This document shows, piece after piece, positions 1-64,000 of a stretch of 64,000 nt of DNA. Position 1 is the stretch's first letter, and each line of letters begins with the position of its first letter. The notes under the pieces are model-generated. The model was not told the DNA's origin and made no database searches. It was given only the letters and a program-made list of their open reading frames with translations. Source of the DNA: Arthrobacter sp. Soil763 (GTDB lineage Bacteria; Actinomycetota; Actinomycetes; Actinomycetales; Micrococcaceae); assembly GCF_001428365.1 (NCBI RefSeq), contig NZ_LMSH01000003.1, positions 638,477-702,476 of the forward strand, given 5' to 3'. A program made the translations under genes and the position numbers.

Positions 1-350
1 TTGGAAATGGAGCGGATGGTCCGGCCCAAAACCTCGAACCAGGGCGTATCGACCGTCAGCTTGTAGACCCACAGGGCGTTGATCAGGATCCAGAGGATCG
101 GGAAAAAGGCGTAGAAGGCGCCCTGTGCCGTGGCGCTGAGCACCTGGCCGAACGGCATCTGCCAGCCCACGATGGCAAGCACGATGGACAGCAGCAGGCT
201 CGCGATAGCCGCCTTGGGCGCCTTGACGCGGAACACCCCCAGCAGCACGAAGAGAACCAGCAGCGGCAGTGCGGCCACCACGGCCGAGAGGGCGAGGGAT
301 CCCGCAATCGGATCTGTGACCTGCTGAAAAGACTCAAGCCTTGGACTCAC
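1..350 (-). CDS. lldP: L-lactate permease, N-terminal part (cut by window edge)
   Basis: This is the first ~116 residues of an integral membrane protein of the LctP/LldP lactate permease family, which imports lactate or glycolate with protons. The start is GTG at 350, preceded by AGGAG six bases upstream. The reading begins VSPRLESFQQVTDPIAGS and continues with hydrophobic segments (about residues 18-38 and 46-62) and the family-like stretch GAFYAFFPILWILINALWVYK. The full family length is about 550 residues, so most of the gene lies outside the window. It diverges from the malate synthase gene. A carbon-source link (lactate or glycolate uptake beside glyoxylate use) is inferred. The family call rests on recognition of the N-terminus alone. 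Confidence 0.75.
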   Translation of the reverse strand, partial: MSPRLESFQQVTDPIAGSLALSAVVAALPLLVLFVLLGVFRVKAPKAAIASLLLSIVLAIVGWQMPFGQVLSATAQGAFYAFFPILWILINALWVYKLTVDTPWFEVLGRTIRSIS

Positions 351-558
351 AAAAACTCCTTTGTTTTTCCCGAGCAATCGGTGGGGCACTGCGAGAGCAC
401 CGAGGCGGATAATCCACTCAGCCACACAGGTAATTCCGCATCGTGAAATATATCTTTTGATCAGTGATATTCAGTGACCGAGGTTATGTGCGATCCAGAT
501 CACAGTCAACCGCACGACCCGGCGCGGCGCCGCAATCGGCGGCACTCCGCCGCAGGCG

Positions 559-588
559 TTGACACGCGGCGTCGGGGGTGGGTAGCTT
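559..588 (+). promoter_or_regulatory. Candidate promoter of glcB-glcG
   Basis: A consensus -35 hexamer TTGACA (559-564) is followed after 18 bases by TAGCTT (583-588), a moderate -10 match. It lies about 70 bases upstream of the malate synthase start. Confidence 0.45.
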
Positions 589-598
589 TTGTATATTG

Positions 599-618
599 GT
601 ATTTAAGTTCCACAATAC
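599..618. promoter_or_regulatory. Candidate operator upstream of glcB
   Basis: The inverted repeat GTATT-N10-AATAC (599-603 / 614-618) lies just after the candidate promoter and before the ribosome binding site. Its right arm sits in TTCCACAATACGAAA. An IclR- or GntR-type repressor would be expected for a glyoxylate gene, but no regulator gene lies next to it. This is inference from position and symmetry. Confidence 0.3.
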
Positions 619-657
619 GAAATTTCTTTGCTAGGACAGACTTGAGAGGTGGCCGGT

Positions 658-2844
658 ATGGCGAATCATGTGGAGACAAACGGGCTAAGCGTCGCCGAGG
701 ACCTCTACGCCTTCGTCCGGGACGAAGCGCTGCCGGGTACGGGCATCGACGAGCAGGCGTTCTGGGCCGGTGCCGCCGCCCTGATCACGGAGTTCTCGCC
801 GCGGGTGCAGGAGCTGCTGGGCGTCCGTGACCGCCTGCAGGAGCAGATCGACGAGTACCACCGTTCGCACGGCGCAGCGCCGCTGGATCCCGAGGACTAC
901 GAGGCCTTCCTGCGCTCCATCGGCTACCTGGTCCAGGAACCCGGGGACTTTGCCATCACCACCGACCACGTGGACGCCGAGATCGCCTCCGTCTCGGGCC
1001 CCCAACTGGTGGTGCCGCTGCTGAATGCCCGGTTCGCGGCCAACGCCGCCAACGCACGCTGGGGTTCGCTGTACGACGCGCTCTACGGCACCGACGTCAT
1101 CGATGAGACGGAGGGACGCGAACGCACCGGCGGTTACAACCCGGTCCGCGGCGCCGCCGTCGTCGCCCACGGGCGGAAGTTCCTGGATGAACACACGCCC
1201 CTGGCCGCCGGATCGCATGCTGATGTCACCGCCTACCGGATCGCCGACGGCACTCTCGTCGCCGAAACGCCGGAGGGGCCGCAGGGGCTGGCCGATCAGG
1301 GCCAGCTCGCGGGATACCAGGGGGCCGCCGACGCGCCCGAATCCGTGCTGCTCGTGCACCACGGACTGCACGTGGAACTCCAGATCGACCGCAGCCACCC
1401 CATCGGATCGGGTGACGCGGCCGGCGTGAAGGACATTGTGCTGGAGTCCGCAACGACGACGATCATGGACCTCGAGGACTCCGTCGCCGCGGTCGACGCC
1501 GGGGACAAGGTCTCCGGCTACCGCAACTGGCTGCAGCTGATGCAGGGCACCCTGACCGCCGAGGTCGCCAAGGACGGACGCACCTCCACCCGGCGGCTCA
1601 ACCCTGACCGGGTCTACACGGCACCCGACGGCTCGGAGCTGACCCTGCCCGGCCGCTCGCTGCTGCTCATCCGGCAGGTGGGCCACCTGATGACCAGCGA
1701 CTCCGTGCTCGATCCTGCCGGCGCTCCGGTCCCCGAAGAGATCCTCGACGCCCTGTTCACCGGCCTCGGCTCCGTGCACGACCTGCGCGGGCCGCACGCC
1801 GGCCACAACTCGCGGACCGGCTCGGTGTACATCGTCAAGCCGAAGATGCACGGACCGGATGAAGTGGCCGTGGCTTGTGCCCTGTTCGCCGGTGCGGAGA
1901 CTGTGCTGGGCCTTGAACCGCTCACCCTGAAGATCGGCATCATGGACGAGGAACGCCGCACGTCGGCGAACCTGAAGGCGTGCATCTGGGAGGCGCGGGA
2001 GCGCGTCGCGTTCATCAATACCGGCTTCCTGGACCGCACCGGCGACGAGATCCACACCTCCATGCTCGCCGGACCCATGGTCCGCAAAGCCGACATGCGG
2101 AACTCCAGCTGGATCAAGGCCTACGAGGACGCGAACGTCGACATCGGCCTGGAGTGCGGCTTCAGCGGCCGCGCCCAGATCGGAAAGGGCATGTGGGCGG
2201 CTCCAGATAACCTGGCGGACATGCTCGCCCAGAAGGGCGCTCACCCGCTCGCCGGCGCCGACTGCGCCTGGGTCCCCTCGCCGACCGCCGCGACACTGCA
2301 CGCCACCCACTACCACGAGGTGGACGTGGACGCCCGACAGGCCGAACTCGCCGGAAAGCGACGCTCGACCCTGCGGCAACTACTCACCATCCCCCTCGGC
2401 GACCCCGCCGGCTGGACCGCCGAAGACCGCCGCAACGAGCTGGACAACAACATCCAGAGCACGCTCGGCTACGTGGTCCGCTGGGTGAACGACGGCGTCG
2501 GGTGCTCCAAGGTCCCCGACATCCACGGCACCGCCCTGATGGAGGACCGCGCCACCTGCCGGATCAGCTCGCAGCACGTCTCCAACTGGCTCCTGCACGG
2601 CGTCATCACCACAGACGAGGTCGAAGCGTCCCTGCGGCGGATGGCCGCCGTCGTCGACGAGCAGAACGCTTCCGACCCCGGCTACCAGCCCATGTCCCCG
2701 GCGTTCGACTCCGAGGCGTTCCTCGCAGCACGCGAACTCGTCCTCGAAGGCGCCGCCCAACCGTCCGGCTACACCGAACCGATCCTGCACCGGCGCCGCG
2801 CGGCACACAAACACACCGACGATCTGGCGAGGAACGCATCATGA
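658..2844 (+). CDS. glcB: Malate synthase G
   Basis: Condenses glyoxylate with acetyl-CoA and water to malate and CoA, in the cytoplasm, closing the glyoxylate route. The ~728-residue length is typical of the G isoform. Family motifs are visible: [78 protein letters not shown] and [20 protein letters not shown], the last near the catalytic Asp region. ATG at 658 is preferred because GAGAGG (644-649) sits 8 bases upstream; GTG at 649 would add three residues but is worse placed. The stop overlaps the next start in ATGA, so translation of glcG is probably coupled. Confidence 0.95.
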
Positions 2845-3269
2845 ACCTGACCCTGGCATCCGCCCAGTCCATCATCGCCGACGCCCTAGCGGCGGGCGCG
2901 CAGCACGGCTTCAAACCCCTGACCGTCGTCGTGCTCGACGCCGGCGGCCACCTCCTCGCCGCCGCGCGCCAGGACGGCGCCTCGAACAACCGCTTTGAGA
3001 TCGCACAAGGGAAGGCGTACGGTGCGTTGGCCCTCGGGATGGGGTCGCGTGCCATCATGGAGCGCGCCGAGCAGCAGGCGTACTTCATCGCGGCGGCAAC
3101 CGCTGCGCTCGGCGGACGCCTGATCCCGGTACCCGGCGGAGTCCTGGTACGCGACCAGGATGGGTCGGTCATCGGCGCCGTCGGCATCAGCGGAGACAGC
3201 TCCGACAATGACGAGACAGCAGCCACGACGGCGATCGAGGCCGCCGGCCTGACTGCCCAGGTGTCCTGA
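2841..3269 (+). CDS. glcG: GlcG/HbpS family (DUF336) protein
   Basis: A 142-residue protein of the GlcG/HbpS family, often found in glycolate/glyoxylate operons; some members bind haem or corrinoid-like ligands. Family features are an N-terminal helix ([19 protein letters not shown]), [19 protein letters not shown], and the glycine-rich [11 protein letters not shown] followed by [15 protein letters not shown]. It has no signal peptide, so it is probably cytoplasmic, unlike secreted HbpS. Its start overlaps the glcB stop by 4 bases. The exact role is not established. GlcG is a good family name but not proof of function. Confidence 0.85.
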
Positions 3270-3316
3270 CGGCGTCGCTCCAGCCCGCGGAACGTCGTCC
3301 CTGATCGGGAAGAGCG

Positions 3317-3350
3317 CTGAGGCCCATGACCTGACGGTCATGGGCCTCAG
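3317..3350 (+). terminator. Intrinsic terminator-like hairpin after glcG
   Basis: A perfect 14-bp stem (CTGAGGCCCATGAC / GTCATGGGCCTCAG) with a 6-base loop lies 47 bases after the glcG stop. There is no clear T run, which is common in high-GC actinobacteria. Confidence 0.7.
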
Positions 3351-3522
3351 CTGTTGCGGGCTTCATTCAGAGGAGAGGCACGGGCCCAGCAGGACGCGGC
3401 ACCTTGTTGCGGCTTCAGCGCAACTTTAGGCAATTTTCCGCGCAGCTTTGAGCAAACCCGTGAATAAGCGCCCTTCAGGCCTGACACGATAACAGCAGCC
3501 GGTCTCACCGGGCACAAAGGCG

Positions 3523-3551
3523 GCGTCAGACACCCTCAGGGTGCCGGACGC
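3523..3551 (+). other. Leader hairpin upstream of the coiled-coil protein gene
   Basis: GCGTCAGACACCCT and AGGGTGCCGGACGC pair in 12 of 14 positions just before the 3572 start, probably in the 5' untranslated region. The rest of the 3351-3571 gap shows no gene. It could be an old terminator or an RNA-stability element. Confidence 0.35.
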
Positions 3552-3571
3552 TCTTATCCGAGAGAAACATC

Positions 3572-4405
3572 ATGCGCAAAACCTCCCAGATCCTCACCGC
3601 CGTCGCCATCGCCGCCTCCGCGGCCACCGTCGGTGCGGGCGCTGCCCAGGCGGCCCCCGTGGCCCACGCCAAGCCCTCCCACACCGTGCCTGCCCGCGCC
3701 ACGGCGGCCAAGACGGCTGCCGCGCACCTGGCCGCCGCCAAGGCCTTCGGCGCCGCAGTGGCGAACGCCGGCAAGGTCCGGGCCGCCGGCAACAAGCAGA
3801 TCGCTGCGGCACGCGCCGCCGGCGCGAAGCTGGTCGGTGCCGCCCACGACAAGGTCGATGCGGCCCAGGCCCTGGTTGCGGCCGACTCCGCAGCCGTCAC
3901 CTCCGCCCAGGCTGCGTTGGACGCCGCGTCTGCCGCTGTCGCTGCGGACCAGACCGCCGTGACCACCGCGCAGGACGCGGTTGCGAATGACCAGAAGGCC
4001 GTTGACGCGGACAATGCAGCCGTCAGCGCCGCGCAGGACCAGCTCGCCGCCGCCACCACACCGGACGAACTGACCGCCGCCCAGACCGCCCTGGACGCAG
4101 CAAACGCCCAACTGGCCACCGACCAGGCCCGCCTGGACGCCGACGCCGCTGCCCTCACCGCCGCGCAGGACAAGCTGACCGCCGACACCGAGGCCCAGAC
4201 GCAGGCTCGGACGGCGTTCGACGAAGCCAAGGCCAAGCTCGCCGCGGACCAGGCCGCCCTGGCCGCTGCGCAGAGCGACCTCGCCGCAGCGATCACCTCG
4301 GCCAAAGCATCCATCGCTGCAGCCCAGGCTGCCGCGGCCCAGGCGAACGCCGCCGCCCAGGCGGCCGTCACCGCGGCCAAGGCGAACCTGCAGCGCCACC
4401 GCTAA
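3572..4405 (+). CDS. Secreted alanine-rich coiled-coil protein
   Basis: A 277-residue protein with a clear Sec signal peptide: basic MRKTSQ, a hydrophobic core to about residue 24, and a likely cleavage AQA|AP after residue 27. The mature part is almost entirely Ala, Asp, Gln, Lys, Thr, Val and Leu. It carries repeated units such as AAQAALDAAS, AVAADQTAVTTAQDAV and AQLATDQARLDADAAAL, which predict a long helical coiled coil over residues 80-250. I see no catalytic motif, transmembrane anchor, LPXTG or cell-wall-binding domain. The start has GAGAG nearby (3561-3565) and is followed by an immediate signal peptide. A cell-envelope or surface filament role is possible, but I do not recognise a named family. 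Flanking terminators make it monocistronic. Confidence 0.8.
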   Translation: MRKTSQILTAVAIAASAATVGAGAAQAAPVAHAKPSHTVPARATAAKTAAAHLAAAKAFGAAVANAGKVRAAGNKQIAAARAAGAKLVGAAHDKVDAAQALVAADSAAVTSAQAALDAASAAVAADQTAVTTAQDAVANDQKAVDADNAAVSAAQDQLAAATTPDELTAAQTALDAANAQLATDQARLDADAAALTAAQDKLTADTEAQTQARTAFDEAKAKLAADQAALAAAQSDLAAAITSAKASIAAAQAAAAQANAAAQAAVTAAKANLQRHR

Positions 4406-4443
4406 CCGCAACTGGCCACGCCGGCTTCGACTAGTGAACCAGC

Positions 4444-4482
4444 AGGAGGGCCCCGGACCGAAGACCGGTCCGGGGCCCTCCT
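4444..4482. terminator. Bidirectional terminator between coiled-coil gene and tRNA-Leu
   Basis: A perfect 16-bp stem (AGGAGGGCCCCGGACC / GGTCCGGGGCCCTCCT) with a 7-base loop lies between a plus-strand gene and a minus-strand tRNA that face each other, so it can serve both. Confidence 0.8.
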
Positions 4483-4559
4483 TCGTCAGGGGCCGCAGCC
4501 TGTTTTGAAATTTTGTCCATATCCGACTGGCCGAAGAGGTCCGACCTGCGGAAACATTG

Positions 4560-4641
4560 TGCCCGAGGTGGGACTCGAACCCACACACCTTTCGATACCG
4601 CATTTTGAGTGCGGCGCGTCTGCCAATTCCGCCACTCGGGC
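4560..4641 (-). tRNA. tRNA-Leu (anticodon CAA)
   Basis: On the minus strand the acceptor arms GCCCGAG / CTCGGGC pair fully, with A as discriminator. The anticodon stem CCGCA/TGCGG encloses CTCAAAA, giving anticodon CAA (reads TTG). A variable arm longer than usual and the T-arm GTGGGTTCGAGTCCCAC fit a class II leucine tRNA. CCA is not encoded. Confidence 0.95.
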
Positions 4642-4848
4642 GCGGAGGACACCGGTTGTCATATTCGCCTGCTCCAGGGTGCTGTGAGCAACGCGATCGC
4701 TTCCGGTGCGCGGATTTACTCTACATGCAGATAGGCTGAATTCCAGAATCGCGCCAGTGACGCCGCATCGATCCCTACCGGCCCCCAGTACACCAGCGGA
4801 CGAGCCCTACATGGTCCAGTTCCCGCCGTACCTTTCCAAGGAGTACCC

Positions 4849-5454
4849 GTGTCAGAACAGACGGAGTCAACCCCCACCTCCCAGCCGGCGCGCCGCGTCG
4901 TCGTCGCCGAGGATGAGACCCTCATCCGCCTGGACATCATCGAGATCCTGCGCGGCGAAGGCTACGACGTCGTCGGCGAGGCAGACAACGGCGAGAAGGC
5001 CGTCCAGCTCGCCGAAGAGCTGAAGCCGGACCTGGTCCTGATGGACGTCAAGATGCCGGTCATGGACGGCATCTCCGCCGCCGAGAAGATCGTCAAGGCC
5101 CGGATCGCCCCCGTCGTGCTGCTGACCGCGTTCAGCCAGAAGGAACTGGTCGAGCGCGCCCGCGACGCCGGCGCCATGGCGTACGTGGTGAAGCCCTTCA
5201 CGCCCGCGGACCTGATCCCGGCCCTGGAGATCGCACTGTCCCGCCACGAGGAGATCAAGGCCCTCGAAAGCGAAGTCAGCGACCTGCAGGAACAGTTCGC
5301 CACCCGCAAGCTGGTCGAGCGCGCCAAGAGCCTGCTGACCACCAAGATGGGCCTGACCGAGCCGGAAGCCTTCCGCTGGATCCAGAAGACCTCGATGGAC
5401 CGCCGCCTGAGCATGCGCGAAGTCGCCGAGACCATCATCAACCAGGTCAACTAG
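4849..5454 (+). CDS. pdtaR: ANTAR-domain response regulator, PdtaR type
   Basis: A 201-residue response regulator with an N-terminal receiver (residues ~16-135) and a C-terminal ANTAR RNA-binding domain (~136-197). Receiver landmarks are the acidic pair in VVAEDET, the phospho-acceptor Asp66 in LVLMDVKMP, T93 and Lys115 in VVKPF. The ANTAR part shows LVERAKSLLTTKMGLTEPEAF and MREVAETII. In mycobacteria PdtaR is phosphorylated by PdtaS and binds paired hairpins to antiterminate transcription. The start is GTG with AAGGAG five bases upstream. It faces pyk across a shared terminator. The cognate histidine kinase is not in the window. Confidence 0.93.
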   Translation: MSEQTESTPTSQPARRVVVAEDETLIRLDIIEILRGEGYDVVGEADNGEKAVQLAEELKPDLVLMDVKMPVMDGISAAEKIVKARIAPVVLLTAFSQKELVERARDAGAMAYVVKPFTPADLIPALEIALSRHEEIKALESEVSDLQEQFATRKLVERAKSLLTTKMGLTEPEAFRWIQKTSMDRRLSMREVAETIINQVN

Positions 5455-5475
5455 CCGACCAGCAAGCAGACAAAA

Positions 5476-5515
5476 GGGAGGGCCCCGCCGCTGGCATCAG
5501 CGGCGGGGCCCTCCC
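5476..5515. terminator. Bidirectional terminator between pdtaR and pyk
   Basis: An 18-bp stem (GGGAGGGCCCCGCCGCTG and its complement) has a 4-base loop GCAT. It is followed by CCCCTTT on plus and by a T-rich stretch on minus (AAAAG on plus). It sits between convergent gene ends. Confidence 0.9.
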
Positions 5516-5533
5516 CCTTTGGCCTGGAAGAAC

Positions 5534-7030
5534 CTAGACCTTGTTGTTCTTCTTCTTCTTTTCCGGCCAGGGGCCGAGCTTGTCCTTGGTGACGGCCTCT
5601 CCCTGGCTGCCGGCGTCGGCCAGGTCGCCCACCTTGTGGACCTTGAGCATGTTGGTGGAACCGGCCTGTCCGGGAGGCGAACCGGCGGCGATGACCACCA
5701 TGTCCCCGTCGTCGACCAGGTCCATCTCCAGCAGGTTGCGGTCAACCTGCGCCGTCATCTCGTCGGTGTGGCCGACCATCGGCACCAGGACCGGCTGGAT
5801 GCCCCAGGTCAGGGCCAGCTGGTTCCAGACGTGCTCCACCGGGGTGAAGGCGAAGACCGGACGGATCGGGCGCAACCGCGAGAGGCGGCGTGCCGAGTCA
5901 CCGGACTGGGTGAAGGTACAGATGTACTTCGCTTCCAGCTGGTCGGCGATCTCGACGGCGGCACGGGTGATCGCGCCGCCGCGGGTCTTGGGCTTGGTGC
6001 CCAGCGGCGGAACGCGCTCCAAGCCGTGGACCTCGGTGGATTCGATGATCCGGGCCATGGTCTTGACCGTTTCGATCGGGTACTTGCCCACGCTGGTCTC
6101 GCCCGAGAGCATGACCGCGTCGGCGCCGTCGAGCACGGCGTTGGCGCAGTCGGACGCCTCGGCCCGGGTCGGGCGCGGGTTGTCGATCATCGATTCGAGC
6201 ACCTGGGTGGCGACGATGACCGGCTTGGCCCAGCGGCGGGCGAGCTCGACGGCGCGCTTCTGGACGATCGGCACTTCCTCCAGCGGCAGTTCCACACCGA
6301 GGTCGCCGCGGGCCACCATAATGGCGTCGAAGGCATCGATGATCTCGGGCAGCTGCTCGACGGCCTGGGGCTTTTCGATCTTGGCGATCACCGGCACCCG
6401 GCGGCCTTCCTCGTCCATGATTTCGTGGACGCGCTTGATGTCGGTGGCGTCGCGGACGAAGGACAGGGCGACCATGTCCACGCCGCGGCGCATGGCCCAG
6501 CGGAGGTCGTCCTCGTCCTTTTCGCTCAGGGCGGGCACGTTGACGGCAACGCCGGGCAGGTTGATGCCCTTGTTGTTCGAGACGTAGCCGCCGACGGTCA
6601 CCGTGGCGACGACCTTGACGTCGTCGACCTCGAGGGCGCGGAGCGCGACCTTGCCGTCGTCGATCAGCAGGGCATCGCCGGGCTTGACGTCCTCGGTGAG
6701 GCTCTTGAGCGTCGTGGAGCAGATGTCCTTGGTGCCCGGGACGTCTTCGGTGGTGATCGTGAAAGTGTCACCGACGTTGAGCAGGTGCGGGCCGTCAACA
6801 AACCGGCCGAGGCGGATCTTCGGTCCCTGGAGGTCGGCCATGATCGCGACCGCCTTGCCCAGCTGGCCGGCGGCCTTGCGCACGTTCTCGTACGTGTTGT
6901 CGTGGACGGAGTAATCCCCGTGGCTCATGTTCATCCGGGCCACGTCGACCCCGGCTTCGAGGACGGCGAGCGTGTTGTCGAAGCTCGCGATCGCCGGTCC
7001 GAAAGTGGCCACAATTTTAGCGCGTCTCAT
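5534..7030 (-). CDS. pyk: Pyruvate kinase
   Basis: Converts phosphoenolpyruvate and ADP to pyruvate and ATP, the last glycolytic step. The 498-residue length is normal. Motifs are AKIVATFGPA at the N-terminus (Phe where many families have Leu), VARMNMSHG, ADLQGPKIRLGRF, ALSEKDEDDLRWA, metal/substrate-site VIAKIEKPQA, MVARGDLGVELPLEEVP and MLSGETSVGKYP. The protein ends in a short lysine/asparagine tail (EKKKKNNKV). It starts 89 bases after gltD on the same strand, so it may have its own promoter. The ribosome binding site is AGGGTAGG. Confidence 0.97.
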   Translation of the reverse strand: MRRAKIVATFGPAIASFDNTLAVLEAGVDVARMNMSHGDYSVHDNTYENVRKAAGQLGKAVAIMADLQGPKIRLGRFVDGPHLLNVGDTFTITTEDVPGTKDICSTTLKSLTEDVKPGDALLIDDGKVALRALEVDDVKVVATVTVGGYVSNNKGINLPGVAVNVPALSEKDEDDLRWAMRRGVDMVALSFVRDATDIKRVHEIMDEEGRRVPVIAKIEKPQAVEQLPEIIDAFDAIMVARGDLGVELPLEEVPIVQKRAVELARRWAKPVIVATQVLESMIDNPRPTRAEASDCANAVLDGADAVMLSGETSVGKYPIETVKTMARIIESTEVHGLERVPPLGTKPKTRGGAITRAAVEIADQLEAKYICTFTQSGDSARRLSRLRPIRPVFAFTPVEHVWNQLALTWGIQPVLVPMVGHTDEMTAQVDRNLLEMDLVDDGDMVVIAAGSPPGQAGSTNMLKVHKVGDLADAGSQGEAVTKDKLGPWPEKKKKNNKV

Positions 7031-7119
7031 ATACCTACCCTAGTTGTCTCTTGGTTGATTTAAGTCTTCGGGGCGGCGAACAGCCGGTGACGGTCCGGGC
7101 CGGCCGCGGCCCGGACCGC

Positions 7120-8569
<1,450 letters not shown>

Positions 8570-8577
<8 letters not shown>

Positions 8578-11500
8578 CGGTCACCTCCAGGATTCGAGAC
8601 CAAACTTCTTCGCCGTCGGGGTCCAGGCCCTCTTCGATGGCGTCAAGACGGGTTTGCTGTACGGCCGCGTAGTCCCGCGGCAGCACCTTGGTTATGCGGG
8701 CTGCGGTGTCGTCAAAGTCCTCGAGCAGCCGCGCCGCGTACTGCGACTCGGTTTCCTCAAGGTGCTTGACCAGCAGCCCGTGGACAATGTCGCGGTCCTC
8801 GGCGTCGAGTTCGCGCAGCTGCAGCTCCCCCGCGTCTAGGGCCTGCTTGTTGACCCGTTCGGGCTGCAGGTCCAGCACGTAGGCGGTGCCGCCTGACATG
8901 CCGGCGCCGAAGTTGCGTCCGGTCCGGCCGAGGATGAGCGCCTGGCCGCCGGTCATGTACTCGCAGCCGTGGTCGCCGATGCCTTCGACGACGGCGGTGG
9001 CGCCGGAGTTGCGCACCATGAACCGCTCCCCCACCTGGCCGCGGAGGAACAGCTCGCCGCTAGTGGCGCCGTAGCCGATCACGTTGCCCGCGATCACGTT
9101 CCGTTCGGCCGGGAAGACATTGGTGCGGTCCGGGCGGACGATGATCCGGCCGCCGGAGAGGCCCTTGCCGACGTAGTCGTTGGAGTCCCCGAACATCCGC
9201 AGCGTGATGCCGGCCGGCAGGAACGCACCGAGCGACTGGCCGGCGGTGCCGGTCAGCGTCACGTCGATCGTGTCGGTGGCCAGCACGTCGGTGCCGAACG
9301 TCTTGGTGACGGTGTGCCCGAGCATGGTGCCGACCGAACGGTCCGTGTTGATCACGTCCACGGTGATCTTCACCGGGGTGCGGTCGCTGAGCGCCTCGGC
9401 GGCCATCGCGATCAGCCGCTGGTCGAAGTGCTTGTCCAGCTCATGGTTCTGGCCGGTGAGGTTGCGCAGCGGCGCGTCGTCGTCGAACTCGAGCCCGTGC
9501 AGGATCGGGTCCAGGTCCAGCCCTTCGGCCTTCCAGTGGCTGATCGCGTCCCGGGTGTCGAGCATCTCGGCGTGGCCGATCGCCTCCTCGAGGCTGCGGA
9601 AACCGAGCTCGGCGAGGATTTCGCGGACTTCCTCGGCCAGGAACTCGAAGAAGTTGACCACGAATTCGGGCTTGCCGTTGAACCGGGACCGCAGTTCGGG
9701 GTTCTGGGTCGCGACGCCCACCGGGCAGGTGTCCAGGTGGCAGACGCGCATCATAATGCAACCGGAGACCACCAGTGGCGCGGTGGCGAACCCGAACTCC
9801 TCGCCGCCGAGCAGCGCGGCAATCACGACGTCGCGGCCGGTCTTGAGCTGGCCGTCCACCTGCACCACCACGCGGTCGCGCAGGCCGTTGAGCATGAGCG
9901 TCTGCTGGGTCTCGGCGAGGCCGAGCTCCCAGGGCACGCCGGCGTGCTTGAGCGAGTTCAGCGGCGAGGCGCCGGTGCCGCCGTCGTGGCCGGAGACCAG
10001 CACGACGTCGGCCTTGGCCTTGGTCACGCCGGCCGCGACCGTGCCGATGCCGACCTCGGAGACGAGCTTGACGTGCACCCGCGCCGAGGGGTTGGCGCGC
10101 TTGGCGTCGTAGATCAGCTGCGCGAGGTCCTCGATCGAGTAGATGTCGTGGTGCGGGGGCGGGGAAATGAGCCCGACGCCGGGTGTGGAGTGCCGGGTGC
10201 GGGCCACCCACGGGTAGACCTTCTGGGCCATCAGCTGGCCGCCCTCGCCGGGTTTCGCGCCCTGGGCCATCTTGATCTGGATGTCGTCGGCGTTGGTCAG
10301 GTACAGGCTCGTGACGCCGAACCGGCCGGACGCGATCTGCTTGACCGCGGACCGGCGGGTCGGGTCCAGCAGCCGGTCGACGTCCTCGCCGCCTTCCCCG
10401 GTGTTGGACTTGCCGCCGAGGCGGTTCATCGCGATCGCGAGGGTTTCGTGGGCCTCCTGGGAGATGGAGCCGTAGCTCATGGCGCCGGTGGAGAAGCGCT
10501 TGACGATGCTGGAGACCGGTTCCACTTCTTCCAGCGGAACCGCCGGACGCAGTCCGCCCTTGAACTTCAGCAGCCCGCGCAGCGTCATCAGGTTGGTGGA
10601 CTGGTCGTCCACGCCCCGGGTGTAGGCCTTGAAGATGTCATAGCGGCGTTCGCGCGTGGCGTGCTGCAGCCGGAACACGGTCTCCGGGTTGAACAGGTGC
10701 GGTTCGCCGTCGCGGCGCCACTGGTACTCACCGCCGCCCAGCAGGGGCTGGTGCGGCAGCTCAATCCCGCTTTCGGGGTACGCCATCCGGTGGCGCGCCG
10801 CGACCTCGGCCGCGATCACGTCGAGGCCGACGCCGCCGAGCTGGGAGTGCGTGCCGGCGAAGTACTCGTCGACCAGTTCCTGGCCCAGGCCCAGGGCCTC
10901 GAAGGTCTGGGCGCCGGTGTACGAGGCGACGGTGGAGATGCCCATCTTGGACATGATCTTCAGGACGCCCTTGCCGAGGCCCTTAATCAGGTTGTAGACG
11001 CCGTCCTGCGGGGTGACGCCGGTGACGTCGCCGGAGCTGATGAGCTGCTCCACGGATTCCATCGCCAGGTACGGGTTCACCGCGGAGGCGCCGTAACCGA
11101 TCAGCACGGCCACGTGGTGGGTTTCGCGGACGTCGCCGGCCTCGACGACGAGGGCGGTCTTGGTGCGGTTGGCGCTGCGCAGCAGGTGGTGGTGCACGGC
11201 GCTGACCAGCAGCAGGGACGGGATCGGGGCCCACTGGGCGTTCGAGTCGCGGTCCGAGAGGACGACGTACTGCACGCCGCGGTTGATGGCGCCGGATACC
11301 TGCTCGCAGATTTCGGTCAGCCGGGCGCGCAGGGCGTGCTCGCCGCCGTCGGGCCGGTACAGGCCGCGGACCTTCATGGCGACCCGGTCGCCGTCGGCGT
11401 TCTCGATGTTCGAGATCTTGGCCAGCTGGTCGTTGTTGATCACCGGGAACGGCAGCGAGACCTGCGGCTGGCGGACCTGCTTGGTGTCCAGCAGGTTGCC

Positions 11501-13186
11501 GTTGGGACCGATGGCGCAGGTCAGGGACGTGACCAGTTCCTCGCGGATGGCGTCCAGCGGCGGGTTGGTGACCTGCGCGAAGGACTGCACGAAGTAGTCG
11601 AACAGCAGCCGGGGCCGCTTGGACAGCACCGCGACGGGGGTGTCGGAGCCCATGGCCCCGAGCGGTTCGGCGCCGGTGCGGGCCATCGGGCCGAGCAGGA
11701 TCTTCAGTTCCTCGGTGGTGTAGCCGAAGGTCCGCTGGCGGATGTTGACCGAGGCCGCGGTGTGCACGACGTGCTCACGCTCGGGCAGGTCCTTGAGGTC
11801 GATCAGGTTGTCCTTGACCCACTCGGCCCACGGGTTGGCGGCGGCGACCTCGGCCTTGACCTCGGCGTCGTCGATGATCCGGCCGGCTTCGGTGTCCACC
11901 AGGAACATCTTGCCCGGGGAGACGCGGCCCTTCTTGACCACCTTGGAGGGTTCGACGTCGATGACGCCCACCTCGGAAGCGAAGACGACCAGGCCGTCCT
12001 CGGTGATCCAGTACCGGCCCGGGCGCAGCCCGTTGCGGTCCAGGGTGGCACCGACGAGGGCGCCGTCGGTGAAGGACACGGCGGCGGGGCCGTCCCACGG
12101 CTCCATCAGCAGGGAGTGGTACTCGTAGAACGCGCGGCGGGCCGGGTCCATGGTGGCGTGGTTTTCCCAGGCCTCCGGGATCATCATCATGATCGAGTGC
12201 GTGATGGGGCGGCCGGAGAGCCAGAGCAGCTCGGCGACCTCGTCGAACGACGCCGAGTCGGAGGCACCGGGGGTGCAGATCGGGTAGAGCTCTTCCGGGC
12301 TATCCCCGAGCAGCGGGTTGGCCAGCTGCGACTGCCGGGCGCGCATCCAGTTGCGGTTGCCCTTGACGGTGTTGATCTCACCGTTGTGGGCGATGGTGCG
12401 GAACGGCTGCGCCAGCGGCCAGGAGGGGAAGGTGTTGGTGGAGAAGCGCGAGTGCACGATCGCGAGCTTGGTCTTGAAGCGGGTGTCCGAGAGGTCCGGG
12501 TAGAACGGCTCCAGCTGCGCGGTGGTCAGCATGCCCTTGTAGACGATGGTCCGGGAGGACAGCGAGGGGAAGTACACGCCGAACTTGTTCTGCGCGCGCT
12601 TGCGGATCCGCCAGGCCCGGGAGTCGAGTTCGTTCCGGGAGAGCGCCTCGCCGGTGCTGGAGGCGAAGAACGGCTGGGCGAAGTACGGCATGCAGGCCCG
12701 GGCCATGGCTCCGACCAGGTCGGCCACGATCGGCACCTCGCGCCAGCCAAGGACGGTGAGGCCCTCGTCGGCGGCGAGCGATTCGATGCCGGCCTTGGCG
12801 GCGTCGGATTCGCGCTGTTCGGCCGGCAGGAAGGCGGTGCCGACGACGTACTGGCCGGGGGCCGGCAGTTCGAAGTCCGTGACCGCCCGGAAGAACTCGT
12901 CCGGGACCTGCATAAGGAGCCCGGCGCCGTCGCCGGTGCCCTCGTCGGCGCCCACGGCGCCGCGGTGTTCCAGGTTGCGCAGCGCCGTCAGGGCGGCGTC
13001 GACGATGTCATAGCCGGGCTCCCCGCGCAGGGTCGCGATGATGGCCAGGCCGCAGGCGTCCTTTTCCTGCTCGGCGTTGTACAGCCCCGCCGATTCCGGC
13101 AGGGCGGCGAAGCGCTTGAAGGGGGACACGGCTGCGCCGGCATCATCGTTGCCGGACCAACTGGGGCGGTGAAGAGTTTGGGTCAT
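8570..13186 (-). CDS. gltB: Glutamate synthase large subunit
   Basis: The alpha subunit of GOGAT, 1538 residues. Cys45 in [10 protein letters not shown] is the expected N-terminal nucleophile of the glutaminase domain after propeptide removal. The central and FMN domains show [19 protein letters not shown] and [10 protein letters not shown]. The 3Fe-4S cluster ligands are in [12 protein letters not shown] (C-x5-C-x4-C), and the C-terminal gxgxg beta-helix domain ends the protein. ATG at 13186 is chosen because AGGAAGGA lies upstream; an in-frame ATG at 13264 would add 26 residues with no family support. It is followed by gltD with an 8-base overlap. Confidence 0.96.
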
Positions 13187-13448
13187 GGTAGACGTCCTTC
13201 CTCCTGATCGTGCGTATGGGAGGGACAACATTGGCCCGAATCGGTGCGCCGGTGTGACGGGCACAACAGTGTGTTTTTCCTACTGGAATTGTAGGCCAGC
13301 GGCCGCTTTCCGAACGAACGGTTACGCGGGCCCCGGAACAGGGTTTGCACGGCATCCAGTTGTTGCTGGCCGTACATCCCTTCTTGCCACGACGTTGTGG
13401 ACCCGGGCCCGGCGGGGGTCGCCGTGCAGCCCGGTGGCCGGTGCTTGG

Positions 13449-14684
13449 TTACTTGGTGCTGTCAGCTTCCGGCCCGGCCGGTCCGGTCCGGCGGCCGGAT
13501 ACTCCGGCTGCCGGTTCCCCGTGGGCGGCCATGGTGCCGCCGGAGGGTTCCCCGGCCGCTTCGTCAGCGGCCGGAGTGCGGTCCGGACCGCTGTGCTTCT
13601 CCGGGACATTATCACGCGATTCACTATCTGAGACATCAGTGTCCGGATCGCGGACGACGTCGGCAGCATCGGTTTCCGGAGCGGCGGCATCCGCGGCAGC
13701 GGAGTCCTTTGCGGGTGCGCGGTCCCCCTCTGCGTCGTCGTCAGTGGCGGCGTCGGCGTCGCCCGTGGCTGCGACGGCTGCCGGCTCCCGGCCGGGCAGG
13801 TACGGGGTGTCCGCTCCTTCACCCTTGCGAAGCCCCAGGAGAACGAATACGACGGCCGCGGCAACCAGGACGAAGATGCTGGTCCAGACGTTCAGGCGGG
13901 TGGTGATGCCGAAGAGGCTGATCTGCTCGGCGTCGTCGATGCGCATCGCTTCGATCCAGACCCGGCCCAGCGTGTAGTAGATGGCGTAGAGCCAGAACAG
14001 CCGGCTGCGGCGGAAGTTGAACTTCCGGTCCAGGGCCAGCAGGATGACCACGCCGACGAGGTTCCAGAGGGACTCGTAGAGGAACGTCGGGTGGAAGAGG
14101 GTGTCGGCGGGCATTCCGGCCGGGAAGTTGGGGTTGTCGGCGTCGATCTGCAGACCCCATGGCAGCGTGGTGGGGCCGCCGAACAGTTCCTGGTTGAAGT
14201 AGTTGCCCCAGCGGCCGATCGCCTGGGCGAGCAGCAGCCCGGGGGCGGCGGCGTCCATGAAAGCGCTGAGCTTGACGCCGGCGCGGCGGCAGCCGATCCA
14301 GGCGCCGACGGCGCCGAGCACCACGGCGCCCCAGATGCCCAGGCCGCCGCGCTGGATCTGCGGGATCAGGGACAGGTCGCCAGTGCCGTCAAAGCCGGGG
14401 CCGAAGTAGGCGTCCGGGGAGGAGACCACGTGGTAGAGCCGGCCGCCGATGATGCCGAAGGGAATGGCCCAGATGGCGATGTCCCACACGCTGCCCTCAG
14501 GGGCGCCGCGGCGGGCCCAGCGCACCGAGGTGAGCCAGAGGCCGGCGATGATGCCGGCCAGGATGCACAGCGCGTAGGCATGGATCCGCAGGGTCCCCCA
14601 GGGCAGCGGGATATCGAAGCCGGACCAGTCCGGGCTAGGAATGCTCGCGGGGACCATCGCCGCCGCGCGGAGGACTGACTGCAT
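13449..14684 (-). CDS. lgt: Prolipoprotein diacylglyceryl transferase with acidic C-terminal tail
   Basis: Transfers diacylglycerol from phosphatidylglycerol to the lipobox cysteine of prelipoproteins, in the plasma membrane. The first ~285 residues show seven hydrophobic segments and the Lgt signature IGRWGNYFNQELFG, with LLAQ just before it and HPTFLYESLWN after it. The last ~120 residues are a low-complexity, Ala/Asp/Glu/Pro-rich tail (for example TGDADAATDDDAEGD) that is predicted to be disordered and cytoplasmic. Total length is 411 residues against roughly 280-300 for the core enzyme. The start is 3 bases after the trpA stop, so it is part of the trp operon. Confidence 0.95.
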   Translation of the reverse strand: MQSVLRAAAMVPASIPSPDWSGFDIPLPWGTLRIHAYALCILAGIIAGLWLTSVRWARRGAPEGSVWDIAIWAIPFGIIGGRLYHVVSSPDAYFGPGFDGTGDLSLIPQIQRGGLGIWGAVVLGAVGAWIGCRRAGVKLSAFMDAAAPGLLLAQAIGRWGNYFNQELFGGPTTLPWGLQIDADNPNFPAGMPADTLFHPTFLYESLWNLVGVVILLALDRKFNFRRSRLFWLYAIYYTLGRVWIEAMRIDDAEQISLFGITTRLNVWTSIFVLVAAAVVFVLLGLRKGEGADTPYLPGREPAAVAATGDADAATDDDAEGDRAPAKDSAAADAAAPETDAADVVRDPDTDVSDSESRDNVPEKHSGPDRTPAADEAAGEPSGGTMAAHGEPAAGVSGRRTGPAGPEADSTK

Positions 14685-14687
14685 TGC

Positions 14688-15517
14688 TTACGCTTCTTCC
14701 TTGGTGAGACCGGTGCTGAGCTCTTTCGTCAGGGACGCTACAGCATCCACGCCGCCTTCCCCGATTGCCGCGACGAGGGCCGTTCCGACGATCACGCCGT
14801 CGGCGTACGCGGCGATCTCCCGCACGTGCCCGGAGTTGGAGACACCCAGGCCGACGCAGACGCGTTCGGCGCCGGCGGCGCGGGCGGCGGCGACGACGTC
14901 CCGGGCAGCGGAGCTGACCGAGGCGCGGGCACCGGTGACGCCCATGATCGAGACGGCGTAGACGAAGCCGCGGCTTGCGTCCACGGTGCGCTTCATCCGT
15001 TCCGGCGTCGAGGACGGCGCGACCAGGAACACCCGGTCCAGGCTGTACTTGTCGGAGGCGGCCATCCATTCGGCGGCTTCGTCCGGGATCAGGTCGGGGG
15101 TGATCAGCCCGGCACCGCCGGCCTCGGCCAGGCGCCGGGAGAACTCGTCCACGCCCATCCGGACCACCGGGTTCCAGTAGGTCATGACCAGGACGGCGGC
15201 GTCGGTCTTGCTGGTGATGCCGTGGACGACGTCGAAGACCTGGCTGACGTGGAAGCCCTTGGCGAGGGCCTCGGTGGTGGCGGCCTGGATGACCTGGCCG
15301 TCCATCACCGGGTCGGAGTAGGGGATGCCGATCTCGATCAGGTCGGCACCGTTTTCCGCCAGCGCGATGCCGGCGGCGATGGTGTCCTCGACGCTGGGGT
15401 AACCGGCCGGAAGGTAGCCGATCAGGGCGGCACGGCCCTGGGCGCGGGCCCGGTCGATGGCGGCGGCGGACTTGCTGGTGCCGGGCACCGTCGCGTTGGC
15501 GCTGTTCTCGGCGGTGC

Positions 15518-15521
<4 letters not shown>
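14688..15521 (-). CDS. trpA: Tryptophan synthase alpha chain
   Basis: Cleaves indole-3-glycerol phosphate to indole and glyceraldehyde-3-phosphate, channelling indole to TrpB. Length is 277 residues. Motifs are [10 protein letters not shown], the catalytic Glu in [16 protein letters not shown] (with the second catalytic Asp after it), and GVSNSGHV. The GTG start at 15521 overlaps the trpB stop (GTGA), which supports coupled, equimolar synthesis. A serine/alanine-rich N-terminus precedes the barrel. Confidence 0.95.
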
Positions 15522-16885
<1,364 letters not shown>

Positions 16886-16971
16886 CGGTCTCACCATCCT
16901 GTCTGCTAGCTAAAACTGCGGGCCGCACCGGTCCGCCGCGGCGCCCGGCCGGTCATCCGGCCGGGGCGCGG

Positions 16972-17787
16972 TCAGGAGCGTGCGGCGATTTCTTCGGCCC
17001 CGGCGGCCATGAACTCGGCGATCCGCTCCCGCGGGGTCGCGTCGCTGACCAGTGCTTCGCCGACCAGCACCGCGTTGGCGCCGCTGGCGGCGTAGTGCCG
17101 GACGTCCTCGACGCCGCGCACGCCGGATTCGCCGACGATCAGGGCGCCGGCGGGGATCCCGGCGGCGAGCCCGGCGAAGACCGAGCGGTCGACGTCGAGC
17201 GTCTTGAGGTTGCGGACGTTGACGCCGATGATGCGGGCGCCCGCATCCACGGCGCGCTCGACCTCATCCGGGGTGTGGGTTTCCACGAGCACGTTCATAC
17301 CGAGCTCATGGCTGAGCGCGCTGTAGTCGCGCAGCTGCGCGTCCGACAGCGAGGCCACGATCAGCAGGATCAGGTCGGCTCCGTGGGCCCGGGCCTCCCA
17401 GATCTGGTACTCATCGATCATGAAGTCCTTGCGGAGCAGCGGAACGTCCACGGCGGCCCGGACGGCGTCCAGGTCCGCGAGCGATCCGTTGAACCGGCGC
17501 TGTTCGGTGAGCACGCTGATCACGGCGGCTCCCCCGTCGGCGTACTGGACGGCCAGCGACGCGGGGTCCGCGATGTTCGCGAGGTCGCCCTTGGAGGGGC
17601 TGCGCCGCTTGATCTCGGCGATCACCTTGAGCTGGTCGCGGGCTGAGGGACCGCCAAGGGCCGCCCACGCGTCCCGTGCCGGAGCTGCGGCCGCGGCGCG
17701 GTCCTTCAGTTCGGCGAGCGTGACGAGGCGCTGGCGGGCCTCCATATCCTCCCTGACACCGGCGTTGATGTCATCGAGAACAGTCAC
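16972..17787 (-). CDS. trpC: Indole-3-glycerol-phosphate synthase
   Basis: Closes the indole ring from carboxyphenylamino-deoxyribulose phosphate. A 271-residue TIM barrel. Motifs are VIAEIKRRSPSKG with the catalytic Lys, PLLRKDFMID with the second Lys, DLILLIVASL, VLVETHTPDEVERA with the catalytic Glu, and IGVNVRNLKTL. The GTG start lies 2 bases after the HGxxPAAW gene. No fused TrpF domain is present. Confidence 0.96.
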   Translation of the reverse strand: MTVLDDINAGVREDMEARQRLVTLAELKDRAAAAAPARDAWAALGGPSARDQLKVIAEIKRRSPSKGDLANIADPASLAVQYADGGAAVISVLTEQRRFNGSLADLDAVRAAVDVPLLRKDFMIDEYQIWEARAHGADLILLIVASLSDAQLRDYSALSHELGMNVLVETHTPDEVERAVDAGARIIGVNVRNLKTLDVDRSVFAGLAAGIPAGALIVGESGVRGVEDVRHYAASGANAVLVGEALVSDATPRERIAEFMAAGAEEIAARS

Positions 17788-17789
17788 TC

Positions 17790-18077
17790 CTAGTGGCCGG
17801 AGTTCTTCAGCTTGCTGCCGCCCACGCCGTAGCCGGCTTTCCGCATCGCGAAGCCCACGACGAGGCCGGCGAGCATGACGACCGCCCCTGCGATGAAGAT
17901 CGGGGTGTTGGCGATCACGAAGGCGATGGACGCGATGAGCGCGCCGACCAGCATGATGATCACGGTGGTCCAGGCGGCGGGGCTGTTGCCGTGGCCGGTC
18001 GGCTCGCTGTGGTCGACGTCGTCGTAGATGCCGGTGCCGGCGGCGGGCTTGGGTGCAGAAACAGGGGCTTTGCTCAT
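17790..18077 (-). CDS. HGxxPAAW family small membrane protein
   Basis: A 95-residue protein with a short soluble N-terminus and two adjacent hydrophobic helices (about residues 39-57 and 61-79). The sequence HGNSPAAW just before the first helix matches the HGxxPAAW family named for that motif. ATG at 18077 has AGGAG seven bases upstream and is chosen over an upstream ATG. It sits inside the trp operon between the Trp membrane protein and trpC, a place conserved in actinobacteria as far as I recall. No biochemical role is known to me. Confidence 0.85.
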   Translation of the reverse strand: MSKAPVSAPKPAAGTGIYDDVDHSEPTGHGNSPAAWTTVIIMLVGALIASIAFVIANTPIFIAGAVVMLAGLVVGFAMRKAGYGVGGSKLKNSGH

Positions 18078-18191
18078 CGAAAATCTCCTCAGGATCAATA
18101 CTGCTTACATTCTGCCATTTATTGGCAGCGTTGTTTGTCGGGGCGTTCGCCGGGGTGTCCGCCAGGGTGCTGCCCGCGCAGCGGGCGGCAC

Positions 18192-18836
18192 TCAGGTGGG
18201 GTCGTCGCCGCGGGACAGCCGGTCCCAGCTCTCGATTTCGTCCGCCGGCCGGGCGGGGCCCCCGGCGGCGCCGGTGGCCGCGGCGTCGTACCTGGTCCGG
18301 CTCTTCCAGTGCCGCCCGGCCGGGACAATCGCGAGGGCGGCCAGGCCCAGCAGGGCCCCGGCGACGACGGCGAGGACGGGGAACGCGGTCACGGCCACCT
18401 GGGCGTTGCTGCCGCTGATGCCGGTGGCGGCGGCGATGGAGCCCTGCGCCGCGGTGAGCGGGTCGGCGAGCACGGTGACGGCGGCGGCCACGATTCCGGC
18501 GGCGGCGAGCAGGATGATGGCCGTGATGATCCAGCGGGCCACCCGGCCGGCGATCGAGGCGGCCAGCCCGCCGGCCAGGGCCACCAGGGCCAGGGCGGTG
18601 ACGGTGGTGGCGGCCTTGCTGCCCTGGACCTGCAGCCCGTCCTGGCTGCCGACGGCCTGGCCGAGCTGGCTCGGGTCCAGTTTGACCGTGAGCCAGGTCT
18701 GGGTGGTGGTGCCGAAGACCGCCAGGGCCAGGACGGCGATGAGCAGGACCAGGGTCGACTTCCTGGCCCAGCGAGGAACAGCCGGGCTGGTGCTTTTGAC
18801 GGTAGTCCCCTGCCCGTTCATTGCGGCGCCGCTCAT
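18192..18836 (-). CDS. Trp biosynthesis-associated membrane protein
   Basis: A 214-residue protein with four predicted hydrophobic helices, matching the actinobacterial Trp-operon membrane protein family (TIGR02234 type). The first helix begins at about residue 28 (TLVLLIAVLALAVFG) and is followed by a loop with TTTQTWLTVKLD. The C-terminus is polar and probably cytoplasmic (PADEIESWDRLSRGDD). The ATG overlaps the trpE stop by 4 bases. Function is unknown. Its fixed place between trpE and trpC suggests a link to tryptophan or aromatic transport, but that is only inference. Confidence 0.9.
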   Translation of the reverse strand: MSGAAMNGQGTTVKSTSPAVPRWARKSTLVLLIAVLALAVFGTTTQTWLTVKLDPSQLGQAVGSQDGLQVQGSKAATTVTALALVALAGGLAASIAGRVARWIITAIILLAAAGIVAAAVTVLADPLTAAQGSIAAATGISGSNAQVAVTAFPVLAVVAGALLGLAALAIVPAGRHWKSRTRYDAAATGAAGGPARPADEIESWDRLSRGDDPT

Positions 18837-20401
18837 GCCTGTCCCGTCCCGGGTCCGGGCACGGTGGCGGCGGTGATGTTGCGCAGCGACTGCGCGGTGT
18901 GGACGGCGCGCATCGGGGCGGCGGCCTTGTTCACCGTCTCCAGCGCCTCGGTGGCGTTCACCGAATCGGCCACGATCCCGCCGCCGGCCTGCACATAGGC
19001 GCGGCCCTCGCGGAGCAGGGCGGAGCGGATGGCGATGGCCATGTCCATGTCGCCGGCGAAGTCGAGGTAGCCCACGACGCCGCCGTAGATGCCCCTGCGG
19101 TGGGGTTCGAGTTCGTCCAGCAGGCGCAGCGCCCGGGGTTTCGGCGCGCCGGACAGGGTGCCGGCGGGGAAGGTGGCCTTGAGCACGTCGTAGGCGGTGG
19201 CGTCCGGGGCGAGCCGGCCGACCACCGTGGAGACCAGGTGCATGATGTGGCTGAAGCGCTCCACCTCCATGAACTGGGTGACGTCCACGGTTCCGGCCAC
19301 GCAGACCTTGGAGAGGTCATTGCGGGACAGGTCGACCAGCATGAGGTGTTCGGCGCGTTCCTTCTGGTCCGCGAGGAGTTCCTCGGCCAGGGCCTTGTCG
19401 GCCTCGGTGGTCTTGCCGCGCGGCCGGGATCCGGCGATCGGGTGGGTGATGACTTCGTCGCCGGTGACCGTGACGAGGGCTTCGGGTGAGGAGCCCACGA
19501 TCGAGTACTGCCGGCCGGTGGCGTCCTCGAGGTTGAACAGGTACATGTAGGGGCTCGGGTTGGTGTTGCGCAGCACCCGGTAGACGTCGAGCGGATCGGC
19601 GCCGCACTCCATTTCGAAGCGGCGCGAGATCACCACTTGGAAGACTTCGCCGTCGACGATCGCTTCCTTGCCCCGGTCCAGCGCGGCCAGGTAGTCGTTC
19701 TCATCCCACCGCTCCTGCACACTGGCGGCGAAGTCTGCTGCCGGGGCCGTGAGCACGGAGATGGGCTGTTCCGTGGGGGCACTGACCCGGGCGAGCAGGT
19801 CCTGCACGCGGGCGACGGCGTCGTGCCAGGCTTCGTCGACGCGCTCCGAGCTGTTGTCGAAGTTGATCGCGTTGGCGATCAGCAGCACGGTCCCGTCCAT
19901 GTTGTCGTGGACGGCCATGTCGGTCACGAGATTCATCGCCAGTTCGGGCAGTTGCAGGTCGTCCTCGGGCGGGCTGGTGAGCTTTTCCCAGTGCCGGACC
20001 GCTTCCCAGCCGAGGAAGCCCACGAGTCCGGAGGTGAAGGGCGGGAGTCCCTCGAACCGTTCGGTGTGCAGGGCGCGGACGGTGTCCCGCACGGCGTCCA
20101 CCGGGCTGCCGTCCAGCGGCACGCCCACGGGCGGTTCGCCGAGCCAGTGCGCCTGGCCGTCCTTGGTGGTCAGAGTGGCACGGGATTTGGCGCCGATGAA
20201 GGAGTACCGGGACCAGGCGCCGCCCACGGCGGCGGATTCGAGCAGGAAGGTTCCCGGCTGGCCCTTGGCGAGCTTGCGGTAAAGGCCGATCGGTGTCTCG
20301 GCGTCGGCCAGCACCTTGAGCCGGACGGGGATGACCCGGCTGTGGCCGGCGAGCTCCCGGAACTCTTCCAGGCTGGGGCTAATGATTCCAAGGTCCTGCA
20401 T
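18833..20401 (-). CDS. trpE: Anthranilate synthase component I
   Basis: Makes anthranilate from chorismate using ammonia from the TrpG subunit. Length is 522 residues. The feedback site motif LLES (residues 53-56) suggests inhibition by tryptophan. The catalytic part shows SRRFEMECGADPLDVYR, PSPYMYLFNLED, HPIAGSRPRGKT, LVDLSRNDLSKV and TFPAGTLSGAPKPRA. No TrpG glutaminase domain is fused and no trpG lies here. It heads the trp gene run, 71 bases after hisI. I looked for a Trp-rich leader peptide in that gap and found none. Confidence 0.96.
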   Translation of the reverse strand: MQDLGIISPSLEEFRELAGHSRVIPVRLKVLADAETPIGLYRKLAKGQPGTFLLESAAVGGAWSRYSFIGAKSRATLTTKDGQAHWLGEPPVGVPLDGSPVDAVRDTVRALHTERFEGLPPFTSGLVGFLGWEAVRHWEKLTSPPEDDLQLPELAMNLVTDMAVHDNMDGTVLLIANAINFDNSSERVDEAWHDAVARVQDLLARVSAPTEQPISVLTAPAADFAASVQERWDENDYLAALDRGKEAIVDGEVFQVVISRRFEMECGADPLDVYRVLRNTNPSPYMYLFNLEDATGRQYSIVGSSPEALVTVTGDEVITHPIAGSRPRGKTTEADKALAEELLADQKERAEHLMLVDLSRNDLSKVCVAGTVDVTQFMEVERFSHIMHLVSTVVGRLAPDATAYDVLKATFPAGTLSGAPKPRALRLLDELEPHRRGIYGGVVGYLDFAGDMDMAIAIRSALLREGRAYVQAGGGIVADSVNATEALETVNKAAAPMRAVHTAQSLRNITAATVPGPGTGQA

Positions 20402-20472
20402 GGCTGCGATTTTCCGCCTGTTCTCTGGCTGTTGCTAAAGTGCCGGCGCAAGGGCCGGGTGGGTGCACCGGG

Positions 20473-20880
20473 TCAGTCGGCGGAGCCGACGACGGCGGGA
20501 AGTCCGCGCCCGTCGAAGCAGGTCCTGGTGCCGGTGTGGCACGCGGCGCCGACCTGGTCGACGCGGACCAGCAGGGCGTCGCCGTCGCAGTCGAGCGCGA
20601 GCGACTTGACCCACTGCACGTGGCCGGAGGTGTCGCCCTTACGCCAATATTCCTGCCGCGAACGGGAGTAGAAGGTGACCCGTCCGGAGGTCAGCGTCCG
20701 GTGCAGCGCCTCGTCGTCCATCCAGCCCAGCATGAGCACCTCGTTGGTGTCGTACTGCTGGATGACCGCGGCCACCAGGCCGGCGCTGTCGCGCTTCAGG
20801 CTGGCGGCGAGCTCGGCCGGAAGCGGACTTCCGGCGGGTGCGCTGGCGGGTTCGGGGGCGGGGGCGGGCTGCTCAGACAT
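20473..20880 (-). CDS. hisI: Phosphoribosyl-AMP cyclohydrolase
   Basis: Opens the purine ring of PR-AMP in histidine synthesis; a zinc enzyme. Length is 135 residues, a stand-alone HisI domain. Motifs are [36 protein letters not shown], the [13 protein letters not shown] metal region, and cysteines in [15 protein letters not shown] at 20880 ([10 protein letters not shown]) is used; longer in-frame starts have no family support. It lies ahead of trpE, separated from the other his genes by the plus-strand TIGR03085 gene. Confidence 0.95.
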
Positions 20881-21024
20881 CACTGCCAGTCTAGTGCCTC
20901 CGGGCCCGCCGCCCTCCGGGACCGGGCGCCGGCGCTTAACATCCCGGTCGAAAGCCCCGCAGGCGCCGAAACCACGGCGCTTCCAGTGCACATGAACCGG
21001 CGTCTCGTGCTAGTTTCACAAGTG

Positions 21025-21669
21025 ATGAATTTCGTCGATCCGTCCCGTGAAGTTCTGGCCGAAACCCTGCTGGCGGCCGGTCCTGACTCCCCCACGCTCT
21101 GCAAGGGGTGGCTGACCCGCGATCTGGCCGCCCACCTCTACCTTCGGGAGCGCAAAGCCCGCGTCGGACTGGGCCTGCTGATCAAGCGCCTGTCCAAAGC
21201 CTCGGACCAGGCCACGGCGGAACTTGCCGCCGAGCTCCGCACGCCGGAGGCCTACGCCAGCCTGGTCAACACCTTCCGGGCCGGTCCCCCGGCGCTCTCC
21301 CCCATGCGGATCAAGGCGCTGGACGAGAGTTCCAACCTGATCGAATACTTCGTGCACACCGAGGACGTCCGCCGGGCCGTGGACCGTTGGGCGCCGCGGG
21401 CCCTCGACGAGGCCTACTCCGATGCACTCTGGGACGAGCTGATCAAGCGCGCCGCCATCCTCTACCGGGGCGTGGACCTGGGCATCGTGCTGGTGCGCCC
21501 GTCCGGCCCCCGGCACGTGGCCAAACGGGCCCCCGTTTCGGTGGCGATCGTCGGCGAGCCGGGCGAGCTGCTCATGCACGCCCACGGCCGCACCCGGCAC
21601 GCGCTCGTGACCTTCGAGGGCCAGCCGGACGCCGTCGCGCTGCTGCAGTCCGCCGAAGTCGGGCTCTGA
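21025..21669 (+). CDS. TIGR03085-family metal-binding protein (DinB/MDMPI-like)
   Basis: A 214-residue protein resembling the actinobacterial TIGR03085 group within the DinB/mycothiol-dependent maleylpyruvate isomerase superfamily. The expected helical bundle with metal ligands is visible: LTRDLAAHLYLRERK (first His) and LIEYFVHTEDVRRA (second His with acidic residue). The substrate is unknown; relatives are often thiol-dependent. GTG at 21022 is an alternative start. It is the only plus-strand gene within a 27-kb minus-strand block and ends at a strong terminator. Confidence 0.8.
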   Translation: MNFVDPSREVLAETLLAAGPDSPTLCKGWLTRDLAAHLYLRERKARVGLGLLIKRLSKASDQATAELAAELRTPEAYASLVNTFRAGPPALSPMRIKALDESSNLIEYFVHTEDVRRAVDRWAPRALDEAYSDALWDELIKRAAILYRGVDLGIVLVRPSGPRHVAKRAPVSVAIVGEPGELLMHAHGRTRHALVTFEGQPDAVALLQSAEVGL

Positions 21670-21697
21670 ACCCGCCCGGGACACAAAAACTCGACAC

Positions 21698-21737
21698 AAA
21701 AAGACGGAGCCACCCGGTGGGTGGCTCCGTCTTTTTT
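21698..21737. terminator. Strong bidirectional terminator
   Basis: A perfect 13-bp stem (GACGGAGCCACCC and its complement) with a 3-base loop is flanked by A-rich sequence on the left and TTTTTT on the right. It serves both the plus-strand TIGR03085 gene and minus-strand hisF. Confidence 0.95.
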
Positions 21738-21777
21738 GTCTGTGGCAGGCAGTCTCAGTGGTCGGGAGGCTGGCCGG

Positions 21778-22554
21778 TCAGCGGACTTCGAAGCCTGCGT
21801 CGCGGATGGCGGCCTTGACCTGGGCGATCATGTCCAGCGGGCCGAAGTGGAATACGGAGGCGGCCAGGACGGCGTCCGCCCCGGCGGCAACCGCCGGCGG
21901 GAAGTGCTCGGGCCGGCCGGCGCCACCGGAGGCGATCAGCGGCACCTTGACGGCCGCACGCGCCAGCCGGATGAGCTCCAGGTCGAAGCCGTCCTTGGTG
22001 CCGTCGGCGTCGATTGAGTTCAGCAGGATCTCGCCCACGCCCCGGTCCGCGGCTTCCTTGGCCCACTCGAGGGCATCGATCCCGGTTCCCTGGCGGCCGC
22101 CGTGGGTGGTGACCTCGAAGCCGGAGGGGGTCGGCTGCGACCCCGGGCGGGTGCGCCGGGCGTCGAGCGAGAGCACCAGCACCTGGGAGCCGAAGTGCCG
22201 GGTGATCTCGTCGATGACGTCGGGCCGGGCGACCGCGGCGGTGTTGATGGCCGCCTTGTCGGCGCCGTTGCGCAGCAGCTTGTCCACCTCGGCGACGCCG
22301 CGGACTCCGCCGCCGACGGTCAGCGGGATGAAGACCTCCTCCGCGGTGCGGCGGACGACGTCGTAGGTGGTTTCCCGGTTGCCCGAGGACGCGGTGACGT
22401 CGAGGAAGGTCAGTTCGTCGGCGCCGCCGTTGTCGTAGCGGTGCGCCAGCTCCACCGGGTCACCGGCGTCGCGCAGGCCTTCGAAGTTGATGCCCTTGAC
22501 CACGCGGCCGGCGTCGACGTCCAGGCAGGGAATGACGCGGACTGCTAGGGACAT
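21778..22554 (-). CDS. hisF: Imidazole glycerol phosphate synthase subunit HisF
   Basis: The cyclase subunit that, with HisH, makes IGP and AICAR from PRFAR. A 258-residue (beta/alpha)8 barrel. The two catalytic aspartates are in [15 protein letters not shown] (near the N-terminus) and [27 protein letters not shown] and [12 protein letters not shown] are phosphate-binding loops. It is last in the hisE-hisG-hisF run; hisH and hisA/priA are not in the window. Confidence 0.97.
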
Positions 22555-22602
22555 GGCTGCTCCTGCTCTTCGCTTGCGGGTGTTGGCTTCACGGGCTTCG
22601 AA

Positions 22603-23445
22603 TCAGATCCGGCAGGCGTGGATGCTGCTGACCAGGATGGCGCGGGCGCCGAGGTCGTAGAGTTCGTCCATGATCCGGTTCGTCTCCCGCTTGGGCACCA
22701 TCGAACGGACGGCAACCCAGTCCGAGTCGCGCAGCGGCGACACAGTCGGAGACTCCAGGCCGGGGGTCAGGGCGGCGGCCTGCTCGACGAGCTCCTTACG
22801 GATGTCGTAGTCCATCAGGACGTACTGGCGGGCCACGAGGACACCCTGGAGGCGGCGGATCAGCACCTCGGTGGCGGGGTTCTGTTCGCCCTTGCGGCCG
22901 ATCAGCACCGATTCGGAGTGCAGGATCGGTTCGCCGAAGATCTCCATGCCGGCGGCCTTGAGCGTGGTGCCGGTCTCGACGACGTCGGCGATCGCGTCCG
23001 CGACGCCGAGCCGGACCGAGGATTCGACGGCGCCGTCGAGGCGGACGACCTTGGCGTTGATGCCGCGCTGGGCCAGGTAGCCGCGGAGCAGGCCGTCGTA
23101 GCTGGTGGCCAGGCGCTTGCCTTCGAGCTGGTCGATGGAGGTGAAGTCGCCGACCGGGCCGGCGAACCGGAAGGTGGAGGCGGCGAAGCCCAGCGGCAGC
23201 AGTTCTTCGGCTTCCACCTCGGCGTCGAGCAGCAGGTCGCGGCCGGTGATGCCGACGTCGAGCGTGCCCTGGCCGACGTAGACGGCGATGTCGCGGGGGC
23301 GGAGGAAGAAGAATTCGATGTCATTGTCCGGGTCGACCATGACCAGTTCGCGGGTGTCGCGGCGCTGGCGGTAGCCGGCTTCGGCAAGCATGGCGGAGGC
23401 GGCTTCGGACAGGGACCCCTTGTTGGGGACGGCAACTCTCAGCAT
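22603..23445 (-). CDS. hisG: ATP phosphoribosyltransferase, long form
   Basis: First enzyme of histidine synthesis, joining ATP and PRPP. The 280-residue length fits the long, hexameric form with a C-terminal regulatory domain, so feedback by histidine is expected from the family. Motifs are [44 protein letters not shown] and the PRPP-binding [17 protein letters not shown] at 23445 is chosen; a longer frame to 23523 adds a non-family extension. Confidence 0.96.
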
Positions 23446-23550
23446 GGGAGGCTCTTTTCTGGTGGTGACGTTCTGGATGTACAGGCACTGCGGGCCACGC
23501 GGGGGCCGCTCCGGGACAGACACAGGTCCGGCCGGGGCGGTGCGGCGTGG

Positions 23551-23814
23551 CTAGAGATGCTTGTAGACGTCTTCCAGGCTGAGGCCTCTGGCGAGCATGA
23601 GAACCTGCAAGTGGTAGAGCAGCTGCGAAATCTCTTCCGCGGCGGCCTCATCGGATTCGTACTCGGCGGCCATCCACACCTCGGCCGCTTCCTCCACGAC
23701 TTTCTTGCCGATGCCGTGGATTCCGGACTCCAGTTCGGCGACGGTGCGGGAGCCCTCCGGGCGGGTGGCTGCCTTCTCACTCAGTTCTGCGAACAGCGAC
23801 TCGAAATTCTTCAC
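23551..23814 (-). CDS. hisE: Phosphoribosyl-ATP diphosphatase
   Basis: Hydrolyses PR-ATP to PR-AMP. An 87-residue all-helical MazG-like protein. The metal-binding acidic cluster is in [17 protein letters not shown] and [14 protein letters not shown]. It is a separate gene, not fused to HisI, as is usual in actinobacteria. It is first in the hisE-hisG-hisF run. Confidence 0.96.
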
Positions 23815-23851
23815 ACCCTCCAGCCTACTTGTTCACGGCCGGACCTCGCCT

Positions 23852-23877
23852 TCCGGGCCGTCGGAAGACGGCCCGGA
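23852..23877 (-). terminator. Hairpin between ribH and hisE
   Basis: An 11-bp stem (TCCGGGCCGTC / GACGGCCCGGA on plus) with a 4-base loop (GGAA on plus) lies 20 bases after the ribH stop. It probably separates the rib and his units. There is no T run. Confidence 0.65.
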
Positions 23878-23895
23878 TGTGAGCGAATACACAGC

Positions 23896-24381
23896 CTAGG
23901 CGTACTGTTTGAGCGTGACGGCGGCGGCCAGCGCGGCGGTGACCGCTTCGTGGCCTTTGTCCTCGGTGGAGCCCGGCAGCCCGGCCCGGTCCAGGCCCTG
24001 CTGCTCCGTGTCGCAGGTGAGCACGCCGAAGCCGACGGGGACGCCGGTGCGCACGCTGACGTCGGTCAGGCCGATGGTGGCCGCCTCGCAGACGTATTCA
24101 AAGTGCGGGGTGCCGCCACGGATCACGACGCCGAGCGCCGCGACGGCGTCGAAATGCGGTGCGAGCCGGGCGGCCGCGACCGGCAGCTCGAAGGTGCCGG
24201 GGACACGCAGCACGGTCGGCTCGGCGATGCCGGCGTCCTTGGCGGCGCGCAGTGCGCCGGCCAGCAGGCCGTCCATGATGGTGGTGTGCCAGCTGGCCGC
24301 CACGATGGCGAGTTTCAGCTGGGAGGTTTCCTCGGGCTGGAAGGTGGTCAGGTCAATCTGGGGGGCGCCGTGGCCGCTCAT
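23896..24381 (-). CDS. ribH: 6,7-dimethyl-8-ribityllumazine synthase
   Basis: Condenses the ribityl pyrimidine with dihydroxybutanone phosphate to lumazine. Length is 161 residues. Motifs are [47 protein letters not shown] (with the catalytic His) and [14 protein letters not shown]. It is last in the ribD-E-B-A-H run, so it should be under FMN riboswitch control. Confidence 0.97.
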
Positions 24382-24436
24382 GTGAATTCCTTGCTCTGGG
24401 GAGGTACGGGGGTTGGACTGCGGGGCGCAGCCGGGG

Positions 24437-25138
24437 TCAGTCCTGCTCGTGCTCGAACCCGCGGGGCCCCGTCCCGGGCTCCGCTGCGGCAGGCTGCATG
24501 TCCAGGACCAGGCGGTGGTCCATCCGGTCCTTCTTGGTCTGCAGGTAGCGGAGGTTCTGTTCGCGGGAGGGGACCTCGGTGGCGACCATCTCGACCACCC
24601 GCACCCCCGCCTCGGCCAGCCGGTCCTGCTTGTCCGGGTTGTTGCTCAGCAGGCGTATCTCCTGCAGGCCCATCTCGGCGAGGATCTGGGCGGCGGCCTT
24701 GTAGCAGCGCGCGTCCACCGGCAGGCCGAGCTGTTCGTTGGCTTCGACGGTGTCGAACCCGGCTTCCTGCAGGGCGTAGGCCTTGATCTTGTTCGCCAGC
24801 CCGATGCCGCGGCCCTCCTGCCCGCGCAGGTACAGCAGCGTTCCGCCGTTCTCGTGAATCAGTTCCAGGGTGTAGGCCAGCTGTTCGCCGCAGTCGCAGC
24901 GGTAGGAACCGAACACGTCTCCGGTCAGGCATTCGGAGTGCAGCCGGACCAGCGGCGCGGTGCCGTCCGCGGCGGGGCGCGGGGAGCTGACGGCGAGGTG
25001 TTCGGCGCCCGTTTCAAGATCGGTCCAGGCCTGCGCCACGAAGTCGCCGAAGGCCGTGGGCAGCTGGACGATCGGTCCGCCGCTGACCGGGTGCGGCTGC
25101 TGGCCCGGGGCCGCCGGGCGCGTTTCAGAAGTCGTCAT
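24437..25138 (-). CDS. ribA: GTP cyclohydrolase II
   Basis: Opens GTP to the first riboflavin pyrimidine. Length is 233 residues. Zinc-binding cysteines are in [20 protein letters not shown], and the catalytic region shows [19 protein letters not shown]. The domain is a separate gene rather than fused to RibB, although the two are adjacent (9 bases apart). It has extra N- and C-terminal tails with no motif. Confidence 0.95.
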
Positions 25139-25147
25139 CGTTTCTCC

Positions 25148-25840
25148 TCAGTCAAGGTCTCGGGCGGGTTGGGCTGAAGGCCCGGCGGGCTCGGCGGCTT
25201 CGAGGTGGGCCACCAGGTCGGCGATCGAGATCAGCGGGCAGCCGTGCTCGAGGGCAAAGCCGCGAAGTCCGTCCAAGCGCATCATCTCCCCATCGTCGTG
25301 CACCACTTCGGCAATCACACCGACGGGTTCGAGCCCGGCCAGCCGGCACAGCTCGACGGCTGCTTCGGTGTGCCCGGGACGCTCCCGCACACCCCCCTCA
25401 ACGGCCCGGAGCGGGAAAACATGCCCGGGCCGGGTCAGGGCGGCCGGCCGGCTCGCCGGGTCGGCGAGGACGCGGGCGGTCAGCGCCCGGTCGGTGGCGG
25501 AAATGCCGGTGCTCACGCCGGCGGCCGCGTCGCAGGAGACGGTGTAGGCGGTCCCCTTGGCGTCCTCGTTCACGGCGACCATGGGCGGCAGCCCCAGCGC
25601 ATCGGCGCGGCTGGCGTCGAGCGGAACGCAGATCACTCCGGAGCTGTAGCGGATGGTCCAGCCCATCAGTGCCGGGGTGGCGTGCTGGGCGGCGAAGATG
25701 ATGTCGCCTTCGTTCTCGCGGTCCTCGTTGTCCACTACCAGGACCGGCCGGCCGGCGGCCATGGCGCGGACGGCGTCCTCGATCGGGTCCAGGGCGGGCG
25801 TTTCGACGGCGAGGCCGCTGGGGTCCTGGAGCCGGCTCAT
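25148..25840 (-). CDS. ribB: 3,4-dihydroxy-2-butanone-4-phosphate synthase
   Basis: Makes the four-carbon precursor of riboflavin from ribulose-5-phosphate. Length is 230 residues. Motifs are [17 protein letters not shown] (acidic Mg loop), [26 protein letters not shown] and [18 protein letters not shown] at 25840 overlaps the ribE stop by 4 bases (ATGA). A longer frame to 26017 lies inside ribE and is not used. Confidence 0.95.
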
Positions 25841-26493
25841 GATGCGGCCTCCGCCCGGTGTGCGCCTTCCTGCCGGGGCGAGGCGGGGGCGAAGGCGAGC
25901 AGCCGCTCGGTGTACTTGGCCAGGACGTCGACCTCGAGGTTGACGCCGGCGCCTGGCCGCTTGGCGCCGAGCCCGGTCTCGGCCAGGGTGGTCGGAATGA
26001 GCCCCACCTCGAACCACGGTGCCGGCTCCCCGGCGGGGCTCACGGCCGTGACGGTGAGGGAGACGCCGTCGACGGCGATCGAGCCCTTCTCCGCGATGTA
26101 GCGGGCCAGCGGCTGCGGCACGCTGAACCGCAGCCGGTCCCAGTTGCCAAGCGCTTCGCGCTCGAGCAGTTCGCCGACGCCGTCGACGTGCCCCTGCACC
26201 ACATGGCCGTCGAGCCGGCCGCCGGCCGGGACGCAGCGTTCGAGGTTGACCGTGTCACCGGCGGCCAGTGCGCCGATGGTGCTGCGGACCAGGGTCTCGC
26301 CCATGACGTCGACGCTGAAGTCCGCGCCCGTGATGTCGGTGGCCGTCAGGCAGACCCCGTTGACCGCGATGGAGCCGCCATGGGCCAGTCCGTCGGTGCT
26401 TTCGGGGGCGTGCAGGCGCAGCGTGGCGCTGGTGTCGCCGTTCCGCTCGACCGAGAGCACCTTCCCCTGTTCGGCGATTATTCCGGTAAACAT
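25837..26493 (-). CDS. ribE: Riboflavin synthase alpha chain
   Basis: Dismutates two lumazines to riboflavin. The 218-residue protein has the two internal lumazine-binding repeats. The N-terminal signature is [12 protein letters not shown]. Repeat 1 has [14 protein letters not shown], and repeat 2 has [14 protein letters not shown]. The trimerising helix is at the C-terminus. It overlaps ribB and abuts ribD. Confidence 0.96.
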
Positions 26494-27659
26494 CAGTTGC
26501 CTCCTGCGGCAGTGTCCGCGTCGCTGCGCGGGGTGGAATCGGATGAAGTCGTGGTGGCGGGGCGCAAGTGCAGGCGCAGGTCGCGGCCGAGTGTCTGGAC
26601 GGCGCCGCCCGAAGCCTCGTCCCAGTCCCAGTGCTGGGCATCGGCAAGGGTGCCGATGCCGAGGTCGCCGAGGGCCGCTGTGCCCGACCCGAGCAGGGTC
26701 GGGGCCAGGTAGACGATGAGTTCGTCGACCAGGCCGGCGGCGAGGAAGGCGCTGAGGATCTTCGAGCCGCCCTCGACCATCAGGTGCCGGACCCCGGCGT
26801 CGAACAGCCGGTCCAGCACTTCGCGGGGGTCCCGGGTGGGCAGGTGCAGCACCTTGCCGTCGGTGCCGTTGACGGCGGCATCTTCCGGGATGGGGCGCAG
26901 GCCCATCACGGCCCGCAGCGGCTGGCGCTCGGCGTGTGCGCCGTCAGGAGTCCGGGCGGTGAGCCGCGGGTTGTCGACCAGGACGGTCTGGGTACCGACC
27001 AGGATCGCGTCGATCCGGCCACGCAGGGCGTGGTTGTCGGCGAGCGATTCGGCGCTCGAGATCCACTGGCTGGTGCCGTCGCTGGCGGCGATCCGGCTGT
27101 CCAGGGTCTGCGCGATGTGCAGGGTCACGAACGGCCGGCGGGCGGCGACGGCGTCGAACCAACGCCGGTTCAGGTCCAGGGAGGCGACCGCGCCCAGCCC
27201 CGAGCGGACCCGTACCCCGGCGGCGCGGAGCGTCGCCGCTCCCCCGGCGGCCGGGTCGTGCGGGTCATCGACGGCGTACACGACGTCGGTGATGCCCGCG
27301 TCGATGATCGCCCGGGCGCACGGGCCGGTGCGTCCGCAGTGGTTGCAGGGCTCGAGCGTGACCACCATGGTGGTGCCGGCCAGGTCCAGTCCGGCCTCCC
27401 GGGCCTGGGCAATGGCGTCGGCCTCCGCGTGGGGGGTGCCGGCGCCGCGGTGGTAGCCGGTCACAAGGGCTGTCCCGTCGGCGTCGATCACGACCGCGCC
27501 CACCAGGGGGTTCGCCCCGCGGGGTCCGCGCGCGGCGGCAGCGAGGGCGGTGTCCATGGCGGCGGTCTCCGCGGCGCTGAAGCCGGCGGCCTGGAAGCCC
27601 TGGTGCGGGGCTTGTTGCTCCTCGACGTCGTGACCGGCGTGCTGTGCTGGCAGGCTCAT
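26493..27659 (-). CDS. ribD: Bifunctional deaminase/reductase RibD
   Basis: Deaminates the pyrimidine intermediate and reduces its ribose side chain. The N-terminal zinc deaminase shows HAEADAIAQA and the Cys pair in EPCNHCGRTGPC. The C-terminal NADPH reductase shows THIAQTLDSRIA, LVGTQTVLVDNP and HLMVEGGSKILSAFL. ATG at 27659 gives 388 residues and overlaps the stop of a 21-codon leader ORF (ATGA); an in-frame ATG at 27707 is possible. It is the first gene after the FMN riboswitch. Confidence 0.93.
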   Translation of the reverse strand: MSLPAQHAGHDVEEQQAPHQGFQAAGFSAAETAAMDTALAAAARGPRGANPLVGAVVIDADGTALVTGYHRGAGTPHAEADAIAQAREAGLDLAGTTMVVTLEPCNHCGRTGPCARAIIDAGITDVVYAVDDPHDPAAGGAATLRAAGVRVRSGLGAVASLDLNRRWFDAVAARRPFVTLHIAQTLDSRIAASDGTSQWISSAESLADNHALRGRIDAILVGTQTVLVDNPRLTARTPDGAHAERQPLRAVMGLRPIPEDAAVNGTDGKVLHLPTRDPREVLDRLFDAGVRHLMVEGGSKILSAFLAAGLVDELIVYLAPTLLGSGTAALGDLGIGTLADAQHWDWDEASGGAVQTLGRDLRLHLRPATTTSSDSTPRSDADTAAGGN

Positions 27660-27721
27660 TTGCCGCCCGCCCGGACCCGAAGGTACCCGGAGTCGGCGGA
27701 GAGCCATCGCAGGGGGTTCAT
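27656..27721 (-). CDS. Possible 21-residue leader peptide overlapping the ribD start
   Basis: Starting at ATG 27721, a frame of 21 codons (MNPLRWLSADSGYLRVRAGG, then K) ends with TGA that overlaps the ribD ATG as ATGA. GGAAGGA lies about 11 bases upstream of its start, a better ribosome binding site than anything directly before ribD. This suggests that ribosomes load at the leader and restart on ribD. No peptide function is implied. It could also be chance, given the short length. Confidence 0.4.
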   Translation of the reverse strand: MNPLRWLSADSGYLRVRAGGK

Positions 27722-27780
27722 GCGTGTGTCGTTCCTTCCCTCAAGAACCGCGATGGCTCCGGGGGTATACGACAGCGCAG

Positions 27781-27808
27781 TTCCACGGCACCTGAGGCGC
27801 CGTGGGAA
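27781..27808 (-). other. Hairpin between FMN riboswitch and ribD
   Basis: On the minus strand CCACGGCGC-CTCAG-GTGCCGTGG forms a 9-bp stem with one G-U pair. It is 7 bases downstream of the aptamer and could be the expression platform. There is no T run, so control of translation is as likely as termination. Confidence 0.45.
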
Positions 27809-27814
27809 CAGCTG

Positions 27815-27963
27815 TACGTGCTTCTCTCATCCAGACTTTAACTGTCGGTACCGGAGTTCCACCGGTTCAACCGTCCGCCGTCGGCCTCCGGGAGGAGGCT
27901 GCCGGCTCGCGGGTCGCGGGCTATGACCGCCGGTTCGGACTTACACCGACCCCGGAGCACGTA
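27815..27963 (-). promoter_or_regulatory. FMN riboswitch (RFN element)
   Basis: The minus strand shows the conserved RFN blocks in order: GGGGTCGGTGTAAGTCCGAA, CCGGCGGTCATAG, CCCGCGACCC, GGACGGTTGAACCGGTGG, AACTCCGGTACCGACAGTTA and AAGTCTGGATGAGAGAAGCA. The closing P1 helix is a full 8-bp match (TACGTGCT at 27963-27956 with AGCACGTA at 27822-27815). It precedes ribD-E-B-A-H, so FMN should lower expression of the riboflavin genes. Confidence 0.97.
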
Positions 27964-28084
27964 TGTGTGTAGCTATTCTGGCACAACTGCCGGCTCTGCC
28001 CGGCTATTCCCGCATCGGACGGCCGCAATATTCGTCATCTGTGGCCGGTGAGGAGCCGGCGGAGTGCCTACAGGTACGGGCGGC

Positions 28085-28750
28085 CTACTGGTGCGGGCGG
28101 CGGCCGGCGGCGCGGAGCCGGGCAATGGCTTCGGCCGGGTCATCGGCGCCGTAGACCGCGGACCCTGCGACGAAGACGTCCGCCCCTGCCCCGGCGGCCC
28201 GCTGGATCGTCTTTTCGGTGATGCCGCCGTCGACCTGGAGCTTGACGTCCAGCCCGGACGCGTCGATCGCGGCCCGGGCGCGCCTGATCTTGGCCAGGGT
28301 CAGGTCGAGGAATTCCTGCCCGCCGAAACCCGGTTCCACGGTCATGATGAGGATCATGTCCAGTTCGCCGAGCATGTCCAGGAACGGTTCCACGGCGCTG
28401 CCGGGCCGCAGGGCAATGCCTGCCTTGGCGCCGCGGGCCCGCAGTTCGCGGGCCAGCTTAACCGGTGCGATCGACGCCTCGGCGTGGAAGGTCACCGAGG
28501 CGAGGCCGGCGTCGGCGTAGGCGGGCGCCCAGCGGTCGGCGTGTTCGATCATCAGGTGGGCGTCCAGCGGAATCGGGCTGACCTCCTGCAGCCGCTGGAC
28601 GACGGGCAGGCCCAGCGACAGGTTGGGCACGAAGTGGTTGTCCATCACGTCCACGTGCACGGCATCGGCGGTCCGGATCTTGTGCAGTTCGGACTGCAGG
28701 TTCGCGAAGTCCGCCGACAGGATGCTCGGGTTGATGCAGCAATGGGCCAT
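28085..28750 (-). CDS. rpe: Ribulose-phosphate 3-epimerase
   Basis: Interconverts ribulose-5-phosphate and xylulose-5-phosphate. A 221-residue TIM barrel. Motifs are [30 protein letters not shown] (metal His/Asp), [25 protein letters not shown] and [11 protein letters not shown]. It is the last gene of the def-fmt-rsmB-rpe run, and the riboswitch-led rib operon begins after it. Confidence 0.97.
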
Positions 28751-28802
28751 GGAGTCCTCTTCGTTCGGAAAGTTGGGAGCTGGTGCCAGTATGGCCCGAA
28801 GC

Positions 28803-30395
28803 TCAGGCTTTTTTGTGGATCAGGGCCAGGAACATGGCGTCCGTCCGGTGCCGGTGCGGCCAGAGCTGGGCGGTCAGGTCGTGGCCGGCCTCGAGGTGCC
28901 CGGTGAGGCTGACCTTGTCCAGTGCTTCGCCGGCGTCGAGCAGTTCCAGGTCATCGCGTTTGCGCAGGGCGTCACTGACGACGGCGGTGGTCTCGGCCGG
29001 GTGCGGGGAACACGTCACGTAGGCCACCACGCCGCCGGGCTTGACCGCGTCCAGGGCGGACTTGAGCAGGTCCCGCTGCAGCGGACCGAGGTCGGCAAGA
29101 TCCTTGGGGCTGCGCCGCCAGCGCGACTCCGGGCGGCGCCGCAACGCGCCCAGGCCGGTGCAGGGCACGTCCACGAGGACCCGGTCGAACCCCTCGGCCA
29201 TCTCGGTACCGACGTCGCGGCCATCACCGGTGCGCACGGTCCAGACCTCGTGCGGAACCGCGCTGAGGGCCTGGCTGACGAGCTTGGCGCGGTGCGGCGC
29301 CGGCTCGTTGGCCAGCAGGGTCGCGCCGTGCTGGCGGGCCAGGGCACCAAGCAGCGCCGCCTTCCCGCCGGGTCCAGCGCAGAGATCAAGCCAGCGTTCG
29401 CCGCCGTCCGCGGTGCCGGCAGTGCTGCCGGCGTTGCCGCCGCCAGCCAGGTCCACCGCGGCCAGGGCGCGGGCGACCAGCTGGGAACCGACGTCCTGCA
29501 CCCGGGTGCTGCCCTCCCGTACGGAGGCGAGGCGGCCGAGGTCGCCGCCGGCGGAGAGCGCCGAGCCTTCGACCAGCTCGCCGGGCGTTGCGCCGTTTTC
29601 CAGGGCCTCGTCGAGGTTGCCCAGGCCGGGCAGTGCCACGAGGTTCACCACCGGAGCGGCGTTGTCCGCCGCGAGGAGCTCGGTGATTTCCGAGACCGGA
29701 CGGCCGTGGGCGACCAGGGACTGCCGGAAGGCCCGCACGATCCATTCGGGGTGGGCGTACCGGACCGACGCCTCCTGGGTCTCGTCCGCTTCGCCGCTGA
29801 GCAGGAGCTCCAGCCACTCGTCCAGTGTGTGCGCGGAGACCTTGCGGAGCACGGCGTTGACCAAGCCGGAGGGTCCGGCGCCAATCACGGCGCGGGCCAG
29901 GCCTACGGTCTCGTCCAGGGCGGCGTGGGCCGGGACGCGCATGGCCAGCAGCTGGTGCGCACCGATCCGGAGCGCATCCAGGACGGCGGGGTCGAGCTGG
30001 TCCAGGGGGCGGTCCACGCAGCGGGCCAGGATGGCGTCGTAGGTGCCCTGCCCGCGAAGGGCTCCGTAGCTCAGCTCGGTGGCGAACCCGGCGTCGCGCT
30101 TGTCCAGGCCGTGGTGCCGGATGCGGGCCGGCAGCACCAGGTTCGCGTAGGCGTCCTCGGCCGCCACGGCACGCAGCACCTCGAAAGCGACGAGGCGGGC
30201 CGGGTCGGCGCGTCGGGTGCGCTGGGAGGGAGCGCTTTCGCTGAAGCCGCGCTTGGGGCCGCGGTTCCGTTCCCTGCCCTGCGCGTCGCGCCGGACACCG
30301 CCGCGCGGGTTCTGCCCGCCGGTGCCGCTGTTGCCCTGCCTGCCGGGCTGCCGGCCCCGTCCGCGGCCGCTGCCGCTTGCTCCGGACTCGCTCAT
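28803..30395 (-). CDS. rsmB: RsmB-family 16S rRNA m5C methyltransferase
   Basis: An S-adenosylmethionine enzyme predicted to methylate a cytosine of 16S rRNA (C967 in E. coli). Length is 530 residues. A basic, glycine-rich N-terminal extension of ~55 residues comes first, then a NusB-like RNA-binding domain (~60-200), then the methyltransferase domain. SAM motif I is [13 protein letters not shown]. The two family cysteines are in [19 protein letters not shown] and [12 protein letters not shown]. Its ATG overlaps the fmt stop by 4 bases. Confidence 0.93.
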
Positions 30396-31312
30396 TCGAA
30401 GACCACGCTTTCCAGTTTCGCCTGTCCGCGCGCCCAGTCGGCGGCGTTCATCATTTTCTTGCCCGCGGGCTGGACCCGGGTGAGTTCTACGGGGTGGGAG
30501 CCGGTGCCCACCAGCACGGATTTGCCGGCCAGGGCCACCCGCCCCGGCTCCAGTGCCGGTCCTTCGGGCCGCAGCAGCACCGGTTCGAGCTTGATCCGCT
30601 GACCGTCCACGGTGGTCCAGGCGCCGGGCTCGGGGGTGACGCCGCGGGCACGGCGGCCGATTGCCAGCGCCGGCTGGCGCCAGTCGAGGCGGCCGTCGTC
30701 CAGGGTCAGCTTGGGGGCGAGGCTGATGTCGCCCTGCTGCGGCACGGCGGCGGCCTGTCCGGCGTCGACGGCGGAGAGCGTCTGGGTCAGCAGCACGGCG
30801 CCGCTGTGGGACAGCCGCTCGAGCAGTTCACCGGCAGTGTCCTTGAGGCCGACCGTCTCGGTGAGGGTTCCGAAGACCGGGCCGGTGTCCAGGCCCTCCT
30901 CGAGCCGGAAGGTCACGGCGCCGGTCACGTCGTCGCCGGCAATGAGAGCGTGCTGCACGGGCGCCGCTCCGCGCCAGGCCGGCAGGAGCGAGAAGTGCAG
31001 GTTGATCCAGCCGTGCCGGGGAATGTCCAGGGCCGCCCGCGGGATGAGGCCGCCGTAGGCGACGATCGCGGCGACGTCGGGCGCGGCCGCGGCGATCCGG
31101 TCCGTGACGCCGGCGTCGACCTTCGCTGCGTGGATGATCTCGATGCCGAGCTCCGCGGCGCGGGCGGCAACCGGCGACGGCGTCAGCACGCGTTTGCGCC
31201 CCAGCGGCGCGTCCGGGCGGGTGAGGACGGCGACGACGTCGAAACCGGCCGCGACGAGCGCGTCCAGCGAGGGGACGGCGACGGCCGGGGTTCCTGCGAA
31301 GAGGACCCTCAC
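30392..31312 (-). CDS. fmt: Methionyl-tRNA formyltransferase
   Basis: Formylates initiator Met-tRNA. Length is 306 residues. Motifs are MRVLFAGTPAVAVPSLDAL, the formyl-folate site NLHFSLLPAWRGAAPVQHA, and DDVTGAVTFRLEEGLDTG with the catalytic Asp. The C-terminal tRNA-binding domain follows. It overlaps def by 4 bases upstream and rsmB by 4 bases downstream. Confidence 0.97.
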   Translation of the reverse strand: MRVLFAGTPAVAVPSLDALVAAGFDVVAVLTRPDAPLGRKRVLTPSPVAARAAELGIEIIHAAKVDAGVTDRIAAAAPDVAAIVAYGGLIPRAALDIPRHGWINLHFSLLPAWRGAAPVQHALIAGDDVTGAVTFRLEEGLDTGPVFGTLTETVGLKDTAGELLERLSHSGAVLLTQTLSAVDAGQAAAVPQQGDISLAPKLTLDDGRLDWRQPALAIGRRARGVTPEPGAWTTVDGQRIKLEPVLLRPEGPALEPGRVALAGKSVLVGTGSHPVELTRVQPAGKKMMNAADWARGQAKLESVVFE

Positions 31313-31884
31313 TGGCCGGCCCCGAAGGACGCGCCGGCGCCGAAGCTGGAGCCGACGGACTTGGCGCGCTTCGCCGTCGTCTGCCCGGTGATGGCGTCGT
31401 AGTTGGCGTTGCGGATCGCGCGCAGGGCCTTCTTGCGGTCCTCGCCCTCGAGCCGGTCCGTGAAGAGGATGCCGTCCAGGTGGTCGGTTTCGTGCTGGAA
31501 GACCCGGGCGAGCATGCCTTCACCTTCCAGCACCACCGGGTTGCCGTGCACGTCGACGCCGGTGACCCGGGTGGCACGGTGGCGGCGGACCGGGAACCCC
31601 AGCCCGGGGATGGACAGGCAGCCCTCGACCTCGTCCGGCTGGAAATCGTCGCTGTTTTCCAGCACGGGGTTGATGATGTGGCCCTCGACGCCGCGGATAC
31701 GGTAGGTGAAGACCCGCTGGCTGATGCCGACCTGGGGTGCGGCCAGGCCGGCGCCCTCGACGTCCTCCATGGTTTCGGTCATGTCGGCGACAAGCTTCTC
31801 CAGCTCAGGCCCGAATTCCGTGACGGGATCGGCGACGGTGCGCAGCACGGGGTCGCCGATGATACGGATATTCAAAATGGCCAT
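31309..31884 (-). CDS. def: Peptide deformylase
   Basis: Removes the formyl group from nascent proteins; an iron or zinc enzyme. Length is 191 residues. The three family motifs are GAGLAAPQVG, EGCLSIP (metal Cys) and HETDHLDG (metal His pair with catalytic Glu). ATG at 31884 (MAILNIRIIGDPVLR) has GAGGA upstream. The C-terminus has an extra Gly/Ala/Ser-rich tail. It leads the def-fmt-rsmB-rpe run. Confidence 0.97.
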   Translation of the reverse strand: MAILNIRIIGDPVLRTVADPVTEFGPELEKLVADMTETMEDVEGAGLAAPQVGISQRVFTYRIRGVEGHIINPVLENSDDFQPDEVEGCLSIPGLGFPVRRHRATRVTGVDVHGNPVVLEGEGMLARVFQHETDHLDGILFTDRLEGEDRKKALRAIRNANYDAITGQTTAKRAKSVGSSFGAGASFGAGQ

Positions 31885-31952
31885 GGGCTGTCTGTCCTCA
31901 CGGTAGGCGGCTAGGGATCCCAACCAGTTTAGTGCCAGCCCCGGGCTGGGAT

Positions 31953-32798
31953 TTAGCGCGCCACCGGCGGCGCGATCGGCAGGAGCGCCGGTCCGGCGGC
32001 CCGGGTGTCTGCGGACATCTCCCAGACGCGGCGCAGGGCGCAGAACTTCCACCAGTGGTGTTTGAGGATTTCGGGGTTTGCCCGCTGCGGCCTGACTTCC
32101 GTCTCGCCGATGGCGACGGCCAGCAGGATGGGTGACTCGCCGTGCTGCCAGGGCTCCCACTCCCCTGCCACCGGGTCCACGAGGCTTTCCTCGGCCTTCA
32201 TGCCGGCCACCAGCTGCATGACAACCTTGTCGTCGAGCGGCTTGACCGTGCCGTCCCGGGTGGTTCCCTTGGTCTTGTAGTCGATCAGGCACGTGCGGCC
32301 GTTGATCTTGGCCACCAAGTCCAGGGTCCCCGCATAGCCGACCGTGGCGTTCCAAACCGTAATCTCCGGCGCGATGGGTTCCACCTGGAACAACTCCCAC
32401 CATTCGTCGAAGCGGGCAGCGAAGGCTTCTTCGCCGTTGGCCGCGAGGGCTTCCCGGGTTTCCTGCATCCGGTGGGGACGGCCGAGGGCGCGCAGTGCCA
32501 CTTGCTCGCAGTAGTTATGCACCCGGTCCCCGCGCTTTGCGGCGTCGTCCCGGTGGGTCTCCGCGGCCTTGGCGGCCCGACTGACCGCCTGGCGGATCTT
32601 GGCGGGGCTGCCCAGGATGGCAGGCAGCTGCGGGTCGGCGGCGAGGCTGTTCGCTCCCATGTACCCGAACCAGCCGTCCAGGCCGTGCGGCTGCTGCCCG
32701 ATGACCGTGGTGATGGAGGGGACGGAGAACTGCGCGGACGTGGAGCGGGCGTACATCCGTCCGTATTCGGTGGCGTGGGCAAGAAGCGGGGCGGTCAT
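31953..32798 (-). CDS. PD-(D/E)XK (RecB-like) nuclease-fold protein
   Basis: A 281-residue protein. The middle shows the core of the RecB-type nuclease fold: VGYAGTLDLVAKINGRTCLI runs into DYKTK, which fits the G-x-x-D ... (D/E)-x-K pattern with Asp and Lys ligands. A Gln follows later (KVVMQLVAGM), as in RecB motif III. An N-terminal helical part (TSAQFSVPSITTVIG, SPAKIRQAVSRAAKAA) and HNYCEQVALRALG resemble RecB motif I surroundings. No helicase domain and no CRISPR context are present. It sits 68 bases upstream of def. It could be a repair nuclease or a family with a lost activity. Confidence 0.65.
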   Translation of the reverse strand: MTAPLLAHATEYGRMYARSTSAQFSVPSITTVIGQQPHGLDGWFGYMGANSLAADPQLPAILGSPAKIRQAVSRAAKAAETHRDDAAKRGDRVHNYCEQVALRALGRPHRMQETREALAANGEEAFAARFDEWWELFQVEPIAPEITVWNATVGYAGTLDLVAKINGRTCLIDYKTKGTTRDGTVKPLDDKVVMQLVAGMKAEESLVDPVAGEWEPWQHGESPILLAVAIGETEVRPQRANPEILKHHWWKFCALRRVWEMSADTRAAGPALLPIAPPVAR

Positions 32799-32890
32799 AG
32801 CGTGACTCTTTCACAGGGGTCGGACACTGTAGGAGGACGCCGCAGCGGGCGGCCGCACGGCAGGCGGCGGCACGCGGGCTGCGGCATAAC

Positions 32891-32932
32891 AAAAATGGTC
32901 CGCCCCGCTCTGCTGAGCGGAACGGACCATTT
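32891..32932 (-). terminator. Terminator after tRNA-Val(CAC)
   Basis: AATGGTCCG and CGGACCATT pair around an inner GCTC/GAGC stem with loop TGCT. On the minus strand the hairpin ends in ATTTTTGTT, a proper T run. It separates the tRNA from the nuclease-fold gene. Confidence 0.85.
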
Positions 32933-32938
32933 GCCAGG

Positions 32939-33010
32939 TGGGCGATACTGGGTTCGAACCAGTGACCTCTTCGGTGTGAACGAAGCGCGCTACCACTGCG
33001 CCAATCGCCC
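32939..33010 (-). tRNA. tRNA-Val (anticodon CAC)
   Basis: Acceptor arms GGGCGAT / ATCGCCC pair, with A as discriminator. The anticodon stem CTTCG/CGAAG encloses TTCACAC, giving CAC (reads GTG). The T-arm is ACTGGTTCGAACCAGT. It is nearly identical to the two Val(GAC) genes on the other strand, differing mainly in the anticodon arm. Confidence 0.96.
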
Positions 33011-33025
33011 CGGTGCCCTTGAATG

Positions 33026-33310
33026 CTAGCCCACCCCTGCGGCAATTACGAAATCGGCCCAGGGTGTCGCATCCGGCACGTCAACCCGCCCCGCCGCCGT
33101 CGCCGTTCCAGCCGCCGCGCTAGCACCGCGCTGCATCCATTTGACGGAGATGGCCGCTTCGAGGGCCTCTTTAGGAACCGCTTTCGTCCAATCCCTAGCC
33201 GGGGCGCGCAGCGCGGCCCCGGACACCCGCACCCTGCGCCATGGCTCGCGCACCGCAGTCGGCGTCTCTGTCCTTCGATGGGCTGCCCGGCGGGGCTCCG
33301 AATTACACAC
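33026..33310 (-). CDS. Hypothetical protein or remnant beside the tRNA cluster
   Basis: A 94-residue frame starting GTG 33310, with a stop in frame just upstream. The segment RVRVSGAALRAPARDWTKAVPKEAL looks like a folded protein, but the first ~25 residues are Arg/Pro/Thr-rich and the third-codon GC content is lower than in neighbouring genes. I do not recognise a family. It may be the 3' remnant of a longer gene or a false frame. The start overlaps an inverted repeat. Confidence 0.35.
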   Translation of the reverse strand: MCNSEPRRAAHRRTETPTAVREPWRRVRVSGAALRAPARDWTKAVPKEALEAAISVKWMQRGASAAAGTATAAGRVDVPDATPWADFVIAAGVG

Positions 33311-33318
33311 CTGTAATT
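33301..33318. promoter_or_regulatory. Inverted repeat AATTACA-CACC-TGTAATT
   Basis: A perfect 7-bp inverted repeat with a 4-base spacer lies in an AT-rich patch, covering the start of the 94-residue frame. Its size and symmetry fit a dimeric repressor site, but it could be chance. Confidence 0.3.
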
Positions 33319-33467
33319 AGCAGAATCCGCGAGATTGCAGGGAAGCAGCGGGGTCCCGGCCGCCTGCCGAGGCTCCGATTTGTAAGTTCCCTGAACCTCC
33401 TATAGAGTTCTTACTCGTTGGAACGCGAGGAAATGCCGATTGCGGCAGGAAAATCGCAGCCAACATT

Positions 33468-33540
<73 letters not shown>

Positions 33541-33588
33541 CGCAGGACACTGTCACGGCAGACGGATTCTTCGGAATCCTGCTTACAC

Positions 33589-33659
33589 GGTGGGTTGGCC
33601 GAGAGGCGAGGCAGCGGCCTGCAAAGCCGTATACACGGGTTCGAATCCCGTACCCACCT
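33589..33659 (+). tRNA. tRNA-Cys (anticodon GCA)
   Basis: GGTGGGT / ACCCACC acceptor with T as discriminator. The anticodon loop CTGCAAA gives GCA. The T-arm is CGGGTTCGAATCCCG. It is the only cysteine tRNA in the window. Confidence 0.96.
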
Positions 33660-33699
33660 CGGTGAAAACCCTGGTTTCCGGTTCACGCCGGATGCATAG

Positions 33700-33771
33700 G
33701 GGCGATTGGCGCAGCGGTAGCGCGCTTCCCTGACACGGAAGAGGTCACTGGTTCGATCCCAGTATCGCCCA
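33700..33771 (+). tRNA. tRNA-Val (anticodon GAC), copy 1
   Basis: GGGCGAT / ATCGCCC acceptor, and anticodon stem CTTCC/GGAAG with loop CTGACAC. The sequence continues with CCA (33772-33774), so the 3' end is encoded. It is identical to the copy at 33943. Confidence 0.97.
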
Positions 33772-33829
33772 CCAAAGCAAGGCAACTTGCTTGATCCAGT
33801 ACCGCCGGCATAGCCGGAATGGACTAAAT

Positions 33830-33902
<73 letters not shown>

Positions 33903-33942
33903 CTCTTGTTTCAACAATTCCACTCCGGATCCTTCCGGTTGC

Positions 33943-34014
33943 GGGCGATTGGCGCAGCGGTAGCGCGCTTCCCTGACACGGAAGAGGTCACTGGTTCGAT
34001 CCCAGTATCGCCCA
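33943..34014 (+). tRNA. tRNA-Val (anticodon GAC), copy 2
   Basis: It has the same sequence as the copy at 33700, again with encoded CCA (34015-34017). It is the last tRNA of the cluster, directly before the terminator. Confidence 0.97.
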
Positions 34015-34021
34015 CCAAGAG

Positions 34022-34048
34022 AGCAGCTCCCCCGGGAGCTGCTTTTTT
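34022..34048 (+). terminator. Intrinsic terminator of the tRNA cluster
   Basis: AGCAGCTCCC and GGGAGCTGCT pair perfectly around CC and are followed by TTTTTT, a textbook terminator 5 bases after the last encoded CCA. Confidence 0.97.
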
Positions 34049-34144
34049 CGTTTCCCAGGATTTCTCCCCGCCATCCGCCGCGGGCCTCGCGCCAGGCTCA
34101 TTGCCCCCCCGATCCCAGGGCCTTTCTCCTCTGGGCGTATTCCC

Positions 34145-34173
34145 TTGGCAGGCTCCGGCCCGGCGGTTAGCAT
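34145..34173 (+). promoter_or_regulatory. Promoter of the antitoxin-like gene
   Basis: TTGGCA (34145-34150), a 17-base spacer, and TAGCAT (34168-34173) make a good housekeeping-type promoter about 48 bases upstream of the start at 34221. Confidence 0.65.
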
Positions 34174-34220
34174 CGGAAGTGCTAGGAGCGATCTGGCTCC
34201 GCGACTGAAGGGAGGTGCCC

Positions 34221-34487
34221 GTGGGTTTAATTGACGATCTTAAGGGCAAGGCTCAGCATCTGATTGGTGGCAACGAGCAGGCCATCAAGGACGGCATCGA
34301 AAAGGCGGGTGATTTCGTCGATTCGAAGACCGGCGGAAAGTACGCCGATAAGGTCGATACCGTCCAGCGTGGCGCCTCCGACTACGTCGACAACGCGAAC
34401 GGCCGGCCGGCAACGGCCCCCGCCGCAGAGCCGCACGTCGCGGAAGTGCCCCCAGTCACCGGGGAACCCCGGCAGCAGGGCCTCTGA
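34221..34487 (+). CDS. MT0933-family antitoxin-like protein
   Basis: An 88-residue acidic/polar protein resembling the MT0933/Rv0909 antitoxin family. The shared core is LIDDLKGKAQHLIGG, then IEKAGDFVDSKTGGKYADKVD, split by short loops. The C-terminal ~30 residues are Pro/Ala-rich. GTG at 34221 is chosen because GGAGG lies five bases upstream; GTG at 34215 is in frame. In M. tuberculosis the partner toxin gene (Rv0910, SRPBCC fold) is adjacent. Here no toxin-like gene is next to it: the neighbours are tRNAs and zapE. Many family members are orphans, so a stress role other than TA is also possible. Confidence 0.75.
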   Translation: MGLIDDLKGKAQHLIGGNEQAIKDGIEKAGDFVDSKTGGKYADKVDTVQRGASDYVDNANGRPATAPAAEPHVAEVPPVTGEPRQQGL

Positions 34488-34503
34488 CCCAGGTACGTCA
34501 GCG

Positions 34504-34539
34504 AGGTGCCGGTCCCGCCGAGAGGCGGCGCCGGCACCT
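34504..34539 (+). terminator. Terminator after the antitoxin-like gene
   Basis: AGGTGCCGG / CCGGCACCT outer stem with inner CCGCC/GGCGG stem and loop GAGA, followed by TCGTCGTTT. It lies between this gene and the convergent end of zapE. Confidence 0.85.
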
Positions 34540-34587
34540 TCGTCGTTTAAGCAGCGGCCGGGTCAGGCCGCCGGAAGGACCGGAACG

Positions 34588-35625
34588 CTACGACGGCTCG
34601 TGGTTCTGGCCCTCGCGGGCCAGGGCGGTGAGGCGGGAGACGGCACGGAAGTACTTCTTCATATACCCGCCGGTCATCATTTCCTCGGTGAAGAGCTGGT
34701 CAAAGGGCACGCCGCTGGCCAGGATCGGCACGTCCTTGTCGTAGAGCCGGTCAGCGAGCACGACGAAGCGCAGCGCCACGGCCTGTTCGGTGATCGTCTC
34801 CACGTTGCGCCAGACGACGCCGTCGATCCCGTCAATCAGCTGGCGGTAGCGGCTCGGGTGGACACCGGCGAGGTGGTTGATCAGGGTGCTGAACTCGTCC
34901 TTGGCGACCGTCTTGCCGTCGAACTCCGCCTGCATGTGGTGGGTGAGTTCGTCGTTGCGCAGCGGCGCGGGCGCCTTGGGCAGCCCGCGGTGGCGGAAGT
35001 CCTCGCCGTCGATCCGGACGACGTCGAACTGGTCGGCCAGCACCTGGATTTCTCGCTGGAAGTCGACGGCGGCGAAGCGGCCGTCACCGAGGGAGCCCGG
35101 CAGGGTGTTGGACGTGGCCGCGAGCTTCACGCCGGCGTCGGCCAGTTCGCGCATCAGCCGGGACATCAGCACCGTGTCACCCGGGTCGTCGAGTTCGAAC
35201 TCATCGATGCACACGAGCTTGTAGTGGCTCAGCGCCTCGACCGTCTTGCGGAAGGACAGAGCGCCCACCAGATTGGTGTACTCCACGAAGGTGCCGAACG
35301 CCTTGGGGCCCGGGGCCGCGTGCCACAGCGAGGCCAGCAGGTGCGTCTTGCCGACGCCGAAGCCGCCGTCGAGATAGATGCCCGCCCGGGACTCCTGCTT
35401 CTTGCCGAACAGCCGCTTGAACAGCCCCTCGCCGTCGCGGGAGCCGACGCCGGCGGCGAAACTCTGCAGCGCGTGCACGGCGTGGGCCTGGCTCGGCTGC
35501 GCGGGATCCGGCCGGTAGCTGGCAAAGGAGACCTCGCCGAACCGCGGTGACGGATAAAACCCGTTGAGGAGTTCATCGACGGAAACCGCCGGCGTTCTGG
35601 CGGCAAGCTGTTCGATCTGTACCAA
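34588..35625 (-). CDS. zapE: Cell division protein ZapE / AFG1-like ATPase
   Basis: A 345-residue P-loop ATPase of the AFG1/ZapE family. Walker A is GGFGVGKTHL, Walker B is LVCIDEFEL, and a sensor region is KLAATSNTLPGSL. In E. coli ZapE acts on the Z ring; in actinobacteria the role is not well defined. It is the only gene of its unit, and it diverges from the sulfurtransferase gene. Confidence 0.9.
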   Translation of the reverse strand: MVQIEQLAARTPAVSVDELLNGFYPSPRFGEVSFASYRPDPAQPSQAHAVHALQSFAAGVGSRDGEGLFKRLFGKKQESRAGIYLDGGFGVGKTHLLASLWHAAPGPKAFGTFVEYTNLVGALSFRKTVEALSHYKLVCIDEFELDDPGDTVLMSRLMRELADAGVKLAATSNTLPGSLGDGRFAAVDFQREIQVLADQFDVVRIDGEDFRHRGLPKAPAPLRNDELTHHMQAEFDGKTVAKDEFSTLINHLAGVHPSRYRQLIDGIDGVVWRNVETITEQAVALRFVVLADRLYDKDVPILASGVPFDQLFTEEMMTGGYMKKYFRAVSRLTALAREGQNHEPS

Positions 35626-35839
35626 GGTGGTCCGTTCTGCTGGTCTCGTGTCCCCAGAAAGGATACCGGCAATGGGCGCGCCCGCTTCCGGGCGGCCGCG
35701 TCGACGTGACGAAGGCCATATTTCCGTGTGAGTACCCGGTGGAGCAAACCCGGCGCCGCGTGGCTAGTGTTGTAACAGGCCCGTCGCCGCGCAGCAGCCA
35801 CGGCCCGGCCTCCCGACCGCCCAGTGAAAGGCCAGCCCC

Positions 35840-36757
35840 ATGCCCTACCCCGTTGAGCAGAACGAGAAATTCGCCGCCTACGCCCACCCCGAACGCCTGG
35901 TCTCCACCGAATGGCTCGCCGCGGCACTAGACGCCGGCGCGCTCGACGGCGGGAAGCTGGTGCTGGTCGAGTCCGACGAGGACGTGCTGCTCTACGAAAC
36001 CGGCCACATCCCGGGGGCCGTCAAGATCGACTGGCACACCGACCTGAACGACGAGGTCACCCGCGACTACGTGGACGGTGCGGCGTTCGCCGCCCTGGCC
36101 GCGGCCAAGGGCATTTCCCGGGACAGCACGGTCGTGATCTACGGCGACAAGTCGAACTGGTGGGCCGCGTACGCGCTGTGGGTCTTCACGCTCTTCGGCC
36201 ACGAGGATGTCCGGCTGCTCGACGGCGGCCGCGACAAGTGGATGGCCGAGGGCCGCCCGCTCACCACGGACAAGCCCGCCGGGACCCCCGGCGACTACCC
36301 GGTGGTGGAGCGCAACGATGCCCCGATCCGCGCCTTCAAGGACGACGTCCTGGCCCACTTGGGCAAGCCGCTGATCGACGTCCGCTCGGCCGAGGAATAC
36401 ACCGGCCAGCGCACGCACATGCCCGCATACCCGGAAGAGGGCGCCCTGCGCGGCGGCCACATCCCGACCGCCGCCTCGATCCCGTGGGCCCGTGCCGCCG
36501 CCGAGGACGGCACCTACCGCAACCGGGGCGAACTCGAGGCCCTCTACCTGGACGAGGCCGGGCTGACGCCGGGCGACGACGTCGTGGCCTACTGCCGGAT
36601 CGGCGAACGGTCCAGCCACACCTGGTTCGCCCTGAAGTACCTGCTGGGCTTTGACAGCGTCCGGAACTACGACGGCTCATGGACCGAGTGGGGCAACGCC
36701 GTCCGGGTCCCGATCGTCAAGGGCGCCGACCGCGGCACCGTCCCGGTCGGCAAGTAA
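35840..36757 (+). CDS. sseA: Thiosulfate/3-mercaptopyruvate-type sulfurtransferase
   Basis: A 305-residue protein with two rhodanese domains. The C-terminal active loop holds Cys252 in [13 protein letters not shown], and the N-terminal domain has the usual inactive loop ([11 protein letters not shown]). It passes sulfane sulfur to acceptors such as cyanide or thiols. It is followed by sufE after 10 bases and then ybaK, so a sulfur-handling unit is likely. Whether the donor is thiosulfate or mercaptopyruvate cannot be read from sequence. Confidence 0.92.
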
Positions 36758-36767
36758 ACTGGAACAG

Positions 36768-37226
36768 ATGACTACCTCCGCCCTCCCCGCCGCCCTGGCG
36801 GAAATCGTTGACGACTTCCAGGCCCTCGAAGAAGCCGAGCGGCTGCAGTTGCTGCTGGAATTTTCCCGCGAGCTGCCCGATCCCCCGGCCCGGCTGCAGG
36901 ACCATCCGGAGCTGATGGAGCAGGTGGTGGAGTGCCAGTCGCCGCTGTTCCTGACCATCGAAACCGAGTCCGGCGACTCCGGCTCGGCCGAGCGGGTGCG
37001 GCTGTTCTTCAAGGCTCCGCCCGAGGCGCCCACGACCCGCGGTTTCGCCGGCGTGCTGCACGAGGGGCTGGACGGGCTAAGCCCGGCCGAGATCCTGGCC
37101 GTCCCCGACGACATGCCCGAACAACTGGGCCTGACCCGGGCCATCACGCCGCTGCGGATGCGCGGCATGACGGCAATGCTCGGCCGGATCAAGCGCAAGG
37201 TCGCCGAACTGCCGCAGCAGGGCTAG
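36768..37226 (+). CDS. sufE: SufE-family sulfur acceptor
   Basis: A 152-residue SufE-like protein, which takes sulfur from a cysteine desulfurase for Fe-S assembly. The acceptor Cys lies in VVECQSPLFLTIE (Glu before the Cys where many members have Gly). The fold-typical AEIVDDFQALEEAERLQLLLEFS starts the protein. It is cotranscribed with the sulfurtransferase. No suf genes are nearby, so its partner desulfurase is elsewhere. Confidence 0.92.
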   Translation: MTTSALPAALAEIVDDFQALEEAERLQLLLEFSRELPDPPARLQDHPELMEQVVECQSPLFLTIETESGDSGSAERVRLFFKAPPEAPTTRGFAGVLHEGLDGLSPAEILAVPDDMPEQLGLTRAITPLRMRGMTAMLGRIKRKVAELPQQG

Positions 37227-37234
37227 GCAGCGGC

Positions 37235-37732
37235 ATGGCCCGCAAGCAGGCGTCCCAGGGCACCCCGGCCACCGCGGCACTCGCGGCAGCCGGGGTGTCC
37301 TTCGTCGCCCATCCCTACAGCCACGACCCCGCCGCGCTCAGCTACGGCCTGGAAGCCGCCGAGGTGCTGGGCATCGACCCCGCCCGGGTCTTCAAAACGC
37401 TCATGGTCGACGTCGACGGGCACCTGGCGGTCGGCGTCGTCCCGGTCAGCGGCAACCTGGACCTCAAAGCGATGGCCGCCGCGGTGGGCGGCAAGAAAGC
37501 GGCCATGGCCGACCCGGCGACGGCGCAGCGCCGCACCGGCTATGTGCTTGGCGGCATCTCCCCGCTGGGGCAGCGCCAACCCTCCCCCACCGTGCTGGAC
37601 GAGAGCGCGCTGGCGCTGGAGACGATCCTGGTTTCTGGCGGCCGGCGCGGGCTGGACCTGGAGCTCAGCCCGGCGGACCTGGTCCGGCTGACCGCTGCCA
37701 CCACGGCCAGGATCAGCACCCGCCACCGCTGA
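37235..37732 (+). CDS. ybaK: YbaK/EbsC-family Cys-tRNA(Pro) deacylase
   Basis: A 165-residue editing-domain protein that removes cysteine from mischarged tRNA-Pro. Features are the start of the fold FVAHPYSHDP, LGIDPARVFKTLMVDVDG (with the conserved Lys), the GKKAAMADP segment, and GYVLGGISPLGQ, the family signature. It starts 8 bases after sufE. Its stop codon overlaps the inverted copy of the repeat cluster that follows. Confidence 0.92.
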   Translation: MARKQASQGTPATAALAAAGVSFVAHPYSHDPAALSYGLEAAEVLGIDPARVFKTLMVDVDGHLAVGVVPVSGNLDLKAMAAAVGGKKAAMADPATAQRRTGYVLGGISPLGQRQPSPTVLDESALALETILVSGGRRGLDLELSPADLVRLTAATTARISTRHR

Positions 37733-37863
37733 GCGCGAACGTACACTTGAGGCCCTTTTCCCACAGGGATTGGGGCCCCAACTGTCCGTTCGCGCTCCCC
37801 CTAAGGGCTCCAACTGTACGTTCGCGCTTCCGCGGAGGGCTCCAACTGTCCGTTCGCGCTTCC
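37731..37863. repeat. Repeat cluster: one inverted and three direct copies, 32-bp period
   Basis: Three direct copies of a ~21-bp core, C-CAACTGT(C/A)CGTTCGCGCT, begin at 37778, 37810 and 37842, an exact 32-bp period. An inverted copy (AGCGCGAACGTACACTTGAG) lies at 37732-37752, overlapping the ybaK stop. The copies vary at one to three positions. They fill the gap between convergent gene ends (ybaK and the alpha/beta hydrolase). They look like a REP/BIME-type intergenic element that could fold into a hairpin or act as a protein-binding array. It is not CRISPR: the units are too few and spacers are ~10 bases. Confidence 0.85.
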
Positions 37864-37868
37864 GGGGG

Positions 37869-39212
37869 TCAGCCTGCCGGGGTGGGGCGGGGCGCCAGCT
37901 GCTGCCGGAGCCAGGCGCTGACCAGCGACTCCCAGCGCTCCGGCTCCACGTTCCACTCCTTCGTATGCCGCGCGGTCGCGAAAGCCTCGAAGGTCACCAT
38001 CTCGGGGTTCTTCTCCGCCAGCGCCGCGGACGGGCCGTAGGGGACGTATTCGTCGTCCACCGAGTGCAGGATCAGCGTCGGTGTCCGCAGTTCCACGGCC
38101 CGGGAGACCCAGTCCATCGCTTTGAGGTCCACGGGGGCGGCCAGCCCGGTGAGCCGGCGGCCCAGCGGGTGGCTCATCATCAGTTGCCCGTAGCGTCCGA
38201 CGGCGGACGGGATCCGGTTCAGCTGGGCGTGGTGTGCCAGCACGTTGACCCAGTCGATCACCGGGGCGTCGAGCACCATGGCCCGGATCAGGTGGTGGTA
38301 GCGGGACAGGTCCGCCGTCTGCAGGCAGATCGCCCCGCCCATGGACCAGCCGAAGAGCACGACCTCGGTGGCGCCGTGGTCCAGGGCATAGCCGATCGCG
38401 GACTCGACGTCGCGCCACTCGGTGGAACCCAGGCCGTAGCGGCCGTCCTCGGCCGAGGGCGCCAGTCCGTCGTTGCGGTAGGAGATCAGCAGGCTGGACA
38501 GGCCCTGGTCCCGGGCCACCCGGACCGCCCGGAGGCCCTCCTGGCGGGTGGCGCCGCGCCCGTGCACCATGATGGCCCAGATGTTCGGGGCCGGCTTCCC
38601 GTCCGACGGCGCTGCCGGTACAAACCACGCGGGAGCCGTGCCGCCGTCGACCTCGATCTGCACGTCCTCGTAGGGCAGCCCGAGGGCCGCCGGGTCGGGA
38701 TGGACCGCGCCGCTCCAGTAGCCGCGCCGCGCACTGGTCAGGTCTCCGCTGTAGACCGCCTCGACCTCGCGCAGCACCGTCTGCTCGGACGGCGAATAGG
38801 ACACCACCCGGCCCAGCCGGGCGTGTCCCCGGCCGCCGTCGAAGAACAGGCCGTAAACGCCCTCCACCGTGGAGTCCATGGTCGCCTTGAGGATGACCTG
38901 CTGCCGGCGGCCGTCGCGGATGACCGCCAGGATCTCCTGGTCTTCCTCCCGCACGCGCACCGGGGTGATGACGCGGCGGGCAAAGTATAGGGCCAGCGCC
39001 GAGGAGCCGGCGGCCAGCAGGCTGGCCGCCGCGCCGCCGCCGAGGATCCCGCCCACGGCCCACCGGGCACTGCCGGCGCCCTGGTCGGACCGGACGGGCG
39101 GGAGCGCAGCCGGGCGGGCAGTTGAGCTCGCAGCTGAGAGGGCAGCAGCAGGGCCGGTTGCACGGGCGGCGGAGTTGCGCGGCGGCGGGGCCAGGCGCGG
39201 AAAGGATCCCAT
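37869..39212 (-). CDS. Membrane-anchored alpha/beta hydrolase
   Basis: A 447-residue protein. A single N-terminal helix (about residues 51-78, GGILGGGAAASLLAAGSSALALYF) follows a low-complexity start. The C-terminal hydrolase domain has the nucleophile elbow GWSMGG with Ser290, an oxyanion region MVHGRGATRQEG, a likely Asp in HSVDDEYVP, and the catalytic His in RHTKEW. The middle region (100-200) is a cap or interaction part with no motif I know. Substrate unknown; the fold suggests an esterase, lipase or peptidase acting near the membrane. Confidence 0.85.
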   Translation of the reverse strand: MGSFPRLAPPPRNSAARATGPAAALSAASSTARPAALPPVRSDQGAGSARWAVGGILGGGAAASLLAAGSSALALYFARRVITPVRVREEDQEILAVIRDGRRQQVILKATMDSTVEGVYGLFFDGGRGHARLGRVVSYSPSEQTVLREVEAVYSGDLTSARRGYWSGAVHPDPAALGLPYEDVQIEVDGGTAPAWFVPAAPSDGKPAPNIWAIMVHGRGATRQEGLRAVRVARDQGLSSLLISYRNDGLAPSAEDGRYGLGSTEWRDVESAIGYALDHGATEVVLFGWSMGGAICLQTADLSRYHHLIRAMVLDAPVIDWVNVLAHHAQLNRIPSAVGRYGQLMMSHPLGRRLTGLAAPVDLKAMDWVSRAVELRTPTLILHSVDDEYVPYGPSAALAEKNPEMVTFEAFATARHTKEWNVEPERWESLVSAWLRQQLAPRPTPAG

Positions 39213-39305
39213 GGTCCATTCTTACCGCACGCGTGTCCAACCCCCGCACCGGGCCCGCCGCGCCCGTCCGTGCGGCGCCGGCGGTGCGGGGACTAGGCTG
39301 GGGGC

Positions 39306-39797
39306 ATGAGCGACCCAATCGTCATCCTGACAGAAGAGCCCCTCGGCGCGGACGACCGCGTCAATATCGCCACCCTGGTGGCCGACGGCGACGTGCCGCT
39401 GGTGGTGCTGGTCCCGGCCAACACCGAGCGGCACCTGCTGGTGGACTTCCTCGAGAATCTTTCCCTGCTGGAGATCGCCAAGGCATTCCGCGAACTGACC
39501 GCCCGGCATCCGGACCCGGCCGAGGAGCGGACGGCTGCGGCCGAAACCCTGGCCACCTCGCTGGCCACGCTCGGCGGCCTCGGCGGCGGCGTCACGGGCG
39601 AGGTCGTCGAGGGCAAGGCCGTGGACGGCCTGGTCGCCAAGGTCCGGGAACTCAACGCCAGCCAGGCCGTGGTGATCACCCGGCCGCACGCGGTCGCCGA
39701 CACCTTCCACACCGACTGGGCCAACGAAGCCCAGGACAAGCTCGGGGTTCCGGTCCTGCACCTGTACGCCGGGTCGGGATTTATCGGGGACTCCTAG
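39306..39797 (+). CDS. Hypothetical protein, conserved-looking, nucleotide-binding-like
   Basis: A 163-residue soluble protein with alternating strands and helices: IVILTEEPLG, PLVVLVPANTERHLLVDFLENL, AVVITRPHAVADTF and VPVLHLYAGSGFIG. This pattern is Rossmann-like and recalls universal-stress or small nucleotide-binding folds, but I see no nucleotide signature. Codon use is like that of neighbouring genes, so it is real. It is followed by msrB after 14 bases and may share its mRNA. I do not recognise the family. Confidence 0.75.
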   Translation: MSDPIVILTEEPLGADDRVNIATLVADGDVPLVVLVPANTERHLLVDFLENLSLLEIAKAFRELTARHPDPAEERTAAAETLATSLATLGGLGGGVTGEVVEGKAVDGLVAKVRELNASQAVVITRPHAVADTFHTDWANEAQDKLGVPVLHLYAGSGFIGDS

Positions 39798-39811
39798 GCG
39801 TTGATGAAGTC

Positions 39812-40321
39812 ATGAGTATTTTCGGCAACAAGCCCACGAACCCGTCCGTCACCCTCCCCGGCACCACCGCGGGCGCCGCCGACGCCGGCAGCCCGGCCGC
39901 GGCGGCCAAGACCGACGAGCAGTGGCGTGAAGAGCTCAGCCCTGAGGAATACCACGTGCTGCGCCAAGCCGGCACGGAACGTCCCTACACGGGCGAGTAC
40001 TGGGACACCCACACCGAAGGCGTCTACCAGTGCCGGGCCTGCGGCAGCGAACTGTTCACCAGCCGGGAAAAGTTCGATTCGCACTGCGGCTGGCCCTCCT
40101 TCTGGGCCCCGCTGGCGGACGGCACCGTGCGCTACATCCACGACCGCAGCCTGGGCATGGAGCGCATCGAGGTCCGCTGCGCGGCCTGCGACTCACACCT
40201 GGGCCACGTTTTCGAGGGCGAGGGCTACGGCACGCCAACGGACCAGCGCTACTGCATCAACTCGGTATCGCTGCGGCTCGTTCCCGCGGCGGAGCCCGCT
40301 GCGCCGGAGGCGGAGGCTTAG
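39812..40321 (+). CDS. msrB: Peptide-methionine (R)-S-oxide reductase
   Basis: Reduces methionine-R-sulfoxide in proteins. Length is 169 residues, with an extended N-terminus of ~40 residues. Two CxxC pairs (CRAC, CAAC) bind zinc, and the catalytic Cys is in QRYCINSVSL. The core shows the substrate site HCGWPSFW and GHVFEGEG. Start ATG 39812 has a weak GAAG upstream. No msrA is nearby. Confidence 0.95.
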   Translation: MSIFGNKPTNPSVTLPGTTAGAADAGSPAAAAKTDEQWREELSPEEYHVLRQAGTERPYTGEYWDTHTEGVYQCRACGSELFTSREKFDSHCGWPSFWAPLADGTVRYIHDRSLGMERIEVRCAACDSHLGHVFEGEGYGTPTDQRYCINSVSLRLVPAAEPAAPEAEA

Positions 40322-40412
40322 GCCAGCCCGCGGTGGGGCTGGTTCTGGCGTGGCCGCGGACACGTCAATGACTCAGAGTCTCTTATGCTCACGCCGTTTT
40401 TGAGTTAGCGGT

Positions 40413-40457
40413 TCTGGTTGCTTGTTACGCTCGGCTTAGACGTTCCCAGCAACCAGA
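40413..40457 (+). other. Inverted repeat in the leader of the DUF6421 gene
   Basis: TCTGGTTGCT (40413-40422) and AGCAACCAGA (40448-40457) are perfect complements 25 bases apart. The right arm runs into the AAAGG ribosome binding site (40456-40460), so a hairpin could mask translation start. A protein-binding site is also possible. Confidence 0.45.
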
Positions 40458-40470
40458 AAGGCGACCGACG

Positions 40471-41868
40471 ATGACCACCACCGCCCTCACCGCCCCCGCC
40501 CCGATCACCGCCGCCAGCCCGGAATGGCAGCGGCTCAAGGCCGCCGCCACCGCCCTGCAGGCACTCCAGGTCCAGGATGGTTCCGTACCGGAGACCGCCG
40601 ACCACAGCGCAGCCGCGGCCCACGTCGCCACCATCACCGAGGCAATCGCGGCACTGGCGCCGTCGTTCCCGCACGACGCCCGCTACCTCGAACTCCTGGT
40701 CACCGACTTCGCCCGCTGGGCCGACGGCGGTTTCGGCGTCCCCGACTTCCTGGACTCCCTGCAGGCCTTCGCGCCGCAGGAGCACCGGGTCAACGGCCTG
40801 CAGCACCTCGTGGTCTTTCCGATGTACACCCAGAACGGCAGCAGCAACCGCCTGGTCGAGGCCGTGCTGATCGAAGTGATCTGGCCCGAGTTCATCGACG
40901 GCCTGGAAGCCGGCGAATACTCCAACAAGCTCTTCGTGCCGATCCGCTTCCTGGACTTCACCCCCGGCTATGACACCAACTCCGCGGTGCTCTTCCCGGA
41001 GACCGTGGCCGTCCGCGAGACCCCCACCTTCACCTGGGGCGCCATCTTCGCCGACCGCGAGGCCGCCCGCTTCCGCCGCGTCCTGCGCGCCGCCGCGGAC
41101 ATCACCTCCCTGCAGCTGCCCGAGGACGCCGCAGCCCTGCTCGAGGACCAGGACCTGACGCAGGAAACCTTCGTGATGTGGGACCTCATCCACGACCGCA
41201 CCCACATGCGCGGCGACCTGCCCTTTGATCCGTTCATGATCAAGCAGCGCATGCCCTTCTTCCTGTACTCGCTGGAGGAACTGCGCTGCGATCTCACGGC
41301 GTTCCGCGAATCGGTGAAGATCGAAAAGGACGAAGACGCCGACCCGGAGGCCCGCCGTCACGCCAAGCTGGTGCAGTACGCAGTCATCTTCGACCGCATC
41401 TTCCGCTTCGCCATCACCGGCAGCCGCGTGCGCAACTACGACGGCCTCGGCGGCCAGCTGCTCTTCGCCTGGATGCACCAGCACCACGTGCTGCACTGGA
41501 CCGACAGCAAGCTCAGCATCGACTGGGACGAGGTCGCCGACGTCGTGGTGGAGCTCGGCGCCAAGATCGAGGAACTCTACTGGCGCTCGATCGACCGCCC
41601 GAAGACCGCCCACTGGCTGGCTGCCTACGAGCTGATCTCCGGCACCGTCACGCCGCACCCGGCCTCCGTCTGGGCGAAGGGTCCGGACGCGCTGCCGCTG
41701 GACGGCCCGCCGCGCGGCCTCACCGACCAGGTGATGGACGACGAGTTCCCGCTGTCCATGTTCTACGAGGCGCTGGAGAAGAAGATGCGCGCCGTGATTG
41801 AGTCCACCGCCGGAATCACGGGCACGTCCGACACGGGCAGCTCCAACGCCGCACTGAACGCCGGATGA
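40471..41868 (+). CDS. DUF6421 family protein
   Basis: A 465-residue soluble protein that I assign to DUF6421 by recognition of its conserved middle: WDLIHDRTHMRGDLPFDPFM, then RMPFFLYSLEELRCDLTAF. The His/Asp/Arg-rich HDRTHMRGD block could bind metal, but no known enzyme motif is certain. Other conserved-looking parts are HLVVFPMYTQNGSSNRL, VPIRFLDFTPGYDTNSAV and AWMHQHHVLHWTD. The next gene (SDR) overlaps its stop by 4 bases and a threonine aldolase-like gene follows, so it is probably a metabolic enzyme or partner. Function unknown. Confidence 0.75.
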   Translation: MTTTALTAPAPITAASPEWQRLKAAATALQALQVQDGSVPETADHSAAAAHVATITEAIAALAPSFPHDARYLELLVTDFARWADGGFGVPDFLDSLQAFAPQEHRVNGLQHLVVFPMYTQNGSSNRLVEAVLIEVIWPEFIDGLEAGEYSNKLFVPIRFLDFTPGYDTNSAVLFPETVAVRETPTFTWGAIFADREAARFRRVLRAAADITSLQLPEDAAALLEDQDLTQETFVMWDLIHDRTHMRGDLPFDPFMIKQRMPFFLYSLEELRCDLTAFRESVKIEKDEDADPEARRHAKLVQYAVIFDRIFRFAITGSRVRNYDGLGGQLLFAWMHQHHVLHWTDSKLSIDWDEVADVVVELGAKIEELYWRSIDRPKTAHWLAAYELISGTVTPHPASVWAKGPDALPLDGPPRGLTDQVMDDEFPLSMFYEALEKKMRAVIESTAGITGTSDTGSSNAALNAG

Positions 41869-42596
41869 GCGGCGGCGCCCTCAATATCCTGGTAGCCGGC
41901 GGCAGCAGCCCGTCGGGGGTTGCCGTGGCCCGCGCCCTCCGGGGCGCCGGCCACGCGGTCTTCACCGTCGGCTCCGACGCCGCCCGGATCGAGGCTGCCG
42001 CCGCGGCCGCCGGCGACGGCGTGGTGCCGCTGGCCTGCGACCTCGCCGACCCGGAGGAGGTCCGCGGGCTCCACGCGGATCTGCTCGAGGGGACCGGCGG
42101 CATCGACGGCGTCATCCACCTCGTCGGCGGCTGGCGCGGCGCGAAGGGCATCGCCGACCAAAGCGACGAGGACTGGGACTTTTTGGCGCGCAACGCCATC
42201 ACCACCCTCCGCAACGTCAGCCGAACCTTCTACGACGACCTCGCCGCCTCCGGCACGGGGCGCCTGGCCATCGTCTCCTCGACCGCGGTGGCCAACCCCA
42301 CGGCGGCCGGCGCCACCTACGCCGCCGCCAAGGCCGCCGCCGATGCCTGGACCCTGGCGGTCGCGGACGGCTTCCGGCGCGCCCAGGCAGGACACAAGGA
42401 GGAACCTGTCGAGCAGCACAGCGCGGCGGTGATCTTCGTGGTCAAAGCCCTCGTGGACGACGCCATGCGGGCAGCCTCCCCCGAACGCAAGTTCCCCGGC
42501 TTCACCGACGTCGAGGAGCTCGCGGCGGCCGCTGTCGGGCTGTTCGGGACCCCGGCCGCCGAGCTGAACGGCCGCCGGCTGCCTCTTAGCCGATGA
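41865..42596 (+). CDS. SDR-family oxidoreductase
   Basis: A 243-residue short-chain dehydrogenase. The N-terminal dinucleotide motif is VAGGSSPSGVAVARAL. The catalytic Ser lies in VSSTAVANPTAAG, and the Tyr/Lys pair is in TYAAAKAAAD (Y-x3-K). The overlap with the DUF6421 stop (ATGA) indicates coupled translation. The substrate is unknown; cofactor choice cannot be settled by eye. Confidence 0.88.
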   Translation: MSGGALNILVAGGSSPSGVAVARALRGAGHAVFTVGSDAARIEAAAAAAGDGVVPLACDLADPEEVRGLHADLLEGTGGIDGVIHLVGGWRGAKGIADQSDEDWDFLARNAITTLRNVSRTFYDDLAASGTGRLAIVSSTAVANPTAAGATYAAAKAAADAWTLAVADGFRRAQAGHKEEPVEQHSAAVIFVVKALVDDAMRAASPERKFPGFTDVEELAAAAVGLFGTPAAELNGRRLPLSR

Positions 42597-42621
42597 CCCG
42601 GCACCTCTCTAGACTGAAAGC

Positions 42622-43740
42622 GTGAGCAAAGCGATGACGACTACGGTCGAAACCACCACCGTCCCAGCAAGCACGGCGAGCCCGGCCCCGGCCCGGCTCC
42701 ACGACCCGTCCGTCCGGGGCTTCGCCTCGGATAACTATTCCGGCGTGCACCCCGAGATACTCGCGGCCCTGGCCGCCGCCAACGAAGGGCACCAGGTCGC
42801 CTACGGCGAGGACGACTACACCGCCCGCCTGCAGCAGCTGATGGAGCAGCACTTCGGCGCCGGCATCGAGTGCTTCCCGGTCTTCAACGGCACCGGCGCG
42901 AACGTCCTGGCCCTGCAGTCCCTGCTTCCCCGCTGGGGCGCCGCGATCTGCGCCTCCACGGCCCACATCAACATGGACGAGAACGGCGCACCGGAGCGCA
43001 TCGGCGGGATCAAGCTCCTGCAGGTCCCCACCCCCGACGGCAAACTCACCCCGGCGCTGATCGACCAGGAGGCCTGGGGCTGGGGTGACGAACACCGCGC
43101 CCAGCCGCTGGCGGTCTCCATCACCCAAACCACCGAACTGGGCACCTGCTACACCCCCGAGGAGGTCCGCGCCATCGCCGAGCATGTCCACGCCAAGGGC
43201 ATGAAGCTGCACATGGACGGCGCCCGCCTCGCCAACGCCGCCGCGCACCTGGGCGTGCCGCTGCGCGCCTTCACCCGCGACGCCGGCGTCGACATCCTCT
43301 CCTTCGGCGGCACCAAGAACGGCCTGCTCTTCGGCGAGGTCGTGGTGGCCCTGAACCCGGAGGCCGCCCACGGCCTGGTCTACCTTCGCAAAATGAACAT
43401 GCAGCTGGCCTCCAAGATGCGCTTCATGTCCGCGCAGTTCATCGCCCTGCTGGAAGGCGACCTGTGGCTGCGTTCCGCCTCGCACGCCAACGCCATGGCG
43501 GCCCGGCTCCGCGCCGGCGTCGAGTCGATCCCGGGCGTGGAGCTGAGCCAGAAGACCGAGTCCAACGGCGTCTTCGCGGTGCTGCCCGCCGGCGTCGCGG
43601 ACCGGCTGCGGAAGTCCTTCCGCTTCTACGACTGGAACGAAGCGGCCCGTGAAGTGCGCTGGATGTGCTCCTTCGACACCACCGAGGAAGACGTTGATTC
43701 CTTCATCGCCGCCATCAAGCGGGAGCTCGCTGCCGGCTAG
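42622..43740 (+). CDS. ltaE: Low-specificity L-threonine aldolase-like PLP enzyme
   Basis: A 372-residue fold-type I PLP enzyme, like threonine aldolases or beta-eliminating lyases. The PLP lysine is in DILSFGGTKNGLLFGE. The phosphate loop is NGTGANVLAL, and the Asp/Ala contact is HMDGARLANAA. Threonine or allo-threonine is the expected substrate, giving glycine and acetaldehyde. It may begin at GTG 42622 or ATG 42634. It is the third gene of the DUF6421 run, 25 bases after the SDR gene. Confidence 0.88.
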   Translation: MSKAMTTTVETTTVPASTASPAPARLHDPSVRGFASDNYSGVHPEILAALAAANEGHQVAYGEDDYTARLQQLMEQHFGAGIECFPVFNGTGANVLALQSLLPRWGAAICASTAHINMDENGAPERIGGIKLLQVPTPDGKLTPALIDQEAWGWGDEHRAQPLAVSITQTTELGTCYTPEEVRAIAEHVHAKGMKLHMDGARLANAAAHLGVPLRAFTRDAGVDILSFGGTKNGLLFGEVVVALNPEAAHGLVYLRKMNMQLASKMRFMSAQFIALLEGDLWLRSASHANAMAARLRAGVESIPGVELSQKTESNGVFAVLPAGVADRLRKSFRFYDWNEAAREVRWMCSFDTTEEDVDSFIAAIKRELAAG

Positions 43741-43809
43741 CGGCCCGCCCACCCCGGCCCGGCGGCGAGCCTGCCGGGGCCGGGCGGCGGCCGTGCATAC
43801 CCTGTCACT

Positions 43810-44439
43810 GTGAACGCACTCGACCAGGTTCCCCCGGATTTCCGCTTCGCGCTGGAAACCCTGCGAAAGGCACGGGTCCGGGCCGAGCTGCGCCTCGACG
43901 AGATCCCGGCCCCGGCCCGGCTGGCGCCGTTCGCGGTGGCGCTGGGCGCCGAGGTGGTGGTCCCGGGCGGACTGCCGGGTTCGGTCCACGGGCCGGCGGC
44001 AGCCGCGCTGGCCCCGGCAGCCGGCAGCGACGACGTCGAACTCGCCACCGGCCGCTTCATCCTGCTCCACGACCCGGAGGGCTCGGCGGTCTGGGACGGC
44101 GAATTCCGGATCGTCACGTACATCCGCGCCCAGCTGGAACCGGACATGGGCAACGACGAAATGCTCGGCTCCGTGGCCTGGACCTGGCTGGTGGAGGCAC
44201 TGGACAACCACGCCGCGGAATACCGCTCGGCGGGCGGAACCGCCACCCGGGTCCTCTCGGAGAGCTTCGGCTCGCTCGCGGACCGGCCCGGCACCATCGA
44301 CATTGAACTGCGCGCCTCGTGGACGCCGGCCGGGCGGGACATCACCGCCCACCTGGAAGCGTGGTCGGACATGGTCTGCACCTTCGCCGGCCTGCCTCCC
44401 CTGCCCGACGGCGTCACGGCACTGCCGCGCCGCCGGTAA
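43810..44439 (+). CDS. DUF3000 domain-containing protein
   Basis: A 209-residue actinobacterial protein that I recognise as DUF3000. It starts with the family-like PPDFRFALETLRKARVRAEL and has WDGEFRIVTYIRAQLEPDMGNDEML and SVAWTWLVEALDNHA, then a C-terminal GTIDIELRASWTP strand region. Function is unknown. It lies 12 bases upstream of the RNase D-like gene, an arrangement conserved in actinobacteria as far as I recall. Confidence 0.88.
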   Translation: MNALDQVPPDFRFALETLRKARVRAELRLDEIPAPARLAPFAVALGAEVVVPGGLPGSVHGPAAAALAPAAGSDDVELATGRFILLHDPEGSAVWDGEFRIVTYIRAQLEPDMGNDEMLGSVAWTWLVEALDNHAAEYRSAGGTATRVLSESFGSLADRPGTIDIELRASWTPAGRDITAHLEAWSDMVCTFAGLPPLPDGVTALPRRR

Positions 44440-44451
44440 ACTGGAGGCACC

Positions 44452-45813
44452 ATGACCCCTCATAACCCGGAAACCACCACGGCCGGCACCGTCCCCGCCA
44501 GCTCCCCCGGCGCAGCTGGAGCTGCCGACACCACGGCCCACATCACGGTGGAAGGCTTCGACAGCCTGGTCCCCGAGGTCATCGACCTTGATGCTCCCCG
44601 CGACGGCGTCCCGCTCGTCATCGAAACCCAGGCGGGGCTGGAGCGCTGCGCCGCGGCCCTGGCCGCCGGACACGGTCCCGCCGGCGTCGACGCCGAACGC
44701 GCGTCCGGGTTCCGCTATGGCCAGCGGGCCTTCCTGGTCCAGATCCGGCGCGAGGGAGCCGGCACCTGGCTGATCGACCCGGAACCCTTCGGGGACCTGC
44801 GCATCGTCAACGACGCACTGCGCGGCGTCGAATGGATCCTGCACGCGGCCACCCAGGACCTCCCCTGCCTCTCCGAACTGGGCATGTGGCCGGACAGGCT
44901 CTTTGACACCGAACTCGCCGCCCGCCTGGCCGGCCTGCCCCGCGTCGGCCTGGCCGCCGTCATCGAACAGCTCCTCGGCTTCGGCCTGGCCAAGGAACAC
45001 TCCGCCGCGGACTGGTCCACCCGGCCCCTGCCGGAACCCTGGCTGCGCTACGCGGCGCTCGACGTCGAGGTCCTCACCGAGCTCCGCGAAGAGCTGATCG
45101 AGATGCTCACCGCGGACGGCAAGCTCGAGTACGCCGAGCAGGAGTTCGCCGCGATCCTCGAAGCCGGCGTGGCTCCCCCGCGCGTGGACCCGTGGCGCAA
45201 AACCTCGGGGCTGCACCAGATCCGGGACCGCCGCCAGCTGGCCGCGGTCCGGGAACTATGGCTGGAGCGCGACTCGCTGGCCCAGAAGCGTGACGTCGCG
45301 CCGGGCCGGCTGATTCCCGATTCCGCCCTGGTGGCCGCCGCCAAGGCCATGCCGGGCACCGTCCCGCAGCTGCTCGGGACCAAGGGCTTCCACGGCCGGG
45401 CCGCACAGCGCGAAGCACCGCGCTGGCTGCGCTGCATCAGCGCCGCCCGCAGCCTCGAAGACCTTCCGCCGCTGCACCTGGCCACCAACGCTCCCCCGCC
45501 GCCGCGCGTCTGGGCAGACCGGGATCCGGAGGCCGCCGCCCGGCTCGCCACGGCCCGCCCCAAGCTGCAGGCACTGGCAGAGGAACTGAACCTGCCGGTC
45601 GAAAACCTGCTGACCCCGGACTACCTGCGCCGCGTGGCCTGGCGTCCGCCGGCGGAGATCAGCGAGGAAGGCATCGCCGAGGAACTGCAGAACCTGGGCG
45701 CCCGGCAGTGGCAGATCCAGCTGACCTCCCCGCTGATCGCCGACGCCTTCCTCAACCCGGCACCGCTGCCGCCCAAGGAACCCCGGGCAGCCGCGGCCGA
45801 CCCGGCTCCCTGA
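44452..45813 (+). CDS. rnd: RNase D-like 3'-5' exonuclease with HRDC domain
   Basis: A 453-residue protein. The DEDD-type exonuclease acidic residues are visible: Asp and Glu in GVDAERASGFRYG, Asp in HAATQDLPCL, and the final Tyr/Asp in RYAALDVEVL (Y-x3-D). A FDTELAARLAG segment follows the second motif. The HRDC-like helical domain lies at about residues 240-310. It probably trims tRNA or other RNA 3' ends; HRDC may help substrate binding. It is cotranscribed with the DUF3000 gene. Confidence 0.85.
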   Translation: MTPHNPETTTAGTVPASSPGAAGAADTTAHITVEGFDSLVPEVIDLDAPRDGVPLVIETQAGLERCAAALAAGHGPAGVDAERASGFRYGQRAFLVQIRREGAGTWLIDPEPFGDLRIVNDALRGVEWILHAATQDLPCLSELGMWPDRLFDTELAARLAGLPRVGLAAVIEQLLGFGLAKEHSAADWSTRPLPEPWLRYAALDVEVLTELREELIEMLTADGKLEYAEQEFAAILEAGVAPPRVDPWRKTSGLHQIRDRRQLAAVRELWLERDSLAQKRDVAPGRLIPDSALVAAAKAMPGTVPQLLGTKGFHGRAAQREAPRWLRCISAARSLEDLPPLHLATNAPPPPRVWADRDPEAAARLATARPKLQALAEELNLPVENLLTPDYLRRVAWRPPAEISEEGIAEELQNLGARQWQIQLTSPLIADAFLNPAPLPPKEPRAAAADPAP

Positions 45814-45842
45814 GCGCGCCCCGCCGCCGTTCCGAAACTCCT

Positions 45843-45876
45843 TGCCAGCTAAGTTACCCGCGGGTAACATAGCTGG
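45843..45876. promoter_or_regulatory. Promoter and 32-bp palindromic operator of fadAB
   Basis: A near-perfect 32-bp palindrome (45845-45876) has a 16-bp perfect core GTTACCCGCGGGTAAC (45853-45868), flanked by CCAGCTA on the left and TAGCTGG on the right. Only one base pair fails to match (A/A). A promoter fits inside it: TTGCCA at 45843-45848, 16 bases, then TAACAT at 45865-45870. The palindrome therefore spans the -35 to -10 region, about 80 bases before fadA. This is the expected design for a TetR- or GntR-type repressor of fatty acid oxidation. The identity of the regulator is not visible here. Confidence 0.65.
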
Positions 45877-45953
45877 AGATGCCGTCTGGATCCTCCAGTC
45901 CCGCCAAGCCCGCGGGCCCGGATCCGGCACCCTGTCTCAATGAGGAGTTACAC

Positions 45954-47243
45954 GTGAGCCAAGCCAGTCCCAGCGGGAACACCACCACCGCGCCGCCCGC
46001 CGTCGGACGGAACCGCAGCGTCCGCGACGTCGTCTTCGTCGACGGCGTGCGCACCCCGTTCGGCCGCGCCGGCGAGAAGGGCATCTACGCCGGAACCCGC
46101 GCCGATGACCTCGTGGTCAAGTGCATCCGCGAACTGATGCGCCGCAACCCGTCGCTTCCGGCGGAACGGATCGACGAGGTGGCCATCGCCGCCACCACCC
46201 AGACCGGGGACCAGGGCCTGACCATCGGCCGCACCGCCGCCCTGCTGGCCGGCCTGCCGCGCACCGTTCCCGGCTTCGCCATCGACCGGATGTGCGCCGG
46301 CGCCATGACCGCCGTGACCACCACCGCCAGCGGCATCGGCTTCGGCGCCTACGACGTCGTCATCGCCGGCGGCGTCGAACACATGGGCAACCACCCGATG
46401 GGAGCCGGCGCCGACCCGAACCCGCGCTTCATGTCCGAACGGATCGTCGACCCGGCCGCCCTGAACATGGGCAACACCGCGGAGAACCTGCACGACCGCT
46501 TCCCCGCCATCACCAAGGAACGCACCGACGCCTACGCCGTCGCCTCCCAGGACAAGCTGGCCGCCGCCTACGCCAAGGACCAGATCCAGCCGGACCTGGT
46601 TCCCGTCGCCACCATGAAGCCGGGCCAGGGCTGGACCGTGAACACCGTGGACGAACCGCCGCGCCCGGGTACCTCGGTGGAGGACCTGGCGGCGCTGCGC
46701 ACCCCGTTCCGCGCCCATGGCCGCGTCACCGCCGGCAACGCCGCCGGCCTCAACGACGGCGCCACCGCGGCCCTGCTGGCCTCCGCCGACGCCGCCGAGG
46801 AACTCGGCCTGCCGGTCAAGATGCGCCTGGTCGGCTACGCCTTCGCCGGTGTCGAGCCGGAAGTCATGGGCATCGGCCCCGTCCCGGCCACCGAGAAGGC
46901 CCTGAAAAACGCCGGGCTCGGCATCGAGGACATCGGCCTGTTCGAAATCAACGAGGCCTTCGCCGTCCAGGTCCTGAGCTTCCTTGACCACTTCGGCATC
47001 GCCGACGACGACCCGCGGGTCAACCGCTACGGCGGCGCGATCGCCGTCGGACACCCGCTGGCCTCCTCCGGCGTCCGGCTGATGAACCAGCTGGCCCGCC
47101 AGTTCGAAGAGGACCCGTCCGTCCGGTTCGGCATGACGACCATGTGCATTGGCCTGGGCATGGGCGCCACCGTCATCTGGGAAAACCCGCACCACGCCGA
47201 CTACGGCACCGACTACACCACCGAGACTGGAGCCGCAGCATGA
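45954..47243 (+). CDS. fadA: Acetyl-CoA acyltransferase (3-ketoacyl-CoA thiolase)
   Basis: A 429-residue thiolase that cleaves 3-ketoacyl-CoA in beta-oxidation. The acylated Cys114 is in IDRMCAGAMTAV. The other catalytic parts are NAAGLNDGATAALL, the His in AVGHPLASSG, and the C-terminal Cys in TTMCIGLGMGATV. GTG at 45954 is chosen for GAGGAG upstream; a longer frame to 45879 is not needed. Its stop overlaps fadB by 4 bases (ATGA). Confidence 0.95.
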   Translation: MSQASPSGNTTTAPPAVGRNRSVRDVVFVDGVRTPFGRAGEKGIYAGTRADDLVVKCIRELMRRNPSLPAERIDEVAIAATTQTGDQGLTIGRTAALLAGLPRTVPGFAIDRMCAGAMTAVTTTASGIGFGAYDVVIAGGVEHMGNHPMGAGADPNPRFMSERIVDPAALNMGNTAENLHDRFPAITKERTDAYAVASQDKLAAAYAKDQIQPDLVPVATMKPGQGWTVNTVDEPPRPGTSVEDLAALRTPFRAHGRVTAGNAAGLNDGATAALLASADAAEELGLPVKMRLVGYAFAGVEPEVMGIGPVPATEKALKNAGLGIEDIGLFEINEAFAVQVLSFLDHFGIADDDPRVNRYGGAIAVGHPLASSGVRLMNQLARQFEEDPSVRFGMTTMCIGLGMGATVIWENPHHADYGTDYTTETGAAA

Positions 47244-49405
47244 GCGCCGCCGATTTCCACAAGCTTGCCGAGCTGTTTCCCAACGAAACGGTGACGCACT
47301 CCTACGTCCAGGACATCGAACTCCCCGCCGTGAACGGCACGAGCCCGGGCACCTTCGCGCTGGTCACCCTGGACAACGGCCTGGACCACTCCAAACCCAC
47401 CACCCTGGGCCCGAACACCCTGATCGAGCTCGGCACCGTACTGGAGGGGCTGCGGGACCGCGCCGCGCGCGGCGAGATCGTCGGCGTCGGCGTGACCGGC
47501 AAGCCCTACTTCCTGGTCGCCGGCGCTGACCTGTCCACGGTCAAGTCCGTCAGCGGCCGCGAGCAGGGGCTCTGGATGGCGCAGCTTGGCCACGACGTCT
47601 ACGCCACGCTGGCGAACCTCGGCGTCCCCAGCTTCGCGTTCATCAACGGCCTGGCCCTGGGCGGCGGACTGGAAATCGCCCTGCAGTCCACCTACCGCAC
47701 GGTCTCCACCGGGGCGGGCGCCCTGGCCCTGCCCGAGGCGTTCATCGGGCTGATCCCCGGCTGGGGCGGCGTGTACATCCTGCCGCGGCTGATCGGTCCG
47801 GAAAACGCCGTCAAGGTCATGATCGAGAACCCGCTGAGCAACAACCGCACGCTGACCGGCCCGCAGGCCTATGAGCTGGGCGTGGCGGACGCGATCTTCG
47901 AACCGGCCGACTTCGTCGAGCAGTCCGTTGCCTGGGCCGCGCAGGTGATCGCCGGGACCGTAACGACCGCGCGCACCAACGCCGTCGACGCCGCCGCGCC
48001 GGAGGTTGCCGAACGCTGGGCAGCGTCCGTCGCGGCCGGCCGGGCGTTCGTGGAGGCAAAGACCTCCAACGCGTCCCCGGCTCCGGCCAAGGTGCTGGAC
48101 GTGCTGGAGGCCAACCGCACCCTGACCCAGGCCGAATCCGCGGAGCTGGAATGCCAGACGCTCGCGGACCTGATGCAGACCGACGAGTTCCGCTCCACGG
48201 TCTACGCCTTCCTGGACCTGGTGCAGCGCCGCTCCAAGCGCCCTGCCGGCGCTCCGGACCGCAAGCTCGCCCGCCCGGTGACGAAGATCGGCGTCGTCGG
48301 CGCAGGCCTGATGGCCAGCCAGCTGGCCCTGCTCTTCGCCCGGCAGCTGAAGGTGCCGGTCGTGATGACGGACATCGACCAGGCGCGGGTCGACAAGGGC
48401 GTGGACTACGTACACGCCGAGGTGGACAAGCTCCTGGCGAAGAAGCGGATCAGTCCTGACGCGGCCAACCGGACCAAGGCCCTGGTTACCGGATCGGTGT
48501 CCAAGGAAGCCTTCGCCGACGCCGACTTCGTGATCGAGGCCGTCTTCGAGGAGCTCGGGGTTAAGAAGCAGGTGTTCAAGGAGGTCGAGGCGATCGCCTC
48601 GCCCGAATGCATCCTCGCCACCAACACCTCCTCGCTCTCCGTCACGGCCATGGCGGAGGACCTGCAGTACCCCGAACGCCTGGTCGGCTTCCACTTCTTC
48701 AACCCCGTGGCCGTGATGCCGCTCCTGGAGATCGTGCGCGCACCGAAGACCGACGACGCCGTCCTGGCCACCGCGTTCGAACTGGCCAAGGGCCTGAAGA
48801 AATCCGCCGTCCTGGTCAAGGATGCCGCCGCGTTCGTGGTCAACCGGATCCTGCTGCGGCTGATGGGCGAGGTGACCGCGGCGTTCGACGAGGGCACCCC
48901 GGCCGAGGTGGCGGACAACGCGCTGCGGCCGATGGGCCTGCCGATGACGCCGTTCACCCTCGGCGCCATGGTCGGGCTGCCGGTGGCCCAGCACGTGCAG
49001 GAGTCCCTGCACGCCGCCTTCGGCGACCGCTTCACGGTTTCAGCGAACCTGCAGGCGCTGATCGACAACGGCATCAAGTCCGTCTGGGATCCGGCTTCGG
49101 TCAAGGCCGGAAAGCCGGTCATCCCGGCGGAGACCCTGGCCCTGATGAGCTTCGGGGATTCACCCTCCACCGCCGAAGAGGTGCTGCGCCGCACCCAGGA
49201 CGCCCTCGCGGAGGAGATCGGCCTGATGCTGAATGAAGGCGTCGTGGCCGGGCCGGAGGACATCGACCTCTGCATGATCCTCGGCGCGGGCTGGCCGATG
49301 TTCCTCGGCGGCATCACCCCGTACCTCGACCGGGTGGGCGCCTCCGAGCGGGTCAATGGCAAGAAGTTCCTGGCCCCGGGCGTCGCGTCCGAGCCGGCCG
49401 CCTAG
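47240..49405 (+). CDS. fadB: Multifunctional fatty acid oxidation protein (enoyl-CoA hydratase / 3-hydroxyacyl-CoA dehydrogenase)
   Basis: A 721-residue FadB/FadJ-type protein. The N-terminal crotonase domain (~1-220) shows FLVAGADLS, GLALGGGLEIAL and LPEAFIGLIPGWGG, with hydratase residues. The NAD-binding domain begins at about residue 348 with KIGVVGAGLMASQLALLFA; the usual MG after the loop is MA here. The dehydrogenase active site shows SSLSVTAMAE and GFHFFNPVAVMPLLEIV, followed by the two 3HCDH C-terminal domains. It partners with FadA as a thiolase-linked complex. It ends at a strong terminator. Confidence 0.94.
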   Translation: MSAADFHKLAELFPNETVTHSYVQDIELPAVNGTSPGTFALVTLDNGLDHSKPTTLGPNTLIELGTVLEGLRDRAARGEIVGVGVTGKPYFLVAGADLSTVKSVSGREQGLWMAQLGHDVYATLANLGVPSFAFINGLALGGGLEIALQSTYRTVSTGAGALALPEAFIGLIPGWGGVYILPRLIGPENAVKVMIENPLSNNRTLTGPQAYELGVADAIFEPADFVEQSVAWAAQVIAGTVTTARTNAVDAAAPEVAERWAASVAAGRAFVEAKTSNASPAPAKVLDVLEANRTLTQAESAELECQTLADLMQTDEFRSTVYAFLDLVQRRSKRPAGAPDRKLARPVTKIGVVGAGLMASQLALLFARQLKVPVVMTDIDQARVDKGVDYVHAEVDKLLAKKRISPDAANRTKALVTGSVSKEAFADADFVIEAVFEELGVKKQVFKEVEAIASPECILATNTSSLSVTAMAEDLQYPERLVGFHFFNPVAVMPLLEIVRAPKTDDAVLATAFELAKGLKKSAVLVKDAAAFVVNRILLRLMGEVTAAFDEGTPAEVADNALRPMGLPMTPFTLGAMVGLPVAQHVQESLHAAFGDRFTVSANLQALIDNGIKSVWDPASVKAGKPVIPAETLALMSFGDSPSTAEEVLRRTQDALAEEIGLMLNEGVVAGPEDIDLCMILGAGWPMFLGGITPYLDRVGASERVNGKKFLAPGVASEPAA

Positions 49406-49427
49406 CAGCCCGTTCGCCCGACACGAC

Positions 49428-49467
49428 AGCGCCGCCGTTCCCGCCGACAGGCAGGAACGGCGGCGCT
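49428..49467 (+). terminator. Terminator of fadAB
   Basis: A perfect 14-bp stem (AGCGCCGCCGTTCC / GGAACGGCGGCGCT) with a 12-base loop, then TTGG. It lies 22 bases after the fadB stop and faces the convergent VOC gene. Confidence 0.85.
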
Positions 49468-49505
49468 TTGGCGTGCTGGCCGTGCCGCCGCCAGGAGACC
49501 CCCGG

Positions 49506-49853
49506 TCAGCACTCGCAAATCATCAGCACATTGCCGTCGGGATCCTTGAAGTTGAACCACTGGCCATCACGGATTTCCGTGACCTCCGCGCCCCTGCCCT
49601 GCAGGTGGGCGTGCGCGGCCTGGATGTCGGAGGTGTTCAGGTGGAACGCCGGAACACGGAACACGGCGTCCGGTGCGAAGATCTTGCTGTCCAACACCAG
49701 CCCGGCCCCCTGCATGGGCAGCACGTAGAGATGGCCGAACAGGACCTCGCCGTCCGCCGGGACACCAAGCAGGGAGCAGTACCAGTCCCGCGCTTTTGCG
49801 ACGTCACTGACCGGAACGAAGACGGTTCCGATCTCCGCGGCTATGGGGTTCAT
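49506..49853 (-). CDS. VOC (glyoxalase/bleomycin resistance) superfamily protein
   Basis: A 115-residue single vicinal-oxygen-chelate domain. It starts IGTVFVPVSDVAKARDWYCSLLG, a typical first betaalphabeta unit, and ends DGQWFNFKDPDGNVLMICEC, the standard last strand with a metal-site Glu (Glu114). FHLNTSDIQAAHAHL marks the second half. Substrate unknown. Metal ligands are not complete by eye, so it may bind rather than convert a ligand. It has its own unit between convergent and divergent neighbours. Confidence 0.88.
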   Translation of the reverse strand: MNPIAAEIGTVFVPVSDVAKARDWYCSLLGVPADGEVLFGHLYVLPMQGAGLVLDSKIFAPDAVFRVPAFHLNTSDIQAAHAHLQGRGAEVTEIRDGQWFNFKDPDGNVLMICEC

Positions 49854-50030
49854 CGGCGGTTCCTCCTGGTTGGTGGTCCCGGCTCGGGTGCGGGAAAGCT
49901 CCCTGAAATATACCTGATCGGGATTCCGCCGTGGCTGGGACGTCGGTGTCTTTTGGCGGCGGCGCCTGCCCCGTCGCAGTCCCTCGCCCGTGGCATGATC
50001 GTCTCTGTGTCAATTGATGAGGAGGGGCGG

Positions 50031-51347
50031 GTGGCAGTGACCAGCGCCGTCGTGCGGCCCGGCGTTGAAGCGTGGCAGGCACTGTCGCGGCGGACCCGGG
50101 GGCGCCGGGATGGGATGTTCGCCTGGCTGATCGGGGTCTTGACGACCGCCGGCGCCTTCATCACGGACCGGGGGTGGGAGACCCTGGATGATCCCGGCTG
50201 GTCCGGCGCCTACCGCATAATCGACATGTTCGGGCTTGCGAGCATTCTCCTCGCCCTGAGTTTTTCCGTCGTTGGATCCCTGCTCCGGACCCACGCCCTG
50301 GTGGCTGCACCCTTGGTGTTGTTGGCAGCCGCCGTTCCGCACAGCATGGACGGCTACCGTTCCGGGGCTGTGTGGTGGCTTGGCGCTGCCGCTGCCGCCC
50401 TGTGGGCCGTCATCGCTGCTGTCCGGGCGTGGCATCGGCTGTGCGCGGTTCAGCGTCTCGCGCAGGCTTCCTCCACGGGACGAACGACGACGGTGGGCCC
50501 CAACGCCGTACGGGCAAGAAAACGGGCGTTGTGGCCGGGCCTGCTGATGCTGCTGCTGTTCCTGGCTACGGCGTGCGGCGGCTGGGCGCTGGCGTTCGGG
50601 ACGCTGCCCGCGGAGCTGGGCCGGACCTACGAGGAGTTGGGGGAGGAATCTTCCTCGAACATGTTCGCGGCCGCGGCTATGGCGGCCAGCATCATGACAG
50701 TTGCCGCAGCGGTACAGCAGGGGTGGCGCCTTTTCGCGATGGGCCGGGTCGGACGGCGCTTGGTCTGGGAAATACCCGCGGCGGGGCACCCCGCCCAATG
50801 GTGGCTGTACGGGAACAACGACGCCGGCGAGGTGTCGATGGAGGCGGCTGAAGCACCCGGCTGTGATTGCCTGGCGGAGTTCAGGCTGGTCGTTCCTGAC
50901 GGGGAGGATGAACTCGCGGCGGGCGCCGGCGTGCCGGCCTCGGACTATTGCCTCCTGCATGGCATCGACCGGATCAACGCGATGACGACCGCTGAGTTCA
51001 CCGCGCTGAGTGGGGAAACCTGGTTGTGGGACATGGCCTCTGATCTGCCGGAGCCCGCGGACCCGGAGGCAATACGGTTTCGTCTCTACGGTTTTTGCGG
51101 GCACACCTTCGGCGGAATTCCCGTCCGGGAAGACCGGGGCGGCGTCGACGCGGTTTTCCCGGGAGTCCCGCCGGCCCATGAAGCCAGTGTGGCCGAAGCC
51201 GGCCCGGGGTGGGATAAGCCGCGGCGCCCGGAGGCCGGGGTGCAGGACACCATCGACCTACGCCCGGCCGGCTACGCCGGATTTGCGTTCCGCTACCGGC
51301 ACGGCAGGGCATGGTTTGAGACCGCGCCCTCGACCGCGACTGGATAG
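50031..51347 (+). CDS. Multi-pass membrane protein of unknown function
   Basis: A 438-residue protein with at least five predicted hydrophobic helices in the first ~270 residues (for example MFAWLIGVLTTAGAFI, ASILLALSFSVVGSLL, LVAAPLVLLAAAVP, WPGLLMLLLFLATACGG, AAAMAASIMTVAAA). A ~170-residue polar C-terminus is probably cytoplasmic. The tail holds Cys-rich spots (APGCDCLAEF, DYCLLHG, GFCGHTFGG) and a Trp-rich WWLYGNN, and it looks folded. GTG at 50031 has GAGGAGG upstream. I do not recognise a family. Codon bias at third positions is a little weaker than in neighbouring genes, so it may be an accessory gene. Confidence 0.7.
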   Translation: MAVTSAVVRPGVEAWQALSRRTRGRRDGMFAWLIGVLTTAGAFITDRGWETLDDPGWSGAYRIIDMFGLASILLALSFSVVGSLLRTHALVAAPLVLLAAAVPHSMDGYRSGAVWWLGAAAAALWAVIAAVRAWHRLCAVQRLAQASSTGRTTTVGPNAVRARKRALWPGLLMLLLFLATACGGWALAFGTLPAELGRTYEELGEESSSNMFAAAAMAASIMTVAAAVQQGWRLFAMGRVGRRLVWEIPAAGHPAQWWLYGNNDAGEVSMEAAEAPGCDCLAEFRLVVPDGEDELAAGAGVPASDYCLLHGIDRINAMTTAEFTALSGETWLWDMASDLPEPADPEAIRFRLYGFCGHTFGGIPVREDRGGVDAVFPGVPPAHEASVAEAGPGWDKPRRPEAGVQDTIDLRPAGYAGFAFRYRHGRAWFETAPSTATG

Positions 51348-51400
51348 GCTGTCGGCGCCGGGATGAGTCCGCGGCTCCTGCCCCGACGTTGCGGCGCCGC

Positions 51401-52915
51401 TCAGAGTTCCCGGAGGTTCCCGCCGTCGAGTGCAAGGACACGGTGGGCGTTGGCGCGGGCGTAGGCGAGATCGTGGGTGACCATGACGACGCCGGCTCCC
51501 CGCGCCGCCGCGCCAGTCACGGCGTGCTGCAGCCGTTCGAGCCCCGGCCGGTCCAGGCCCACGGTGGGTTCATCCAGGGCGATGACGGCGGGCCGGCGTG
51601 CCAGCACGGTTGCCAGGGCCAGCAGCCGCTGCTGTGAGGACGGCAGTTCCGCCGGGTGCGCCTGAGCGGCGCCGGCGAGCCCGACGGCGGCCAGCGCCTC
51701 TTGTGCCCGGTCCCCCGCCCCGGCACCGGCGAGCCGGCGCAACCCGAAGCTGACCTCCCGCAGCACGGTCCGTTCGAAGAGCTGGTCGCGCGGCTGCTGG
51801 AACAGCACGCCGACCCTCGCGGCGATGCGGCCGGCCGGGACGCCGGCAATGTTGGTGCCGGCGACGACGACGTCGCCGGTTTGAGGCCGCAGCAGTCCGT
51901 TGGCGTGGCGCAGCAGCGTGGATTTCCCGGCGCCGTTCGGGCCGGTGATGGCGACGATCTCCCCCGCCCGGAGCGTCAGGTCCAGGTCCCGCAGCACTGC
52001 CGCCCGGGCAGGGTCCCCGGCCGGCCCTGGTCCGGCTCCCCCGCGCGGCGTGCCAGCCCCATAGCCGAAGCCGATGCCCCGCAGCTCGAGAACGGCTGGC
52101 AATGCTGGCGGCGCCGGCAGGGTGCCCGGCATCCCCGCGGCTCCGCCCTCCTGCACTACGCCCGCGTCCCGGAGTGCCGCGCCTTCCTGGAGGTCCGCGG
52201 GCGAGCCGTCCGCGACGGCCGTCCCTCCATCCAGGATGATCCAGCGCCCGGCACTGCGGGCCAGCACGTCGGCCCTTTGGCTCAGCACCACGACGGCGGT
52301 CCCGGCGTCGAGCAGCCCGGCCACGAGGTTCCGGAGCCCACTGGCCCCTGCCGCGTCGAGGGAGGCCATGGGTTCGTCGAGGACCAGCACCTCGGGCCCG
52401 GCAATGACGGCGCAGGCGACGGCCAGCCGACGCAGCTCGCCGCCGGAGAGCTCCGCCGGGTCCCGCTCCGTCAGTCCGGAAAGTCCTGTCTGTTCGGCGA
52501 CGCGTGCCACCTGCCGGATCATCTCGGGCCGGGGAACACCGCGGTTCTCCAGGCCGAAGGCCAGTTCCTCGGCCACGTTGGAACGCACCGTCGAGATGAT
52601 GGCCGCGGCGTCCTGCGGCACATAGCCCACCCGGGCGGACCAGACGGCGGGGTTGATCCGGGGATCCCCGCTGCCGCCGTCGAAGTCCAGGCGCTCGGCG
52701 CCGAGTGCGAGGCTCCCGCGCATGACCCCGGAGTGGCCGGGGCGCAGCCAGCCGGCGAGCAGTTTGCCGAGCGTGCTCTTGCCGCTGCCGGAGCCGCCCA
52801 GCACGGCAGTCAGGGTCCCCGGCAAAAAAGAAATCCGGATGTCCCGCAGCGCAGCGGCCGCGTCGCCGTGGAAGCTAAAGCTGCGGATCCGGGCGGAGGC
52901 GGAGGCAGCACTCAC
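51401..52915 (-). CDS. ecfA: ECF transporter ATPase, two fused ABC domains
   Basis: A 504-residue protein with two ABC ATPase domains in one chain. Domain 1 has Walker A GGSGSGKST, signature ELSGGELRRLAVA and Walker B VLVLDEPMASLD. Domain 2 has Walker A GPNGAGKST and Walker B VIALDEPTVGLD. Its signature is replaced by ELPSSQQRLLALA, so the second site is degenerate. The Q-loop region of domain 2 reads LFQQPRDQLFERTV, typical of EcfA proteins. GTG at 52915 overlaps the ecfT stop (GTGA). With EcfT and the S component it forms a vitamin- or nucleoside-type importer. Confidence 0.9.
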   Translation of the reverse strand: MSAASASARIRSFSFHGDAAAALRDIRISFLPGTLTAVLGGSGSGKSTLGKLLAGWLRPGHSGVMRGSLALGAERLDFDGGSGDPRINPAVWSARVGYVPQDAAAIISTVRSNVAEELAFGLENRGVPRPEMIRQVARVAEQTGLSGLTERDPAELSGGELRRLAVACAVIAGPEVLVLDEPMASLDAAGASGLRNLVAGLLDAGTAVVVLSQRADVLARSAGRWIILDGGTAVADGSPADLQEGAALRDAGVVQEGGAAGMPGTLPAPPALPAVLELRGIGFGYGAGTPRGGAGPGPAGDPARAAVLRDLDLTLRAGEIVAITGPNGAGKSTLLRHANGLLRPQTGDVVVAGTNIAGVPAGRIAARVGVLFQQPRDQLFERTVLREVSFGLRRLAGAGAGDRAQEALAAVGLAGAAQAHPAELPSSQQRLLALATVLARRPAVIALDEPTVGLDRPGLERLQHAVTGAAARGAGVVMVTHDLAYARANAHRVLALDGGNLREL

Positions 52916-53664
52916 GAGGGCACCGCCGTCGGCCACGCAGTCATCAGCCGCAGCACCACGGCGGCCGCGGCCAGGAGCAGTGCTGCGGCACGGAAGATGC
53001 GCTGCGCCGGCGGGTCCTGCAATTGCCGGTAGCTAGTCCGTGGACCCGGCAAGCCGAAGCCGCGCGCGTCCAGCGCCTGCGCCCTGAGCCCGGCATCCTC
53101 CACCAGTCCCAGGACCAGCGGCACCGCCTGCAGCCTGGCCGCAGCCAGCCGGGACAGCGGCCCGCGCCCGACCACCAGGCCGCGCGCTTCCTGGGCCTGC
53201 CGGATCTTCTCCAGGCGTCCGGCCATGGCCGGGACCAGGATGAGCGTGGAGGCGAGGACGAAGCTGAGTTGGGGAGGGATCCGCCGCGCGGCCAGGGCGG
53301 TGACCAGGTCCGGAACGCTGACGGTGAAGGAAAAGAGCAGGAGCAGCAGCACGCATGCGGCGGTCCGCGTACCCAGCTCCAGGGCGAAGCCCAGGCCTTC
53401 GGCGGTGACCCGGGCGGGCCCCCACTGCGCCAGCACGGTGTGCCCTTCCAGGAAGAACAGACCGTGGAGCACCAGCAGCGACAGGAAAAGCGGTGCCAGG
53501 ATGACCCCGGCAGCCGCCAGCACCCGCGCGGCCACGCCCGCGCGCGCGGCGAGCAGCGCGGCGGCCAGCGCGACGGCGACGGACAACTGCCAGCTGGCGG
53601 CCGCCGTCGTCACGACCGCGGCGCAGCAGGCCGCGGTCAAGGCCGTCAGCGGGTGCAGGGACAT
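52912..53664 (-). CDS. ecfT: ECF transporter transmembrane subunit EcfT
   Basis: A 250-residue CbiQ/EcfT-type protein with about five to six hydrophobic helices. The coupling helices show the two Ala-Arg-Gly motifs EARGL and DARGF, which contact the ATPases. It lies 3 bases after the S component gene and overlaps ecfA by 4 bases, so all three are one operon. Confidence 0.92.
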   Translation of the reverse strand: MSLHPLTALTAACCAAVVTTAAASWQLSVAVALAAALLAARAGVAARVLAAAGVILAPLFLSLLVLHGLFFLEGHTVLAQWGPARVTAEGLGFALELGTRTAACVLLLLLFSFTVSVPDLVTALAARRIPPQLSFVLASTLILVPAMAGRLEKIRQAQEARGLVVGRGPLSRLAAARLQAVPLVLGLVEDAGLRAQALDARGFGLPGPRTSYRQLQDPPAQRIFRAAALLLAAAAVVLRLMTAWPTAVPS

Positions 53665-53667
53665 GGA

Positions 53668-54495
53668 CTAGGCAGCGGGGTCCGCCGGGACCTTACCCGC
53701 GAGGACCCGGAAGCGGCGGACAAAGGCGAACTGGAACGTAGTGCGCCGCGGCAGGGCGTAGGCCAGCAGTGCGGCAATCGTGAAGACAATCGCCTTGTCC
53801 ATCGGGTCCGAGATCAGGGCCTGCTTGGTGATCGCTGCCAGCAGGGTGTCACCCATGGCGCGGAAGGCACTGACGATCGCCCCGGTGCCCAGTCCGGCGG
53901 TCCCGCCGAACACGAAGGCGGCTATCGGGGCGGAGACGACGCCGGCGAGGACACCGGTGAGGAACCCCGCCACCGGGGCGAAGTAGAAGCGCCGGAAGAG
54001 ACCGGCACGGGCCGCGAGCCCGGCGAGAAAACCGATCAGGGCTGCACCGGCGGCGAAGGGCAGCACGGTGGGGTTGAAGAAGGACCAGACGATGCTCCCG
54101 AGCACGCCGGTGGCGGCGCCGGCGGCCGGGCCGGCGAGGACGGCGATCAGGACGGTGCCGATCGCGTCGAGGTAGAACGGCAGTCCGGTGCTGCCCATCA
54201 GCTGGCCGAGGACCACGTTAAGCACAATCGCCACCGGCATCAGGACCAGCGTTGAGGTGGGCAGGACCGGTAGCACGGCGGCGAGCAGGAGCACCGCGCC
54301 AAGCAGGAAGCCGCCCAGCGCCACGAGGGCGGAGAACGACGCCGGGCCGTTGGCGATGTCGGCGGGCTGGTTCAGCACAAGGAAGACGTTGGTGGCGGCG
54401 ATGGCCGCGGCGCCAGCGATTTCCAGCAGCCGGCGGCGGCGCGGGGCCCCGGCACGGGTGTCCGCGGCTGGCAGGGTCAGGGGCTGCTGTGACAT
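53668..54495 (-). CDS. ECF transporter substrate-binding (S) component
   Basis: A 275-residue protein of six or so hydrophobic helices. It is recognisable as an ECF S component by LPFYLDAIGTVLIAVLAGP and AATGVLGSIVWSFFNPTVLPF. The ligand is not readable from sequence. A nucleoside hydrolase gene directly upstream in the same direction makes a nucleoside or nucleobase ligand the first guess. A short N-terminal polar region precedes the helices. Confidence 0.85.
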   Translation of the reverse strand: MSQQPLTLPAADTRAGAPRRRRLLEIAGAAAIAATNVFLVLNQPADIANGPASFSALVALGGFLLGAVLLLAAVLPVLPTSTLVLMPVAIVLNVVLGQLMGSTGLPFYLDAIGTVLIAVLAGPAAGAATGVLGSIVWSFFNPTVLPFAAGAALIGFLAGLAARAGLFRRFYFAPVAGFLTGVLAGVVSAPIAAFVFGGTAGLGTGAIVSAFRAMGDTLLAAITKQALISDPMDKAIVFTIAALLAYALPRRTTFQFAFVRRFRVLAGKVPADPAA

Positions 54496-54559
54496 GGGAA
54501 AAGTCCTTCGGCTGGGGTTTGCAAAAACCGCCTCATGTCACCTCGGCGCAGCTTATATC

Positions 54560-55573
54560 CTAGCCGTCCAGGGAGCGGGCCAGCGCACCTACGGAGGAGA
54601 TCAGCTCCTCGAAGCACTGGCCGGGATCGTTGCCGGTGACGATCCGGGCGTTCGGCGGCAGTCCCCAGAGTCCGCGGAAGTCGGCGACCGTGGTGCCCGC
54701 CAGCAGCGCGGAGTCGGTTTCGACGTCGACCGTGGCCAGGCGGGTGCCGAACGGGGTCCGTCCGACGGCGGCGCAGGCGGCGAAGGCGTCGTGCATGTGC
54801 GCCACGTAGCCCTGGTCGTAGAGCCGGTGGAATTCCATGTAGAAGCGGATCGCGTCCGAGAGGCACGCGACCAGCGGGTTGCTGGAGCGGCTGCGCTGGC
54901 CCTCGGGCTGGTCCGGGAGCACCAGTTCGGGTTCGCCAGCCCCGGCGGCCTCGCCGAGCCTTCGGAGGTGCTCCGGCAGCATCTCGATCCGCTCCGTGGT
55001 CTCCAGGGCGCAGACCACGGGCAGCTTGTCCTCCGGGAGCCCGCGGTAGGCGGCGTAGACCTCCTTGGCCGCGTGCGGGTCCACCGCGGTGTTCCACTCC
55101 GCCGTCGGCGTGGTGTTGCCCTGGTAGTAGAAGCTGCCGCCCATGATCACCAGGCCCTTGAGTAGGCGCGGCAGTTCCGGTTCGCGGCGCAGGGCGAGGG
55201 CGAAGTTGGTCAGCGGGCCGGTGATCAGCCCGGTGATCTGCCCCGGGTGCGCGCGCACCTCCTCCACCCAGACGTCGACGGCGTGCCTGGCTGAGATCGG
55301 TTGCGCGGGGGCGGGCAGCTCGGCGTAGCCGATCCCCTGCGGGCCGTGGGTCTCCTCTGTGGTGACCAAAGGGATCTGTAGCGGCACCTCGGCGCCGGTG
55401 GCGACTTCAATCCCCTGCCGTCCGCACAGCTCCAGCAGGGACAGCGTGTTCAGCGCCACCTGGCGTGCCCCGACGTTTCCGGCCGTACAGGTGATGGCCT
55501 GCAGCCGGACCTCGGGCCGGGACAGCAGGTACACAATGGCCAGCGCGTCGTCGATCCCGGTGTCGACGTCCAT
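54560..55573 (-). CDS. Nucleoside hydrolase (IunH/URH1 family)
   Basis: Hydrolyses N-glycosidic bonds of nucleosides to base and ribose. The metal-binding DVDTGIDDA (usual form D-x-D-x-x-x-D-D) is at the very N-terminus (residues 2-10). Other family parts are CTAGNVGARQVALNTL, ITGLITGPLTNFALALRRE, LVIMGGSFYYQGN, AEWNTAVDPHAAKEVY and the C-terminal HDAFAACAAVGR. Because the metal loop lies right after the ATG at 55573, the true start may be a CTG at 55621. That codon overlaps the aldo/keto reductase stop and adds 16 residues including the missing first strand. It is 64 bases upstream of the ECF S gene. Confidence 0.88.
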   Translation of the reverse strand: MDVDTGIDDALAIVYLLSRPEVRLQAITCTAGNVGARQVALNTLSLLELCGRQGIEVATGAEVPLQIPLVTTEETHGPQGIGYAELPAPAQPISARHAVDVWVEEVRAHPGQITGLITGPLTNFALALRREPELPRLLKGLVIMGGSFYYQGNTTPTAEWNTAVDPHAAKEVYAAYRGLPEDKLPVVCALETTERIEMLPEHLRRLGEAAGAGEPELVLPDQPEGQRSRSSNPLVACLSDAIRFYMEFHRLYDQGYVAHMHDAFAACAAVGRTPFGTRLATVDVETDSALLAGTTVADFRGLWGLPPNARIVTGNDPGQCFEELISSVGALARSLDG

Positions 55574-55617
55574 CAGGATCAGGGGTCCGGCGTCCCGGGC
55601 GCCGGGGGTTTCCGCGC

Positions 55618-56595
55618 TCAGAACAGGGCGACCTTCGGCGTGCGCGGGAAGATCTCGTCGAGTTCGGCCAGTTCCGCGGCGTCCGGGACCCAGGCTACGG
55701 CATCGGCGTTCTGCTTGACCTGCTCCGGGCGGGTGGCGCCGGCGATGACGCTGCTGACGGAGGGCTGGGCCACGAGCCAGGAGAAGGCGACCTGGATTTC
55801 GGTCAGGTCCCGGGCCGCGGCGAAGGCCGAGAATTTGCCCAGCTGGTCCCAGTCGGCGTCGTGGACCAGGTTGGTGCGGGTGTGGCTGAGGCGGGAACCG
55901 GCCGGGGCCTTCCCGGCGGAGTACTTGCCGGTCAGCAGGCCGTTGGCCAGCGGGAAGTACGGCAGCACGCCCAGGCCGTAGGCCTCCGCGGCGGGGGTGA
56001 CTTCCAACTCGGCGCGGCGGTCCAGCAGGTTGTAGTGGTTCTGGCTGGAGATGAAGCGGGCACCGCCGCGGGCGCGGGCCACGAACTCGGCCTCGGCGAT
56101 CTGCCAGCCGGCCCGGTTGGAGTGGCCGATGTAGCGGACCTTCCCGCTGGTGACGAGCTCGTCGAGGGCCGCGAGGGTCTCATCGATCGGGGTCTGCGGA
56201 TCCGGGGTGTGGAACTGGTACAGGTCGATCCAGTCCGTGCCCAGCCGCCGCAGGGAGGCCTCGGCGGCCTTGATGATGTAGCGACGGGACCCGCGGGCGC
56301 CGAAGTCGTTACCGTTGGTGCCGCGCATGTCCAGGCCGAACTTGGTGCCGATCACGGCGTCGTCCCGGCGGCCGGCGAGGGCCTTGCCGAGCATGGTTTC
56401 GCTCAGGCCCGGTTCGCGACCGTAGGCGTCGGCGACGTCGAAGAAGGTAATCCCGGCATCCAGGGCCGCGTGCACGACGGCGTCGGTCCCTTCCTGCGAC
56501 TCGGTCGCAGTGTTGGCCCGTCCCAGGTTGTTGCAGCCCAGCCCCACGGCAGAGACGGTCAGTCCGGAATTTCCTACGCGTCGGTAATCAGTCAT
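55618..56595 (-). CDS. Aldo/keto reductase
   Basis: A 325-residue NADPH-dependent oxidoreductase barrel. The catalytic tetrad is seen as FDVADAYG (Asp, Tyr), IGTKFG (Lys) and YQFHTPDP (His). C-terminal NADP-binding pieces are PLANGLLTGKY and VSSVIAGATRPEQV. Substrate not known. It overlaps the possible extended start of the nucleoside hydrolase, so it may be cotranscribed with the nucleoside cassette, although a link in function is not shown. Confidence 0.92.
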   Translation of the reverse strand: MTDYRRVGNSGLTVSAVGLGCNNLGRANTATESQEGTDAVVHAALDAGITFFDVADAYGREPGLSETMLGKALAGRRDDAVIGTKFGLDMRGTNGNDFGARGSRRYIIKAAEASLRRLGTDWIDLYQFHTPDPQTPIDETLAALDELVTSGKVRYIGHSNRAGWQIAEAEFVARARGGARFISSQNHYNLLDRRAELEVTPAAEAYGLGVLPYFPLANGLLTGKYSAGKAPAGSRLSHTRTNLVHDADWDQLGKFSAFAAARDLTEIQVAFSWLVAQPSVSSVIAGATRPEQVKQNADAVAWVPDAAELAELDEIFPRTPKVALF

Positions 56596-56669
56596 GGGAG
56601 CCAGCCTATAACGCCGGTGAGCCGCCGGCGGGCAGGCCCGTACCGGGTCAGCCGTACGTGCTCCGGGGC

Positions 56670-56888
56670 TTAGCCCACGGGCAGCTCCAGCCCGTGCTCG
56701 TCCATCGCGTCCTGGAGTTGCGCAAGCGTGCGCGGGCAGACGCCGGGCATCCCGGCCAGCCGGCGGCGGCCCAGCTCCCGGACGTGCTCGAGGGTCTCCA
56801 CTCCGGCGTGCGCCAGGGACTTGCGGGCCGGTGCGGCGAGTCCTGCCGGAAGTGGAGTGCTGCCTGGTCGAGGTGCTTTCCGCGTCAT
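56670..56888 (-). CDS. Small helix-hairpin-helix protein
   Basis: A 72-residue protein. The last ~50 residues match the helix-hairpin-helix pattern of RNA polymerase alpha C-terminal domains: PARKSLAHAGVETLEHVREL, then RRLAGMPGVCPRTLAQLQDAM. It could bind DNA or simply be a small HhH fold. Start ATG 56888 has GGAAGG seven bases upstream; ATG 56903 is in frame. It stands alone between the reductase and the WGR-like gene. Confidence 0.7.
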   Translation of the reverse strand: MTRKAPRPGSTPLPAGLAAPARKSLAHAGVETLEHVRELGRRRLAGMPGVCPRTLAQLQDAMDEHGLELPVG

Positions 56889-56972
56889 TGCGTTACCTTC
56901 CAATCGCTTGCCCCCAAAACTGAGTTGAGCCGTGCCCGGCTCCTTACAGATGGATTTCCAGGCGGGTTGCGC

Positions 56973-57530
56973 CTAGAGGGTGAAGCTGTTGGCCGGTTTG
57001 GCCGAGTGCTTGAGCTTGAAGTCAGTCCCGTTGTACGGCGCCGCTCCGATGCTCAGCTTGGTGAAGTCCAGATCCTCGCCCCGGATGCAGACCTTGATCG
57101 CGTTGACGGTCTTGTTGACCTCCGGCGTGAGGCAGAAGATGTTGAGCTTGGCGTCGGAGAACTCGGAGCGGTCCACTACGCCCAGACCGCGCCAGGCGAG
57201 GTGGCCGATCAGGGCGTCCTTGGCCTTTTCCTCCAGGTAGCGGTCGCGGCTGGTGCCGTCCTTGGTCTTGAGCGCGTACTGCGCCACCACCCAGAACTGG
57301 TCCTCGTCAGGGATCTCCGCGTAGCCGTCCTCGGCGCACTGTGCCGCAAAGGCTTCCATGAGCCCCTCACCGGCGGCGGCGTCGGCTGCCTCGGTTTCCT
57401 CGGTCGTGCTCTGGTGCCCGACGACGCCGTAGTTCATCACGAACTCGTGGTACTCCTCGTCGATCCAGGCTTCCCGGAAGTGCAGGGTGCCTTCCTCGTC
57501 GCGCTTGTAGAGGCGGATGATGCCGCTCAT
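56973..57530 (-). CDS. WGR-like domain protein, hypothetical
   Basis: A 185-residue acidic protein. The first ~85 residues resemble a WGR domain: a strand-turn pattern LHFREAWIDEEYHEFVMNYG, then GVVGHQSTTEETEA, a long helix, and ECAEDGY-like AQCAEDGYAEI. The second half (RYLEEKAKDALIGHLAWRG, AKLNIFCLTPEVNKTVNA) shows no known motif. WGR domains are found in DNA- and poly-ADP-ribose-related proteins, so a nucleic-acid link is possible but not shown. ATG 57530 has AAGGGA upstream. It lies 20 bases after dxs. Confidence 0.65.
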   Translation of the reverse strand: MSGIIRLYKRDEEGTLHFREAWIDEEYHEFVMNYGVVGHQSTTEETEAADAAAGEGLMEAFAAQCAEDGYAEIPDEDQFWVVAQYALKTKDGTSRDRYLEEKAKDALIGHLAWRGLGVVDRSEFSDAKLNIFCLTPEVNKTVNAIKVCIRGEDLDFTKLSIGAAPYNGTDFKLKHSAKPANSFTL

Positions 57531-57550
57531 GGTCGTCCCTTCGGTGGCGG

Positions 57551-59551
57551 TCACAGGATCGGCAGGCTTCCGGTGCTGGGGTGTTGCTGGCCGGGCAGCG
57601 GCCGGGCGAAGGGCACCTTCGTGCCCAGGACCTGCGCGACAACGTCGTGGGTGATCTGCTGCGCCGTCAGGCCGACCCGCTCCAGCACCTGGTTCCGGCT
57701 GCCGTGGTCCAGGAACTCGACCGGCAACCCCACCTCGTTGAGGGCGGTGTCCACGCCCGCGGCCCGCATCTCCTGGCGGATCCGGGAGCCGACGCCGCCG
57801 GCCCGGACGCCGTCCTCGATGCAGACCACGAGGCGGTGGTGGGAGGCGAGGGCCACGACGGACTTCGGCACCGGAAGCACCCAGCGCGGGTCGACCACGG
57901 TGGAACTGATGCCCTGCGCGCCGAGCCGGCTGGAGACGTCCAGCGCGAGTTCGGACATGGCGCCGACACTGACGATCAGCACGTCGTTCTCGCTGGAGCC
58001 TGCGGGCCGGCGGGCGAGGACGTCCACGCCGTCGCTGAGCCGTTCGATCGCCTCGACCTCGGCGCCGACGGTGCCCTTGGAGTAGCGGATCACGGTGGGG
58101 GCGTCCTCGACCGCGACCGCCTCGCGCAGTTCCTCCCGCAGCCGGGTGGCGTCGCGGGGGGCGGCAAGGTGCAGGCCGGGCACGATCTGGACCATGGCCA
58201 TGTCCCACATGCCGTGGTGGCTGGCGCCGTCGGGCCCGGTGACCCCGGCCCGGTCCAGCACCACGGTGACGCCGGCCTTGTGCAGGGCGACGTCCATCAG
58301 CAGCTGGTCAAAGGCCCGGTTGAGGAACGTGGCGTAGACCGCCACGACGGGGTGCAGGCCGCCGAACGCCATGCCGGCGGCGGAGGTCAGCGCGTGCTGT
58401 TCGGCGATGCCGACGTCGAAGACCCGCTCGGGGTGGCGCGCGGCGAACTTGTGCAGCCCAACGGGGATCAGCATGGCGCCGGTGATCCCGACGATGTCCT
58501 TGCGTTCGTCGGCGATCTCGGCGATTTCGTCAGCGAAGACCGAGGTCCAGGACTTCGCTCCCCCGGCCTCGGTGGGTTCACCGGTTTCCGGATCGATGAT
58601 GCCGACGGCGTGGAACTGGTCCGCCTCGTGCGCCCGGGCGGGGGCGTAGCCGTGGCCCTTTTCGGTCATAGCGTGGACGATCACGGGTCCGGCGTAGTTC
58701 TTCGCCGTGGCCAGCGCGTTCTCCATGGCCTGCAGGTTGTGTCCGTCCACCGGGCCGATGTACTTCATGCCGAGGTCTTCGAACATGCCCTGCGGCGCCC
58801 ACCAGTCCTTGATGCCTTTTTTCATGGCGTGCAGGCTCTTGTAGGTGAACTGTCCGGCCGGGCCGCCGTTCTGCAGCCGCTTCTTCCACCAGTCGAGGGC
58901 GCCTTCGTAGGCAGGCGCCGCGCGGAGCGAGTCGATGGTGGGCCGCAGCGAGGCGAGGTAGTCGGCGACGCCGCCGACGGTCGGGGCGTAGGAGCGGCCG
59001 TTGTCGTTGACGACGATGACGACGCGGCGCTTCTTGTCCGCGGCGATGTTGTTGATGGCCTCCCAGGCCATGCCGCCGGTGAGGGCACCGTCGCCGACGA
59101 CGGCGATCACGTACCGGTCGCCGTCGCCGGTGAGCTGGCGGGCGCGGGAAATGCCGTCGGCCCAGGACAGCGAGGAAGACGCGTGGGAGCTTTCGACGAT
59201 GTCGTGCTCTGACTCACCCCGGTCCGGGTAGCCGGAGAGCCCGCCCTGCTGACGGAGGGTGCTGAAGTCCTGCCGTCCGGTGAGGAGCTTGTGCACGTAG
59301 GACTGGTGGCCGGTGTCGAAGACGATGCTGTCGCGCGGGGAATCGAAGATCCGGTGCACCGCAATGGTGAGTTCGACGACGCCCAGGTTCGGTCCGAGGT
59401 GGCCGCCGGTCTGGGACACGTTGCCGATGAGGAATTCCCTGACCTCGGCGGCGAGCTGGTCCAGCTGCGCCTGCGACAGTTTGCTCAGGTCCTGCGGATT
59501 CCGGATGGTCTCCAAGATTCCCAACGGCCCCTCCTTGCGGGTAGTAGACAT
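57551..59551 (-). CDS. dxs: 1-deoxy-D-xylulose-5-phosphate synthase
   Basis: First enzyme of the MEP isoprenoid pathway; thiamine diphosphate joins pyruvate and glyceraldehyde-3-phosphate. Length is 666 residues. Motifs are [32 protein letters not shown], the TPP/Mg motif [16 protein letters not shown], and the transketolase-type [17 protein letters not shown] with the activating Glu. [15 protein letters not shown] is also typical. It has its own unit after the acn terminator. Confidence 0.96.
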
Positions 59552-59594
59552 GCCTTTTAACTCTAACGCCTCGGCGCCGGGCCGGGCGCCGGAA

Positions 59595-59637
59595 CGCGAA
59601 AGCCCCGGTCCGTCGGGGACGGGCCGGGGCTTTCGCG
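59595..59637. terminator. Terminator-like hairpin between dxs and acn
   Basis: CGCGAAAGCCCCGG and CCGGGGCTTTCGCG pair perfectly over 14 bp with a 15-base loop. It lies ~45 bases upstream of the dxs start and ~95 bases after acn, so it probably ends acn transcription. Confidence 0.7.
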
Positions 59638-59683
59638 GTCTGTTACCGGACTGCCGCTAGCTAGCGGAGACGATCTCCGCGCT

Positions 59684-59728
59684 CCCGTGGTAAACCCGGC
59701 GGAAAAGCGTTGCCGGGTTTACCACGGG
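59684..59728 (-). terminator. 17-bp perfect hairpin directly after acn
   Basis: CCCGTGGTAAACCCGGC and GCCGGGTTTACCACGGG are exact complements around an 11-base loop, starting 3 bases after the acn stop. A second short palindrome, GCGGAGA-CGA-TCTCCGC, is at 59664-59680. No T run follows. It may act as a terminator or as a 3'-end RNA stabiliser. Confidence 0.75.
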
Positions 59729-59731
59729 TCC

Positions 59732-62542
59732 CTACGCGGAGATCTGGCGCAGCACGTACTGCAGAATGCCGCCGTTGCGGTAGTAGTCGGCTTCACCCGG
59801 GGTATCGATGCGCAGGACCGCATCGAAGGACTTGGTGGAGCCGTCTTCGGCCGTGGCGGTGACCTTGAGCGTCTTCGGCGTGGTGCCTTCGTTCAGGGCG
59901 GTGACGCCCTCAACGGCGAAGGTCTCGGTGCCGGTGAGACCCAGGCTGGCGGCGTTCTCGCCGGCCGGGTACTGCAGCGGGAGGACGCCCATGCCGATCA
60001 GGTTGGAGCGGTGAATACGCTCGTAGCTTTCGGCGATGACGGCCTTGACGCCCAGCAGCGCGGTGCCCTTGGCGGCCCAGTCACGGGACGAGCCGGAGCC
60101 GTACTCCTTGCCGGCCAGGACGACCAGCGGGGTGCCGGCGGCCTGGTAGTTCTGCGCGGCGTCGTACACGTAGGCCTGCGGGCCGTCCGCCTGGGTGAAG
60201 TCACGGGTGAACCCGCCCTCCACGCCGTCGAGCAGCTGGTTCTTGATCCGGATGTTCGCGAACGTGCCGCGGATCATGACCTCGTGGTTGCCTCGGCGGG
60301 AGCCGTAGGAGTTGAAGTCCTTGCGCTCCACACCGTTGGCCAGCAGGTACTGGCCGGCCGGGGTGTCGGACTTGAAGGAACCGGCCGGGGAGATGTGGTC
60401 CGTGGTGACCGAGTCGCCGAGCTTGAGCAGCACGCGCGCACCGGTGATGTCCTGGACCGGCTCCGGCTGGGCCTTCATACCCTCGAAGTACGGGGGCTTC
60501 CGGACGTAGGTGGACTTCTCGTCCCACGCGAAGGTGTCACCGGCGGGCGTGTCGAGCGCCTTCCAGCGGTCGTCGCCTTCGAAGACGCCTTCGTAGCCGC
60601 GGGCGAACATGCCCTTGTCGATCGAGGAGTCGATGACTTCCTGCACCTCGGACGGGCTGGGCCAGATGTCCTTCAGGAAGACGTCGTTGCCGGCTTCGTC
60701 CTGGCCCAGGGGGTCGGTTTCGAAGTCGAAGTCCATAGAACCGGCCAGGGCGTAGGCGATGACCAGCGGCGGGGAGGCCAGGTAGTTCATCTTGACGTCC
60801 GGGTTGATCCGGCCTTCGAAGTTGCGGTTGCCGGAGAGCACGGCGGTGACGGAGAGGTCGTTGGCCTGGATGGCCTCGGAGATCTCGGCGTCCAGCGGGC
60901 CGGAGTTGCCGATGCAGGTGGCGCAGCCGTAGCCGACGATGTAGAAGCCGAGCTTCTCCAGGTACGGGGTCAGGCCCGACTTGTTGTAGTAGTCGGTGAC
61001 AACCTTGGAACCGGGGGCGACAGAGGTCTTGACCCACGGCTTCGAGGCCAGGCCCTTGTCCACGGCATTGCGGGCCAGCAGGGCGGCGGCCAGCATCACG
61101 GACGGGTTCGAGGTGTTGGTGCAGGAGGTGATCGAGGCGATCGACACTGCGCCGTGGTCCAGCTCAAATTCGCGTCCGTCAGCGGTCTTCACGGCCACCG
61201 TCTTGGACGGGCGGCCGTTGGACTTAGGCCCGTGCGAGTGCGGGGCCTGGTCCGTCAGGTGCGTGCCGGAGGCGTTGAAGGACGGGGCGTCGGAAGCGGG
61301 GAAGCTTTCGTCGATGGCCTCGTCGACGCTGCCGTCGGCGAGGTCTTCCTTCACGTAGTTGCGCAGGTCTTCACGGAACTGGGCCTTGGACTCGCTGAGG
61401 ATGATGCGGTCCTGCGGGCGCTTCGGGCCGGAGATCGACGGGACAACCGTCGACAGGTCCAGCTCGAGGTACTCGGAGAACTTGATCTCGCGGGAGGGGT
61501 CGTGCCAGAGGCCCTGTTCCTTCGCGTAGGCCTCGACGAGGGCGACGTTCTCCTCGGAGCGGCCGGTCAGGCGCAGGTAGTCGAGGGTGACGTCGTCGAT
61601 CGGGAACATCGCGGCGGTGGAGCCGAATTCGGGGCTCATGTTGCCGATGGTGGCGCGGTTGGCCAGCGGCACGGCCGCGACGCCTTCGCCGTAGAATTCC
61701 ACGAACTTGCCGACCACGCCGTGCTGGCGCAGCTGCTCGGTGATGGTGAGCACGACGTCGGTGGCGGTGGCGCCGGCCGGGATGGAGCCGGTCAGCTTGA
61801 AGCCGACGACGCGCGGGATCAGCATGGAGACGGGCTGGCCGAGCATGGCAGCCTCGGCTTCGATGCCGCCGACGCCCCAGCCGAGCACGCCGAGGCCGTT
61901 GACCATGGTGGTGTGCGAGTCGGTGCCGACGCAGGTGTCCGGGTAGGCACGGACGACGCCGTCAACTTCGCGGGTCATGACGGTGCGGGCCAGGTACTCG
62001 ATGTTGACCTGGTGCACGATGCCGGTTCCCGGCGGGACGACCTTGAAGTCGTCGAACGCGGTCTGGCCCCACCGGAGGAACTGGTACCGCTCGCCGTTGC
62101 GCTGGTACTCGATCTCCATGTTGCGCTCGAGGGCGCCGGAGTTGCCGAAGGCGTCGATCTGCACGGAGTGGTCGATCACCATCTCCGCCGGTGCCAGCGG
62201 GTTGACCCGCTTGGGGTCGCCGCCGAGTTCCTTGACGGCCTCGCGCATGGTGGCAAGGTCGACAACGCAGGGCACGCCGGTGAAGTCCTGCATGATCACG
62301 CGCGCCGGCGTGAACTGGATTTCGGTGTCGGGCTCGGCGTCGGGGTTCCACCCCGCCAGGGCGCGGACGTGGTCGGCCGTGATGTTGGCGCCGTCCTCAG
62401 TCCGCAGCAGGTTTTCAAGCAATACCTTGAGGCTGAACGGAAGGTTTTCTGCACCTTCAACGGAGTTCAACCGGAAAATTTCGTATTCGGTACCGGCTAC
62501 ATTAAGTTGGCCTTTTGAACCGAAGCTGTCCACAGTGCTCAT
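59732..62542 (-). CDS. acnA: Aconitate hydratase
   Basis: Interconverts citrate and isocitrate in the citric acid cycle using a [4Fe-4S] cluster. Length is 936 residues. Cluster cysteines are in [14 protein letters not shown] and [14 protein letters not shown]. The swivelling C-terminal domain has [14 protein letters not shown]. In related actinobacteria aconitase expression follows iron supply. The upstream palindrome fits such control, but no regulator gene (for example acnR) lies beside it here. The ribosome binding site GAGGAG is 7 bases before the ATG. Confidence 0.97.
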
Positions 62543-62595
62543 CGCAGGACTCCTCTCGCAACAGTTTCATCTTTGTCGCGCCGCAGACCCCTAGC

Positions 62596-62615
62596 TAGTT
62601 AGGCTTCCCTAACTA
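62596..62615. promoter_or_regulatory. Palindromic operator upstream of acn
   Basis: TAGTTAGG-CTTC-CCTAACTA, 8-bp perfect arms with a 4-base spacer, lies 54 bases before the acn start. The inner TTAGG-N4-CCTAA is the right half of the IdeR/DtxR iron box (consensus TTAGGTTAGGCTAACCTAA, 13 of 19 bases match in that register). That fits an iron-responsive gene. Two of the four spacer bases differ from the consensus, so a different dimeric regulator remains possible. Confidence 0.5.
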
Positions 62616-62722
62616 AGACGGGTGTCATGAGGACCACGCGCGGGACGGCCCCTAAGGGCTCCCGTGGCCTTTCAGCAGAGGACAGTGCGCGACGTCGGAC
62701 TACTACCGCCATCCTAGTGGCA

Positions 62723-64000
62723 TCAGCGCCGGGGCGTCAGCAACGCCACAGTCTCCATGTGGTGGGTGTGCGGATACAGGTCGAAGGCCCGCAGCGCCCC
62801 GAGGTCCCACCCGGCCTGCCGAAAGTACCCGACGTCGCGGGCGAACGACGCCGGATCGCAGGAGACATAGGCGACGGCGCGGGGCCCGGACGCGACCAGC
62901 TGGTTCACCACGGCCTTGCCCGCGCCGGCGCGGGGCGGGTCCAGGATGAGCGCGTCGAAGTTGCGTGGCTTCTGCCGCAGCACACGTTCGACCTTGCCCT
63001 GGACGATCTCGACCTGGGGCGCACCGTGCAGGTTCTTGCGCGCGTCCCGGCTGGTGCCCGGTGCGCCCTCCACGGACAGCACGGAGCCGGTGACCCCGAC
63101 AGCGTCGGCCAGCGGCGCGGTGAAGAGGCCCGCCCCGGCGTAGAGGTCCGCCACCACCGACCCGGCGGCGAGGTAGCCGCCGTCGTGCAGGAACCCGGTC
63201 ACCGCGCCGACCAGCGTCTCCGGGGCGTCGCGGTGGATCTGCCAGAACCCGTCGCCGGTGACCCGGTAGTCGTGGCCGGCCGCGCTCTCCTGCACCCAGG
63301 TCCGGCCCCGCAGCTGCGTGACCGCTCCGGTGGCGGGATCCAGCTGCGCCACGGAGACGTCGTCCGGCAGCCGGGCGGCAATCGCGGCGAGCCGCTTGGG
63401 CCGGGTGCCGCCGGCGGGCACCAGCAGCACCAGCGGCCGGGAGCCGTTGGCCGGGGCCGCGACCTCGACACGTTCGATCCCCTGCAGGTCAAGGTCCCAG
63501 AGCCGGAGCGCGTTGATCCCGTCGACGGCCAGCGGCATCTCCCGTACGGCGAAGACGGCCTCGGAGCGGTGCGCGTGCATGCCGATCCGGCCGGCGGGCG
63601 TCACGGCGAACCCGGTCCGGGTGCGCCAGCCCAGGCCGGTGCCCGCTGCCGAGGCGGCCTCCCCTACGGCCTCGACCGGAGTCTTCGGGACGTGGAAGCC
63701 TGGTCCGGCCAGCCGGTGCAGCTGTTCGGCCAGCACCTCGGCCTTGAGCCTGCGCTGGCGGGCCAGCGAAATGTGTCCGAGTTCGGCCCCGCCGACCGGC
63801 GGGTGGCCGTGGGACCAGGACCGCTGCGCGTCGGCCGCGTGCCAGAAGTGCTCCACCCGGTCCGGCGAGGGTTCGAGCACCTCGATGACGTTGGCGCGCC
63901 AGAACTTGGCGGACTCGCCGTCCTCGGTGAGCCGGATGCGGACCTTCTCCCCCGGGATGCCGTGCCGGACGAAGATGACCCGCCCCTCGTGCCGGGCCAC
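62723..64000 (-). CDS. Class I SAM-dependent RNA uracil-5-methyltransferase, TrmA/RlmCD type (5' end beyond window)
   Basis: The last 425 residues of a tRNA/rRNA (uracil-5-)methyltransferase-family protein. The first visible part, VARHEGRVIFVRHGIPGE, belongs to a TRAM RNA-binding domain, so a few N-terminal residues lie outside the window. SAM motif I is VADLYAGAGLFTAPLA. The catalytic Cys is in YVSCDPASFARDV, and DALILDPPRAGAGK gives the Asp/Pro-Pro motif. The final ETVALLTPRR is typical. No N-terminal 4Fe-4S cysteine set is visible in this part. The exact RNA target is not known. Confidence 0.9.
   Translation of the reverse strand: MARHEGRVIFVRHGIPGEKVRIRLTEDGESAKFWRANVIEVLEPSPDRVEHFWHAADAQRSWSHGHPPVGGAELGHISLARQRRLKAEVLAEQLHRLAGPGFHVPKTPVEAVGEAASAAGTGLGWRTRTGFAVTPAGRIGMHAHRSEAVFAVREMPLAVDGINALRLWDLDLQGIERVEVAAPANGSRPLVLLVPAGGTRPKRLAAIAARLPDDVSVAQLDPATGAVTQLRGRTWVQESAAGHDYRVTGDGFWQIHRDAPETLVGAVTGFLHDGGYLAAGSVVADLYAGAGLFTAPLADAVGVTGSVLSVEGAPGTSRDARKNLHGAPQVEIVQGKVERVLRQKPRNFDALILDPPRAGAGKAVVNQLVASGPRAVAYVSCDPASFARDVGYFRQAGWDLGALRAFDLYPHTHHMETVALLTPRR

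Follow-up and report, generated by a model that had tools for sequence, protein, structure and literature searches.

A palindrome in the fadAB promoter of Arthrobacter sp. Soil763 is a probable operator of a FasR-family TetR repressor

The promoter of the fadAB β-oxidation genes in Arthrobacter sp. Soil763 contains a near-perfect palindrome. We interpret it as an operator at which a FasR-family TetR repressor would control fatty-acid breakdown (probability about 0.8, judged from comparative sequence evidence). The site is conserved, overlaps the promoter, recurs at a common set of target genes and at the gene for the regulator itself, and co-occurs with this regulator across genomes. All positions given below without a contig refer to the window, the whole 64,000-nucleotide stretch of DNA that was analyzed (Table 1).

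Table 1. Sequence features at the fadAB promoter (window coordinates)
Feature	Position	Strand	Remarks
Near-perfect 32-bp palindrome CCAGCTAAGTTACCCGCGGGTAACATAGCTGG	45845..45876	.	15/16 pairs matched
Operator core GTTACCCGCGGGTAAC, 16 bp, perfect palindrome, TTAC-N6-GTAA, proposed FasR-type box	45853..45868	.	
-35 element TTGCCA	45842..45847	+	TTG kept in 30/30 genus loci
-10 element TAACAT	45865..45870	+	Built partly from the right half of the operator
fadA, acetyl-CoA C-acyltransferase (thiolase)	45954..47243	+	GTG start preceded by AATGAGGAG
fadB, enoyl-CoA hydratase / 3-hydroxyacyl-CoA dehydrogenase	47240..49405	+	ATG overlaps the fadA stop (ATGA)
Ribonuclease D-like 3'-5' exonuclease with HRDC domain	44452..45813	+	Upstream neighbor, outside the regulon

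A preceding sequence-only reading had described the repeat as a perfect 16-bp core with 7-bp arms and one broken pair, and the letters agree: the arms are CCAGCTA and TAGCTGG, and the sole broken pair is A/A at 45852/45869. Its near-perfection over 32 bp is likewise real, as only 0.006 palindromes with 15 of 16 matched pairs are expected per 64 kb from composition alone, and none with at least 15 pairs arose in 30 simulated 64-kb sequences (first-order Markov model). The repeat ranks first among the 32-bp palindromes of the window, the runners-up having 14/16 pairs (four places). Two 32-bp inverted repeats with 14/16 pairs are found at 3318-3349 and 5480-5511. TTGCCA and TAACAT are separated by a spacer of 17 bp, a usual sigma-70-type spacing, and not by 16 bases as first read. 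The palindrome had also been thought to span the whole promoter; its overlap with the -35 and -10 elements stands and is kept in 30/30 genus loci, but TTGCCA begins 3 nt outside the 32-bp repeat. An in-frame fadA ATG at 45879 starts 8 nt downstream of the -10 element and would allow for a leaderless fadA transcript.

The earlier case for an operator depended on the core being present upstream of fadA in related species. We find it in all 30 genus loci (the own locus and 29 relatives; 30 of 46 matches), 28 of which match GTTACYNNNRRGTAAC exactly and two with one mismatch (own included). In each of these promoters the core is placed between the -35 and -10 elements, and column counts give TTG at -35 and TAAC(A/T)T in 30/30 rows each (TTG was required near -35 in each row, a requirement that excluded 0 loci). 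The arms behave differently: in the 29 congeneric promoters (own excluded) the eight pairs flanking the core match in 8, 29, 8, 22, 7, 7, 5, and 5 cases, respectively, and only two of the eight are clearly above chance. Because the outer arms are mostly not conserved, we take the operator to be the 16-bp core and the near-perfection over 32 bp to be a local extra. The unconserved outer stem also speaks against a role of the palindrome in RNA, either as terminator of the ribonuclease D-like gene or as a leader structure. A strong inverted repeat located 31 nt past the stop of that gene would suit such a role; yet there is no T run after the palindrome and no Rfam match, it is the letters, and not pairing alone, that come back in the unlinked promoters of nine gene sets (see below), and the site is also found between divergent genes, where no gene ends upstream. 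We regard an RNA element as very improbable.

On a wider scale, we scanned up to 400 nt upstream of named actinobacterial fadA loci (best 80 of 594 candidate stretches) for TTACY-N4-RGTA or TACY-N4-RGTAA, and ran a weight-matrix version of the scan as well. One or other pattern is present in 73 of these 80 loci, compared with 0 of 160 in-gene control pieces. Within this set, the records nearest to the own fadA are from Arthrobacter and Pseudarthrobacter. Site-bearing loci among the best 80 of 594 include Streptomyces, Rhodococcus, Nocardioides, and Amycolatopsis, and also Micromonospora, Geodermatophilus, Actinomadura, and an Acidimicrobiales MAG. The 7 loci of the 80 in which no fadA site was found belong to six Microbacteriaceae (two Subtercola, Agreia, Aurantimicrobium, Cryobacterium, and Klugiella) and to Knoellia (Intrasporangiaceae). 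That a palindrome fell on a promoter by chance would be in keeping with the number of perfect 16-bp palindromes, which are common enough in this GC-rich window (5, for an expectation of about 3). Allowing up to three mismatches, the core matches the window once; since shuffling gave at least one match in 21 of 100 cases, the letters of the window do not decide the matter by themselves. Against the conservation in 73 of the 80 loci and its absence from the control pieces, a chance origin is hardly credible.

Judged by its recurrence, the fadA core is one copy of a dispersed, putative operator, GTTACYSRYSRGTA(A/G)C. A genome scan for the core and its downstream genes, as the sequence-only reading had proposed, located TTACYNNNNRGTAA at 10 places in the own genome (1 for the reversed control). 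Six of these places are next to lipid or envelope genes, namely fadAB, a 4HBT thioesterase, an acyl-CoA dehydrogenase, the gap between a carboxyltransferase and a short-chain dehydrogenase, uppS/haemolysin III, and a YhgE-like gene; the remaining four look like chance. The own fadD carries GTTACTCGCCAGTAGG upstream. Among the genus genomes, 40/41 contain GTTACYSRYGAGTAAC and 2 contain the reversed control. We examined 87 loci of relatives (two places fetched twice), which form part of all matches, and all are located at nine recurring gene sets: carboxyltransferase/short-chain dehydrogenase (20), thioesterase (17), acyl-CoA dehydrogenase (17), fadAB (11, an undercount, as places taken for fadA were mostly skipped), uppS/haemolysin III (9), esterase/GDSL lipase (5), fadD (5), the YhgE-like gene (2), and a second acyl-CoA dehydrogenase (1). 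The esterase and the GDSL lipase are named from a Pfam match and have no NCBIfam match; the YhgE-like gene was named by eye and has no Pfam match. In class relatives, the site is also present next to electron-transfer-flavoprotein genes, a 4Fe-4S protein gene, and more acyl-CoA dehydrogenases. Electron-transfer flavoprotein and 4Fe-4S protein are plausible electron carriers of β-oxidation.

Several own-genome matches were set aside as chance or doubtful: some lie where a gene ends, that of a ribosomal protein (L056, by eye) or that of a DtxR-type repressor (L004/L058), others at a phosphoribosyltransferase (L064) or in the vicinity of a sugar mutase (L061) or of a gene without Pfam match (L247). 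L003/L005, with 2 mismatches, were left out of the targets as well. Upstream of the YhgE-like gene, three genus genomes contain two overlapping operator-like sites 15 bp apart (L057:1500-1530, L084:1501-1531, L151:1493-1523), and in the own genome the second of these sites has a 5-bp rather than a 6-bp center. The operator between uppS (undecaprenyl diphosphate synthase) and the haemolysin III-like gene is found in the own genome (C4:100766) and in relatives (L060, L011, L016, L022), and would link lipid-carrier synthesis to acyl-CoA status. One class genome (G094) shows 44 forward and 44 reverse operator-like matches, mostly GTTACTGGTGAGTAGC and many of them in inverted pairs 53 bp apart, which apparently represent a repeat element with operator-like ends.

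The regulator acting at the fadAB site is likely a FasR-family TetR protein. One of the 23 TetR genes in the own genome, located outside the window (G000:C2:765101-765766, minus strand), encodes a homologue of Mycobacterium tuberculosis FasR (2.7e-49 to PDB ID 6o6p), with residues 24-219 of 222 aligned and 88 of the 196 aligned residues identical (45%). The recognition helix VSKPVLYQHF is identical in the two proteins and is present in 26 of 28 class orthologues; in the remaining two it reads ISKPVLYQHF. L98, L106, and F138 are as in FasR, and F123 is replaced by Y; in the accessible text of the FasR structure paper, L98, F123, and F138 are tunnel-end or spine residues of the acyl-binding tunnel, and F123 is important for signaling (PMC7382501). 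With the NCBI model NF053731 (mycobacterial FasR equivalog) the protein scores 222.8 bits, below the cut-off of 330, and we thus refer to it as a FasR homologue rather than as mycobacterial FasR itself. A ThiF/rhodanese (MoeB-like) gene is located near the FasR homologue gene (L158:5852-7063, own C2). As moeB presumably also adjoins fasR in M. tuberculosis, this neighbor would support FasR orthology.

The gene for the FasR homologue has the site in its own promoter, with TTACCCGCGCGTAA positioned 48 nt ahead of the presumed start. Of 30 genus orthologues (own included), 25 have a strict TTAC-N6-GTAA at the regulator promoter and 5 a degenerate one, and many of the genus autoregulatory sites differ in the inner hexamer (e.g. 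TTACCCCGCAGTAA). At the class level (loci for 28 of 35 matches outside the genus), GTTAC-N6-GTA is present at the regulator gene in 10 of 28 orthologues, compared with 0 of 433 control pieces, and no site was found near the regulator start in the other 18 of the 28; at one locus (L264) the regulator and a divergently oriented acyl-CoA dehydrogenase gene flank the site.

We compared the distribution of the regulator with that of the site. At E 1e-30, the FasR homologue is found in 37/37 genus genomes including the own one (in single copy, except for two copies in G021), in 8/22 other genomes of the order, and in 37/40 class genomes (two of which are from the genus). With a threshold of E 1e-100, fadA is detected in eleven genomes of the order outside the genus. 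All six with the FasR homologue, from five families, carry the fadA site, whereas none of the five without it, also from five families and checked at fadA only, does so; the genomes in this six-versus-five comparison share ancestry. Across the class, a strict GTTACYSRYSRGTARC occurs at least once in 30 of the 37 genomes that have the homologue and in 1 of the 3 that lack it; in the other 7 of the 37 the strict site was found nowhere in the genome.

In M. tuberculosis, FasR binds three inverted repeats at fas, according to the available portion of PMC7382501, and we therefore inspected FAS-I upstream regions. We used a family (f22) that we infer to be Mycobacteriaceae and that contains the closest FasR relative available (65.6%), sampling 12 of its 13 genomes with FAS-I. 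TAC-N6-GTA is present upstream of FAS-I in 9 of these 12 genomes, with 13 matches in total, one of them inside a reading frame (0.9 are expected from base shuffles). One match, TACCCGCGGGTA, is identical to the inner 12 bp of the window's core. By its letters, the fadA core is thus met again at FAS-I genes, the known targets of FasR.

These comparisons bear on whether the site, as a genuine fatty-acid operator, is bound by another TetR or by a GntR protein, with the FasR homologue merely having a similar half-site at its own promoter. Another own TetR gene (L105) carries TACCCGCCGGTAAC upstream, a single half-matching site, and was set aside. A second candidate (L101) encodes a TetR similar to PDB ID 6el2 (2.3e-30), which we take to be Sulfolobus FadR, and adjoins an AMP-binding (acyl-CoA ligase-like) gene; it is without a site upstream, adjoins an ABC transporter, the AMP-binding enzyme, and a hydrolase, and was also set aside. 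In the own genome, branched-chain-type ABC transporter genes, an AMP-binding enzyme, a 6el2-like TetR, and an alpha/beta hydrolase are found together (L156:2458-8530, own C4). A SACE_7040-family TetR (L098) was rejected, as its upstream repeats are of another kind (GTTA-N8-TAAC) and it occurs, used as a control protein, in 2/11 order genomes, both lacking the fadA site. The two GTTA-N8-TAAC repeats lie just upstream of its gene (own C4:311083) and are perhaps its own operator. Besides the FasR homologue gene and L105, the remaining 21 own TetR genes have no such site within 150 nt upstream. The FasR homologue co-occurs with the site and has the recognition helix of FasR, and this same core is found at the fas targets of FasR, so we consider binding by another protein unlikely. 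The sequence-only reading had suggested the operator of a TetR- or GntR-type repressor responding to acyl-CoA; the TetR option is supported by a FasR-family protein, from an acyl-CoA-sensing TetR family, that tracks the site and whose gene bears it in the promoter.

DNA binding, the acyl-CoA ligand, and the direction of the effect, repression rather than activation, we infer as follows. When long-chain acyl-CoA is scarce, a regulator dimer would occupy TTAC-N6-GTAA, filling the spacer and part of the fadAB -10 element, and would block RNA polymerase at this promoter. Once fatty acids have been imported and activated, long-chain acyl-CoA would occupy the ligand tunnel of the regulator and release it from the DNA. 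This would allow transcription of fadAB along with fadD, the acyl-CoA dehydrogenases, the thioesterase, the carboxyltransferase, and the lipases, and the regulator gene would also be derepressed via the site in its own promoter. The least secure steps of this mechanism are its sign and the effect of the ligand. Alternatively, the FasR homologue could bind the fadAB site as an activator, the role that FasR is reported to play at fas-acpS in M. tuberculosis in the accessible parts of PMC7382501 and PMC8872791. In the 30 genus promoters, the core lies between the -35 and -10 elements and forms part of the latter, so that a dimer should exclude polymerase, and TetR proteins are mostly repressors, as the available text of PMC7382501 puts it. 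Activation is unlikely too. Repression by the FasR homologue seems most likely to us, because a dimer on the core would cover the spacer and part of the -10 element; the overlap of the operator with the core promoter in 30/30 genus fadA promoters resembles that of TetR-type β-oxidation repressors (FadR-like). Derepression by long-chain acyl-CoA is proposed by analogy with mycobacterial FasR, which acyl-CoA of C16 and longer displaces from DNA (PMC7382501, accessible text). The ligand could act in the opposite direction, since a Corynebacterium glutamicum protein named FasR reportedly acts as a repressor jointly with acyl-CoA.

We give even odds to a broader scenario, in which a FasR-family TetR is the ancestral, class-wide master repressor of β-oxidation in Actinomycetes, the box also came onto the FAS-I operon in Mycobacteriaceae, and some Micrococcales families lost the regulator and the fadA box together. 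If this is true, a single acyl-CoA sensor with a single DNA word would control breakdown in most lineages and, in Mycobacteriaceae, synthesis. In the accessible part of a paper on Streptomyces coelicolor fadAB, the regulatory signals and genes of fat catabolism are called undescribed in these oleaginous bacteria (PMC5539140). The candidate regulator, its proposed 16-bp operator, and the target list make this regulation directly testable in harmless lab strains; they may be of use in engineering oil producers, where β-oxidation competes for acyl-CoA, and place mycobacterial FasR in a broader evolutionary frame. In the open-licence literature, of which parts were accessible, we found no description of this fadAB-box regulon, no FasR or other TetR operator assigned to fadAB in Actinobacteria (a weak absence, given the open-licence scope), and no FasR homologue tied to a β-oxidation regulon across Actinomycetes. 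The letter strings of the core gave no match in the same open-licence literature.

An acyl-CoA-responsive TetR operator is of a known kind. Dong et al. in 2021 reportedly described FdmR, a mycobacterial TetR repressor of fatty-acid catabolism with acyl-CoA as signal. By this description, FdmR is a TetR repressor of fatty-acid breakdown like the protein proposed here, and FdmR of M. marinum could overlap with our regulator. FdmR is named in the accessible parts of PMC10501769 and PMC9301340. In Streptomyces, the nearest case in this literature, over-expression of SCO3201 lowers several fad transcripts, but in the available text its own operator is TGGCAGATTCTGCCA and no such site is reported at these genes (PMC7324645). 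Sulfolobus FadR_Sa, as far as the accessible text goes, has a 16-bp dyad operator, represses β-oxidation and lipase genes, and is released by acyl-CoA (PMC6449355). This TetR-type FadR follows the regulatory logic proposed here but represents another lineage, as the FasR homologue matches FasR with 2.7e-49 and chains labeled fatty acid metabolism regulator with about 1e-7. C. glutamicum FasR is said to repress accD1, fasA, and fasB together with acyl-CoA in the accessible portion of PMC7851686. By its description there, it is similar in being a lipid regulator with acyl-CoA effectors and with an acyl-CoA carboxylase gene among its targets; it differs in repressing synthesis genes, in a host said to lack β-oxidation. 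McGuire et al. (2012) reported a TAC-6 bp-GTA palindrome upstream of the fatty-acid synthase gene, a desaturase, and an oxidoreductase of M. tuberculosis (PMC3388012, available text). Half-sites and spacing of this motif are as in the fadA core; there, however, it is mycobacterial, arranged in clusters of 2-3 sites and without an assigned protein, whereas here we find mostly a single site, at β-oxidation genes and in many families. M. tuberculosis FasR (PDB IDs 6o6n, 6o6p) has the same recognition helix and 88/196 identical residues, and the same TAC-N6-GTA core is found upstream of FAS-I in the family taken as Mycobacteriaceae. It reportedly activates synthesis through FAS-I, whereas the sites described here lie on breakdown genes and on promoter elements, predicting repression.
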